Positions 1 through 64,000 of a DNA stretch of 64,000 nt are shown one piece after another. Source of the DNA: Pseudoscleropodium purum (taxonomy: Eukaryota; Streptophyta; Bryopsida; Hypnales; Brachytheciaceae). The notes under the pieces are model-generated. The model did no database searches. It saw nothing but the letters and a program-made list of their open reading frames with translations, and was not told the origin of the DNA. The stretch covers positions 39,432,001 to 39,496,000 of the forward strand of contig OZ017797.1 in assembly GCA_963969395.1 (NCBI GenBank). The letters are read 5' to 3'. Every line of letters starts with the position of its first letter. The first letter of the stretch is position 1. The translations under genes were made by a program, and so were the position numbers.

Positions 1-327
1 AATCTCACAAACACTGCAGTGAGAAGTCCCAACTTAGAAAGAGAGTCCGGCGCCTGCAAAAAGCGCAGCCAGAGCCAGGCTAGATACCAAAGTCAGGCCA
101 AAGCTAAGCTTAGTTGCACACAACCCACCGCAATGTCTTCCTGACAAACTTAGCACATTCAACAGGTCTCTCTCTTCAGTTTGCATTGGAAACAGACGCC
201 AAAGAAATAATATTTAATTTTTGTGATGCGGTGTTATTGATCTTCTTTCTGCCACGAATATAAAATTCAATGCATGTCCATATATAAAACATAAACAAGC
301 AGCTACACTATGATTCGCTCTGTCCCT

Positions 328-858
328 GTAGCATTGGCACACTTTTCAAGTAAGGTACCTACTCAAACTTCCTCACTCACTCAAGCTTCCTCACATGTAG
401 CTTCAACTGTAGCATTGGCACACTCTTCAAGTAAGGTACCTAACTTACTCAAGCTTCCGTCCTCACTCAAGCTTCCGCACTCAAGCTTCTGCCGATGTAA
501 AGCCTCCTCTCCTGCGGCTGCGGTTCAGAGTCAGTAAATCGTAGGACTGGTTGGCTTTTCGAACAAGGCCCCTCAATCTTCCCCACGGTCAAAGCCTGCT
601 CTCCTGCGGTCCAGAGCCAATAAATCGTAGCACTGGTTGGCTTTTCGAGTAAGGTTCCCTCAAACTTCCTCACGGTCACCATAAATGTAGCTTTTGTCAA
701 CGTGGAGCCTGCGTCCCAAGCTAATAAATAAGCGAACAGTTATGCTATGACAGACTCTATCCTTCTAGCACTCGCTCACTGTTGGAGTAGGGTCCTAATC
801 AACCTTCCAACGTTGCTTTTGTCAACGCAAAACCTTTAGTCCAGAGTCAATAAATAAG
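328..858. repeat. Degenerate tandem repeat, about five units
   Basis: Five diverged units start near 328, 409, 541, 627 and 766. Each begins with a variant of GTAGCAYTGG, followed by a TTTTCRAGTAAGGT-like block, a CTCAAACTTCCTCAC-like block and usually a CAGAGYCAATAAAT ending. Unit lengths run from about 80 to 140 bases because the internal CTCAAGCTTCC blocks are themselves repeated. The short reading frames here are by-products of the repeat and I see no gene. Confidence 0.7.
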
Positions 859-1804
859 TATGAATAATTTATTTTTCAAAATGGCACAACAGTGAGAATC
901 ACCGTCTAACCTACCCTCTCTGTAATAGTTGACAGGAGCAAAGGAAATATCTAAGATACGGGACACACCCATAATCACCATTGACCCAAAATCCACACCC
1001 TAAAACCATAGACAACGGATTTATAATTCAACATGAGGAGGATTGCAGACCACTCACCTCAACATTTACTTCGTGTTTCAGTGTCGGTTATGCACCTCTT
1101 GCATAAGCTGTTCAAATAATGCGTTCTTTGGTGCATTGGGAAGCTGCTTTCATTTGCTAATAAGAAAATATAAAAATTTGATCAACAGTAACTATGCTCC
1201 TTGGCAAAAGGGCCTACCTTACTGTTCAAAAAGGGAGTGCAGGCGTCATTTGCTCACTGTTTTTTCTCCAGGCCCTTGGGATCTGATGAAGTGTGCAGAT
1301 CCACCTAGATGGTCTTCACTTGCTGGTGGTCGGTTAAATTGTGTGCTGGTTGCCTAGAGCTTTGCACAATTCTCCTGGTTCACAGTCAACAAGAATGATC
1401 GATCAGAGCCTCCAGATGAAGCCTGTAAGGTAGGGACTTCCATAATTGCCAATGACCCCCAATCGCTACATTGTTAACCCCAATGACATTATTAAGCATT
1501 GCAAGGGCCAGGGGGTGTCATACAAGCCTGCAATTCCTAGGCTATAAGAATCATTATGTGGATTGCATGTCAGTTTTAGGCATTACATGCACATTGTTTA
1601 ATCTACAAATGCCCATGCAAGATAATTTGGGTGAATTGCATGGTTTCATTGCTAAGTTTAGGAAGCTTCAAGGAAAGAAACAACATACACCAACAGAAAG
1701 TAGAAATCGTTATATACATTTCATAAACGAAATAAATACGTTCTGAAAGTTACTATAATCAATTATTAGTTTTCAAAGCGGGGTTTCTATTTTCAGATTA
1801 GCTT
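859..1804. other. Intergenic, with one relic related to the next element
   Basis: No gene is recognisable. Bases about 1095-1190 resemble the left arm of the inverted repeat that follows: they share AATGCGTTCTTTGGTGCATT and the CTTTCATTTGCTAATAAG block. This part looks like a third copy of that arm. A 91-residue open frame at 1471-1746 resembles nothing I know and is probably chance. Confidence 0.5.
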
Positions 1805-2550
1805 AAAGATTAAGTGTTGGTTTAAGGGCATTTATCAACAAAACTTTGAGCCGTCATAACTTTTGCATACTTTATCCAAATAACACATTCTTTGTTGCGT
1901 AGGAACCTTCTTTCATTCGCTAACAAGAACACATAAAACTTTGACCATGAACTACGCTGAGTCCAAAAAGTGTCGATTGCTTTTGGGTGTCCCTACCTGA
2001 AAGAAAATGGTAGAACTGAAGAGTGCGTGTCAGATCTCCTGTTCAATCTCTCGACCATGTCGGCCTGGTTTGTCGCCCCTGGAAATCGACGACACGGAAC
2101 ACAACAAGCTGGGTCATCGAACGGAGTTCCGGCACTGTCTTTGAGAACTCGAGCTGCAGCAGCAGCAGTTGTTGGAGTTGCCAAGTCCTGCCAACGACAA
2201 GCCCCAACGCCGGACCTCCAACGAACTAAGCCTTGAAAAGTGCACGCTTAGCCGCAATTCCGGGGATTAGCTCTCAGACTTCTGTCGACGGCTCATCCTT
2301 GTCGAAGTCTAGATTGTAGACGACAGATTGTGCACTGAAGTTAGGGACAGCCAAAATCAATCGCCACTTTTGGCGCTGTGAGCACAATTACTTTTGTTAG
2401 ACTGATCAAATTTTTATTAATAGTAAATGAAAGTGGTTTCCAATGCACCAAAGAACGAGTTATTAAGGATACCGTATGCAAAGGTTACGAAGATTCAAAG
2501 TCAAAGTTTTATTGATAAATGAACAGTCAACACTAAAACCTCAGACGTTT
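1805..2550. repeat. Long inverted repeat with GC-rich spacer
   Basis: The arm at about 1805-2050 is matched, reversed and complemented, by about 2290-2550. Matching blocks on the two arms are CATTTATCAAYAAAACTTTGA, ACNCGTTCTTTGGTGCATTGG-like, CTTTCATT and a GTCGATTGNTTTTGGNTGTCCCTA block, in the same order and spacing. The roughly 240-base spacer is GC-rich and contains a CAG/GCA run. The layout is that of a foldback or long-terminal-inverted-repeat DNA element. I see no transposase and could not define a target duplication. Confidence 0.65.
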
Positions 2551-3598
2551 AGATTATTTACATCTCAGTCATCAAAGATTTTTAGGTTGACAAGGTCAAA
2601 GATTTATATGTTTCATACACTTATCTAGGATTTTAGCGGAGAGATTATGGGCGACCATATATAACTGTGAAGATGTAGACTATTAGAACCCTCATTTGAA
2701 AATGCCAACGCAGAAGGAAAGAAAAAGTCTCACCTGTTTTCAAAGTCACCGACACGTGAAGATTTGGAGTTCCAGAGTCAATGAATTTCTGACAAAAAGA
2801 ACACAAGCGGAACTTGTAACTCGCATAGATTGTGTACAACTACGTTAAAGCAAAGAGTCAATGATTGCACGTATAACAGAAAAGGGAACTACAGTCTCGA
2901 AAGATCTAACACCAAGACTCTAATATCACACTCCAAACTATGGATTTGACGAGGAAGAACACTTTCCAACGAGTTTACTCAATACGAAGGTGTTGTGGCC
3001 GAGGTCAGCAAGATGGCTTTTGCCAACAAGGTGCCCACAAAGCCGGGTTGGGTTTAGTACAAGCTAACTAAATCTGCTACTGATGCCCCCATGTAGCAGA
3101 CAAGCTCCCGTGCTGAATAAAAAAACCTAGACCTCGACTAACCGAGGCTGACAGAGCACCACACTAGGACCCGTCACATTTCCCAGTAGACATAGAAACG
3201 GGAAAAAACATATTAATTGAGGTCAGGAACATCCAGAAAAACGCACCTGATCAAATGACATCCATTTAGGTTTGAACTCCCACGTGTGCTAGGAGGGCTC
3301 CACCATTTAGGTTCCACGGCACACAGTTATCTCTCCATATGCAGAAGAATTGACATTGGTTTGATATAAAAGTGCTCTCTCACCACTTAAATCAATTGAA
3401 AGCATGAACAGAACCGAAACGTTGAAAATCTTCATCAGTTTTATTAGGACATGAGCACTTTACAAAGAAACCTGAATCATCTTACAAAATATGCACAACC
3501 ACTACTTTCACTGCTCAATTCCATTCTGTTGAGACTTGGAAGCGGTATCAACCCAAACAATATACCACTGGCCAGAGTTTCGAGCTGCAAGCTCTACT
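2551..3598. other. Intergenic, nothing recognised
   Basis: This is the region downstream of the dioxygenase gene, which is on the minus strand. It should contain that gene's 3' UTR near 3400-3598. I see no convincing gene, RNA or transposon ends. Confidence 0.5.
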
Positions 3599-6500
3599 TC
3601 ACGCTACCGGTACGGAGTCACCTGGAACTCCTTGATCAGTCAACTTATTGCCAGAATCAAACCCTTTGTGCGTCTGTTGGTACTTGCTCAGAAGGTGCTC
3701 ACCACTTGTCATGGGTGGATATCTGCAGAAAACAGGAGGTTATCATCTTTCACATAATCACAAACGTAAGCAAATGATTGATTAAGTTACCCTATAGAAG
3801 TTGAATCAACCAAGAGTTTGTGGACTCAAAGGTAGCTACAATGATTTTTCCTAATAGTGCGTGTGACACTACTTTACCACAGTCACTATTTTGAACTAGT
3901 AGAGGTTGAAATAATACCGTGTTATACCAATTTACACAAAAATAAAATATTGTGGAGACACTAATTTCATGGTGACTCTAATTTCCCCCCTCAATATTAG
4001 TAGAAATCGGTGCAGAGCACTATATGACGAAGGTAGCTGTAAGATTAAAAGGTTAAATCAATAGTAGGTGCACGGAAAGCTTAGTACGTCCCTGCACATT
4101 CTATGGTATGTAGGAAGACACCCAAGTAATATCAAGAATTCCATGGGTGAAGGAATACACTTGTGCAAGTCTCTTAATATCCCTCTTCTATTCCAACAAA
4201 GATAATGCACACAAAAGCAAGCAATGCAGCAAAACATGTAAGGTCCCCACTTTCTATTCTCCGACCGTTGCTGGCACTTGACGGATCAAAACTTGGAAGA
4301 CTCAAGCAAGGACAGAAACTCGTAAGGTAAATCAAAAGGGCGATCTCTACATGGTTATAAAAAACTGGAACCACAAAAAGGTCACCACTTACTTGGGAGG
4401 ATTGTCCTCAGAACAGCAGGTTGGAAGACATTCCACCCAGCAGTCATAATTAGGCTCAAAGAAGAAGGGTATCTGCAATTCAATCAGTACGAGGAAAGTG
4501 AGCAATTTCCAGGTCACCATACTTTCGGAGATTCTAAGAAAAGTAGATTGAAAAATGAGCCAACGAAGGAGCGATATCGAAATGTGAAAAATTACCGAGT
4601 ATCGTTCGACGCCCAGTTTATTTATCACTCGATGAAGTGTTGAACTGCAGCCACAAAAGCAGTGGAACTGTAAGGTACAAGGATTCTACAAACTACGCCA
4701 AGCACATTTCAGTTCCAGCAAGGGAATCCTGCTAGAAGTTTACATGAAAAGAGTCCAGCACTCATGAGAAGAAATTAAGTATTACCGAAAGAGTCCGTTA
4801 CTCCACCTCTCAAGCATGTCTCCCAGATTCACAATGTAAGCCCTGAAGACAAACGACAATGACACTCGTCAAAACAGTCAGTCACACAAGAGCAACTTCC
4901 AATAGCTGAAAAGGACAAACCAGGACCTTGATTTATGTCACGTACCCCTTCATTGGTGGAACCTCCTCCCACACCTGAGGCACTGCATCTTTATCCCGAC
5001 ATATCTGTTGGAGGCATCCCAAACGTATTGTTAAACCAGTTACATCATTTATGTTCAACATCGCCACATGTGGAAACAATTGCGATAGACGAGAAGCAGG
5101 CAATATAGCAGGAACTTGAGAGCTCCACATCCACTTATTAGGAAATCATGTGCAAGTACAAGGAGGCTCTATTTTCCAATCGTCAGTAAGATGCAAGGAA
5201 AGTCGGATCTCCTGTAGGACCAAGAAGCCCAAATTGGGCCTCCTGTTCTATTTAGCAGTTCTGAGGTCTTATAGGGGATGATTTTTCGTCCAATTTTATT
5301 TCTTTACTGACGAACACGTGCACAGTTTTTCACTGATTCAGTGATACAATAATTCAAATTCAATGTTTGTCAAAATATCATCAAACGAGTTGGTCATTTA
5401 ATAGCCATAAAACCTTGGGTCCTTTAGGAATAAAGTGCTCTCAAACAATATGTGATAGTTCTGAACCTGGAGGCCAGGCACGCCGTCAGTAGCAAGAAGA
5501 GTAATTAAGCCATAATCAGAATGAGCACCCGTCCCGTATATTCCAAGCTCGATGTTCGATTTCTCCGCTGCATATCCCAAGTTTCTCTGTAAGGAGAATT
5601 ATTTGACCTCATTTCGACCAGGAATTCTAAACAAATTGAAAGCAGCTGAACGGAGCACAAATCTTGAAATCCTAGTAGTGGAACAAACCACGTTGTACTA
5701 TGTTACCACATGTGACAAGGCCAGGCCGAGAAGTGGGACTGACCAGAATAATGGAGGAGCCGTAGACTGGCCATAGGATCATCAGTGATACCCGGCTTCT
5801 CGAAGTACAATTCTTCTAGGTTGAGTGCCAACGCAATCAATCGAGTCACACTTTTCGACAACTTCCTGCAATTCAAACTTGGTGACTACTTATGCAACAA
5901 TGATGGCAAAAGCCTAACATATTCAGCAACGTCGAGACACCCTGTATCCTGCATCTCTCACCAGCTTCACCCCTCCGTGTAAATGCTAAAATAGAAATTC
6001 ATGAGCCAATTGTAGTAAGTTTCAAGCATATTTCTATTGTTCATAATAGTGGGTGTCAAGACTGGAAAGTAGAGTAGGTTTTCAAAAGGCTGTGTATTCA
6101 AAATTCTCTCTTCTTTCAAGGAGGGCCGACCAAACAAAACCTGGGATTTCACAAAAATCAGCGACTAGGGCAAGATTTTGACCATCTTCTTGACTTTGAC
6201 ATCCTCCTAATTGTAAGCCTCTGTCCTTGGCCTCCTCCTGCTGCACCTCTTCCCGTTCATCTTGTATATCTTGTGATCGAGCATTCTAATGCATCAGAGC
6301 TTCATACTTGGTTCCTTATCCTAGAGCGCCACATGACTTAACCAATATTTGAAAACCTAAACCAACTTCCAATCTTGACGCCCACATATGTAGGGTATGA
6401 TTTCTTCTTTTTACAGGATGATTGGAATATTCTGTTACCTTTTTTGAAGCTCCCTCACTAATTTAGTTTGAATGGTAGCAACCACTTTTAACTAATTAGA

Positions 6501-8324
6501 CGCTTTAGGGCTATTGCATACAGACCACAAGAAATGCGCATTGTTAACTTACGTGAGCTCGCTGTGGTAATGGTCCATGATCTTTTGCCATCCTGGTAAC
6601 ACATCTGCATCCCCCAGAAGTTCAGCATTCTAAACTGTTTGCCAGGGAAGTGCCATTGTCACCTATCCAACGACCACTAACTCCAAATTCATCGCACCTA
6701 AAGATTCTTGGACTCGCCCAAAGTAAGTACTAGAATTTACCTGAGGAAGGATACTGATTAGGCCCATGCAAAGGCTTCTTTGAGCGAGGATCACTCTCCG
6801 GTACAGCCACCCCAACGTAGTAACCCTCCTTTGAATCCCCTGGTTAGAGAATCATCAATCTTTGTCACCTTTGTTACAAGAAGAGGATAATTATTAAAAT
6901 AATATTATTATTTCACCAGTAATAGAAGCGGGATACTGTAATTAGCTACTCTACTAGCAAGCAAGTCTCGGCAGGAGACCACAGCAACGCTGATATCATG
7001 GCGGTTTGATATCTGCTTGCGAATGTAAAGCAAGTATACCGTGTGACCGAAAACCACCAACGGGAAAGCCAAGAATGATGGTAACCAAGTTTCTAAGATG
7101 AGGCATTAAAGGAAAGATGTCAACCCACAAGACATTCCCATTGTTTCGTGAGCAATAGCACTATTTCTTTCAATCAGTCTTCTCGACAGTGTTTCATACA
7201 ATAGAACCGCCTATTCACTTAACAACGTTATTATTTTGCATTACAAAGATTGTAAAAGTCTTGAGTACAACTGGTACCATTCTTTGCAAGAATTGCTCTA
7301 ATTAGGAGAACTACTCAAGGTCCAAAATCTCTCTTATCAAATAGATATAGAAGATGAGTGTCACCTTTAGATTGCGTATCTGGGTCCAGAATCTCCTCCT
7401 CAAATGGTGTGTAGCCACGATGATTTTTATCATGAATCACCTTCTGCTTCTCCTCCAAGGGTAGAGAGAAAAACTTCTTGCTCTGTGCAAAGACTTCCTC
7501 TAGCAACTCCGGGGCTATGCCATGGTTCACCAGATAGAAAAATCCTGAGGTCACACACGCCTAAACAAATGCACAACAATAATTTACAAACTGCACATAA
7601 AAACCAAGACTACAAGCTACCCTAAACCGAAACCTTATTTTTGGAGAATAATTCAACCTGGAACCCCGTGTGGCCCTGGAAACCAGACACAACCTAATCA
7701 CTAGTTGCACTCAAATTTCCAAATTGACATTTTGCACTCAAAATCTCAACTAAATGTTTTGAGTGATATCTTGTTGGAAAGCTACAACAAAATGTGCTTC
7801 TCATGAGGTATAATATGCCTCTTAACTTGATGTATTGAGATCACTGCAAGCAAGCAAAGGTGTGTAGGGATATGACAGTCGATTACACACTACACAGAGA
7901 GCCAACAAGCAGATTCATTTTCAAAAATTCTTCCTCAATTCCAGGCCAAATCATGTACGTGAAAGCTTTGTTGGAATGCTATGGACAATACACTTCAAAC
8001 AAACCAGCACCCTTGTTCTGATCATTCAAATCACAGCGGTCGATTGCAGTTCTCTGGTTAATGTTTCAAATGACCTGCCTAGCCCGTATAAAGAAATGCA
8101 AGATGCCATAAACATCGTCAAAATCCGTAGCTATGACCACCATTTTGCTGCTTCCGGGTGACCTACAGAACCCAAACAAATTTAACCGAAACTGACATGA
8201 TTTAGAACGAAAAAGAGTGGAAAGGAGCGTCTCTCACCTCCCGCACTCGAGCTGCAGTGGCGAGCTTGTCGGGAGAGGCCATGTCAATGCACTCCAACGC
8301 CTGTTGAGCTCCGTCCGACCCCAT
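3599..8324 (-). CDS. 2-oxoglutarate/Fe(II)-dependent dioxygenase, At1g35190-like, 11 exons
   Basis: Exons (minus strand): 8324-8238, 7560-7365, 6839-6742, 6604-6553, 5865-5744, 5567-5467, 5004-4946, 4842-4786, 4644-4596, 4472-4393, 3722-3599. All introns have GT/AG ends and phases agree, except in exon 3. The protein is about 341 residues, close to the usual 330. It has an N-terminal DIOX_N region (GFFYLVNHGI, FFSLPLEEKQ, RGYTPFEE) and then the double-stranded beta-helix core. The iron ligands are visible as GAHSDYG (His201, Asp203) and STLHRV (His262). The 2-oxoglutarate-binding Arg-x-Ser is RYS at 272-274. The end (YPPMTSGEHLLSKY) matches the family. Oddity: exon 3 reads as 98 bases where 99 are needed. 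The EGYYVGVAVPESDPRS and KPLHGPNQYPSS halves lie in different frames around 6780. Either the gene has a one-base deletion or the assembly has an error. Substrate unknown; it probably acts as a soluble enzyme in specialised or hormone metabolism. Confidence 0.87.
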
Positions 8325-11300
8325 TGTGAACACAACAACAGTCCTTACTTTCTCAAACACGCTTCGAGATTCTACTTCAAGCAAGACACAACCCTAAATT
8401 GCTTTGTCCTTTAATGCAATGGGTTTCCCTCGAATGTTTCCAAAAAAAAAGACAACCCTAAATTTGGTGGTGAGCTTGTGAATTCTGAGAGAATTCAGCC
8501 AAGGGAGAACGGATGACCAGATCAGGCTAATTCAAATAACAAGCAATTCTACGCGAGTCTGTCACGGAGATCCATGGTATGTTTTTGGAGTTGGAACTCG
8601 ATGAAAGGGAGTGAATTGGATGATATATCACTTAAAATTGGAAGAAAATTGGATGAAAGTTTTGGTAGTAAGAAAAGGAGATTTTGGCCCAAATTTAGCA
8701 TTTAAAAAAACAACAGATTTTGGCACTTTTTTAACAAAGTGTCATTTGCTAAAATTAGGCTAGCATAGAGTTGCATTTTCTCCAAAATTTTGAATGTTCC
8801 CACTTGCTTAGTAAATAGGAGATCTATAAAAAGAACTATTTTTCCAATTGATCACAATTTAGGGGAAGTTCAATTCCTTGAAATATTTCTCTACAAATAT
8901 TTCTTAGAAAAAAATAGAATTAGCATCTAATCCAAATTGTTTCATATTTTTTTGGAAATTTGTCAAATTAGTTGTGAAGTTTTGAGGTTAAAATGGCATA
9001 GGGCTCTAAAAGCATCATGTTCATCATTGGTATATCATCTAGTAGCTAGGGTTGGCAAAAAGTGTTTAAAAAATATATGTCAAAGTTTTGAAATATTATA
9101 TTTTCAATAAAAAAATTCTCTGTTGAAAAAATGAATCTTTCTAGTTTTAGGCATTTGTAGATCGCATTTGTCAACTTTAATTAATTCTTTGGTAGAAAAT
9201 GTTGAATTTGATAAGAAGGTACAATGTTCAAAACTCCAATATATGCCATTCTATTACAAGATTTTTTTTGAACCTTGATATTTTTTAGCATTTCTTACTT
9301 TAATAGCCTTTTTTAGCTAACAAAAAATCATCAAAGACAACTTCTAGTTTCAAATAGTTATGCTAAATTTTGACTAAGACACTGTCTAGCTTCTTAGATG
9401 TTTTTTTTTCATTTTGAATGAAATGCCATGATGGTGATACAAAATATTATAGTGGTGCTCCAAATTTCAACATTCATCCACATATTGGATAGAAAATACC
9501 ACATTAGCACATATCACATATTCATAATTCTATTTTCATCCACAATTTGGAAATTTCATCCAAGATTTTCTAAATTTCAAATTTTCTAGCAATTTTCTAC
9601 CCTTATAGTACTATTTTTTTTCTAAGGGCCTAATGTAGGGCCCATTATTTTGGTGCAAATTGACAACAAATCGCCTAAAAAACAACACTGTGTCTTTTTA
9701 TCACCAATTTTTTGTGGGGTATTTTGAGTGTTTTTCATCTATTTCAAATGTTTTGTTATCCAATTCACCATCTTTCTTCTAGTTTCAAGTACAATATCAT
9801 TGATTGCCACTTTAGGTATGGTCACTCTTACTCAAATGCAATCATCAAGTGAGACAATTCTCAAATGTTATCAACCATCAAAGAAAAGATTTAAAATGTC
9901 TTTGTTGTTAATCTTTATTGATTGTGAGAGTCATAGAACAAGAGGATGTAAAGTACTAACATTTTAGATATTGAAATTGTGAACAATAAATGAATGCAAA
10001 TATGTCATGAGTAGACAACCTCTTTGTTTTTCATCCATCTAAATATTTGTAAATTCTTATTTTAGTTCTCTTATATTTGCATAGTTTAGGTTTTTCACAA
10101 TTGTCCTTTACAAATTTTTTACAATTCAAGGGATATAATTGTGTTTGACCTCAAAACTAACTTTCTAGTTAAAAATGACTTGTCATTAATAATATGAATA
10201 AATATATAAAATAAATTCATAATTAGAACTTAATATTTTGAATTCAAAGCAAAAAAATCTTGTGAAAATTACAAATATTCAATCTATAGTCAATTTTTGG
10301 TTTCAAATCTTATTAAAAAAAAAACTGGATTGTATAGCATTTTGTTTCACCACATATGTATGATTTGTGGATAAATATCATAACCATATTAGATATGGGC
10401 AATGTATTTTAGAAGACAACATGTCTTATAATGCCATGATTATAGTAGTCATCTTATTTTTCTACAATAGACTATAACAAATATGAGAACGAGTATTTAG
10501 AATTTCATAACACCATTGTATTTTGCTTGGTACACAACCCAATATATGAATGATTTCATTATTTTGCAATAGAATAAGAACATAGAGGAAATAAAGAACA
10601 AAATTGCTTACAAAGCTTTGCAAAGTTGAGCGAGAAGAACCAACTACATTCTCTATTTGGAAAAAAAAATTGTAATTATTGGTTTATAACAAGTGGCATA
10701 GAAAATTAAAATCTTGCATAATAAACTTAGTCCCATGCTTAAAGACTATATTACAAGGTCTTGACCTAGCTTGCTCCCCCCATCAATACAACAAAAATAA
10801 AAAAAGAAGATCCATCTATAATATCTATACACTACCAACTCAAATGGAGACAAGGCTTCTTCCAATGCGTACAATATATTGTACTTTGTGTTGCACCTTG
10901 ACCTCTCTAACTTGCTTAAATGTAATCAAAGAAAACAAATGTAATCTTGAAGCTTGAGATTCACATATAGAAAAGGAACTTGAAATTTGGCAACATGAAT
11001 CATAGGATTAGTATAGGTTTCACAAATGACCTTTAGTCAAAACTACACTTTCGCTTGCTAAACCAACAAGTTTTCTACTTTCATCAAAAAACTTAAATAG
11101 AAATTCTTGGATATGTAGACTTTTAGATCTCATACCAATGTCAAACTTTGTTTTGGACTAGGCATGCTCCAATAAGTGTGGAAGGAGGTTAATATGATGT
11201 TTGTCAATTTTTTTGGATTCACATTTATTCTAAGATTAATACCTAGTCACCCCTTGAGAATAGTCCAAATGATGAATTTCAGTATTTTCACACTAGTATA

Positions 11301-13616
11301 ATATTTTTTTCTTGTAAGGTATATACTCCAAAATTCATCATTCTATTGACCAAAATCCATCACATTCTTTTCTCAGTGAGAATGAGGATATTGTTTTTGA
11401 AGATGTATAAGGTTTGAGTATTAAAACCTAGTTTGGATTTATAATAAACCTATCATTAGCATTTAAAATTCATAGCTTATTTAGATTGCACACAAATAAT
11501 ACACAGTAATAATTTGTGAAATATAAAGACAAAGGTGTAAAAATGTGAAAATGGTCTCAATTGTTTTCAATGAAGTTTCTATATTTTGTGTATACAAAAC
11601 ATTATAACAAAGTCAACACTTTTAGAATGGAGTTTCTAATCTAAACCATATAGAGATTTTTCATAGATTTTTTCAATGTACTTATGCACTTTGGATGCAC
11701 TTAGTTGGAAAAAAACATTCTTCCATTTCAAACTCAATTTGCACTATACAGTAGGAATTTTCAAAGTTCTTAAAATGATGCAAAGTTGTATATTGTGACA
11801 AAAGAATCAAGACATTATAGCTTACAAACTCCCTAAGATATCTAGAATAGGTACTCTTGACATCCGCTACTATTGAGCACGATTTCAATGACATGCCTAC
11901 AAGGGTTGCACAAAGAGGGTGAAAAACTCAAGTTGTTTGCTATAGATTAGGGCTATAAGAACAAAGAGTCATCAACATAGAAGATACTTTGAATTTAATA
12001 CTTGCATATGTATAGGCAATTGTGTTTTGCTACCATGTTAAAGAGAGATTTGATCATGACCCAATACAAGAGCTAAAAGTGGTAAGGTTTTATGAATGAT
12101 GCGTGTGGATATATAATTGCAAGTTGTAAGGAATAAAAATGTAATAAAAATAATTAGAACTATGACTTTGCATATCAAGGGAAAATTCGAAGGATTGCAA
12201 AGCATGTTCCAACTCCTCTAAGATCATCCTTTGTTGTTTGCTATAAGCATCCCTTGAAACTTGCCTTGAAGTGATTTTTTGGACTTTTATATAAAATAGA
12301 ATTGATTTTGAAGCCTTATAGCCTACAATCCAACTAGAAATAGCCTTGCCCTAAAAGTTGATGTTGTTTGAATGCTATCTAATTTTTTTTGAAGGTCCAC
12401 AAAATGGCCTATGAAGAAGATTTGTAGGCTTGGATTTGGATTTGTGAGTTGATTTAGTCAAATCTCATAATCATCAACAAAAATCATTCACAATTACTTC
12501 ATCATCTACCTCTTACCATCAACTATGATGACATTACTAGAAGAAACCCTTGGTTTTTTTGACATCATAAAAATGTGCAAATGTGATTTTTCCAACATTA
12601 AGCATGCCCCTATGGATGTCCAACAAAATCTGTCAAGATTAATATGACAAAAACCTAGTAAAATTTGACAAAACATGGCATGTTTTGAGAGCAACATCAT
12701 AGCAAATAAGAGCCAAATGTGTCCCATGTGATAGCCATGCCACTTCTATATGGGCAAGTAGTGTCATATGGAATTTTTTTCATTCAACTTGGAGATGATG
12801 TGGCAATTGATATAATACTTGACATTACAATGTTTGTGAAGATTAATAATGTTTTAAACAACATCAAGAAGAATTTTGATATTTTTTTTAGTAACATCAA
12901 CGTCTAAATGTTTTTTGAGTCATAAGATTCAACATTGAGACATTTTACAACACTAACTTTGACTTACTCCATACAAAATAGGTCATACACAATAAATTAT
13001 ATACAATATGCTCTACATTGTATGCCATATACAATAAACCATAGTTGATATTTATATTGCATGGCTAAAAAGCCACTTACAATGAGTATATCAACATGAA
13101 AAGAGAAGCTTTTATACAAGTAGGGTAATAGGAGGGAAGATAAGCCATATGGGATATGTGAATTTTTTGAATTATACAAAGCTATTTAAGTTGATGTTAT
13201 AAAAAATATCTACATGTCTTAGTTGACGTCTTAGTTGATATTACAAAAAACATTTGAACACTTCAATTGATGTTTTAATTGATAGCTCAATTGATGTCTA
13301 AGGTAACATTGTTCAAATTTTCAAATGGTATCAAAGTGTTGACGTAGCATGCTGCTTCATCCTTGTTGAATGCCATGTCAAGGAAGAATGGATATACCAG
13401 TACTTCAATACAAATTGCACTAAATAGAAAAATCATCTTTTGGTTCCTAATATGTCTTGTTACAAGAAGGTAAATATAGGAACTTCAACAAGAATAGGGT
13501 GGATTGAATTTCATACATTGTTGAAAAATAATTTTCTGAAATTGAGAACAATTTATGTTCAATTCTAAAGTATATAGGACAATAGAAACATATATTTATG
13601 GAAATTAGATAATATA
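8325..13616. other. AT-rich intergenic region
   Basis: The first few hundred bases should hold the promoter of the dioxygenase gene. The remainder is very AT-rich, with many homopolymer runs, and no coding region is recognisable on either strand. One dispersed repeat is listed separately. Around 13190-13320 short GTTGATGTC/ATTGATGTT-like words recur irregularly, without a clear unit. Confidence 0.5.
8870..9032. repeat. Dispersed repeat, copy 1
   Basis: This stretch is related, in the same orientation, to 17165-17335. Shared blocks include TTTCATATTTTTTTGGA, the TTAGTTRTGAA block and ATAGGGCTYTAA, in matching order. The copies are diverged and show no ends. This is probably a decayed transposon fragment. 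Confidence 0.6.
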
Positions 13617-13852
13617 CACTAGTAGAATCCCGTGTTTATTTAGACATTGGTTGTCTAACTTGATGTTCAATGTAACAACCCCATTGTTTACTTGTGTGTT
13701 CAATGTAGCAACCCCATGTTTTTATGGCAACATTGACGTTCACTATAACATCTTCAATGATAGAAAAACATAGTGTTGCTACATTGAACGCACAAGTAAA
13801 CAACGTCAAGTTAAACAACCCATGTTTAAATAAACATGGAATTCTTTTAGTG
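13617..13852. mobile_element. CACTA-type MITE with 3-bp target duplication
   Basis: The element begins CACTAGTAGAATCCCGTG and ends CATGGAATTCTTTTAGTG, so both ends carry the CACTA signature of the CACTA (En/Spm) superfamily. It is flanked by ATA on both sides (13614-13616 and 13853-13855), the 3-bp duplication expected of that group. The interior is nearly all inverted repeat: GGTTGTCTAACTTGATG near the left pairs with CATCAAG-type sequence near the right, and both arms carry GTTCAATGTAGCAAC. At 236 bp with no protein it is non-autonomous. The open frame on the minus strand here is an artefact of the repeat. Confidence 0.82.
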
Positions 13853-14511
13853 ATAGAACACATTACACTAATTATTTAGGACTTATTAATACAATTAGAG
13901 CTACATTGGAAGTGCAATAGAAAATGTAGTCATTTTGCTATTTTTTTTCCCTCCATGCAATAAATCTTTTTTTAAAAGCCTATCAAGGAGTTGCTCCTCC
14001 TTTGTGTTCTTCACATGTGGTTTGCATTTTATCCTAGTTCTTAGTAACTTTCACTAAATTACTTGCAATGAAACTAGAAACCCTTGTTGATGTACTAGGT
14101 CCATGTTGTATTGGACCTTCCCTTAATCCCACACTACCCTAGCTTGAACTGCGTGTTCAACAAGTTTTTGGAGCAGGCTGAACTTGATCTAACCTACCGA
14201 TGAGTGAGTGCAAAATTAGAGAGGTTCACTGTTAATTTGCAAAGGCACCTTTGGTGCACTGAGGCAAGCTTTGTGGGGTTGAAAAATAATGAATCATAGA
14301 GTGACATCATAAATTTTGATCATTCGCAACTTTGCAAGAAAGACTATTGCTTTTTATATTTTGTGACATTTGCACCCATGTTGCATACACCTCCGACTAG
14401 AGATCTTGGTCCCACTTTGAGCAACTACAAGAATCTATAATACTTCTAGGCATGCAAATTTTCGAGGCCAAACACAAACATCACCATATGATATCTAGAA
14501 ATGATCTATGT

Positions 14512-14868
14512 CACCTAGTAACATAAGGTAGAAGGTCCTTAAATGGATCAGGCTCTAAAATGGTGCCTTACGTGAAATGTACATCATTTATACATGTTAC
14601 TTTTTCATAGCCTTCAGCAATGCACAGACAATGTACATTTTAGCTAGGGCACCATTTTAGAACCCTATGCCAATTCAACTTCAACATTTTATTACTAATT
14701 CCATAAAGCTCAGAAAAATATGAAACTACTTGAGGTGGATGTTAATTCAACTTGTCTTTCAAGGAAAATTCACTGATAAATATTTTAGGTTATTTCACCT
14801 CTTCAAAATTCAGTTCTAGCCCTTAAATGCTCCATTTTAGGACCTCCTACCTTAGTAACCAGTGGTGC
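14512..14868. repeat. Inverted-repeat element (MITE-like), family member A
   Basis: The left end (CCTAGTAACATAAGGTAGAAG) is the reverse complement of the right end (CCTCCTACCTTAGTAACC) with a few changes. A second, inner inverted pair lies at about 14550-14590 and 14630-14675 (CTAAAATGGTGCC against GGCACCATTTTAG, ATGTACAT against ATGTACAT). The same end sequence, AAGGTAGGAGGTCC, occurs at 17130-17460, so this is a family. No target duplication could be assigned. Confidence 0.65.
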
Positions 14869-17129
14869 CTACCTTTCGGAACCATGCCAATGGGTAATTG
14901 TCAGTCAACATTCGTTCACTGAAATTAGTGTAGGTTCACCTGGTTTTGACATGTACTTGCACTACCTTGTACTTACAACATATCTAAAAACTTACAACAA
15001 TTACAGGTGAAATCAAAGGGCAATGATGTCCACAAACACAATGCAAGTTCACACACTATGCATGCTCAATTTATTGTCCTAATCAATCTCCTACATCACC
15101 TGACAATCAACACTTCCACAAAACACACTTCAAGTTTTTGCTTCCACAATGGCACAATATTAGAATAGTATGGGTGGATCCAAGGTGCAACAATTTCAGA
15201 AAATGGACATTAGATGGCAATTGCCATGTCCAATAATTGTTAGTGTGAAACTAAACCTTAATTCATGTTCTTGCACGCGCCTTGGGCCCCATTGCAAATG
15301 AACCTTGTGTCATCTTCTCTCAACCCTCCATTTTCAGTTCTTATCTCACCCACATCCCTTGCCGCAATTGTTTGCAAACATGTTTTGAAAATCCAAAGAG
15401 GCCATATTTCGGTAATTGGGGTAGTGAGGGGTTGTATTTGATGACATTCTTCTAGATCTCTTTCAAAACATCACCATCATGCACAACATCAACTTGTTTT
15501 GCAATTGGCATCCACACATTTTCTACAACATTAAACCAAATTTTGCCTCCAAAGGCTACAATTCCATCTTTTTGATCATGTTTTGAAAAACATGCTTGTT
15601 TAATGTTAATGTTAAAAAAAAGGCTAGTTTCTTATAGTGCATATTGCAACCTTCTTGTTGTTTTTATCAAACTTAAAAGGTTTTCGAGCTCCTTTGCCCA
15701 CCAAACAATTTGGAAGCCTCTCTAAACTCTTCCCACGAGCCATTTATTTTGGAGGTGAAAGGGGATGCTCTAAAGCCTACTTTGTATTGGAGTTCCATGT
15801 GAAGTTGGCCCCATCTACAATCTATAAATTGGGGTGAAGTTGAAAAATTGGATCAAGGATTGTGCCGAGCCAATTATTAGAACTTGAGATCAATTTTTGG
15901 TGCCAAAACATCATTGACCATGTGTTTCTTTATGAGGAGTCATTTGAGAAAAAAGATAATTAAGTTGCTTTTCAATGAAAAGTCTATGAATTTGATTTGT
16001 GGCCCCTTTTTAACAATCTTATCACTCCTTTGTTTTATATCAATTATTTTGAAATTCAACCAACAATTGGGCTTTTATGTAAAGTGTAATTAAACGGGAA
16101 GGGGGTGGGGGTTTAGAGGCCCATAATATTCTTCACAAATGAGGCTAACTAAAGGTCCCTTGTATAGACTATCACTTATTCATGTTATAGTAGCCAACTC
16201 ATTTTGATCACCCCCCCTATTTTGATTACATAGGCTACTCTCTTTTTGATTATTTGGAGATGAGCAGTAATTAATTATGTCATCGTTTTACAACGTAGTT
16301 TTGGAGCATTATGATTTGTTGCAAGACTCTCAATATTGCAACCATCCCTTAGTCAATTTTGCAACCAACTCGTGGTTGGAAATAAGAATACTTATATGAT
16401 TACTATAGGTCAAAAAAAATCTTCGACTAAAATCTTCATTGTAATTATGTTTGAAAAGAAATTTAATTATGGAATTGTTCCCAATTCTATAAATTTTTGT
16501 ACACACAAAAATTTCCCCACTTAAGAAACATGCACTCTAGATACGTGTAATTGCTTAAGTGGTTGAAAATGGGTTGGCTACTTTAGAGTGGAAATTATTC
16601 TTTTTCCTAACAACCTTTTCCTATAAGATTCTACAAAAGCTTTTTGCAATGATGCAAAGAGAACTCTCATTGCCTTATAGCTCAAGAATGTTACTATCCA
16701 TCTTAAAGGACAATGTCCAACACATGAATAGATAAGATCTAATGTACTCAAAGCATCTTCACTAGGGCACGCTATATTGTCTTGGCAAATGGTTTGGTGT
16801 GCCCTCTTATTCTTTTTGTATTCCATTAGTTGCAGACCTATGAAATTTTCAACCTAGGTTATAGTAAAAATTAGTCTCTATACGCCAAGTTGTAATGCCA
16901 CACCTATTTGACTCCAAGCCACAGTACTGATAGAAAAGGGTGGTTTTTGGGTTGTACGTTTTTGTGTTAGAATGGCAAGATATTGATTAGTTTACATGTT
17001 TAGTAGCAACTTTGGGCTAAGTGGGCTTAGGATCGACTTCCATATGATGTTAAGGGCTGATGAAGCCTACCAATTATTGATAGAATGGACATCCATTCTT
17101 TCTAAAATTCCCTTTCTTCCAATATTTAT
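14869..17129. other. Intergenic, nothing recognised
   Basis: AT-rich sequence without a supportable gene. Short open frames at 15637-16093 and 16336-16826 have no recognisable domains and no compositional contrast with their surroundings. Confidence 0.5.
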
Positions 17130-17460
17130 TAAGGTAGGAGGTCCATAAACCAACCATTTAAGAGTTGGAATTGATTTTTGGGTAGGTGAAACTTCTTCAA
17201 ATATTTTAAAGTAAATTTTCCTTGAAAAACAAGTAGAATTGGCATTTAACCCAAGCCATTTCATATTTTTTTGGAGCTTTCTAGAATTAGTTATGAAAAT
17301 TTGAAGACGAAGTGATATAGGGCTTTAATAGCATCCACCTCCTAAAATGTATAATGTTTGTACATGACTAAAGACTACAAAACAACATGTATATGCAATG
17401 TACATTTATGGAGGTGAACACTTTTAGAACTTGTGCGCTTTTAAAACCTCCTACCTCAGT
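17130..17460. repeat. Inverted-repeat element, family member B
   Basis: Left end AAGGTAGGAGGTCC, right end CCTCCTACCTCAG: inverted with respect to each other and shared with 14512-14868. The interior also carries ATGTACATTTATGG near the right, like the ATGTACATTTTAG of member A. It encloses the second copy of the dispersed repeat (about 17165-17335). This copy is more decayed than member A. Confidence 0.6.
17165..17335. repeat. Dispersed repeat, copy 2
   Basis: Direct-orientation relative of 8870-9032, sharing TTTCATATTTTTTTGGA and ATAGGGCTTTAA. It lies inside inverted-repeat member B. Confidence 0.55.
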
Positions 17461-18395
17461 GGACTTCACTAGTCCTGGAAACCCACCTTTATACCCCCAA
17501 CGTTGGAATTGAGGCAGCATGTGAGGCTATGACAACTCTAGTCTCGGAATTTGGAGTTTTGTTGTGTGCTGGTGGAGGTGCAGTGCTCAAGCGGGCACTT
17601 CCTTTGCTTTCACACATGCCAAGTGTTGAAAACTGACACCATTTTACCGCGTAACGGTGGAGATGCTCGCAGTAACTTACACGGCAATCCGGCTTCACGT
17701 CACATGGTCTAAGTCGTCGAATTACCGACTCAGTACCACGACTAAAGGACGGACGGACGTCGTCTCAGCTGCAGATCGGGACCCGGGAGACTGTCGAAGT
17801 GGTGAAAGACGGGCGTCCTATACTCCTGTGGTTGCGCCTGGTAGCTAGAAGAATCCTCTACTCAGATTCCAGAAAACCCGGAGCTTTCTCTCTACAGTAT
17901 GTTGCCGACCCTGGGTGGGAGGTGATCGATCGAGATGCATTGTCTAGGGGACGCTCGACATCTGGTTTCAGAAATTTCGTCGCCCCGTCATATTCTGGTC
18001 CTCTATTGCCTGATTTGCCCGTGGCTTTTCCATAGGGTTGGTTGAGTTTTCGCTGTAGATTTGTGTGCATGGAAGCGGAGTGACGTGGTTGTGGTGGCAG
18101 CGAGGCTAGTGTGGAGGATGCGCGGAGCCATTTGGCGTTTGTTGTTGGATTGAATTTCGTCAGGAGTGGACTGGAGGCTCTTGGAATTTGATCGGTGGGG
18201 GGAAATCTGTTGTGACTGGGGGTGGTTCATTTTCATTTGGGGTCTCCGCTTCTGTCGAAGGTGAAAATTGCGATGCCGATCACTTGCTGCGATTATATGA
18301 GAACATAATAAACGGTCTCGGGTGTTTGTTCAAATAAGAAATTCAAGCGTAGAAGTTAACTCGAAGTTTTTTTTCTTGGCAGGGTTGATGCGGAG
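17461..18395 (+). promoter_or_regulatory. Probable promoter, 5' UTR and leader intron of the F-box gene
   Basis: Base composition shifts to a much higher GC and CpG content from about 17640, as expected of a plant gene start. A pyrimidine run with CAG at 18370-18382 looks like an acceptor just before the first coding ATG, so a leader intron is likely. I cannot place the transcription start. Confidence 0.4.
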
Positions 18396-19912
18396 ATGGT
18401 GGGTGGTACACCAGCAAGATTAGGGTACTATAAGGCACCTCCAAGTCGTACTTATTGTAGGCCGCTTGTTCATCGCTCGCATGGTGAGTAACTTTCTGCA
18501 AGCCTTTCCATATAGAATTGTGTTCAAGTTTGTAGGTACTTGATTGTTGGCGGATGCTTCTGAATTCTGGGTGTTGTTGATTGGAGTACTTTTCGAGCGA
18601 CAAGGTTGCGTACATCTGACCCTCGTTTTGGGATGACCTAGACCTAATCTATTTACCGATCTTCAGGAATCTCATCGTCATTTAACATTGAGAGGCCACA
18701 CCGTGAAAACCTTCCTCGTGTGGAGGGCAAGGCCTGGAGTGAACCTGAGACGCCACCTGCAGATCCAGACAAAGTTGTGACTTCACGTCGAGATCCTCAC
18801 GATCCATATTGTGACTCTGACCTACAAATAAAGATTTTCGCTGTTGCCTCTCTGGCGGAAGTTCTTAAAGCTCCTCATGTTTCCAAGAGCCTTCGAGAAA
18901 TCTCACGTTCTAGTCTCTTTCGTAAAATACGTGCTCGAATATACCCCGTTGAGTCGAATTCTCTAGCTCTTCTAGTGTTTTATGAGCAGGATGGCAAATT
19001 GTGGATGATGGGGTACGATAGCAGTGACACAAACAGCTGGATAAGAATGCCAGCATTTGCATCTCCTCTATTTGCTTCTTGTGTTTGTTTGTAAAAGGGC
19101 CGAATGGAGCAGGGATGCACGTTGCATACAATCCCTTGACGCAGAATCAGCGGGAGCTTCCTCCTATGAAATTCGCACGGCCACCTTACGTTACCAATCT
19201 GCACGTGACTGCAGCTGAGAACCGATACCAGGTGATTGCTATAGGAAGCCAAGCAAGTGGGACTCATCCCAGGAAGACAGAGATTTATGACTCTATATCG
19301 AAACAATGGACGGAAGCTGCGGAGTTGCCGGAGGGCTATTTAATTGATAGACAAACTGGAGTCTATCACGAGGGCTATTTATATGTAACAGGGTCGATGG
19401 AACTCTATGGCCCCAAAGTAGTCATGGTTTTTGATCCGGTAATCCGCAACTGGTTAGTCCCGATCGATTTGCCATCACGTATGACATTTCCTACTACAGT
19501 GCAGCTTCTTCAGTGCAACGGCGCGATCTACCTTTTCTCCCAAGATGTATATGGATTACAAATCACCCATTGTATTCACAGGTTGAACCCTGGGAGCGAA
19601 GGACACACATGGACAAAAAAGGTGACCCAGAAGTTCGTGAAGAAGAAACCTGTCTCCCGTGCTAAATACACATGTGTGCCACTTAAGGGAAAGCAGGGGA
19701 CACAGCTAGGCATTTTCAAGAACAGTTGCTTGGTCCATGCTGTCACCGAGAGTGTTTGTCGGGTTTATGATATTACAGAAGACGAGGCTGAAATTACTGC
19801 GGCATCTCGATTTCTGCCTTGCCCTCCCTTTGCTTCCGAATATGCCGTTCTGTTTCACCCCGAGAACCCTGTCGAATATTCTTTCGAGCCAAGCTTCTTC
19901 GTAGACGCATGA
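18396..19912 (+). CDS. F-box/kelch-repeat protein, frame broken near 19080
   Basis: Two coding exons, 18396-18483 and 18667-19912, joined by a GT/AG intron in phase 1. Frame continuity across the intron supports the ATG at 18396. F-box proteins recruit substrates to SCF ubiquitin ligases. Residues about 78-120 (DSDLQIKIFAV, LAEVLKAPHVSKSLREI) look like an F-box whose first Leu-Pro is missing. After it come a plant-type WIRMP and NPLTQNQRELPPM region and kelch-like blades (TEIYDSISKQWTEAAELP, GYLYVTGS, VMVFDPVIRNW). The frame carrying the F-box stops at 19092-19094. The remainder, ending FVDA-stop at 19912, is one base out of register, and no plausible intron bridges the two. The break lies in GTGTTTGTTTGTAAA; loss of one GTTT unit would explain it. 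Joined length would be near 445 residues. It may be a young pseudogene or an assembly error. Confidence 0.75.
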
Positions 19913-21178
19913 TTTGTCTAAGCGTTTGGATTGCCCAGAGCATCGGTGGTCCGCCTATGTACAGCAAACCTGCTATGCCAACTTGCATGTGAGTTTCGTA
20001 TGTGCATTCAAGTTCGAGCGAGCTGTGGGTTGCTGGTTCTCATTTCTCGAGTTCCATGGTTACTGAGCAAAATATGATAGCTAGTGTCGACGAAATTCAA
20101 CTGAATCCTGAGTTCAAGTTTCTTAGACTTGCACATTGTTCGGCGTGCATGATGATGCCTAGAGTCGGGCTCCATGTTACCGGCTTATGGCTGCCGATGT
20201 TGTGCATTGAGGAATCGTTCACTAACTGACTTTTTGATATTGTACAGGTATAATTGCAAGGTTGGTGTTCTTCGGATATTACTTCGCAACGGCTACTACT
20301 GTTGTCCAATGCGTTGCTAGAGAAATTTTGTGCTTGCTTCGCAGTTCTCGATTAGCATTGGAGTAGTACGCTTGCTTCCTATGCCTGGACTTTGTGTTTG
20401 ACACAATGTGTGCTCCCTGGTCGTTTGAAGATGATATTAAGACTGGAATCAAGTCACTGTTGATATCATATTTCCCATAGATACATAGTCATAGGTCACG
20501 GGCTCAGACACTGGATTGTTTCCAGCGTTAGCAGTCACAAGACAGCATGCCGGTACTAGTTCTAAACCTGGTTCTTCAACTAGCAATGCTCGTTTAGTGA
20601 ATCGTTTTCCACTTCACCGACTATAATAGTTCAGATTCTGGTAATATTGAAACTTCCTTGCATGATGACAAATTATGATTTCGTGCAACAGGATAGCCAT
20701 TCTATGCTGAGGTTGCAATTGCAACTGGCGTGACAAATTTCGTTTGTAAACACTATCCAGCGTCGTTGTTGACATTTACCAAGAGTGATCTTCCTTGATA
20801 GTTACTGTAGACGGACCTATGTGACATGCTCGAGCACGTTTATTCTAATCCGAAGCAGAGATCCTCTTGTCGGCTGTGGACGGTAAAGGAGGAGGCAATA
20901 ATTATTCCATCTACCGAAACAGCATTGCTGTACAGTACAGCGAAGTGAGAGAGCTTGAGTAGGTTCTTCTACACAATGCTTGTTTCTAGTTCTATTCCCT
21001 AATCCTTATCGAGACGTGCTAAACCTAGGATAATCAGCAGACCGACACTAAGCTATAGACCCTGTCTTAGCTTTGGAGTTACATAATGAATGCCACAGAC
21101 CTTCTTGTAGCGTAGCAGCTTGTTTCTGAATCCCAATTTCCAAATCGCATTTACAAAGAGAATGCAAGCATAAATACT
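19913..21178. other. 3' flank of the F-box gene
   Basis: Includes the likely 3' UTR. Composition is intermediate between genes and intergenic DNA. A possible GT/AG intron acceptor at about 20247 (TGTACAG) would suit a spliced 3' UTR, but this is not certain. No other gene is seen. Confidence 0.4.
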
Positions 21179-21500
21179 GTGAACAGTGTAACCATGAGAC
21201 CATGTCTTAGGTAAACAACAATATGAATTTATTGATCAATCAAACCTCACATCCCCACTCCAACCAAACCTTAATTGTGTTGTGTAGTGTGAATGCACTT
21301 ATAAATAGGATTTTGGAAATTGGAATTCAGAACCTTGAGTCGATGCCATAGCTAACAAGAACAGTGTAACCGTGAAGCTCTGTTATGGGTTAATTTATTG
21401 ATCAATCGGACCCCACATCCACACTCGAACCCTAAATGCATAGTGCAGTGTGATTGCGGTTGTAGATAGGATTCTGAAACCAAAGTCGATGCCATACTTA
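21179..21500. repeat. Tandem duplication, two units of about 179 bp
   Basis: Units start at about 21179 and 21358. Shared blocks, in order: GAACAGTGTAACC, TTTATTGATCAATC, CCCACATCC or CTCACATCC, AGTGTGA, ATAGGATT, and GTCGATGCCATA. Divergence is moderate. No coding potential was recognised. Confidence 0.7.
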
Positions 21501-23328
21501 GTCTGCATCCTTTGGACAGAGACAATAAATGTGAGACAATGTGAGACAATTTTGAGCATTGCCTCGACGCAAGTCCTCTTGAACAGTACTGACAGTGTTC
21601 ACCAATTCAGATGCTGCGCGATCATGCGTTCTACAGCTGTGCAAGGACTACTCACGAAGGAATTGAGGCTGATGAGCAAACCACACGGCAGTTTGAATTG
21701 AATTGCAATTTGAATTGTTTCGCACCTCCAGCATGCCTGGTGCATGCATGTCTCGCTTGCTGTCCTCAACAGGCGAATTTTTACCTTGCTTCTGAATAGT
21801 CATGAAGTATTTGATTAAATGGCGAATTTCAAAGCGCCCATGATGTGATGTTCAGAAGCTCAAAACTCTGAAAACGTGCACTGTAAATTAAGTGCCTGGA
21901 ACGTCAATTTTGGTAAAGTGGCGTGATTGCGGCGCCAACAATTGCGACATTTAAGCATGAAGGTTTAAATCTAGGATAGGTATGGATGTAGGTTTCAGTA
22001 AGCACGAGAATAAGCACGAGAGCAAGTTTTCTAAAAGGTGTCAAAGTAATGGAATATTGCCAATTTAATGAACTGGATGTTGTAGAGCTTTAAAACTTTT
22101 TGGAATCTTTCATTAATTGAATCTTTGAAATGTATGCCTAAGTGGTAGTTTTAGTAGTCAGCGTTGTGTTTTGCATTTGTCAATATATTGATTTCATCTT
22201 TTTTTGTAAAATGTCTTTACTTGGAATATGTACAAGAGAATTTATCAAACTTCAATGCACATTTATTGTTCATGCATGTATGTTTCACTTGGAACTAAGA
22301 GTGGTGTTAGCCAAAGGGTCTTTAGAATAAATTGAAGTGAGTTATAAGCAACCATTATTGGCACTTATTTATTTATTTATTTCATAATTGTTTGAAATTT
22401 GAATAATGAAATATTTAAGCACATTTCTTTTCAACTAGAAATGAATGGTTGTTGAAGTAGAGTAGAGCACTTTCATTGGTTAATAAATAGATAGATATTC
22501 ACTTCCACCATACATTTCAATGCAGCACCAACAATTGATAGTAGAGTCACTTAGAATTCAAACTAATGTGTTGGAAATAATGTAATGAGCATCAAAATCA
22601 TCAATTTTGTTAATTTGGCACAATTTTGGCACCTAAACATGCATACTTGTTAATTTGATCTGTGAATCTCTTACATTTCAGCTCTAGGGTTTCAGCCTTT
22701 CAGGTTTCACTGAAGGGGCAACTAAAAACCCATTTAAACAATTGAAAATTCTAACTTGGAACTCTTCGATACGCTTTCACAAGGTTGATCTAAGTAAATC
22801 AGGCATTTAGCAATGCGTGAGGTGGCCTAATCGTCTTGAAACTTAAATCTATAGCTGTCTTAGTTTTAGTTTACTCTGCAATTTGGGCTCTCTGAATCTA
22901 GCCCATAGAACATAAACTAACCTTCAGATTCAGAACATATGCCGGCGATACCCAATCACAATTTTATGCACGGATTGCACCAGACGTGGAATGCATGAGC
23001 ATCCCTGATAGTATCGATCCACAAAATTAGTTTGCTAGTGATCATGTTAGCAATGTTGCTGTCAGTCGTCAAGGAAACGTCCATTACATTGCCAAATTTC
23101 AGTACAATTGGCAATTACAGTACAAAATGGCAATTTTTTGTACTATTACACAAAACTTTAATCTATATATGTCCCAGTTATGAAAAGAAAACCAATTACA
23201 GTGTCGTCAAATTCGACGAATTGTCACAATCTTGAGCTTTCAATTTGGGCTTCCTCATCTATGCAAAGCTTAAAAACTAGGACCTCTGTAGATTTACGTT
23301 TGAGACCAAGCACCCTGAAGTGCCAACA
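21501..23328. other. Intergenic, nothing recognised
   Basis: No gene, RNA gene or transposon ends that I can support. TATTTATTTATTTATTT near 22365 is a simple repeat. Confidence 0.5.
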
Positions 23329-23710
23329 GGGACACCTGTAGCAGCGGCGACCTCGGCTGCCATTGCCGGAGGAATGGCCGGGTGAGGGGCTCCCTGCCCG
23401 ACCTCTCTGTCCAGGTCGCAGTTAACATCCATCCCACCCAGTGATCAGAATTTTAAAAAATTCAAAATAAAACCCCCAAAATAAGATTAATCAACCCCTA
23501 AACTGATTTGTGAACCCTAAACAGCGCTCCGTGCCGAATTACTATAGCTACGTGCCTAATGGTGCTGCGCTATAGGCCTAAACCCTACTTGCTTCGCTCC
23601 GTAGGGTTTAGGTTATTCATCCTCCCCGAATGAATTTCATCTGCCTTGCAGGGGTCACCCGAAGAATTTCCCGGCGCCATGGGCGAGGTCGCCGCTGCTA
23701 CAGGTTACCC
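23329..23710. mobile_element. Mutator-like MITE with perfect 9-bp target duplication
   Basis: The left end GGGACACCTGTAGCAGCGGC and the right end, read in reverse complement as GGGTAACCTGTAGCAGCGGC, form terminal inverted repeats that stay alignable for about 65 bp (continuing CGACCTCG, then GGAGG or GGGAA, then GGGTGA). The flanks carry the identical 9-mer GTGCCAACA at 23320-23328 and 23711-23719. Long inverted ends with a 9-bp duplication are diagnostic of the Mutator superfamily. No transposase is present. It ends 250 bp before the start codon of the secreted-protein gene, so it lies in that gene's promoter. Confidence 0.85.
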
Positions 23711-23960
23711 GTGCCAACATCGTGAAATCAACCGCCATTTTAATTCGCGAAAATGAAGTTGTGTGCATCTCATTTTCAGCTAGTAATCTGCCTATGTAAT
23801 TAAAATTTTTTTCTTTCCAATCAATTTCCTACGTTGCATCTCTCCTACAAAAAGGAGCTGGTTTCTCCCTCCCTCATCATCTCTTTTTCAACTTCCAAAC
23901 TCACTCCCCTCATCACCACTACCTTGCAATTCAACAGAGCTAGTGTACACAAGCTCCATC

Positions 23961-24341
23961 ATGGCGAAGCCCCTCCTTCTGATTCTCACGCTGACAGCCC
24001 TCGTCGTCGCTGCATCAGCGGCGTCGGTGACAATCTACAACCCAGCGACGTTACCCGTGACCGCCGTCATTCTGTCCGCCGGCGATCACCCCCGTGACGG
24101 TGCCGACTACGAGGGCGACGTCGTGAAGGTGTCGACCGCGATCACGACCGTGAACCTCACTGAACCAGAGCAGGACATTCAGATCCAGTCGACGGGCGAG
24201 GGGACCCAGGTGGAAGTGCATGTGCAAGACGGCGATGTGCTGGTGGTCATTCCTGGCGTTGGTGGACTGGGCTTCAACATCGATATCCTCGTGCACAAAC
24301 CGACGTCGAGCCTGCACGTTGTTCCCCCAGGACCTAAATGA
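23961..24341 (+). CDS. Small secreted protein of unknown function, intronless
   Basis: Single exon of 126 residues starting at ATG 23961. The first 20 or so residues (MAKPLLLILTLTALVVAASA) form a textbook signal peptide with a small-residue cleavage site. The mature part is short, acidic and rich in Val, Thr and Ile, as in an all-beta fold. It has one N-glycosylation sequon (NLT in TTVNLTEPEQ) and a proline-rich tail (HVVPPGPK). No cysteines occur in the mature part, so it is not a defensin-, LTP- or thionin-like peptide. The coding GC is far above its surroundings, with GC-ending codons, which supports a real, expressed gene. A Mutator-like MITE sits just upstream. I do not recognise the family. 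An apoplastic or cell-wall location is inferred from the signal peptide alone. Confidence 0.72.
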   Translation: MAKPLLLILTLTALVVAASAASVTIYNPATLPVTAVILSAGDHPRDGADYEGDVVKVSTAITTVNLTEPEQDIQIQSTGEGTQVEVHVQDGDVLVVIPGVGGLGFNIDILVHKPTSSLHVVPPGPK

Positions 24342-24539
24342 AATTTAAGGGACGCCGGTCGACATGTTTCTATCGATCTAGCTGTTGTACGTTGTATAAG
24401 ATATATCTGTGCGTGGAGCTTCGTTTCAATTCTCGGGTGGAATTGTAGGCTTGACCAGAGCTAGCTTCAATCGTGGTTTCAGTTTCGTGTATGGAATAAT
24501 TGTGTCTAGCTAGCTTATGGATCGATGTACTGGAGTTGT

Positions 24540-24725
24540 GTCTGATCTAGCTAGGTGATCGATGTGTTTGTGTCTAGACTCTAGCTAGACGGTAGAAGAA
24601 AATTGTGTCTAGATGATTGATGTGTTGTGTGTCGACTAGACTCGAGCTAGACACTAGAAGAAAATTGTCTCTCTAAGATGATTGATGTGTCAGTGTGTCT
24701 AGGCGATTGATGTCGATCACGTTAA
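24540..24725. repeat. Short tandem repeat in the 3' flank of the secreted-protein gene
   Basis: About two and a half units of roughly 75 bp. The recurring blocks are GTGTCTAGA, GATTGATGTGT, CTAGACTCTAGCTAGAC or CTAGACTCGAGCTAGAC, and TAGAAGAAAATTGT. Upstream, TAGCTAGCT words are also common (24430-24560). It may lie in the 3' UTR. Confidence 0.65.
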
Positions 24726-25300
24726 TCCCTAGATGTCCGTGGCATCAAATTCTGGTGTGGACAAACCAGCAAACATTTTGAAGTTAAATAAAACCTTATC
24801 AAGTTCCTACTTTTTGTAACTTAGTTGTTTTAACTTTTAAGACAAATTCCCTAGATGTCCGTGGCATCAAATTCTGGTGTGGACAAACCAGTAAACGTTT
24901 GAAGTTAAATCAAAAATCTGATTTTGAAAATGCATGGTATAAATGAATTTTTTGTTCAAGATTTTGTGGAAGGGTTTCCATTGCAAATCTTGATTTTTTA
25001 GTGTTGATAGCTCTTGAAAATTTTTAGTGTCTTTACAAAAAAAATTGTAGGTAGTAGATTTTGAGAAGTTGTAAATTGATTGAAGTTATGTATGTTGTGT
25101 CATTTAACCTCGTATGTTTTGGATGACCTCAATTTGAGATTTGATAGGTGAAAAGAGGATTGAAAGACTTCAAATCACTTTCATAGTTTTATCAATCATC
25201 TTCATGATCAAATACCATAATCTTTCAATTGATACAGTGACTCACCAATGAAAGTAGTTGGCCATCCTAAAAATTGTTTTCAAAAATTGAGAAATTGGAA
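24726..25300. mobile_element. Relic of the TTAA-inserting element family, head duplicated
   Basis: Starts TTAA then TCCCTAGATGTCCG, like the element nested at 46691. Homology continues with GAAGTTAAATAAAACTTA-type, ATCAAAAATCTGATTTTGAAAAT, AGATTTTGAGAAG and GTAAATTGATTG blocks in the same order as at 46691-47150. The first 122 bp are duplicated (24726-24847 and 24848 onward: CCCTAGATGTCCGTGGCATC appears twice). The right end is not identifiable. No protein. Confidence 0.6.
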
Positions 25301-28300
25301 TTATGAAGTGAAATTTGAACATGTCATTGTACAAAAAGGATTCTACCCACATATGTAATTTCACTTAAAATAGACAATATTTTATTAGATCTTTTATTAT
25401 TTGAATGAGTTTTTGATGGAAAAAAACTTTTTGTGAGAAGTCAAAATGTCCCATTCCTTTTTATAGGAAGAATGTACATCTTGACTAGATTCACATGTTA
25501 CAATTTTTATGAATTTTGAATTTTTATTGATTGAGATTTAATTGATGGAAATTTGACCTCAAAATTTTGTTTTTTTAATTTTTTACTCAATAAATTACAA
25601 AAAATCACAAAAAATCACATATAATACTCTATTCTTACATATCATTTTGTATGTTGGATTGATGATATTCTTAATCAAAGATGAGTTCTATCACTAAAGT
25701 GCTTTGCCATAAATGATCTTATTATTGTACTAATAGGTGCATTCTTCATTTCTAAAGTAATCTTAAAAGTCACCCATCGACCACTTTTGGGCCTCTATGT
25801 CTTGTTAAGATTAAGAAAGAAAAACATTGAAATAGTACAACAAATTGTGAAAATTAGATTATAGTCCCAAGTCAATTTTTAAAATTAAAAATCACTCAAC
25901 ATGGTGATCATAGCCTTTCTCATAGCAAAATGCAAAAGTTTTAACAAAAAGTTTTTTTTTGCATATCTAATAGTAGGATTTTGCATTACATCATTGTTAT
26001 GTATAGTAGACATTAGAAGATTTTTAGCTCCCTTAGAGGATTGTGAATTCCGTGGGGTGCCATTGTCGGAGGAACAGCCTCGCAACAGCTTGTAGCTGTT
26101 GTCTTTTGTACTATGGTGACAACCATGTCATCAAAAAAATTTCAAAAAATAATTAGAAATTTTTTTTCTACATATTTTGCATTCTAAATTTTTCAAAAAA
26201 TTAAAATCTGACAACAATTATTCCCAACCTGCCAGGGGAATGGCACCGGAGGAACAAGCTTAAAACAACCCTCTAACCCCTTGAATTTCTTCTAATGGTT
26301 GGCATCTCTTAGCTAAAGAGTTTATTTTTCTGAAAAATAAGGTTTAATATAGTTGCTAAAAGTTTACAAAAATTATCAACATTTTGTCAATATTTTTTAT
26401 TTTATCATAGGATTTTTTTTTAAATAAGAATTTTCCTAAAATTTTGACATGTATTTTTGAGTTATTTTTTGCCAACCTTATCCTTCAACCATGGTAATAT
26501 AAAAATGTGTAGAAAAATATTCAAAACTTTGACCACATAGATTGCAAGGCATTTGCATTTAAAAGTGAGGAAAATGAGTTTTTTTACTCTCTGCCTCACT
26601 AGATTTTAGGGCTTTAAATCTTCTAAATTTAAGATTTTTACACTATAACTTTTGATTTTTAAAAAATTATGTTGAAAAATTGAGTTTTTGTAGTCTTAAG
26701 AAATCCATGAAAACAAATTGGCTTCATTTTCATTTAAAAAAATTTGTTAAGTAGAAGTGGGTATAAGATCAAAGAAGAAAGAACTAAATTATTCATAGCT
26801 TTGAGATAGAATTGAAACACACTAACCCCTATTGTGAGATTGCTCTAGCAAGCAAATTAAACCGTTAGAATTTATTTTTTTAAATTGTGAAAATTGAGTT
26901 AAAAAAAGAATCTAGTACATTCATTTCTTAAGAAGATGCTATGAGTTTTGTGCAAAACAAGATATTGCATAACTTTCAAATCAATATTCCAAATGGAATG
27001 ATAAAAAAATTTCTATTTAGAAAAGATATAATCTATGGAAAAACATTTTTTTTAAATTTAATTTTTTTCCCTACCAGGACTTGTCTATTTTTAATTTAGA
27101 TGACATAACTTTTGCTCCTTGGCACCAATTGAAATGAAAATTATATTCTCCAAAAGCTAATTTTTTTTTTAATCTTAAAAAGAAGCTTATAAGAACATGC
27201 CAAAATTTCAATTTATAAGAACTTACAAAAGCTTTCATTTGTTCTTTAAGAAAACAATGGGACTTTAGAGATTTAACCAAAGATAAATATGCTTGAAGTG
27301 AATAACAAAGAATTAATGGAACCACTTCAAATATTCATTTAGTCATGTACAAAACTCATATTAATGGAGTTAATAAATCTCACTTGATGACACATTAATA
27401 GATGGTTGTCCTAGTTATTATTGGAAGGTTAGACAATTTTATTTCAATACCACACATGAAAGCCTTTTAGCAAAGAAGATCCTAAATTCAATCACAAGAT
27501 AAAATGTGACATATTTTGACAAAAATTATTTAATTGATGTCATATGTGAGCCTCTCAAATTGCAATGCAAGGCGTGCTATAATTGCTCCACTTCTAAAAG
27601 TGTCCTTTAAAACATGAAGTACACAATTGTCTTACAAATTTTTGTTGAAATCTTTATAGAAACAATTATTTACCTCAATTTAATCAAATTGATCATAAAG
27701 AACTCATGGTTTGTAAAGATTCAAGCATTGCATTGGATGAATGAGAAGTTATTTCAACTAGTCAATATCCATGTCCCAAATATGGACTTCAAAAATACAT
27801 TCAATTTTTTCCTCCATTCTTATTTATTCATACAATGTTCAAAAAATACGTGTAAGAGAAAGAACAAGGCCCCTCCATTGTAAGACTTCCCCTTGCTTCA
27901 GTTTCTTACAGCATGGCGCATGGAGTAACTTAGTAATTTCGGCGAAGGCAGAGATACCTCACGCGACGCATTTGAGTTGACCCAAGTCAGCGTCTGCTGG
28001 CGGGGAGGAACCGACCGAGGAAGAAGACGAAGCAGACGACGACGAAGCGGCAGACGGCGTCAGCAAAACCCTAAAGCGAGAAATGGTTCCCACTGAGCAA
28101 TTGTGAGATGCGGGAACGACGCACGCGCGCACCATGATGATCGCGCCACACACGCACACCATGACGCCACAAGGCTCACAACAACGCCGGCACCCAACAA
28201 TCCCAAGCGCCTTCTGAGCAAGGCACCCGCAGTGCGGTGTGCGATCCATCGCCAGCTCAGTTTGTGCGCCTCACTGTTGCAGGATTCGGTTTGCAGGACC

Positions 28301-28378
28301 GGCGAGCAGGAGCATGCGCCACAACAGCCTCCGCGATCATCCTCTTTCTGATTCTCGGACGCTTCGTCCTCGCCAATC
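25301..28378. other. AT-rich intergenic, then HDAC promoter and 5' UTR
   Basis: 25301 to about 27880 is AT-rich with no gene. A shared word (GGAGGAACA after TGCCATTGTC or TGGCACC) occurs at about 26060 and 26240. From about 27900 the GC and CpG content rises sharply, and this stretch should hold the HDAC promoter and 5' UTR. The antisense open frames there carry low-complexity Ser/Cys/Ala runs and are not convincing genes. Confidence 0.45.
27640..27850 (+). repeat. Dispersed repeat with a shared coding-like frame, copy 1
   Basis: Inverted relative of about 35520-35700. Both copies encode, in their own orientation, a similar peptide: QALHWMNEKL here, KALIWMNEKF there, each preceded by a TTATTTACCTCAATTT block. 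This suggests remnants of a transposon protein. I could not name the protein. Confidence 0.5.
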
Positions 28379-31300
28379 ATGCCTGCCAAAGACCGTGTCT
28401 CCTATTTCTACGATGGTGAGCTTCCGTAGGGTTTCGATTTCGTGATGTGTTGGTGGATCGTTCCGAGTTTGGGGAGCTCAGAGTGTTGGTGCATGGTTGG
28501 GGTTTTGTTGGTTTGTGGGTTTGCTGGGGTTTGCGGGGATTGTGGGTTTAGGGTTTCCACCTGTGATGTAGCTGAACGCTGAAGTTCTGTCCGAGGAGGT
28601 CGCTTAATTTTTTTCACGTGCCTTTGGATCGGATGTAGCAGCAATATTGTGTCGGTATGCCTTTACGGCGTGAGCCTATTTCTACGATAGTGAGCTTCCG
28701 TAGGATTTCGATTTCGTGATGTTTCGGTGGATCGTTGTGAGTATTGCGAGCTTGGGAGCGCTTGTGTGTTGTGGAATTTGGTGAGGTTCCGTGGGTTTGT
28801 GGGTTTGGTGGGTTTTGCGGGGTTTGTGGGTTAAGGGATGGTGGTGGTTTTCCGGAGGTTAATGATTTCCATCTGTGATGAACCTGAACTGTTCAGTTCT
28901 ATCCGAGGTCGCGTAATCGTTTCACGTGCCTTGGATCGGATGTTGCAGCAATGTAGTGTCGGTATGCCTTTTACGGCGTGAGCTTTAAAGTATGTTTTGG
29001 ATTTCTTATGTGTCATGTCGCCATTTTGAGTTTCTGTCCATTCAGGGTTTTAGGGTAAGTAGTTCCAGTGTAGGGAGTTTGTGTGCTTGTTTCTCAGCCT
29101 TTGGATATTGGAGCAGTATGGTGTCTGTGTGCTTGTACGGAATGAAATCTTGAGTTTAGTTTTGTGATTTTCTTCGGTGGGATGTCATGAGAATTGGTCA
29201 CCGTTCGTTCAGGGGTTTTGGGTGAGTATTGTTTCGGTTTTGCGAGCTTGTTTTATCATCCGTTACCATGATGTTTTGTGGGAGTGTTGGATTATATTTT
29301 GGTGACGAGAGGATTCGTGATGTGCAGGGGACGTGGGGAGTGTGTACTATGGGCCGAATCACCCCATGAAGCCCCATCGGCTCTGCATGACTAACAGCCT
29401 TGTCCTTGCTTATGGACTCCACAACAAGATGGAGATTTACGTAAGTGCTCTTACGGCTGAGAACTCGTGTTAAAGTACTTCAAGGGTGTGTGTAGCGCAA
29501 CTGTGTGTGGAAGTTGTTTACGTACTTCAAATTCGGAGATCAGCATGAATTTAAACTCTGCTATGATTACTGGTCGCCTAAGAGGAGTAATGTGCTGGAA
29601 ATAGCTCCCATATAAGTTGTTTCATTAATAGTGACTCTATTCTCTCCGTAATCCTATCCTCTATTCGTATCAACCATTCTTCGTTCAACAATGCCATTTT
29701 CTTCTTATCTCGATAGTGTCTCTAAATAGTGTTGCCTGGCAGAGATTGTGAAGTTTTTGTTATGTTCAACTTGTCACTTCTCACGGTCCAAAACCTTCAT
29801 ATTCTCTATAATGTCATCTATCAAAAAAAACCTTTCCATAGGTCGTTGTGTGCAGCATTTGTTTCTGGGGGTGCTTTGACTTGAACTGATCCTTTTTCTT
29901 GTGTTCTCTCTGTTTCAGCGACCTCATAAAGCGTACCCTATGGAGATGGCGCAGTTCCATTCCGTTGACTACGTGGAGTTTCTCGGCCGAATTACCCCTG
30001 AATCGCAGGACAAGTATGCTGCAGAGTTGATAAGATGTACGTTGTCATAGTTTCGTGATTGTTTCCCTAGAATCTGTGTGTACCGAAATTCCAGGGGGAG
30101 TTCAATTTGGCTAGATCATGAGGTTGAAGGTGATAGGTTCGACTTATTTTATTACCCTTTGGCTGTTGTTCATTCAAAATGCAAGGATTCAAACATCTAT
30201 CCAGATTTATCATAATCATTTGATCAATTTTGAAAACGTTGATGTTTTTTGTTATCTGATGATAAATTGGCTTGATTGATGACTTACAGATAACATGGGG
30301 GAGGATTGCCCAGTATTTGACAACCTTTTTGAGTTTTGTCAGATATATGCTGGTGGTACAATTGGTGCGTCCATCACTCCCTACGTTTATGAATGCGAGA
30401 AATATGTTTTGAAAGTTACTATTGTAATAGACTATTGGCCTCCATGGTGGATTTCCTGTTTTCATCTTGGTCCGTAAGGGTTTAAGTATCGCATTGCCAT
30501 ATACTTAGGTCGATATCTCTGACGATTTCTCCAGTGCATGTTGTGTAAATTCGCTCATACTTGGTGGGGTCAACATCATGCTTGTTGGATACAGATGCGG
30601 CGCATCGTCTGAACCACGGTTTATGTGATATTGCAATTAATTGGGCTGGTGGATTACATCACGCAAAGAAATGTGAAGCCTCTGGATTCTGTTATGTGAA
30701 TGATCTGGTTTTGGGCATCCTGGAGCTTTTGAAGTATCATGCTCGAGTACTGTACATTGACATAGATATCCACCACGGAGACGGAGTAGAGGAAGCTTTT
30801 TATCTCACGGACAGGTACCTTGTATAGGTTTACAGATTTCACATTTTTTCTTGCCAAGCTCTTGTTATTTTTAGCTTCTAAGGGACAACTATTTCATGGT
30901 TTAAATTGATGGTTTGATTGATCGGATTTTGAGAAATCTAATTTAGACACGGCCAAATTTTACGTCACCAAGATTAGTGAAGAACATCGCTTGTTTTGTT
31001 CTATAGATATATAAAGGCCTTTCTGTACTGGCTGCACGCTTTCTTTGTTAGTGCATGTAATTTTCAGCCACAGAATTCACGCTGGGTTTAGTGTTACTCA
31101 TGCTGGATCTTGTTGATGTTTTTGTTTGTGCAGAGTGATGACTGTCAGTTTTCATAAGTTTGGAGACTACTTTTTCCCAGGCACTGGGGATGTAAAGGTA
31201 AATTTATCAGCCTTATCATGGAGTCAGCATCAACGAAACTTTGAGATTCATCATAGGATTTGGACTGAGATTTTAAAGAGCTGTGAGAGTATTGTTATCT

Positions 31301-34300
31301 TATTAACAATGCGAGTGAAACACCTTTTCAGGATGTTGGTGAGAAGGAAGGAAAGTATTATGCAATTAATGTGCCATTAAAGGATGGTATCGATGACACA
31401 AACTTTGTGCGCATGTTTCGTGTGGTAAGCATCATTGTAACGGGGTTTTGTCTGTAAGTAGAAAGTTTTGGAAGATATTGGGTCATCTTTAGTTGACAAC
31501 AAAGCTTTGTAGCTGGAAAGATGCAGTGGAACTTTGCTTGTGTTGTTTTTTAACCAAGTGTGGAATTTAACTAGCTACTTTTGTTGACTTTTCCATCGAA
31601 CACTGTTCATTGGGTACCAACCTATGTATAAGGTTTATGTTGGATGTTCAATTTCCTTTATTCCTTTATAATTTTGAAAAGAAAATATAGTGTTTTGTGA
31701 ATAGAATTTAAGTAGTAATCTTCAGGTACCAATGTTATGTTGTGTTCAAGTCGCTTTGACTGATGTTTCTACCACTGATTTGGCATGTTAATGGCAGGTC
31801 ATTCAAAAGGTCGTGGAAGTTTATCAACCTGGTGCCATTGTCCTGCAATGTGGAGCTGACTCACTTGCAGGGGATCGTTTGGGCTGCTTTAATCTTTCGA
31901 TTGACGGTATGAATATTTCAATCTCTGATTGAATGAAGCACCCATACAGTTATTATTAACAAGCCACTAAATTGGGCCTGGGGAATTAAAAGAACAGCAT
32001 AAAAAACCTTTGTTTTAGAATGTCTCATTTTGTGCTGTTTAACGAGAGATACAAGGTCCATTGTAGCTTGGGTATGCGGTGCGCAGTAGACAGAGAGCTG
32101 CTACGTCTTAAAGTCTGTAAAAACTATTCGTTCAAGATGCAGAACAGATCGTTTTTATAGGAATTAGAAACTGATGTGTAGGATCAATTGGATCAGGTAA
32201 TGAGGTCCTCTCGAGCAAATGATATCTGTTATGTTGTAATCGGTTAGGTGTGTCTTCTAACGTATCCTACCAATGTGTGATTTTGTGAAATTGCACAGGA
32301 CATTCAGAATGTGTGAAGTTTGTGAAGAAGTTCAACATTCCTCTGCTGGTAAGATTTGAGCCACTTTCTTCGTCGGTTTATTGAGAATACGTTTCGATCC
32401 TGGCATTCATAGGATATACTTGCAAAGAGGTGTCATTATTGAATGTTTCAAACGCTTAGGATTCGCTCCTCTGCTTATTTTCGCAAATTTTTGTATCGAT
32501 GGTAGCCTGTTTGGACTGGAAATTAACTGGATTTTTAGAAATAATCTTGGAGCTACATTGCTCAGTGAATCTTTTGGGGTCTTTCTGATTGGATATTCCA
32601 CTTCCTTTGTGCTTGTTTGTTTCCTTATTCAGGTTACAGGTGGAGGGGGATACACAAAGGAGAATGTTGCACGCTGTTGGACAGTGGAGACTGGTGTACT
32701 GGTCGATACTGAGCTGCCAAATGGTATTCTTGAACTTTCCTTTGTTTTTCTTTACGAAGATTCCATTTCTTGTGAATCTTTTGCTTTGGTAATTTGAAAT
32801 TGAGCGCTCATCAATTACATCTTTGCACAGTGAACTTAGTAATCTGCTTGATAATTCGTTTTCTAAACTCTTGGTATTCAATCTTGATCACATGGATATT
32901 ATTACTGGCACTTTTCCTTTTGTTTTATAATGAGTTTAAAACGTTTCGACCTGCAGAAATTCCTGATAACGACTACCTGAAATATTTCAAACCCGATTGC
33001 ACTTTAAAGACTACATCAGGGAATCATATGGTACTGCACTGTTGTGTTCGTGTATTTTCAGGATTTTTTAGTTTGCTTTATCACTACTGGGGGTTCTCAG
33101 TACTCCCTACCCTCAAATCCTAGCAAAATTATCGATAGAATATGCAAACTTCGTCCGTTTTGTTGAAAAGGTTGAGGAACTTTCCCATGCAATTTTTGCA
33201 ACAGGAGAACTTGAATGGAAAAACATATCTGAGTACCATCAAGCAGCAGGTTATGGAGAATTTGCGAAGAATCGCTCATGCGCCTAGTGTTCAAATGCAC
33301 GAGGTATTATTCGTCCTTTTTTGATTGACTTCCAATTGTGACTGGTATTTGCGTTGACTTGTATTAAGCTGTGAATCTTCTGTAGCTGAACATCCTCAGT
33401 ATATCGTTCTACTGTTCTTTACATTCTAGCCCCAAGTAGCTAATACGAAAGTAGCTAAAAATAGAAACTCCACTTTAAAAGCTAATACGGTAGTTTATCA
33501 TAGTGACTGCCACATCACATTTCCATAATTTAAAAAATGTAAGTTATGATTTTTTGTTTCTATTGGTACATCTTGTCACCTTTCTTGAAATGTCCTTGAT
33601 TGTTTATTTCATCTTCTATGGACATGGAAGCAAATACTTTTGCCTATTTGGCAACTGAAGATTTAAGGTTTCCAGATGCAGGAAATTCAATACGGAGAAT
33701 CATAACTTGCTAATTTGCGTTAACTGTGTTTTCTCGGATTTGAAAAGTTGTTGCTATCATTGAACAGGTACCCCCAGACACATACATACCTGAGTTTGAC
33801 GAGGATGAATTGAATCCTGATGAGCGCTTGGATCGTAAGTATCCTCTATTGCACTTCACATTTCGTCTGCAATTTCACTGCAGTCTTTATTAGGTCTGGG
33901 TGAACATTCAAATTAGTAAGTGTCCTGAGGTCATACATAATTTTGAAAAGTGATTTACAATGTTCATCGCAGATAGAAGGTCACACAGATTTGTGAAATA
34001 GAATGGTCCACATAATTAGGACTGTGGTGTGCCACCTGACGTCACTGTAATGACTGAACTGCAGATTTCAGCTTCTTGTAGTGCTAAAGCAGATCCCCTG
34101 TTGGTTAATCTATTTGTTTTGTAATTCGCTTAGGGTCACTTTCGTGTACATCATATTTGGGCTTCAAATAGTGCAAAATAGTTTTTTGATTCGTCAGTAA
34201 GCGTTTCATGTGGGAGTATGGTGAGCTCATATTGTGAATTTGTGATTGCAGAGCACACACAAGACAAGCACATCCAAAGGGAAGAGGAATATTATGATGA

Positions 34301-34337
34301 CGATAATGATAACGATCATGAGATGGATGACTCATAG
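28379..34337 (+). CDS. HDA9: Class I (RPD3-type) histone deacetylase, HDA9-like, 14 exons
   Basis: Exons: 28379-28415, 29328-29440, 29919-30036, 30290-30364, 30595-30814, 31134-31197, 31332-31424, 31798-31906, 32299-32348, 32633-32723, 32957-33030, 33205-33303, 33768-33834, 34252-34337. Every junction has GT/AG ends and matching phase. Total 1296 bases give 431 residues; Arabidopsis HDA9 has 426. The enzyme removes acetyl groups from histone lysines in the nucleus. The zinc-dependent active site is complete: His136-His137 in GGLHHAKK, zinc ligands Asp172 and His174 in DIDIHHGD and Asp261 in CGADSL, and Tyr300 in GGGGY. The start [20 protein letters not shown] and the acidic tail ([18 protein letters not shown]) point to the HDA9 subgroup rather than HDA6 or HDA19. 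Intron 1 contains a duplicated copy of the exon 1/donor region (28400-28983). No coding defects seen. Confidence 0.96.
28400..28983. repeat. Tandem duplication spanning the end of HDAC exon 1 and intron 1
   Basis: Unit 1 starts at about 28400 in exon 1 (CCTATTTCTACGATGGTGAG). Unit 2 starts at about 28677 with CCTATTTCTACGATAGTGAG. Both continue CTTCCGTAGGRTTTCGATTTCGTGATG and end with TTTCACGTGCC, GGATCGGATG, GTGTCGGTATGCC and TTACGGCGTGAGC. A weaker third copy of the last part lies near 29095-29155. In unit 2 the splice donor context changed from GATGGTGAGC to GATAGTGAGC. Confidence 0.85.
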
Positions 34338-34750
34338 TTATTCCTTTGGTTTTGAAGAGGATTATTGGAGGCATATTCCCATTTGTACACTAGATTTTTT
34401 CTGTACAGGCAAACCCATTGAATGAAAGAGTTGGTTACTCGCCTAGTCGCCTATTTTATGTACTATGCTCTTTCTGTGCAGGGCGTGATGGGTGGGGTTG
34501 TGGGAAATATCCAGCTTTGTTTTGAACTGTTGTATCGGTGAAAATGTTTTGATTTGGCTCCGAAGTGTGGATTTTGTCAAAGTGACCAACTGACCAAATT
34601 TTTAATTAGAAACTAATTTTGCAGTGATCTACTGTAGAAGTTTGGTAAAAGGTGACTTGTACATTGTTCTGGAAATAACATTTTAAAGATCTATTTTGCA
34701 CTCTAAGTAGAGTTTGATGCATTCTTATTATCTTACCATCTTTGAGTTTT
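34338..34750. other. HDAC 3' flank
   Basis: Probable HDAC 3' UTR and downstream DNA up to the Stowaway-like element. I see no separate gene here. Confidence 0.5.
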
Positions 34751-35186
34751 GGAGCCCTTTTCAAAGTGTAGTTTTGGAGTATTGAAAAGTAAAATTCTTT
34801 GGGCATTTTCAAAGAACACCAATTGGCAATTAATTGATGAATATGCGGTCAACATTTTGTGGGCATTGAGTATAAACCTAAAACCATGTATGAACCTATT
34901 TTCTATCTTCTAGAGCTTCATCTTCTTCAATCAAGCAATACTTGAAAAGATGAAAAAATAAGAATGAACAATGTTGATTAACTCTTTTAGTCATTTCATT
35001 TGTCTTTTGATTGTTGATTGCACAAATAGAGGATAAACTATAATTTAGAGTTGTTTTATTGGTCTTAAATAGCAATCTAAAGCTAAGTTTAACCAATTTG
35101 CAATGTACAGTACAAAGTGCAACAGGAAGATCATTTTGGAACAAAAAATAAAGGCCAACAAGAAGATCATTTTGGGACAAAGGGAG
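34751..35186. mobile_element. Stowaway-like (Tc1/mariner) MITE, copy A
   Basis: Ends with ACAAAGGGAG followed by TA, the usual Stowaway end in reverse (CTCCCT). The left end (AGCCCTTTTC) is degraded. The interior matches copy B at 46465-47521 over its whole length: TTTTGGAGTATT, TTGGGCA, AAACCATGTATG or AGACCATGTGTG, TCATTTCATTTGTCTTT and AACAGGAAGATCATTT. Copy A lacks the 637-bp insertion found in copy B and so marks the empty site. Confidence 0.75.
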
Positions 35187-35519
35187 TATATTCTAAGGCA
35201 TGCATGTGGTATCTCTATCTTAAATGAGTTTGTTTACTTGTTATGATGAGATCTCTAGAATTGTTTGTCTTCCAAGGTAACTTTCCCTATGACAGTTCAA
35301 ACAGGAGCCAAACCATCACAAGTAAAATTGTACTATTGGTGTACATTCCAATTCTTAAAATGTGCATCATTTGAATTTTTTTGCGCGTGATGGGTTCCCT
35401 CCCATTTGGACTATCATAGGTAGAATTACCTTAGTTGTATTCTTGACATTGTTGGAAAGCTCTCTATAAACATGGATGCATGACTTTGTTTCGTGGCATT
35501 TGGACCTATGGTGGAAAGA

Positions 35520-35700
35520 TATTGAATTTCAAAGCTTTTATGAAATTAAAAATTAAATTGGCCTTTGGAAGATGAACGAAGAGGTTCCAAAGGCATTCCC
35601 GACTACAAAACTTCTCATTCATCCAAATCAATGCTTTACTTTTAAAAACCACACTTTCTATTTGATGTATTTGATGAAATTGAGGTAAATAATATATATC
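35520..35700 (-). repeat. Dispersed repeat with a shared coding-like frame, copy 2
   Basis: Opposite-orientation relative of 27640-27850. The minus strand reads YLPQFHQIHQ then KALIWMNEKF, with no stop across the shared part. Probably a transposon protein fragment of unknown type. Confidence 0.5.
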
Positions 35701-35863
35701 TATAACTATGTAAGTATAAACATGCAAAAGTTCAAGAAAGGATTCAAGCACTAAGGGGTCAAAACTGCAAAGAAATTCTATAGTATTCCTATATCAATAT
35801 GCTAGAAGACTTTGCCTTAAAAGAAGAGGATATCAATAAGTCTTGATCACAACCCATGGGTAA

Positions 35864-38800
35864 TCATGCAAGAAGTTTTCCACATACAATTCCTCCAAAT
35901 ATAAATGCACCCACCCAGATGTTGGAGTGAAATCTATGAATCAAAAAACAAAAACAATGTCACATACCATCTCAAGGAGCCCATGGTAAGCTAAAGTAAA
36001 AATTATAAGTTAGTATATGATTTCTACACAATACTCAACACAAGCAATTTGAAGGCACATCCATCCACCACTTAAAGAGAGACCATTGTTTTTGACATTG
36101 CTATTGACATTTGAGACTAGATTGAAAAAGGGTGGAAAAGAACAATCTTTTTGGATAGTGATGTAGGATAGCTAATCCTAAATTACATTGTCTAAAGAAG
36201 AATAGGAGCATGGTTTCTATTGTTAAAGAATGTTGATTTTGACATTGCTTTTGACATTTGACACTAAATTAAAAAGTGTTGAAAAAGACAATCTCTTTTG
36301 ATAGTGACCTAGAATAGCAAAGCCTTAAACCGTCCAAACAAGGATAGGAATATGGTCCCTATTGTTAGAGAGTGATGTTTTCAATATTGCTATGGACATT
36401 TAGATTGAGTTGAAAAAGGGTTGAAAAGAGAATTTTTTTTTACAGTAATCTAGGATAGCTAAGCCTTAATTAAACAACCTAAATAAGGATATCATCAAAG
36501 TATCGTTACTATTATTAGAGAATATTGTTTTTGACATTGCTATTGACATTTGAGATTAAATTGAAAAAACATTGAAAAGAGCAATCTTTTTGGATAGTGA
36601 TCTAGGATAGATAAGCCTAAAACCATCCAAATAAGGATAGGAGCATGGTTCCTATTGTTAAATTGGGTCTTACGAGCAATTGTTCAAAGAGGATTCCAAA
36701 TTCACTTTGAAGTCTTTTGGAATATAAAATGGATAAAATGTAAACATTTTGAACATTGAACATAGATGTTATTAAAACCAATCTTAGACTTTTATGTTCA
36801 AAAGCTGTATAATTTAGGCAAGAATCTTATAAAGGTTGATTTTTCTAAAAGATTGTAGTTAGGTGTATTTTCTAAGGAGAAAATAGTTTAAAATACTTTA
36901 ATCATCACTAGTGATGACAATTGGACATTTTAGCATCATAGCAATGTCAAATTTCCATGGTAGTGTTTTTTAGATTAGTGAGTAGTTTAAGATTGTTCTA
37001 ATTTGCATCAACATTTTACATCTCTATCAATAACAAAGAAAATTACAAAATTGCTTACTTGGCTACACAATCAATAGGGTTGTTGATGTCTAGAGAAGTG
37101 ATTTGCCAAGCCACATGGATTGCCGAAGCTGCAACACCTACAAAGAATGGCCACCCTATTGTATGGCAATGTACTAATTCAGTATTCAAGAAACATAATG
37201 CAATATTTGTAATTACATTCTACACGATAACCTAAATATCAAATCTGAATTTTAGAATTTGACAAATCCATACATCAATTTTGATACTTTAAACATTCTA
37301 TTTCAACAAAATTGACTACAATATTGCAATTCAATCTTCCCTTATAAAGAAAAGACACCCCTACCTCAGGTCATCAATCAACCTTTTGTACCTACTTTTG
37401 TGCCCATCAATTACACCCAATAGAAAATTCATTTTGACTCATTTTTTCAAATCTAGACTTATGGCATGAATAATATATCAGTGCATTCTCAAAATATAAT
37501 TTATATTTGTTTCTAAATGATAGAATTCAAATCAACTCCAAAGTTTCTAAGATTCAAATTGGTGCTTAAGGGTTTTACGGTTTTAGGGTCTACCAAGTGT
37601 TGTGATGTGCCCCACGTTGCCAAGGATGGCAACAAATGCAACACCAAAGCCAGCAAGCCAAAACTTGGTATCATTGCCCAATAAAATGGCCATGGACTTG
37701 ATTCCAATATTACGATCATCTTTGATGTCTTGATGAGCGTAGATTGTTTCATACACAAGGGTCCAACACCAAGTAGCAAAGAAAACCAAAGTAGGAGGGA
37801 GTGCAAGGGGACCAACGACCATGGGACCTCTCACGGCAACCCATCCTAGGAATACACCCCAGTTGATTGCCAACCCCAACACCACAGGCGTCTGTATGTT
37901 ATAACAATGAACATTCAAAACATTATTAATCTGGAAAAGCGAAGAGCTATCAACAAGGTACTTAGCCAATAATGATCTGAATTTTGGACCAATAGGTGTA
38001 TTTTTCATTTTTGCATTGATATGGAAAGTCATCCATCAACCTTTTTTTGGAATTAGCACATCCTTACACAATTACCTAAGGTCAACCATAGCTGACAAGG
38101 TTCTTTTGCATCCTACAAAAATAGAGACTTTGCTAGCCAAGTGTCCCTAGGCATTTGAAGTATACTCTACCCATAAGAATATTGAAGAGGAATATTTCAT
38201 TCATAGAATATGGCTTAATCCTTATCTAAGTAACCGCCCAGTGGATCAAGAGTGTCCCTCACATAGTCTAGAAGTTCAATTCAAAGTTCTATAACTCTTG
38301 CATCCAATGTTCAAATTCAATAAAATTTGTTTGAAAATCTACATTTCTTTTCTAGAAAGTTTGTGTAGTAAAATTTTGAAATCAATCCAAGATGTGTTGA
38401 TTTTTGGGAAGCCAATCAAAGTTCACGAGTTCAATTGGAATTCACCAAACAACATTTTGATTGTACAATTTGGGGGGCTTGTATCTCCTTTATTGAATGT
38501 TTTCTTCCAATCTAATTTATTGAATTAGATTTCGCTTGAAGCCTAATTGTTGTGGTGAAAATTTCATGTCAATCCATATTATTATGAATGTTTGAGAGAA
38601 ACTCAAAGTTTAATATCCAAACATTTTTGGATTACAATGAACTTTGGTGTCATGTTTTTTCTTTATATGGTGTCTACTTTTAGTTTTTTGGGGGAAAGCT
38701 GCGCAGATTAGTTTAGTTTATGTGGTTAAAATGTCATATCAATCCAAGGAGTTGTGAATGATTGAGAAGAATTTTAGTAGAAATTTCAGCCTTAGAGGTT

Positions 38801-41800
38801 TTATTTGCAAAATTATCTTACTATTCTTTTGACATTTCAAAGCATTTTGTAGACATAATGAGTCAATTCAATGATTATTTCTTTCACCAACATATTTTTA
38901 TGATTATTTTCAAGAACTTTGTATTTAATTTTTTTTCATTTGAGTAGGTTTAGAAATCAAATTTCACCTCCAAATGTGTTGCTAGAAAAATTTTAGCATC
39001 CCTTTTCAACACTAAAACATTATAATCTTGCAATCTGTGTAGTCAAATGACTCCAAACTTAATTCATGTCATCAACAATACATACACTACTAGTTCTAAG
39101 GTTGAGATTTATATACCTTAGTGACATTCAAACCTATAACATTTCAAAAGCAATGATGTTTTTAAACCCCAAAAGACCTCAAGCCTTCAAGGGTTAAAGA
39201 AGGAAGTTTTGGATTAGAGATTGTTACAATGTACATCCTGTTATAGTATATATTGCAAGTGGTTTAGAAACTAGAGAATACAAATTCCAAATTAACCTTA
39301 GAAAGACAAGATCCATCAATAAGGGAGTTTGTCAAATATTATCACATTTTGAGATAAATAGGTGAATTCTTTGATTCTTTAGGTGTTTCTAAGTCATTTA
39401 TCATGCAATTTTTGATTACATAAGCGATTAAGGATTACTAAAGTTGCTACCAAATAAGGCAAGTGTTTTAACATTGATTTCATTATTAAACAAGTGACAA
39501 AATCCCTCAAAGTAAATGATGAAAGAGAAAATATTTTCAATTGTCAAACTCATAACCTAAGTAAATAAAAGCTAGTAACTTCATGGAAACATTATCCATT
39601 GTGTGATTTAGTATAATTAATGATTAATTTCAAGGATAGAAGAAACACATCATTGTTATAGGATGCTTACCCAATGTGTCCAACGCTTTGCAAGAGGATA
39701 AGTGCAATTGAAGAACAATTGAATAGCTACCAACATTTGAAATTGATTTCCAAGCCTGATCACCCATATAGCAAGGGGATAAACTAGTTAGATTTAAATT
39801 GGGCATTTAGTGTTTATTGAAATATAAGTTAAGGATTCACACATTGTTATGTAAGGCATTGCAACAACTTTGGACAAAAGACAAAAGAGAAGAAGCCAAA
39901 AAGACAATTTACATTTTTTTTTTATGAAGGAGGTTGTTGGCATTCAAAAGTGATTTAAAGAACTTATTATAAGTGATTTTTGCTTTTGGATCTTTAGCCT
40001 TAGGTTAACAAAAAAGAACATTTATAGTAGAATATAATTGAATTAAATTATAAGGGAATAATGAGTAGATAAGGAAATAATAAGGATATAATAGGTATAT
40101 TTTGAAGAAATAATCCCATTTACAGTCAAACCCCTTTTTATGAGGCCTAATTTTAATAACATATAATGCATTTTAATACAATAAAAAGTCGAATATTTAA
40201 TTTTAGTTTAACAAACTCTTGTAGCCCTTGAGGAGAGAAATATATGGATATAGTTTTTTCCTAGAAATTGAATGCTAGTGTATGATGAAAAATGATTTTA
40301 AAATTGATTGAAATGTAAGTTTTTTTTATATGTAGGTATGATAGTGTAAACTACCTAGATTTGAGGAATTTAAATTAAGTTTATAAAATATTGCTTATAA
40401 ATACACGATGTATTTTTCTAAATATAATATTAATGGATACTTGGAAATGATTTTTTTTGTCAAAGGGAGGGGGGTGCAACTACTGTAGGCATACTAAAAT
40501 ATCAAGGACAACTAAACTAGTAGTATTTAAAGTAGTCTTATAACCCAATTTCAAGAAATGACTTTTTTTAAATCAATACTAATTTCCAAAAATAACCAAT
40601 ATGAGATGAAGAGCTCTTTATAGCAACCAACGGAAATTGATGCATTTATATTTTTTGAGATGTCCGATCATGGGTAGTTTAGTGTCAATAGCAGGTGTTT
40701 CTATAACCTATTGTTTGAAAACTTATAGTTTATTCCAAAGTTTATTCAAATGGTCTCTCAAAATTCTCAAACCAATTGTATCCACTTCCACTTTCATTTA
40801 CAAACATTTTCGAGTGATTTTTTTTCCAATTTTTGTTCAAAAATATTAAATATCAACTAAGTGTTTGTTTTAGATGACAATACCTTATATACATACTAGA
40901 ATACTTGGGATATGAGTTAATTTTGGAACTTACTATGCTAAAGGATATTTTTCATGCCTATTTAGACATATAGGCATTCTTGGAATGTGAAACCTATCTA
41001 GACATACCAAGAAACTAAGGATTCAACAAAACCCTACAAATCCTAACCATTGATACTTTTGGAACCCTCATTTCCATTTGTAAAACTCTAATTTAGTAAT
41101 TTGAGCTTGAGCTTAGATTATAACTTCTTGCATTTTAGGCTACAAGTCTTAGTGCACTAAGTATGTGAGGTTCAAGTTGGACTACTAGATCATCCCCTTC
41201 CTCCAAATTAATAGATTTTGAGCCAACATTTTCTTCCATTTAAATTTCTATAATTCAGTATTATAATGAATAAATTCAACCTCTAGGTCGTTTTTAATGC
41301 CAATCATACATGTCTATAAAATGGAAATTGTGCACTATGAGATATAATATGCTATGATGAAATCAAGATAAAAAAAAGCAAGTTTTTTTAGTACCTTTGT
41401 TTACAAACATAAAAATATTACAATTTGAAGGTTAGAAAATATAAATGTGTTCTAGTGCACAAATTTTTCAAAAAATGCTTTAAGGTTTAGATGCATTAGA
41501 AGAAATTTAGCTACTTTGGAGGGTTGCAAGTTCCTTGAGTTTTTTAGACTGTGGGAACTAACTGCAACAACTGTCTGATGCGGCACAATGATTGCCACGT
41601 CATTTAAAAAAATTAATTACTTAAATTTTTTGACAATGGGCGTTCTATGGTTGTTGAGGGAACAGTGCCAAGAATAGGCCTAAAATGGCCTTCCTAGCCC
41701 CCTAAAAATCTTATAATGTATTTTACTTCGAGTTGAACAAATTTCATTTTGGATTCAATTCGAATTTTGGCAATGTTGGCTAATTATTTATTGCACAATA

Positions 41801-44800
41801 CACTACTAGAAATGCACGACCAAAACAACAAAAATTCAACTAATTTATGTTATTTGGGATAGTAGAATGACCATTTTGCAACTTTCTATGAAAATTAATA
41901 AAATGACATTCTTTCTATTGATTTGGATAGTGCAATGACCAAATCAACAAGTTTTTGTTGAATTTGAAATCTTTTTGAAATATTTGAGAATTTAAGCATA
42001 ATGATTTAAAAAAAAATTAATCATGTAAAATTCAGTCTTTTTTCAATTCAGCAGACTTTGGAGTCCATTCTCGCATAGTAGAATAAAAACTTTCAAAAAA
42101 CTGAGAACTGCGAAAAGTTGTAAATTCAAGCTACCTTTCACCTCCAAAAATCTGTTTGTGATTTAGATCCTCCAATCAAAAGTTATAGACAAAAATCAGA
42201 GAGTAGTTAGAAACATTTATTTTGACATTTTCAAACATCCTCTCTGATTTTTATCCATAACTTTTTATTGGAAACTCAAAATCACAAACGGATTTTTGAA
42301 GGTGAAATTTAATTTGAATTTACAACTTTTCTTAGATCCAAGTTTTTTGAATAAATATATTCTACTATAACTAAATGACCTCTAACGTCTACTGAAAATA
42401 CAAAACACATGAAAAAACAATGAAAAAATTAAATATATAAAATTCTAGTTAATGTGTGGTCACTTAAGTATTTAGGTGGTTTAGTAGTTGGAACCTTGGA
42501 CCTCCAAAATGAGGTTCAAGGTTCAAATCCCCTTAGAGGCACCTGCCCGTGTGGTGGGTGGCTTAGGTGGTCTTTGCCTACGTGGCTGGCCACCTAAGTG
42601 GCTGCCTGGGCAAGAAAAAAATTAATTTTAAATGGGCATTGCCAAAAATTAATTAATTAAAAAAATAATAATTTAAATTTAAGTTTTTTGATGTGTTCAA
42701 AACAAAACAAAAAATCAATAAATTTCAATTTGATTTTGTCCAAAACATCACCTCTAATATGACTAAATCATTCAACAAATTACCAAAACTTTCTCTAGCA
42801 TTATATAATTTTAAACTCTGATCAGTTTTCAATTCTTTTGATACCATTCACCATAAAGATGAACTTAAAATGTTTTCAAAGAGAGTTTATCACCACAAAT
42901 ATGCACCATCCTATCATTTAAAAGTTACATTGAATGAACCCATTGTAGGCACAAGTTTGGAGTAGCCCATTGTGAGTAAAATTTCACTTATATACTTTAA
43001 AATTGGTAAATATTCATCACAAAAAGAATTATGTCTACAATCATGGGGTCACCCAAACTTGTGTTCACAATTGTCTCCCTCAATTCTTCATCTAGTATGT
43101 TGAAGACCCCAAACAACAATTGCACAACATTGGCAATAAGGTTGTAATTTTACCTAAAAGTTGTCAATTGAGAGAGTACCATCAAATATGAAAGTATTAG
43201 AGCTCCCAAAAAAGTCCATCCTTGGAAAGGAGTCACGACACCGGTTATAAGTGGTCGCAATTTAGTTCTCTCCACCTGTAGAAGAATTAAGGTAAAAAAA
43301 ATGTTTAATTGTCAACTTATTAAGAATTACGCTAACTTGTAAATTGACTTCCAAGGTCCATTTTGTTAATGATGAAAAGAATGCTTCATGGACATATTTT
43401 CTTCACAAAATATATAGAGGAACAAAGGTCTAAAAATCTTGATAAAGATAATCCCTTAACAAACTTCCAAGTTTTATATTTTATTAATGAAAGTAATGCT
43501 TCATGGATACATTTTCTTCACAAGACTTCTAATTTAGCAAAATATTGTTTGAATTTTGTAAAAATTGAATATCTTTTTAGACCAATATGGTCCAAATTGA
43601 GATAAAAGTAACATTTTTGTACAAAAAATAAGCAAAAATTCAAAAAATTCAAAAAATGAGTAGACTCTTTTGGATCAGTATGGCATTGAGACAATCTAGA
43701 TGATGATTCAACTACAATAATTAGCAAGTTATGAGCAAAGCCATTATCTGTTTTGAATATTACACTAGTACAAGGCCACCAACAATTGAAGGCACTAAAA
43801 CTACCCTTACTCTAAAGGTTCTAATATATAGTGGCTTCTAAGTGAGGCATGGATTCATGGGGTGATATTCAATTCTTTAATGTGCTCATACTAAACATTC
43901 TAAGTTGAGGATGTCTTCAAAAAACTAATGTAAACCCAAACTTCAAACTTCAAAAAATTCATAACTAATTTTTAAGACTCCAAAAAATCATGTATAAAAA
44001 TGGGTTTCATATTTAGAGCTTTTGCCTAAAACAGGTCTCTTTTATTTTAGAGAGCATGAGGTCAATTTAGGTACACCTGATTTTAAAAATTTTAAAGTTC
44101 ATAGTTTATTTGTGTAATATCCAAAATGCACCTGATATAAAAATCTAAAATCATGTTTCGACTTTCAAGAAGATTCATCAAAAACATCTACACAATTTCA
44201 CTGAATAATATGAACATTGCTCAATTGCTTATTCCGATGCATTTCAATGAGCAAAGATCACACTGCGCTTAACCATACCTTTTAAATAATTGAATTCACT
44301 ACCTATACCAGCAAGATTCAGAGCACCAAAATTGTGACATTCAAAGCACAAAGCTCTAAAATTAAACTAAGAGTGGTAACAATTTACGTTTCAGGGCGTT
44401 CCCCCTCCCCGAAAAGTGGCAATGTCGAGAATGTTCATCAAATTAACGAGTTGACGTTAAAATTACAGGAAGGGCTTGCTAATGATTCTTTTCACAAATT
44501 TGAAATTACATACAAGTGTACGGGTTCAAGTGAACATGCTAGCAAGAGGTCCTGAAGTTGCGCAAGTGCTTACCTTTCCATCAAAGTCCTTGTCGCACAA
44601 GTCGTTGACAGTGCAAGCGGCACTGCGAAGAATCGCAGCCGCAACGGCGAGCAGTGCAAAAATTCTCCAATCAGGCAAACTTCCGTTTTCGGCTGCCAAA
44701 GCGACCCCCCTGCAAGAAAGAAAGAATCAACAATGCATGCATGCCCGAATTCTGTTTCATGCAGGTGAAACGCAATATTAAGCATCATGGTTCAGTAAAT

Positions 44801-45937
44801 GGTCACGTTTGTTAAGCAAGATGGAGTCTTTCAGAGTGACAAAGCTGTGAGATTCAAGTGCGTGTACAGAGCATTGATTACTAGGACTTTTATAGATATG
44901 GAACGTCGTTTTCGTGGCGGGATTCCGACGCCACCAATTGTTACATGTATGTACAGAAGATCTGAGATCTCGGAAAGGTATGGATTTAGGGTTCACAACT
45001 GGGGTTCTGAAAGGTGCCAAGTATTGGATTACCGCCAATTTGAACAAAATTAACGTTCTGAGGTCTCAGAGAAGTACCAATTTCTAGAAATGTCGCCATT
45101 TTATCGAATACGACGATAGTTATGATGTTTGAATGTCAAGTGCTGTAAGATCGAAATGGACTTAACAGACGGAGCCCAAATGAATGTACCCGTCTCTGAG
45201 TACTGGACCCTAGTCACATTTAAACACTGAATGGCGCAGATTACACGTGTTCTAGTTTTCCGAGAGTACGTATCGACAGCTTTTAAGAGCACAGCCGCCC
45301 TCCGAGGATTCCTGAGGGCAACTCAGTAACACCTCTGAGTATTTGATGGCCGCAAGTACGTCACATTCCAGCACTGGCTATGGCACTGAAACATGCCAAA
45401 AGAAAGAAAAAGAGATCGTACTCTGACGAAGCACGGGATTCAGTTTTAAACAACTTACGTGCCCGTATTTGCAATTAACAATTCAATGTAGACTGTTTAA
45501 ATTTCAAAGCAGATCAGGGAATTGGCTCACCAGTAAAAAGGCCATAAAAACAGCATCGGGCTAAACGGCCACCGCTTTTCTACCCTTGCCAGTTGCAAAT
45601 ACGGCTGCAGGCTCTTGGACACCACATCCAGCAACAGGGGCACAGACTTCGGTACAGCACTCTGTGCAGACTCCTCCTCTTCCTCCACCCCTCTCATTGC
45701 CGAACATGTAGTCAGATTCACTCGTCGGGAGATGCTGAGCGTGGCCGGGGAATGTCTGCGCATGCGAGCACCAAGTTTCAGCAGCTTTGGGTCACTGCCT
45801 AGCAGGTGAGATCCGGCACTCCCGACATCGAACTTCGACTGATGTGCTCGGAGAGCGGAAGACACACTTGATCTGGTGATCATGGAAGCATCGTTGCTTC
45901 GGCTCAGGGCCAGCGAATAAGCATACGTGAATGCCAT
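35864..45937 (-). CDS. COQ2: 4-hydroxybenzoate polyprenyltransferase, mitochondrial (UbiA family), 7 exons
   Basis: Exons (minus strand): 45937-45531, 44709-44574, 43275-43154, 39755-39671, 37891-37594, 37155-37059, 35933-35864. All introns are GT/AG, phases agree and 1215 bases give 404 residues (Arabidopsis PPT1, about 407). The enzyme attaches the polyprenyl tail to 4-hydroxybenzoate, the committing membrane step of ubiquinone synthesis in the inner mitochondrial membrane. The first 95 or so residues are Ser/Arg-rich with few acids, as in a mitochondrial presequence. Both UbiA Asp motifs are present: NDLCDKDFD at 171-179 and YAHQDIKDD at 301-309. Hydrophobic helices surround them (ALAINWGVFLGW-like and VFFATWCWTLVYETIY). 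The end SNIWVGAFIFGGIVCGKLL is typical. Oddities: introns reach about 3.4 kb, and the usual DKPIGTWLL stretch after the first helix start reads EKRWPFSPMLF. Confidence 0.94.
36085..36664. repeat. Tandem repeat, four units of about 145 bp, in the last COQ2 intron
   Basis: Units start near 36085, 36230, 36371 and 36522. Each has GACATTGCTATTGACATTTGA, AAATTGAAAAAG, AATCTTTTTGGATAGTGAT, CTAGGATAG, AAATAAGGATAGGAGCATGG and CCTATTGTTA, with scattered changes. Units 1 and 4 are the most alike. No coding frame runs through them. Confidence 0.85.
37156..37593. other. COQ2 intron 5
   Basis: Intron between the exons ending at 37594 and starting at 37155 (minus strand). AT-rich, nothing recognised. Confidence 0.7.
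37892..39670. other. COQ2 intron 4
   Basis: AT-rich intron. An isolated CACTACTAGTTC word at 39087 resembles a CACTA end but has no partner I could find. Confidence 0.6.
42042..42401. repeat. Foldback (long hairpin) element in COQ2 intron 3
   Basis: The left arm at 42042-42203 is the reverse complement of the right arm at 42239-42401 with modest divergence. It pairs TAGTAGAATA with TATTCTACTA, AAAAGTTGTAAATTCAA with TTGAATTTACAACTTTT, and AAAAATCAGAGAG with CTCTCTGATTTTT. The loop is only about 35 bases. In RNA this would form a hairpin of about 160 pairs. It is probably a MITE; no clear target duplication. Confidence 0.8.
42465..42625 (+). mobile_element. tRNA-derived SINE-like element
   Basis: GGTTTAGTAGTTGG at 42478-42491 matches a polymerase III A box and GGTTCAAATCC at 42520-42530 an exact-type B box, about 30 bases apart as in tRNAs. 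A non-tRNA tail follows (GTGGCTGGCCACCTAAGTGG, with internal palindromes), then an A-rich end (AAGAAAAAAATTAATTTTAA). It does not fold as a complete tRNA cloverleaf with an acceptor stem, so a SINE head is the better reading. Confidence 0.6.
43276..44573. other. COQ2 intron 2
   Basis: AT-rich intron containing the short tandem duplication at 43345-43530. Otherwise nothing recognised. Confidence 0.6.
43345..43530. repeat. Tandem duplication, about 115-bp period
   Basis: AATGCTTCATGGACATATTT, TCTTCACAAAATA and surroundings at about 43350-43420 recur at about 43465-43530 as AATGCTTCATGGATACATTT, TCTTCACAAGAC. The second copy reads FINESNASWIHFLHKTS without a stop. Confidence 0.6.
44710..45530. 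other. COQ2 intron 1
   Basis: Intron between the presequence exon and the exon carrying the first Asp motif. Higher GC than the later introns. No other feature seen. Confidence 0.6.
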
Positions 45938-46462
45938 GGAAGTTGAATTCAGTGGACACAGTGTACCGTGCTAAGCTGAAGTTAGCTCGAACTGATCGTT
46001 CAGAATCCCCAGTTCAGGCACCAGTACAGAAGGCTGAGATTGCAACCGTTTTTCCAGCAGTGTTGAGCAGTGTTGCAATAGGACTTGCCACACCTTCTCC
46101 GAGAATGAAACTTCTGTGAAGAAGGATAAGGTATGGAAGTCAAGAGGAGCCCATTTTTCAACGAACGTGATCCGTCAACTTCGGTGCCCGCACTCCATTC
46201 ATGAATATATTCGAATAGTGAGACTGGATGACAGTAATTCGAAGTATGATATCCTGAAGTTCATCATAAGGACAATAATTTAGGCTTTCGTGGTGACGCG
46301 GGTTGTGCTGGCTCAGCGAGAGTAACGGACAAGGCGACTTTGCAAAAGGATGGCACTGACTGTGTTCGGGCAGTTGACCTTTAGAAGACACTTCGGAAGC
46401 GTCATTAGAAGGCCAGCTGTAACTTAGAAAGCCAGCCTCAAAACTAATTCTAACAAATATGC
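45938..46462 (-). promoter_or_regulatory. COQ2: COQ2 upstream region
   Basis: GC content is raised compared with the AT-rich DNA beyond it, as expected for a promoter and 5' UTR on the minus strand. A transposon begins at 46465, so the promoter is probably confined to this stretch. No specific elements were assigned. Confidence 0.35.
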
Positions 46463-46464
46463 TA

Positions 46465-47521
46465 CTCCCTTTCCACAGTATAATTTTGGAGTATTCAAAA
46501 GTGGAATTTCTTGGGCACTTCAAAGAGCATCATTGGACATGTAAATGTTGACTATGAGATCATCATTTTAGGGGCATTTAGTATGGGCCCAAGACCATGT
46601 GTGGACTTTTGTCTCACCTCCCAAAGTTTCATCTCTTTCAATCGAGCAATATTCAAAGAGATGCAAAAAAATTAGAATAAATGGTTTTAATCCCTAAATG
46701 TCTGAGACACCAAAATCTAGTGTTTGCAAAACTTTGAAGTTAAATAAAACTTAATCAATTTTTTATTTTTAGTAATTTATATTTTTGAAAGATTCTTCCT
46801 AAAGTCTAGTTTTAGCATCAAAAATCCGATTTTGAAAATAAATGATAGTGATTTTTCTATTCAAGGTTTTGTGCAAGGGTACCCATTGCAATTTTGACTT
46901 CCCGTAGTATTGAGAACTCTTGTAAATGAGCCTCAAATTCAGTAGGACTTGAAGAAAGAATCACATTCAAAACTCAATTAAAAAAATTGTAGAGTAGATT
47001 TTGAGAAGCCATAAATTGATTGGGGTTATTCATGTTAGGCTCTTAAATCTCATATTTTTTTGGTTACCAACTTTTTAGGCTTGACTTGTGATAAGTGAAT
47101 TGAAAATTTTTCATAGTTTTAACACCCTCATGGTCAAATGTTATAATCTTCCAACTTATAAGTGATATTGTTGTGTTTTTTCTTTCTATATAATCTTTAC
47201 CATGTCTAGTTTGAATTTGTATGGTTACAATTCAAAAAAAGTTGATACAACTGATTAAAATGTTGGATTTTTGTTCAATTTAAAGCAAATTTTTAGAGGC
47301 TCAAAACAAGCATTGTGTATTTAGGGGTTAATTGACCCCTTCAATCATTTCATTTGTCTTTCAATTGATGATTGCATGGATGGAGGGGGAACTATTGGTT
47401 GCTCTTAGATAGCAATAAAAAGCCAAATCTTACCAACTCGCAATGCCATAAATACAACAGGATGATCATTTGGAGATAGAAAATTAAGGCCAACAATAAG
47501 ATTATTAAGAAACAAAGGGAA
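46465..47521. mobile_element. Stowaway-like MITE, copy B, carrying a nested insertion
   Basis: Starts TA then CTCCCTTTCCACAG and ends ACAAAGGGAA then TA, as in Tc1/mariner Stowaway elements. Outside the interruption at 46691-47327 it aligns with copy A (34751-35186) from end to end. It lies about 0.5 kb upstream of the COQ2 start codon. Confidence 0.75.
46691..47327. mobile_element. 637-bp element inserted at TTAA inside the Stowaway copy
   Basis: Bounded by TTAA at 46687-46690 and 47328-47331. It begins TCCCTAAATG and ends CATTTAGGGG-like (GTATTTAGGGG), giving a short terminal inverted repeat of CCCTAAAT. Copy A of the host MITE has no such insert, so the boundaries are supported independently. 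A TTAA duplication suggests piggyBac-type insertion. A TAA duplication, as in PIF/Harbinger, is equally possible given one ambiguous base. A relative is at 24726. No coding capacity. Confidence 0.7.
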
Positions 47522-48685
47522 TAACCGGAATATTGATTCTTTTACAATTGACCTTCTACAAGTAGTGATTTTTGAATGCTATTGGTTCATTCTGTTGGGA
47601 TGATCATTTGTTGCAAAGAAAGGACTTACTTCAAACCAAGAAAATCATGTGCTTATAAAGTAAGTACATCCATAGTTGACACTAATAGCAATTAAGTACA
47701 GTTGTTACTTGTTGTTATATTAAAATATATAAATTAATTTTATTGAATCTTATTGGCAAGTGAATGAAGATTCTAAGACACTTTAGTGTATATTATTTGG
47801 ACATTCTATCAATAAAATATGAAATTTAAAAGTATTGTCTATAGGTTAACCAATAAATATCCAAGGGGATCCTCCCTCCAAAATCACATCTAAAATATCA
47901 TTTCTAAAATGTAAGTACAATTCTAACTAGAATTATATTTTGAAAAATCTAATTGTAGGATCTTAACTCCTAAAGTTTGATGACTATGTTTTCACTGAAA
48001 ATGCTCAAAACTTGTCATTTTTAATATAAGTAACAAATTTTTGAAAAGAAATGTTTTTAAGCACATGTAAATATAAGATCTTGTAGTCTATTGACTTGAA
48101 AATATGTAATAAAAATTTCAGAAATTTTCACTGTTGGATTGCAAGATATAAGCATTCAAATTCACTATAATCATTTTTTTGGCCTTACAAAAAACAAGGT
48201 AGATGCACTTTACAAGCTTACTTTTTTTCAAAAAAAAATGTTCCAAACAATGGTGCTTCTTGGGATTCTTTTTTCTAGACAAGTTTTCCAGATGTTAAAA
48301 AAATTTTAAATCATTTGGAATTGTACAATATATAGGAAAAAATAGTAAGTAGACAGTAGTAGACAATGATTTAAAATACTAAATTGTTAAGAATTAAATT
48401 ATGGAATTGAAAAATGCCAATTTCAATGGTTGAAATGTTGTAATAAACAATCTACATCTTATGATTTGATTTGATTTTTAAATATTGAAAATTGAGTAAG
48501 ATAAAGGACTTCAAAGATTGTTTTAGGGTAGGAAATCCATATGTGCTCATAAACTAGAACACCTCATAACTTTCATCACATAAAACAAAATGGAATGATT
48601 CCAAACTTTCTATATCTATATAACTCTTGAAAACCAATTTCGAATTTTTGTTTCTGAAAAAAGTGATTTTTTTATTTGCCCAAAT
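47522..48685. other. AT-rich intergenic
   Basis: Nothing recognised apart from the 8-bp target duplication of the next element at its right edge (GCCCAAAT, 48678-48685). Confidence 0.5.
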
Positions 48686-48896
48686 CAGGGTTGATAGGAC
48701 GGTCGGACGTCCGGGACGTCCGGACACGGACGCTATGTCCGCAGCGTCCTCTGACATTCGCGGTCCCGTCCGCCTGTCCGCCCTGCCCCGCCCCGTCCGC
48801 CTTCTGACGGCGGGAGGGACGCTGCGTCCGATGGCGTCCGTGAGGACGGACGTCCGGACGCTATTTTGGGGCGGACATACTGATTTGTCAACCCTG
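48686..48896. mobile_element. GC-rich hAT-type MITE with perfect 8-bp target duplication
   Basis: Begins CAGGGTTGATAGG and ends TTTGTCAACCCTG, so the ends are inverted (CAGGGTTGA), the typical hAT terminus. The flanks are identical 8-mers, GCCCAAAT at 48678-48685 and 48897-48904, the hAT hallmark. It is 211 bp, strikingly GC-rich against AT-rich surroundings, and packed with CGTCCG or GTCCG words in both orientations (for example CGGACGTCCGG near both ends). These resemble subterminal transposase-binding repeats. Open frames over it are composition artefacts. Confidence 0.88.
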
Positions 48897-51800
48897 GCCC
48901 AAATTGCCCATTTACGAGAAAAAAAAATAACATATTAGGCTATGATGTTTGACTCTTATTTCCAAATGTCAAAAAAATTAGTGCATATGAAAGATATTCC
49001 TTATCTTCACCTTCCATTAAAATTAGGATAAAAAATATGAAAATCTCTAATCACACATACTTGTCCAAAATTGCTATGTAGCCAAAAAACGCAACTTGGT
49101 CCTTGGGGGGGTAATCATTGTTGTCAAATTAGTCTTTTTCAAAGGCTTTGACTCTAAGGATATTAGAATTTCTTCAATTCAAGTTCAATTTTGAAAAAAA
49201 AACAGTAGTTTTCTCTAGAAAAATGATTTTGGCGGTCCATGTAACTCAATTTTTGAGAAAGAAGAGTTTGTCATTTTGACCAATTGAAATGCAATCATGA
49301 ATAATTAAGAGCATGTATACCAATTTTTACAAGGATTGGAGCAATGGAAGATTGTTTTTACTGTTTAGAACCTTTCAATGAAATGACGTACATTGGGAAA
49401 ACAAAAATTTCACTTGAACATGCTCATTCACTATATACTCAAACCATTGCACACTTGCACACCTATGGAATTTTTTTAGGGGATGAACTTTGATTGGCTA
49501 AAAGTTTCTTTTCCAAGAATCTGCAATGAGCATTTTTTGGAGTATTTGACTTTGAAAAACTAACCTTAGTGAAGTTTTTGTCCAAAACAAAAATCTTATT
49601 GGCTATAGAAAGCCAACTTGACAAACTACATAAGAATAATTATATGAAATTTCAAAAAGAAGTATTTGGGGGGGATCCAACTAGCTCTTAAAGTTGGGCA
49701 GTGACCATGAAATGGTTGATGGGGCATTTAATTAGAGGTTAATAAATAATTGATGTAAGGCTCTCCTAGACTTCATGTTTTGATTGAATATATCTTAAAT
49801 AATGGATTAGACAGTGTGTCATGTGCCATTTCAATAGTCAAAATAAAAATAAAAATAATTTTCTAATTTTAATTCAATAAAAACTTTGAAATTCAATAAC
49901 TTTCACATTGAGGTCCAAATTCTATGAAACAAAGCTCGTGCACCTTTTTTTGTTGAGAGCTTTCTAATAATACCAAGAGACACATGATCTATGAGATTTC
50001 ACCTTAACAAACAAACAAACAAAATAAAACAAACAAACAAAAGAACAAACAATCTAATTTAAGATATATATATATATAGAAAGAGAGAGAGAGAGAGAGG
50101 TTAATCTTGCTTTTTGGTCCAAATATAGATGTGACATTTGAGGCATTTGATTATTATACGTGTAAATACCTTTAGAAAATAGTTTCGATTAGTTTTCAAA
50201 GTTTGGAAGTTGGAATGCTATAAAAGTATCTACTTTTGAAATTTGATAAAAATATTCATCTCAAACCCTAAAATGTTAGATTAGAATGAATAAGGTTGAG
50301 GTAAATACCTAAATGCTTCCAAATTAACAATTGAACATTGTTGATAATATAAATTTGCTTGATTTTTTGTTGAATCTTGTTGGAAGTCAAAAGAGTAGTT
50401 TAAATTCTCTTTTTATTCATTTTTTAGACATCTAATAAATTAACTTTGAATTTTTGAATAATAAACATACAAATATACAAGATTGATCTTAGGCTCTCAT
50501 GAATAAATGCACTACCTTTTCGGCAAAAAATCTATAGAGTTAAATTTTATAAAAGGTCACAATTAGGTGAAATTAAATTTTGGCCACCAACCATATAGAG
50601 AAGACACCAAGCATTCCAACTATATATGCAATCAATTTGTAATCACAAGGTCAAGCTTCAACTTCACATTTTATGCTCAACTTCATATCTATATATGAAT
50701 GAGTTTTTTCAATTTTGTTTTTCAAAGATGAAACCACTTAATATCTTCTATTTGTCTTGAAATTTAAAAAAAAAATTGTGATGATTTGAAATTTCCATAA
50801 ATTATGGAAGAAGTGAAGAAATTTTTTATCAAATAGAAATAATGCTCCCAAAATCTGAAAAACTTATCATAGGTGTACATTTTTAGTAAATAAATTAAAA
50901 AATTGTAGAATTTAAAAAAAATCATTCTATAAGTAGACAATTAATAGACTATTGTTTTAGGATGAAGGTTCAAACTGCAATCCAATATTTTGATTTAGGA
51001 ATTTTTAAAGATTCCAAACAGGAGTAGATACCAGACCTAATGAACAGTTCATTTTATTAGTTGGGTCCAAATTGAAGAAAGGTAAATTGGGGGGTTCAAA
51101 ATTCAGATCTCAAATAAGGAGGAACAAATTTTTTAAATACATAAAAATTCAAGATTTTGAACCGTTTACTTAGCATGTTACTTTTATTCCCATGCACTAT
51201 TGAAATAAAAATTATTTTCTCTAAAAGCTAATGTATTTTTTGATATGAAAAAAAGTTTCAAAAAATCATGTAAAAAATTTGAGGTTACATGAGCCTATCC
51301 AAAATTCATTTTGTCTCACATAGGAACAATGCAAGATGTTAAAACAAATAATCCAAAGTTTGCCATGAGGGTCTATTTTGTACCAACCAAGGATAAATGT
51401 AGAAAATTACCTCTATTTTGTGGTTGGTTGGTTTCCTACATTCTTCACCTCTCCTAATTGTATTCGTCACTTCTCCTAACTAATTTGGGACCTTTGATTC
51501 CAAATTTGGATTTGAATTTTAAATTTCATTATGAGTGGAAAATATAAATTCCAATGTTTTTCCAAGGGTAAAATAGAGAGTTTGAATGAACACTTTAACA
51601 TCCAACATGGACAATGGAACTTTAGGGATTAATAGCATCAACCTTCTCTATAGATGCTTTGAGTATAGTCCACATTTAAGTTCCACAATCAAAACTTATT
51701 TTATTTCAAACATTGACTTTGCTTTTGATATTGTCAAATGAATATATTCCAACTTTGTTAAAATCTTTTTGCAATCAACAATATAATCTGCAACAAACCT

Positions 51801-52860
51801 GCAACCTCCTTTAAATTCAAAGCTTCATCATTTTCTTCCTTCCAAAATCCTTTAATAAGCACATCATTAAGAAACAACATACTCTTATGAAATCCTTCAA
51901 TACCTTATTCATTCCATTCATTATAAATGCTACAAAATTTATAGCTCTTGAAGGTAATGTGCACATTTTCACCAAACCCATTGGTGTTTGCATTGTGGTT
52001 CAATCTCTTCTTTGCAATGCCAAATGAAGTTGATCATAATCCAAATGTAAATCACCCATTGAATAAATTGTTCTCACAACCAATGCCTCTACAAATTCAT
52101 CAACAATTAAATTTAAACCCATATTTCTTATAGTTACCTTATTCATTTGTTGCATATCTAGTTCTTATTTTCAAATGTTCCATTTTTCTTAGATACCATG
52201 AATCACTAATTAGAATATGGTGCAATAGAAGGTTCTAAAATCTCCATCTTGATTTTCTTTTTGAACAATTCACTAGCTTTGGCAAAGTGAGTTTTTGGTA
52301 TTGGAGTAGGCCTCAAATTTCTAAGGTAAATGTGGAATTGTAAAAATAATCATAGGTGCCACAATACTTAGATCAAAATATTAAATATCTTACCAATACA
52401 AATTTGGAACATAGAACAACTATGTGTAAATTTGAAAATTGTATTTTTTCAATATAACAATATAGAATTTCTAGCTATGAACTCCATGGAGATATAGTGG
52501 TATTTCAAGTTGTTGTTGATATTTTAATTTTGTTCAATGGTTCAAAAAGTGAAGAGTCATTAATAGAGAACTTAATTTTGACTATATGTGCAAATTAAAA
52601 AAAATTCATTTTCATGAATGATGATGAAAATTGGCCCTAAAATGAGGGCATCATCCTATCATATCAATGATTACAAAGTATATGCTTGAGTATATGCCAA
52701 TCAATTGTTTAACGATAGTAAATTTTGGACTTAGTGATCATGTGGTGCATATAATAGCATAATTACCATCTAAAATCTTCCAAATTTCTATCTAAATTGC
52801 AATCTACTAAAGAAATTCAAAATTCAAATTATAACGTTCAACTAATACAACAATTTATTA
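48897..52860. other. AT-rich intergenic
   Basis: About 4 kb with no supportable gene. A simple-repeat cluster at 49990-50099 is listed separately. The remainder shows homopolymer-rich decayed sequence only. Confidence 0.5.
49990..50099. repeat. Simple repeats (CAAA)n, (AT)n, (GA)n
   Basis: A run of CAAA units with interruptions is followed by a short AT run and about a dozen GA units. Microsatellite. Confidence 0.9.
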
Positions 52861-53036
52861 TGTTTCCACCAGATAGATGAGATGATGAATAACAAGGAAA
52901 AAAATATATATCCCTTAGAAAGGGAACAACTAAAGAACCAATCAATAACAACTCTAACTAATCTAATGATAACCTAACTAAATCAGTATATTGCATGCTA
53001 CGTTATACAAAGAGGAAATGGACTATAGATCCAACA
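52861..53036 (-). repeat. Solo-side LTR of the decayed copia element
   Basis: On the minus strand this starts TGTTGGATCTATAG, directly after a purine tract (AGATTGAGGGGTAG), and ends GGTGGAAACA. TG...CA ends plus a polypurine tract just after the RNase H region fit a copia 3' LTR of 176 bp. No 5' partner is visible in the window. Confidence 0.6.
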
Positions 53037-53039
53037 CTA

Positions 53040-53842
53040 CCCCTCAATCTACTATTTTCTCCCTAAGAAACTATGATCTTGTTATGTGCTTCAAACTCTT
53101 TTTGTGTCATCAATCTTAGGTGACATCACATTTTTTGGAAGTGCACTTTGCTCAAAGGCTTGGTTAAAATGTCGGCTACTTGTTGTGATCGTACAAACTC
53201 CAATGAGATCCTTCCTATTCTGACATAGTCACGTATTAAGTGACATGTTTTCTCAATATGCTTCGTCCTTCTCTAAAATACTAGATTCTTTGCCATTTTT
53301 AGATAGCTTTGATTGTCACAAAAAATAGTGATGGAATGTGTGATAGTCATGTGAATTTCATCAAATAGATTACGTATCTATATGGCTTCTTTTGTAGCTT
53401 CTGTAAGAGCCCTATATTTAACCTTTGAGTCAAACTGTGCAACTTCATTTTGAAGTTTTCTTTTCCAAGAAGTTGGAAAACTACTAATACTCGTTAAGTA
53501 CCCTAATGTTGATTTTCACTCATCAAGATCACCTAGGTAATTACTATTTGAGTATCGTTATGGCATAACTTCTCCCCCTTTCGGATAGTAAATGGCAAGT
53601 TGAAAAGTACCTTTAAGATAACAGAATATGTAAATAGCAGCATGAAGATGTACTTGTCGATGTGCAGATGTAAAACGAGTAACGATTCCAACTGCAAAAG
53701 CTACATCGGGCTTGGTGTTCGTAACATGCAAGAGTTTTCCTACAGTTGTTCGATAATAAACAACATCGGGTGGATCAAGTAGAAGAGAGTCCATATGAAG
53801 TGATAATGTACTGTAGAGGGTGGTGTCCATCAGAGTTGACAT
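53040..53842 (-). pseudogene. Ty1/copia pol remnant (RT end and RNase H)
   Basis: The minus strand reads the end of reverse transcriptase and RNase H of a copia element: YRTTVGKLLHVTNTKPDVAF, VHLHAAIYIFCYLKGTFQLA, then YLGDLDE-stop-KSTLGYL, ALTEATKEAI, DNQSYLKMAKNLVF and [17 protein letters not shown]. At least three in-frame stops interrupt it, replacing residues usually Arg or Trp. Gag, protease and integrase are absent. It lies directly upstream of its LTR. Confidence 0.85.
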
Positions 53843-54095
53843 ATGTAGATGTATTTAGATCCTAATTGGATTATCTAAATAAATAGTTTAATTCATTCCT
53901 AGGAAAGCAATTATAATAGGAATACTTCTACAACGACACTAAAACAAACCAATAAAGAACTAAAACACACAAGGAATGCATACTTCCAACTAACATTAAT
54001 TTAATTCCTTACAATTTCTATAATAATTACTAAATTAATTATTTACTCCTCTCTTAAAACACCAAGTTAAATATCACCCCTTTTGGAATTGATTT
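53843..54095. other. Left flank of the gypsy insertion, part of the right-end element
   Basis: Contains one exact CCNANTNGG motif (53871) and a near copy at about 54103, so it may belong to the same element as 60502-64000. No gene. Confidence 0.4.
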
Positions 54096-54146
54096 TTAAT
54101 CTTCAATTTGGACTCCTTCATCTTTCATTGGATCTCCATCCCTAGC
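54096..54146 (-). pseudogene. 3' end of the split CCHC ORF
   Basis: This is the continuation of the ORF at 60773-60502 after removal of the gypsy element and one copy of its duplication. It reads RDGDPMKDEGVQIED and a stop at 54096-54098, in frame with the part beyond the insertion. That frame continuity shows the retrotransposon landed inside this reading frame. Confidence 0.6.
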
Positions 54147-54341
54147 TGTCAGACGGAGATGAGGAGCCAATAAGCTATGAGAAATAAGTAAACATATCAT
54201 TAAAGGATAAGATGCTCAGTGGAGGACACTACCCCCCATTGGCCTTAAATACTACTGGGCAGGCCTGGCAGTTGGCTAACTACCAACTTCCACGGCTATA
54301 AGCCTCTCTTAACTGTCACAGTAATAGGTCTGTTCCTAACA
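54147..54341 (-). repeat. 3' LTR of the gypsy element, full length (195 bp)
   Basis: Starts TGTTAGGAAC and ends CTGACA on the minus strand, with the CTAGC duplication just beyond. It is preceded by a G-rich polypurine tract. The chromodomain frame terminates inside it. Confidence 0.88.
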
Positions 54342-57300
54342 TTACCCCCCCATCTAGGCCCCGTAGGTAAGCGAGGGGCATCAGGATGACACTGATGGAA
54401 CTCGCGAACCTTAAGGGGCGCATTTTTGAGATGCGTTGCTGGTTCCCAAGAGTCCTTGTGTTGGTCGTACCCTTCCCATGCTACTAAATACTGGAGTTGT
54501 CGGTGTCGGCCGAAAATCCGTGAGTCGAGTATCTGGCGGACCTCCCACTCGAGATCGCCTGCTGGAGTGACAACCGAGGGAGGGGGAAGTCGTCGGCGAC
54601 CTGGAATGGTATCCGGTCGGTAAGGCTCCAACACCGCAACATGGAAAACGTCGTGGATGCGTAGTGTAGTAGGCAGCTTCAACCGATATACCAAATCAGA
54701 GAGCTTGCCGATAACTCGAAAGGGACCAAGAAATTTTGGACCTAACTTTTTTGATGGGGATGTTGTCGCGATGTGCTCACTGCGGAGAAGGACGTAATCA
54801 CCAACCTTATATTTGGGCTGATCCTGTACTTGGCGGTCATAGAATTTCTTCGCTTGGTCTCCCGCAATCTGGATCATCGTCTTAATCTCTTCGTGAACTT
54901 GTTGTAGCAACTGGACACGCTCCTCCGCAGCGGGTACTGTAGATGTTGCGGGAGAAGAGAACGAGAGAGTCGGATGGTAGCCGTAGGTGGCATAAAATGG
55001 AGAATATCCAATAGCCGAATGACAAGAATTGTTGTACGCGAATTCCGCTACTGGAAGGAGGTCAGCCCAGTCGTCTTGGCGTTTCGTCATAAACATTCGA
55101 AGAAGTTGCTCCAAATACTGATTCAGTCGCTCAGTTTGGCCGTCTCACTGGGGATGAAACGCCGTTGTAGGGGCAGATTGAATTCGTAAAAGTTCATGTA
55201 GGCGGCGCATAAACTTTGATACAAAAACCGGACCGCGGTCAGAGATCAACTCCGTGGGAGTGCCATGGAGTTTCCAAACATGTTGGAGATATAGGACAGC
55301 AACACCTATTGAGTCCGTCGCTTCTGTGGTAGGTATAAAGTGTGCTAGTTTGGTATTCTTATCCACCACCACCATGATCATGTCATAACCATTGCTTATT
55401 GGTAACTTGACGATAAAATTAGTAGATACCTTCTTCCATGGTGCGTCCGCCGCTGGAATTGGTTGTAATAATCCATAGCGAGGATGTCGGGTTGGCTTGG
55501 ACCACTGACATGTGTCACATCCATCCACATACCGGTGTGCATACTTTGTAAGAGATGGCCAATAAAACGTTCGAGAGATGAGCTCAACTGTCTTGGCACG
55601 CCCTAAATGACCAGCAGCTGGGGCGTCGTGGCGAGAACGGAGGATCTGCCGTTGGAGTTCTTCGTCGTCAGGTACCATCATGGCATTTCGAAAATAGAGT
55701 ATGCCGTCACGCAAAGAGTAATCTTGTAGTTGACGTCGAATATGGCTCGGGGCCTCTCCAGCACCAGTTAGCAGAAATGTATGCACTGGTGCCAATGTCC
55801 TATCTAGTGGAGTAACTTCCTTGATCCTTTGAGCAATGTGGGCGTCGTTCTAAACTGGTTGGACCGCTTCCAACATAGCTAGGCGGAGCAAGGGCCATAT
55901 ATTCCCATGGGAACCATCTGGGGTATCAAATCGACGAGAGAGCATATCCGCCCGACTGTTCAACGTGCCAGGCCGATGCTCGATGACGAAGTCATAGGCT
56001 GAGAGTAGCTCAGACCACCGTGCTTGACGGCGATTAAGAGTTTTCTTTGTCATGAATTGCTCCAAGTTCTTATGGTCAGAAATAACTCGAATTTGATGAG
56101 GAGAGCCTTCGAGATAAACTCGCCAGTCTTGAAATGCCAACACGATACTGAGGAGCTCTTTGTCATAAATGTCGTAATTCTGCTCCGTAGCAGTCATCTT
56201 GGAGCTACGATACGCACACGGATGTAAATATCCATCCTCGCCGTATTGGGAGAGTATTCCTCCAGTAGCCATATCAGATGCGTCGGTCTCGACCACAAAT
56301 GGCTTGTTGAACTGTGGATGAAGCAGCACTGGGGCTTCTGTAAAACGTTGTCGTAGCTCATTGAACGCCTTTTCTGCAGTATCTGACCATATAAAAGGTT
56401 GATGTTTCCGAGTCAGCAAAATCAAGGGCACAACGACTTTAGAATAGTCGGCAATGAATCTCCTGTAGAAATTTGCAAATCCCAGAAATGCCTGCACCTC
56501 ACGGAGATTCTTCAAGGTGGGCCAATCTTTAAAGGCGGTCACTTTGTTCGAGCACATCTCTAGTCCACGACCTGAAACTATAAGGCCCAAAAATTCCACA
56601 GAGTCACGGTGGAATTCACATTTGGATAATTTGGCGTAGAGACCATGTTGTTGAAGGCGGCGTAATACTTCTCGGACAATTGGGCGATGTTCCTCCAAGT
56701 TTTTTAAGAAAATAAGTATGTCATCTAAATAAATGACGACAGAGATATCCAGTAAGTCCCCAAAAATGGTCTGTATGTGTGCCTGAAACTGGGCCGGGGC
56801 ATTCGTGAGACCGAACGGCATGACCAGGTATTCATAGAGGCCATACCGGGTCTTAAAGGTTGTCTTATACTCGTGCCCCGCCGCCATCCGCACCCGATGA
56901 TATGCTTGTCGTACATCTAATTTGGAGAATACTGTTGCTCCGACTAGTCGATCGGTGAGTTCCGGAATCAACGGTAAAGGATATCTGTTCCGGATGGTCA
57001 CTCGATTGAGATTTCAGTAGTCGATACATACCCTAAGGGTCCCATCTTTCTTCTTCGCAAAAACAATTAGAGCAGAAATCGGGGACTTCGATTGCTGAAT
57101 CTATCCCTTGCCAAGGTGCTCGTCAAGATAACGATGCAATTCCTCCAACTCTGCTGGAGACATCGGCCGAAGACCCATATTCCGGGGTTCTTGTCCCTCT
57201 TTGAAATCTATCTTCATATCCGACAGCCTGTGTTGAGGAAGCTCATTTGAAGCCTCCTCGCTGAATGCATTCTCCTAATCTTGGTATTCCATGGGAAGTG

Positions 57301-58060
57301 TTGCCTTGGGTTTTGGTGAGGCTTCCGATAACTCGGAAATCTCCATCATAAAAATTTCTGCACCTTTAGTGCTTTGTCGGAAATTCGGCTGAGATACCAA
57401 AGTATGTCAATTAACCGTCATATTGGACATAATCGGAGGAGTGTGGAAAACCTGGTCCAAAGGGCTGGTCCGTGATAAACAATGACCTCGACAAAAATCT
57501 GATGCAAAACGGACCGTCCCGGTGGCCCAGCGGATATCCGGGTCATGGCGCCATAGCCACGGAGTGCCCAGGATGCAATCATATCTTCCAGTGTTGGTAA
57601 TATCAGCCGTGAGGGTTTCAGCATGGTCTCCAATCATTAGCTGAAATGTTGCCTCATGAGTAACCAAACCGGTGTTGATAACACGCCCATCAATGACCCG
57701 CACCTCCCGGGGTTCTGCTTTCGTAATGATGGTCGCTGCACTAGATGCAGCAAAAGTTGGATGAACAAATACGCCTGTCGCTCCCGAATCAACCATGAGA
57801 GTTGTTGATTGTCCATTCACGAGTCTTGCCAGCATTAAATGATTCCCAGGATCGGCAGTGGCTCTGAGGTATAGCGGCTCGACTTCTGGTGTTGCAAGGT
57901 CTATAACCGCCTGTTTATAAGTCAAAGTCTTCGCCGTTTGTGGAGGGCCCGGGTACTGAGCAGGAGATGTCAGTCTCGAGCCGCATCTTTTCCCGAGTCG
58001 CCGGCGTCTCCATTTAGAGTGGCAGAAAACGACAGAGGTCAAGAGGGGTTGGTCGGACAC
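54296..58060 (-). pseudogene. pol: gypsy pol: protease, RT, RNase H, integrase, chromodomain
   Basis: One frame from about 58060 to 54296, overlapping the end of gag. Protease: VDSGATGVFV (about 57800). RT: AYHRVRMAAGHEYKTTF, VMPFGLTNAPAQFQ and the catalytic YLDD (about 56730). RNase H: TDASDMATGG (about 56275). Integrase: zinc-binding His-His-Cys-Cys (HLGRAKT...CDTCQ, about 55600-55500), then the core with LISDRG and DGQTER. Chromodomain: VRQILDSR...YLVAWEGYD...SWEP (about 54540-54440). Six in-frame stops lie near 57412, 57276, 57102, 57017, 55854 and 55145. The first catalytic Asp of integrase appears as Asn (TNFIVKLP, about 55415). No intact polyprotein can be made. Confidence 0.92.
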
Positions 58061-59019
58061 CTAGTCCGAATATGTCCCAGTTGTCCACAACCCCAGCAGC
58101 GTCCCTGCCGCTGATACTTTAGACGCTCAGCCGGTGTCTTGGCCATGGCGGTGGATTTTTGGGGAACAATGGCAAGTGCATCCAACTCCATGGGAACCGG
58201 GCCAGAGGCGGATGGAATACTTGAGAATCGGTGACCCTGAGATGTTTCCGTAACGGGGAACTTGTTGGTCTGCTGACGCATAGCCCATAGACGCTCGTCA
58301 ATCCGGGAGGCTCTAGCCATCCATCCCTGGAGTGTTGAAGGCGGCTCCTCCGATGCAGCCACCGAGTGTAGAATATCATTCTTCAATCCCCGGCGAAACG
58401 TTGAAATGAGTGCCTCTTCGCACCAGTTCACTTGCGCCGCCAGTTCATTGAACGCGGCTATATAAGAAGTCACCCCGGCTGTCTGCCGTAGTTCGTGCAA
58501 ACGATCTTGAGCGTTGCCTTTCCGGTCAATCTCTCCAAATACCGCTACCACTCCTTCGCGAAAAGCATCGTATGATATCAGGAGGAGATGGCTGCGACCT
58601 TCATCGAGGGCTTGAAGAATAGGCATGGCCCATCCTTGTGCCGACCCCGTCATATACGATAGCGTGCAGTTGACCTTTTGGCGCTCCGTCTTATAGCCGG
58701 TCGGGTCACTATCAAATTGTAGACGAAGTTGAGCTAGCCAGCGGTAGACATCTCCGCCCTTCTTGCCGGAAAACTCCTTTGGGCGAGCCACTTTTGTTGC
58801 TCTTTGGACATGATTGTCGGGTTGAACCGCAATGGTCGGTGGTATTGGAGTCGGTTGAGCGCTATGTTCCGCCAATTCTTGATGCCGGTATTCTTGAACA
58901 ATTAATGGAATAGCGGCATGTAACCCCGTCTGTATTTGTTGCTGAATAAACGCAGCCCAATCTCCTCCGACGGCTTCCGAGTTTGCTAGATCCCTACCGG
59001 GACTCCCCACGTGTTCCAT
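58039..59019 (-). CDS. gag: gypsy gag, open, with CCHC zinc knuckle
   Basis: An uninterrupted 326-residue frame. The middle is a typical Ty3/gypsy capsid domain (YRWLAQLRLQFDSDPTGYKT, RLHELRQTAG, YIAAFNELAAQV). The end has one zinc knuckle, CWGCGQLGHIRTRC (Cys-x2-Cys-x4-His-x4-Cys). It is the only retrotransposon frame here that stayed open. The protease frame begins within its last codons in another register, suggesting expression of pol by frameshifting in the ancestor. Confidence 0.9.
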   Translation of the reverse strand: MEHVGSPGRDLANSEAVGGDWAAFIQQQIQTGLHAAIPLIVQEYRHQELAEHSAQPTPIPPTIAVQPDNHVQRATKVARPKEFSGKKGGDVYRWLAQLRLQFDSDPTGYKTERQKVNCTLSYMTGSAQGWAMPILQALDEGRSHLLLISYDAFREGVVAVFGEIDRKGNAQDRLHELRQTAGVTSYIAAFNELAAQVNWCEEALISTFRRGLKNDILHSVAASEEPPSTLQGWMARASRIDERLWAMRQQTNKFPVTETSQGHRFSSIPSASGPVPMELDALAIVPQKSTAMAKTPAERLKYQRQGRCWGCGQLGHIRTRCPTNPS

Positions 59020-59319
59020 GAAGCTTTGTTTCTTTTGAGTCTTTTATGCTTTCGTCGAATTCCCTCAAGAACGTTGGGGTCGGCGGCCGGTAACTGGTGG
59101 GTACCGCGGCGACTGGGCCGGGTAGCTGCTTGGCCGGCGAGTACCGCGGCAGACCGGTTGCCGCTTGGCTCAATCGCCTTTCCACGATTTTCCTTCTGTC
59201 ATCCGCCTCGATCGGATCTGAAGGCTTTGCTTCACACAGTGGTTACCTCTTGCTTTCTCCCACAGCCAGTCACTTGTTCTCTTGTGTCTTTGCTGCTCTG
59301 TTTCTGTAACCTACTTCCT

Positions 59320-59940
59320 TCAAGCTCGGCGAGGCCGGACATTCCTTGTTGGTGCAACGGATGGTTCAGCAGACGTTCTTGCAAGGACTTGCGCCGTTTT
59401 TTCCACCACGTACAACAGCATTGTCTCAATAAAGTGATCTAAAGGTGAGAATTCCAGTTCATAATCTGTGCCGTATTTTCCGCTAAAATTGAAATCAATG
59501 ACTCGTTCTTCTGTGATTCCGTCCAGCTGCTCTTTAAACATTTATAAATCTTCAAGGCGATTGGTGCCGCTGATCATAGATTGTGCTAACGCGACATGGT
59601 GATTTTTGTACCAATACTTAGAGAGAAGTCCTTCAGCCTCGTTTATCGTCGCTCTCATTAATTGTTTCCGGAATTCGAGTTGCAAATGGTAAGTGCTCAT
59701 CCGGCGGCTCGGCATCGCTCCGTCTAGTTGCTTCGTTCAAATTTCTCCTTGAGTGTAGCTCTCAGGGTCTGAAACGCCGCATACTTGGCCGCTGTCCATT
59801 GCAGTGGGAGCATGAGGGCTGTGGAAATCGCGAGTAGGAAGCTTCGTGCTCCTCAAGTCCCCCCCCCGAAGGAAGGTTCCTTCAGCAGCAAGCAGGGTCT
59901 GTCCGGCAGGGAGCAAGCGGAGTCCAGCGGTCATCTTCAA
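59320..59940 (-). pseudogene. Extra ORF in the gypsy leader, two stops, unknown
   Basis: Between the 5' LTR and gag, one minus-strand register stays open for about 205 codons except for a TGA at about 59738 and a TAA at about 59540. The peptide includes KYWYKNHHVALAQSMISGTN, EERVIDFNFSGKYGTDYELE and ETMLLYVVEKTAQVLA, and looks like a real, folded sequence. It matches no gag, pol or env motif that I know. Ordinary chromoviruses have no gene here. It may be a captured host gene fragment. Confidence 0.5.
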
Positions 59941-60144
59941 GAAGCTTCCTGAAGTTCATCCGTCTCCTCTCTCAGATCAGTGCATCCGCCTCCTCTCTCT
60001 CGAACTAGTGCATGTATCAAATTGAATCATTGCATGTCGCTCGTATCAGTGCATGTGTCGGATTAGTGCATGTCTGGAATACTCAGGCTCGTTGGGCCGA
60101 ATAATGGTTCTGCATTCTCCGGAGTTGTCACTCGCCGGATTGCG

Positions 60145-60278
60145 CCTTGTCTCAGCATTTTTCATTGAACCACAAGCTCAGCAGTTATCTTATCGACCCC
60201 CACAATTGCACCTTTGCTTCAGCATTCCTTCATTCGGACCATGAGCCCAGCAACCATCTCATCGACCCCCACGATCGC
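60145..60278. repeat. Tandem duplication, two units of about 67 bp, in the gypsy leader
   Basis: Units 60145-60210 and 60211-60278 share YTTCAGCATT, TTCATT, AGCNCAGCA, ATCGACCCCCAC and the ending ATYGCA. Nearby (59980-60080) the words TCAGTGCATG and TTAGTGCATG recur several times. Confidence 0.75.
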
Positions 60279-60350
60279 ATTCTTAATGCACCTGCATGAA
60301 ACGTTCCTCACGACCTCTCAGAAATCCGTTCGAGGACTGAGCATAATGTC

Positions 60351-60501
60351 AACATATCATTAAAGGATAAGATGCTCAGTGGAGGACACTACCCCCCATT
60401 GGCCTTAAATACTACTGGGTAGGCCTGGCAGTTGGCTAACTGCCAACTGCCACGGCTATAAGCCTCTCATAACTGTCACAGTAATAGATCTGTTCCTAAC
60501 A
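60351..60501 (-). repeat. 5' LTR of the gypsy element, truncated (151 bp)
   Basis: Aligns with 54191-54341 of the 3' LTR with few differences, starting TGTTAGGAAC. It stops at GATATGTT, where the 3' LTR continues for 44 more bases to CA. No tRNA primer-binding site follows; the next sequence is unrelated (GACATTATGCTCAG). Confidence 0.85.
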
Positions 60502-60773
60502 CTAGCCAAATTGAACTGTTGTTGATGAAACAGATTCAACTCTTGCTCCCACTTGGCTTGCTGTAACCTTCAATCTCCTACTCCAAAAAGGGCATGTCAC
60601 TTCTCCAATTGAACTTTGTCTCCCATATAGGGAACCGCTACTTCTTCCTTCACCAGCTTGGCTTTATCTTCTTTAATTCCACAACTTGGATTTATGTGAT
60701 TTTTATCACTGCACCACTGACACTTCTTCTTTCCTGAATTGGAGCTCGGACTCTTACTCTCATTACTCTCCAT
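60502..60773 (-). pseudogene. Decayed ORF with CCHC zinc knuckle, split by the gypsy element
   Basis: From an ATG at 60771-60773 the minus strand reads MESNESKSPSSNSGKKK and then a zinc knuckle, CQWCSDKNHINPSC (Cys-x2-Cys-x4-His-x4-Cys). Next come KAKLVKEEVAVPYMGDKVQL, two in-frame stops (about 60596 and 60570), and QAKWEQELNLFHQQQFNLA. The frame crosses the gypsy insertion point and ends at 54096. A knuckle preceded by basic residues is usual in retroelement gag proteins but also occurs in nucleic-acid-binding proteins of DNA transposons. It borders the motif array, so it may belong to the same element. I do not recognise the family. Confidence 0.55.
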
Positions 60774-63700
60774 GACTCATTCTACTTTGCAACTCCTAAT
60801 TGAGTATAATCAATTAACCCTCATGCCTTGAATATCCTCCCTAAATGGATCTGACTGGCACTCTTAAACACTCAAGTAGGAATCGACACAACAAAGAAAC
60901 TAAAAACTGCAAATTAACTTTCACCTTTAGAGCACTCACAAATAATTCAGACCTTCATACATATCTCCAACTTCTCGAATTGGATCACATGATAAATCAT
61001 TCATACAACCATTAATTTCCAATTCAGTATCACTTACGGACTGCCAAACTCCAATTTGGCAAAATCAGCACATTGATTTAGTTCATAACTTGTAAACACA
61101 CATACATACCATTCACCAATTTGCTTAATCCATACTTTATTCAGCCGAATAGGTGACATATCATCATTACAAACATGATTTTCCTTTCCTTTCCTAACTG
61201 ATTCACTCCAATTAGTTCACTGTTCTAAAATCTCCCACTCGGACTACACAATTTCTGCACCCAATCACCTTTTATTAACATATAATACCAATTTGGCTAA
61301 ACAGTAATCACAACCAAATTCATCTCATACTCCAAAAATTCACTACCAGATTTCCATCATAACATCCTAATAGGCTAGCATCATCATGCATAAATCCTAA
61401 TAGGACTAAATCATTCAACTTCCATAGCCATCATTCCAATGCTGCCTCACAACCACCGATTAGGACTAAAATTCTTCAACTGCCACTCGCTCATAAACCA
61501 AATTGGACTTCACGCCCACCACTACAATCACCAATTCAATTAAAAGAACTTCCACTTCCTCCACAGGAACAAGTACAGACAAATAAAAACACACACGACC
61601 GATTAGGACTCTCACAAATAAACATATACAAAACCAAATAGAAAAATAAAAACGCAGCCACTCAAACTGGGACTCGCACTAGACTCTCTCAAACAGTGGG
61701 TCCCTTCCAAATCGGTAAACTCTGCCTTAAATCCTCAAACCAGGCGGTTCCTTAACCAATTTGGAAACACCTCAAAACTCTCAAACTGCCAAATAGGAAC
61801 CTCAAACATAACCGCTATTGCATAACTGCACGTATAATCCTAATTGAAAAACGACCACAACTCCAAATTGGTTAAAAGACCAGACAGACTTAACCAAGAA
61901 TAAGAACACATGACATTCCAAATCGGAATCACCATCCTATTCTACCAATTAGGATCCTCAACTTCCGACTAGGTTGATTCTCGACATCAATTCACAACTC
62001 ACTCCTGCATACTCCGATTTGGAAATAAATACACAGCAATGACGACCCAAGTTGGTTTATTAACATACAAAATCACCCATTTGGAACACCAAATCAAAAA
62101 AACATAACCAAAATAGCACCAAATAGACACAAAAAAAAATGCAAAAATAAAATCCTATTAGGTTGTTTACAGCATAGGAGTGCAATCAGTGAGTTGCATG
62201 TCAACAAGGCATTTTTTAATATAATGATGGTGAGACATCATCATGCCTTGAGTATTGTAGATGAAATGAATGCTAAGATAGAGTGATAAATTGCCAAGTA
62301 CAGTCATGTAGAAGGCCTAGTTGGTTGTAATCTTTGAATTTTTGAATGTATCTTTTTGGGTCGTATGATTATGTTTTGTGGGTTTTTGTGTTATTTGTTT
62401 ACCAATTTGGTCATTTTGAGGGGTGTTTATATGACATGATTTTAGTTTCCAAATGGGATTTTGGGGAGATCAGTCGTCTGTTGGGTTTTGGTTGAATCAA
62501 GTCAGTGGATAAATGGTAGTTGATGTCCAATTTGGAATTTTGTTATATGTCCAATTCAAGATGACTGATCTGAATGGGAAGGTTAGGCAATTGCTAATTC
62601 CTAGTTGGATGGTTGAAGTTTCAATTCCAAATGGTATTGGTTTATAGTGTGTGTTTGCCAAGTCGGTTAGTGAATGCAGGTGGTTGTGCTGCCTAGTTGG
62701 TTAAGGAACCGTTGGTCTATCCTATATAGTGGATCATTCCAATTTGGTTTGGCACCTAGTGTCGAAGAGTGTCCACTGCGAGTCCCAGTCCAAGTTGGTT
62801 GCATATGTTTTTGATTTTTGGTGTGTGTGATTTTGTGTGAATGTTTGATTGTTTGTGTGAGTTCTAGTTGGGAGCTGAATTTGTTAGAGTGAATGGCATA
62901 AGTCAATCCTAGTCGGAAAGAAGTGCAATGTGTGCACTGTGCAGGGAGAATTCGGTTTGAATGTGGAGAATGGTTCGAAGTGGGAGAAACAAGTTAGAGT
63001 GAAGAATGTTTGTCAATGTATGAGTGTGGCAGCAATTCAACAAGATTTAATATTTCCTAGTTGGAGAGAGTGAACTTGCAGGAAGTTGAAGTGATTACCA
63101 AGTGGGTGAGAAATTGACGAATTGTGAGTGAGGAATTCAAGTTGGTATGATGAAGATTTAGTTAGTGAGATTGTGTTATGGAAGCTTTGTAGAAGCGGTA
63201 GTTGGTGGATAAGAAATTCAAGGCTAAGTCCTAGTTGGAGATTAAAAGAAAGGACTTAGAGACTATTAGAGTGCAGGGGAGTTAGTAAACATTCGAAGTA
63301 TGGAAGTTGGAAACTTATTGTAGTAACGGTGATATTTTCACCAATTCAGCATTATATGAAAAGAATTATTTGTCAAATTGGTGTTCAGTGTGTGTGGGAG
63401 ATATTGTGTTACAAATCGGGAATGAAATTTGTGTAGCACATCTGCACATGTGATTTATCTAGTCCTATTTGGAGTATTTTAGTAAAACTAAAGTCTGGTT
63501 AATTTCCAAGTCGGAAGTTGGTGTATTGTGGTGTCATTGTAGTATGTGGGAATTAGTTGGTTGTGTTTGAAATTATGAATGCAAGTCCAATTTGGTTGTG
63601 TATGGAGTGTTATGTGTGTGGCTGTATGAATTTCAAGTTGGTCTGTGAGTTCAAGTTTGCCGTGTAAGTTGCCGAATCAAAAAGCTGTATGATGGTGCAA

Positions 63701-63990
63701 AGTGGTTTAGTTTTATGTGAAGTATGAGTCCAATTCAGAGAAAAAAGGCTGTAGTTGCAGAGCCCAAGTCGGAGTTGAAAGATTAGACAGTGAAGATGCC
63801 AAAGTGGTGAAAGATTGGGACCAAAGTGAAAGGGAAATGCTGAATCCAATTTGGGAGATAAGTGGAATACATAATAAAGTATTAAAAAAATAAAAAAAAT
63901 AAAAAAAGGAATAAATAATTAATAATTTTAGGAATAAAAGAATGAATTTAAGGAACAATTGTCCTTGCTTGGTGTTTGTGTAGGCCAAGA
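60774..63990. repeat. Array of the palindromic motif CCNANTNGG within a large inverted repeat
   Basis: Exact CCNANTNGG occurrences start at 60548, 61051, 61145, 61235, 61288, 61366, 61396, 61456, 61498, 61599, 61707, 61756, 61789, 61863, 61918, 61945, 61965, 62014, 62047, 62076, 62154, 62316, 62402, 62449, 62527, 62600, 62658, 62692, 62739, 62790, 62908, 63056, 63098, 63230, 63464, 63506, 63587, 63764 and 63846. Common forms are CCAATTTGG, CCTAGTTGG, CCAAGTCGG, CCGATTAGG and CCTAATAGG. The sequence between motifs is not repeated. Left of about 62160 the plus strand is C/A-rich, right of about 62310 G/T-rich. The reverse complement of the left part aligns with the right part at TTCCAAATGGGATTTTG, TTGGTTAAGGAACCG and GCGAGTCCCAGT, in order. 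No gene is recognisable inside. Confidence 0.85.
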
Positions 63991-64000
63991 AGGCGTAATT

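What the first reader, a model, noticed from the sequence alone, without database searches (positions are those of the whole stretch)
60548..63854. Dense array of a 9-bp palindromic motif, CCNANTNGG
Thirty-nine exact matches in about 3.3 kb, where six fixed bases would give roughly one by chance under equal base frequencies. Many more copies carry one mismatch (for example CCAATTCAG, TCAAGTTGG). Spacing is irregular (20 to 230 bp) and the intervening DNA is not repeated, so this is not an ordinary tandem repeat: the motif itself has been kept or multiplied. The motif is symmetric, as expected for a site bound by a protein dimer. It recalls, at far greater length, the subterminal transposase-binding repeats of CACTA and hAT elements. 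It could equally be a cluster of host factor sites. The function is inference; the array is seen directly.
Basis: partly seen in the sequence, partly recalled or inferred. Interest (0 to 1): 0.88.

Follow-up and report, generated by a model that had tools for sequence, protein, structure and literature searches.

The report
Retrotransposon studded with palindromic sites
The dense array is two leftover ends (solo LTRs), facing opposite ways, of related retrotransposons, probably in a plant, whose LTRs and protein-coding parts are dotted with one short symmetric DNA motif that looks kept by selection, most likely as binding sites for a paired protein.

Summary
In detail: 39 exact CCNANTNGG copies in 60548-63854; the two halves hold 21 and 18 against 0.24 and 0.23 expected. 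The transposase-end reading does not hold. The array is two related, strongly diverged solo LTRs in opposite orientation, 135 bp apart in an old Copia-like element: right LTR 62307-64086 (AGTCA on both sides) and left LTR, minus strand, 53844-62171 (ACATA/GCATA), the left one split by a later chromovirus. All 19 other loci that I fetched from the same genome carry the array; the 21 LTRs hold 14-29 motifs each, 0.28 expected. The motif also runs through gag, pol and an extra 3' ORF in all three frames: 40 in 11 open segments against 11.8 after synonymous shuffling, maximum 20 of 500. Among 64 palindromes it ranks first in 7 of 9 relatives at 65-76% identity. Fixed motif bases diverge at 0.36-0.71 of the background rate. 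Best reading: element-wide sites for a dimeric DNA-binding protein. Nearest precedent: palindromic repeated motifs of Sirevirus LTRs; the spread into gag-pol differs. Protein and function are not shown.

The parts
60548..63854 (.). The reported array: 39 exact CCNANTNGG, 21 in the left LTR and 18 in the right LTR
62307..64000 (+). Right solo LTR; runs on to 64086 beyond the window; 19 motifs in all; TSD AGTCA at 62302-62306 and 64087-64091
60507..62171 (-). Left solo LTR, larger piece (its 5' part, on the minus strand); TSD side GCATA at 62172-62176
53844..54146 (-). Left solo LTR, smaller piece (its 3' part), holding the motif at 53861; TSD side ACATA at 53839-53843 (4 of 5 bases agree with GCATA)
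54147..60501 (-). Degenerate Ty3 chromovirus nested in the left LTR; its TSD CTAGC at 54142-54146 and 60502-60506; holds no CCNANTNGG
62172..62306 (-). 135 bp of the Copia-like pol gene between the two solo LTRs
   Evidence: named Copia by eye from the translation, no profile search run on it
53040..53843 (-). Copia-like pol gene, part left of the solo LTRs (low end approximate); the part on the other side lies beyond 64091
   Evidence: named by eye

Best explanation
Shown: the array is two oppositely oriented solo LTRs of related Ty3/gypsy retrotransposons. Copies of the family, and most of the relatives examined, carry CCNANTNGG in excess, in the LTRs and through gag, pol and an extra 3' ORF, in all reading frames, and the six fixed bases change more slowly than the background. 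Inferred: the lineage is a non-chromovirus, Athila-like by elimination. Inferred: the motif is the site of a dimeric sequence-specific DNA-binding protein, and the element is selected to keep many sites over its whole length. That spread fits a protein that acts on the whole integrated copy or its cDNA (coating, chromatin opening, anti-silencing) better than an ordinary promoter enhancer. The product of the element's own 3' ORF is the first candidate for the protein, a host factor the second.
For: LTR identity: 13 of 19 other copies have exact 5-bp TSDs, both window copies have TSDs and one Copia-like frame runs across both joined sites, L098 has LTR, primer site, gag and CCHC knuckle, L114 gag, RT, RNase H and integrase. 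Array: 463 motifs in 40.3 kb of 21 LTRs, even over LTR quarters, 0.28 expected per LTR. Internal: 20 vs 0.86 (L098) and 34 vs 0.78 (L096); 40 vs 11.8 against synonymous shuffling, frames 0/1/2 = 15/18/7. Lineage-wide: top of 64 palindromes in 7 of 9 relatives. Constraint: fixed bases diverge less than background in 5 of 5 comparisons and for each of the four bases. Free positions 3 and 7 show no extra complementarity (54 vs 62 expected), as a DNA dimer site would. Conserved 3' ORF: 38% and 36% identical counterparts in 2 of 6 stretches searched.
Against: No binding protein is identified; the 3' ORF has no Pfam match. Free bases inside the motif are not simply background-like: they lie between fixed and background in 3 of 5 comparisons. 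Two of nine relatives show no enrichment (L121, L123), and L117 does not exceed the synonymous control (4 vs 3.0, maximum 7). Several single segments are no stronger than chance. Some shared sites in pol may be held by the protein sequence. Motif-to-motif pairing between the two arms of the window was mostly alignment bias. L114's 5' LTR is unlike the group-A LTR in L096, so the two adjoining stretches may not be one element.
Confidence: 0.65

Rival explanations
1. Host transcription-factor sites: the motif is a cis element read by host factors, amplified to drive transcription; copies in coding sequence act as internal enhancers or are a by-product.
For: LTRs are where such sites are expected, and Sirevirus LTR motifs are thought to be regulatory. 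The LTR density is the highest of the regions measured (9.6 per kb).
Against: Even spread over all four LTR quarters (135, 103, 107, 118) and continuation through gag and pol against codon shuffling are unusual for a promoter array.
Confidence: 0.3
2. RNA-level signal: the copies work in the genomic RNA, for packaging, dimerisation or translation control.
For: The motif lies in the parts expected to be transcribed, coding included. LTRs are strongly G/T-rich on the sense strand (skew 0.33-0.46 in 21 of 21).
Against: The two free positions facing each other show no extra complementarity (54 vs 62 expected). The perfect dyad symmetry has no evident use in single-stranded RNA (inference).
Confidence: 0.12
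3. No function: the motif spread by mutation bias, gene conversion or slippage.
For: LTR composition is extremely skewed, so mutation in this family is unusual.
Against: The motif's CC is made of the rarest base of these LTRs (C about 10-13%). The fixed bases change more slowly than background for each of the four bases. Flanks are not copied along with it.
Confidence: 0.1

Closest known systems
Sirevirus repeated motifs (PMC2829016; passages and section 9 seen)
   Same: High-copy palindromic motif in LTRs of plant retrotransposons, with more copies in an internal region beside an extra gene; up to 32 units per element.
   Different: [quoted passage not shown] Here Ty3/gypsy, CCNANTNGG, even over the LTR and through gag and pol.
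VANDAL elements and VANC anti-silencing proteins (PMC5735166, PMC10398659; passages seen)
   Same: Dense short motif (VANC21: 9 bp) confined to one transposon family and diverging between families.
   Different: There a DNA transposon, non-palindromic motif in one orientation, tandem repeats, mainly non-coding regions. Here an LTR retrotransposon, palindrome, no tandem unit, coding regions too; no binding shown.
Athila-like non-chromovirus Ty3/gypsy elements (PMC6317226, PMC11728184; passages seen)
   Same: gag-pol followed by an extra 3' ORF, 5-bp TSDs, long LTRs; tRNA-Asp-like primer site by recall.
   Different: No tree made; no Pfam match for the extra ORF. I saw no such motif array in the passages read.
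Galileo and Foldback elements with several transposase sites in long TIRs (PMC3688188; passages and discussion seen)
   Same: Several sites of a DNA-binding protein in long inverted arms, in appearance.
   Different: The arms here are two separate LTR insertions, not TIRs of one element.
CACTA subterminal repeats bound by TNPA-like proteins (PMC2613891; passages seen)
   Same: Reiterated short motif thought to bind an element-encoded protein.
   Different: Different class of element; here no CACTA ends and no 3-bp TSD.

Membership tests
LTR retrotransposon (solo LTRs) | TG...CA ends with 5-bp target-site duplication | tested here: met
   Right LTR AGTCA/AGTCA; left LTR ACATA/GCATA, 4 of 5 bases; 13 of 19 other copies exact, two of these with TA for TG
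LTR retrotransposon (solo LTRs) | Same LTR next to primer site and gag, and at both ends of a full copy | tested here: met
   L098; on C48 the LTR matches at 16649318-16651228 and 16681296-16683027 with a pol match between at 16675071-16676938, nested material included
Ty3/gypsy | Order RT, RNase H, integrase | tested here: met
   L114 Pfam matches in that order
Chromovirus | Chromodomain after integrase | tested here: not met
   No Chromo match in the 7 segments of L114 scanned; the nested element of the window does have one
Tat (Ogre, Retand and others) | Additional RNase H domain | tested here: inconclusive
   None in the 7 segments scanned, but the frames are broken
Athila | Placement in an RT/INT tree with named Athila elements | not tested
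   No named reference elements were at hand; placement is by elimination
Sirevirus repeated motif | CGG-CCG palindrome in Ty1/copia SIRE LTRs | tested here: not met
   Ty3/gypsy, CCNANTNGG
VANDAL/VANC system | Element-encoded protein binds the motif and causes loss of methylation | not testable with these tools
   Needs binding and methylation data
CACTA or hAT subterminal array | TIRs and 3- or 8-bp TSD of a DNA transposon | tested here: not met
   Termini are LTR ends with 5-bp TSDs
Foldback / long-TIR element | Both arms inserted as one unit with one TSD pair | tested here: not met
   Each arm has its own TSD and Copia-like coding between them

The most novel reading that the evidence does not exclude
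A Ty3/gypsy lineage carries a full-length array of sites for a DNA-binding protein of its own (the 3' ORF product), written over its coding sequence as well as its LTRs: an LTR-retrotransposon counterpart of the VANDAL/VANC anti-silencing system, with the site kept while families diverged by about a third of their bases.
Probability: 0.25. Interest if true: 0.86.

Novelty: new variant of a known kind. Interest (0 to 1): 0.66.

Why it matters
Extra ORFs of plant LTR retrotransposons have no established function (passages of PMC6317226 and PMC11728184). A motif kept across a lineage, dense enough for ChIP or DAP mapping and overlaid on coding sequence, is a ready substrate to test whether such elements encode sequence-specific proteins that mark or protect their own copies. 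The locus also shows that two solo LTRs in opposite orientation can pass for a foldback transposon until relatives are seen.

Tried and rejected
Foldback transposon or long-TIR MULE: held until the genome search answered, on the strength of collinear inverted arms, and read up; dropped. A 5-bp TSD of the composite that I took by eye from the output was only homologous LTR ends; dropped.

Positional conservation of motifs between the two arms of the window: first counts (8 of 21 left motifs aligned to a motif; 7-8 of 21 vs 4-6% for decoys) were largely alignment bias: with motifs re-inserted at random places the mean is 5.4, and 17 of 200 controls reach 8. A motif-blind alignment gives 3 exact vs 0.4 (2 of 200 controls reach it) and 7 within 4 nt vs 2.9 (0 of 200); with stricter gaps 2 vs 0.3 (9 of 200) and 4 vs 2.4 (39 of 200). 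I rely on the LTR family instead.

Helical phasing: no clear period. Spacing is somewhat more even than chance (CV 0.61 vs 0.85; 1.2% of controls); not pursued. Viral contigs scanned with a three-motif pattern: 79 stretches, at most 11 motifs in 3.3 kb; in the seven shown, the dense copies mostly have repeated flanks (by eye). Rfam: 0 matches at gathering threshold in the window. Protein search with the window's Kelch-like ORF: none of 211 candidates. Searches for print on such an array: 40 papers hold 4 of 6 terms, 10 listed, passages of two read; no paper.

Full report
What was claimed and whether it is there. The 39 exact CCNANTNGG copies in 60548-63854 are real, some 80-90 times the expectation from the composition of the two halves (21 and 18 seen, 0.24 and 0.23 expected). 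CC-N5-GG is the most enriched gapped dinucleotide pair in each half on its own, and one-mismatch copies are in excess. Only short low-scoring tandem arrays lie there. Five 4-kb stretches taken at arbitrary places of the same genome hold 2 copies in 20 kb.

First misreading, mine. Left and right of about 62.2 kb the GC skew flips from about -0.45 to +0.5, and the left part aligns end to end with the reverse complement of the right part beyond controls that keep the motifs (1845 vs 1310, sd 66; with motifs removed 1623 vs 1231, sd 56). RNA folding of the stretch gave more cross-arm pairs than 8 controls (905 vs 585, sd 59). That looked like a foldback transposon.

What it is. When the genome search answered (the window is G000:C41:39432001-39496000, in a genome of 313 Mb that is not named; a plant, by inference from its elements), relatives of the right half turned out to be blocks of 1.6-2.3 kb, most with TGTAGA...TCTACA ends. 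I fetched 19 loci out of those behind the 71 further matches (several matches can lie in one locus). 13 of these 19 copies have exact 5-bp TSDs. Of the other six, L096 and L098 border internal retrotransposon sequence, and L090, L092, L094 and L103 show no exact pair. L099 and L105 share flanks and TSD and count as one insertion. A search with one LTR gave 63 matches with only 40 of 303 candidates scored, so the family is larger than what I saw.

The two halves in the window are such LTRs. The right one is 62307-64086 with AGTCA on both sides. The left one lies on the minus strand, 53844-62171, with ACATA/GCATA (4 of 5 bases), split by a chromovirus at 54147-60501 with its own TSD CTAGC. The left LTR is far from the others: about 46-52% identical in the multiple alignment, while the right one is 75% identical to group A and 91% to L089. 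Between and outside the two solo LTRs is one Copia-like pol gene (named by eye from the translation): joined at the TSDs, one frame runs without a stop across both sites. So the order was Copia-like element, then the two LTR elements (now solo LTRs), then the chromovirus inside the left one.

The element. L098 has the LTR, a primer binding site right after it, then Retrotrans_gag and a CCHC knuckle. L114 holds gag, CCHC, RT, RNase H and integrase matches; its internal part is 96% identical to L098 over 2.8 kb. On C48 the LTR of L098, a pol match at 97% and a second LTR match follow in order over 34 kb, with other material nested. No chromodomain and no second RNase H was found in the seven L114 segments scanned. 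By the scheme of PMC6317226 (passages seen) that points to Athila among the larger plant clades, and the tRNA-Asp-like primer site agrees by recall; I made no tree. Upstream of the 3' LTR in L096 lies a 255-aa ORF without Pfam match, with counterparts 38% and 36% identical in L115 and L116, 2 of 6 stretches searched. The next ORF has only sub-threshold matches, several to coiled-coil families. L114 and L096 adjoin on C46, but the LTR before L114's primer site is not of group A, so they may be parts of two elements.

The motif belongs to the element, not only to the LTR. The 21 LTRs (19 fetched and the two of the window) carry 14-29 copies each, 463 in 40.3 kb, spread over the LTR quarters as 135, 103, 107, 118; 0.28 expected per LTR. 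L098 has 20 more in the 3.5 kb after the LTR, and L096 34 in the 3.8 kb before its LTR, against 0.86 and 0.78 expected. By region: gag 5.4, pol 3.4, 3' region 8.9, LTR 9.6 per kb. In 11 open segments of L114 and L096, 40 copies stand against a mean of 11.8 after shuffling synonymous codons within each segment (maximum 20 in 500), in frames 0/1/2 = 15/18/7. The seven L114 segments alone give 20 against a summed mean of 7.4. Two further L114 segments were cut out of frame and two came from L098, which nearly repeats L114; these four of 15 were left out of the sum. Single segments are often not significant; some 3' segments may not be coding, and in one of them six of seven copies share a frame.

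Relatives. The pol query finds three elements at 74-75% over its length and others at 64-75%, most of them in part. I fetched nine. Among 64 palindromes of the same layout CCNANTNGG ranks first in seven (L115-L120, L122) and not in L121 (1 copy) or L123 (2 copies). The seven are 65-76% identical to L114 in pol. Synonymous shuffles: L115 12 vs 5.5 (maximum 10), L116 11 vs 3.4 (maximum 8), L117 4 vs 3.0 (maximum 7, not in excess); the window's chromovirus has 0 in 6.4 kb. In the pol alignment of ten elements 42 copies fall in 16 columns: six columns shared by 3-8 elements, ten seen in one element only. Some sites persist, perhaps helped by the protein sequence; others were gained or lost.

Constraint. 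Taking two copies that agree and asking a third, within group A (12 copies, L105 dropped) the fixed motif bases differ in 3.9%, the free bases in 8.7%, the background in 7.9%; from A to C 7.0, 15.2, 19.2%; from A to B 21.4, 29.3, 35.5%; from B to A 23.8, 27.4, 35.7%; from A to the left LTR 32.8, 54.4, 46.2%. Fixed bases are lower than background for each of A, C, G and T in all five. The free bases exceed the background in two comparisons and lie between in three. The triples overlap, so I give no P values. Free positions 3 and 7 lean to A and T (86 and 95 of 160), so the fuller site is CCAANTTGG, without extra complementarity between them (54 vs 62 expected).

How it may work. Shown: a site array in LTRs and coding sequence, in most of the lineage looked at, with constrained fixed bases. 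Inferred: a dimeric DNA-binding protein reads it. Sites along the whole element argue for something that acts on the whole integrated copy or cDNA. VANC proteins act so on VANDAL elements through dense short motifs (PMC5735166, PMC10398659; passages seen). I put 0.25 on an element-encoded reader with a protective role, 0.3 on host factors, 0.12 on an RNA role and 0.1 on no function; the rest is open.

Known or new. Sirevirus LTRs carry palindromic motifs, up to 32 in one element, with more copies before the extra gene and a few at its start (PMC2829016; passages and section 9 seen). This is the same kind of thing in the other superfamily, with another motif and two differences: even spread over the LTR, and overlay on gag and pol. 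Hence a new variant of a known kind. My search for such an overlay in print is only.

Noticed in passing
62307-64086, left LTR, and the LTRs in L089-L107: Extreme strand composition: sense strand G about 25-28%, C about 10-13%, skew 0.33-0.46 in 21 of 21 LTRs. Cause unknown; it is not needed for the motif, whose CC goes against it.
   Followed up: partly
L114:1043-2402 and L098:3819-5729: Two elements 96% identical inside have very different LTRs before the same primer-site position: LTR exchange or recombination between families.
   Followed up: no
L114:9494-10000 and L096:1-284: Almost pure A+T stretch matching itself at 64-bp steps between the integrase and the 3' ORF region.
   Followed up: no
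54147-60501 (window): The right LTR of the nested chromovirus lacks bases near its inner end compared with the left one; 161 of 170 aligned bases agree.
   Followed up: partly
42047-42396 (window): A 350-bp self-inverted repeat (76%), MITE-like, without the motif.
   Followed up: partly
36078-36662 and 28401-28983 (window): Diverged direct repeats, about 75-85% alike.
   Followed up: no
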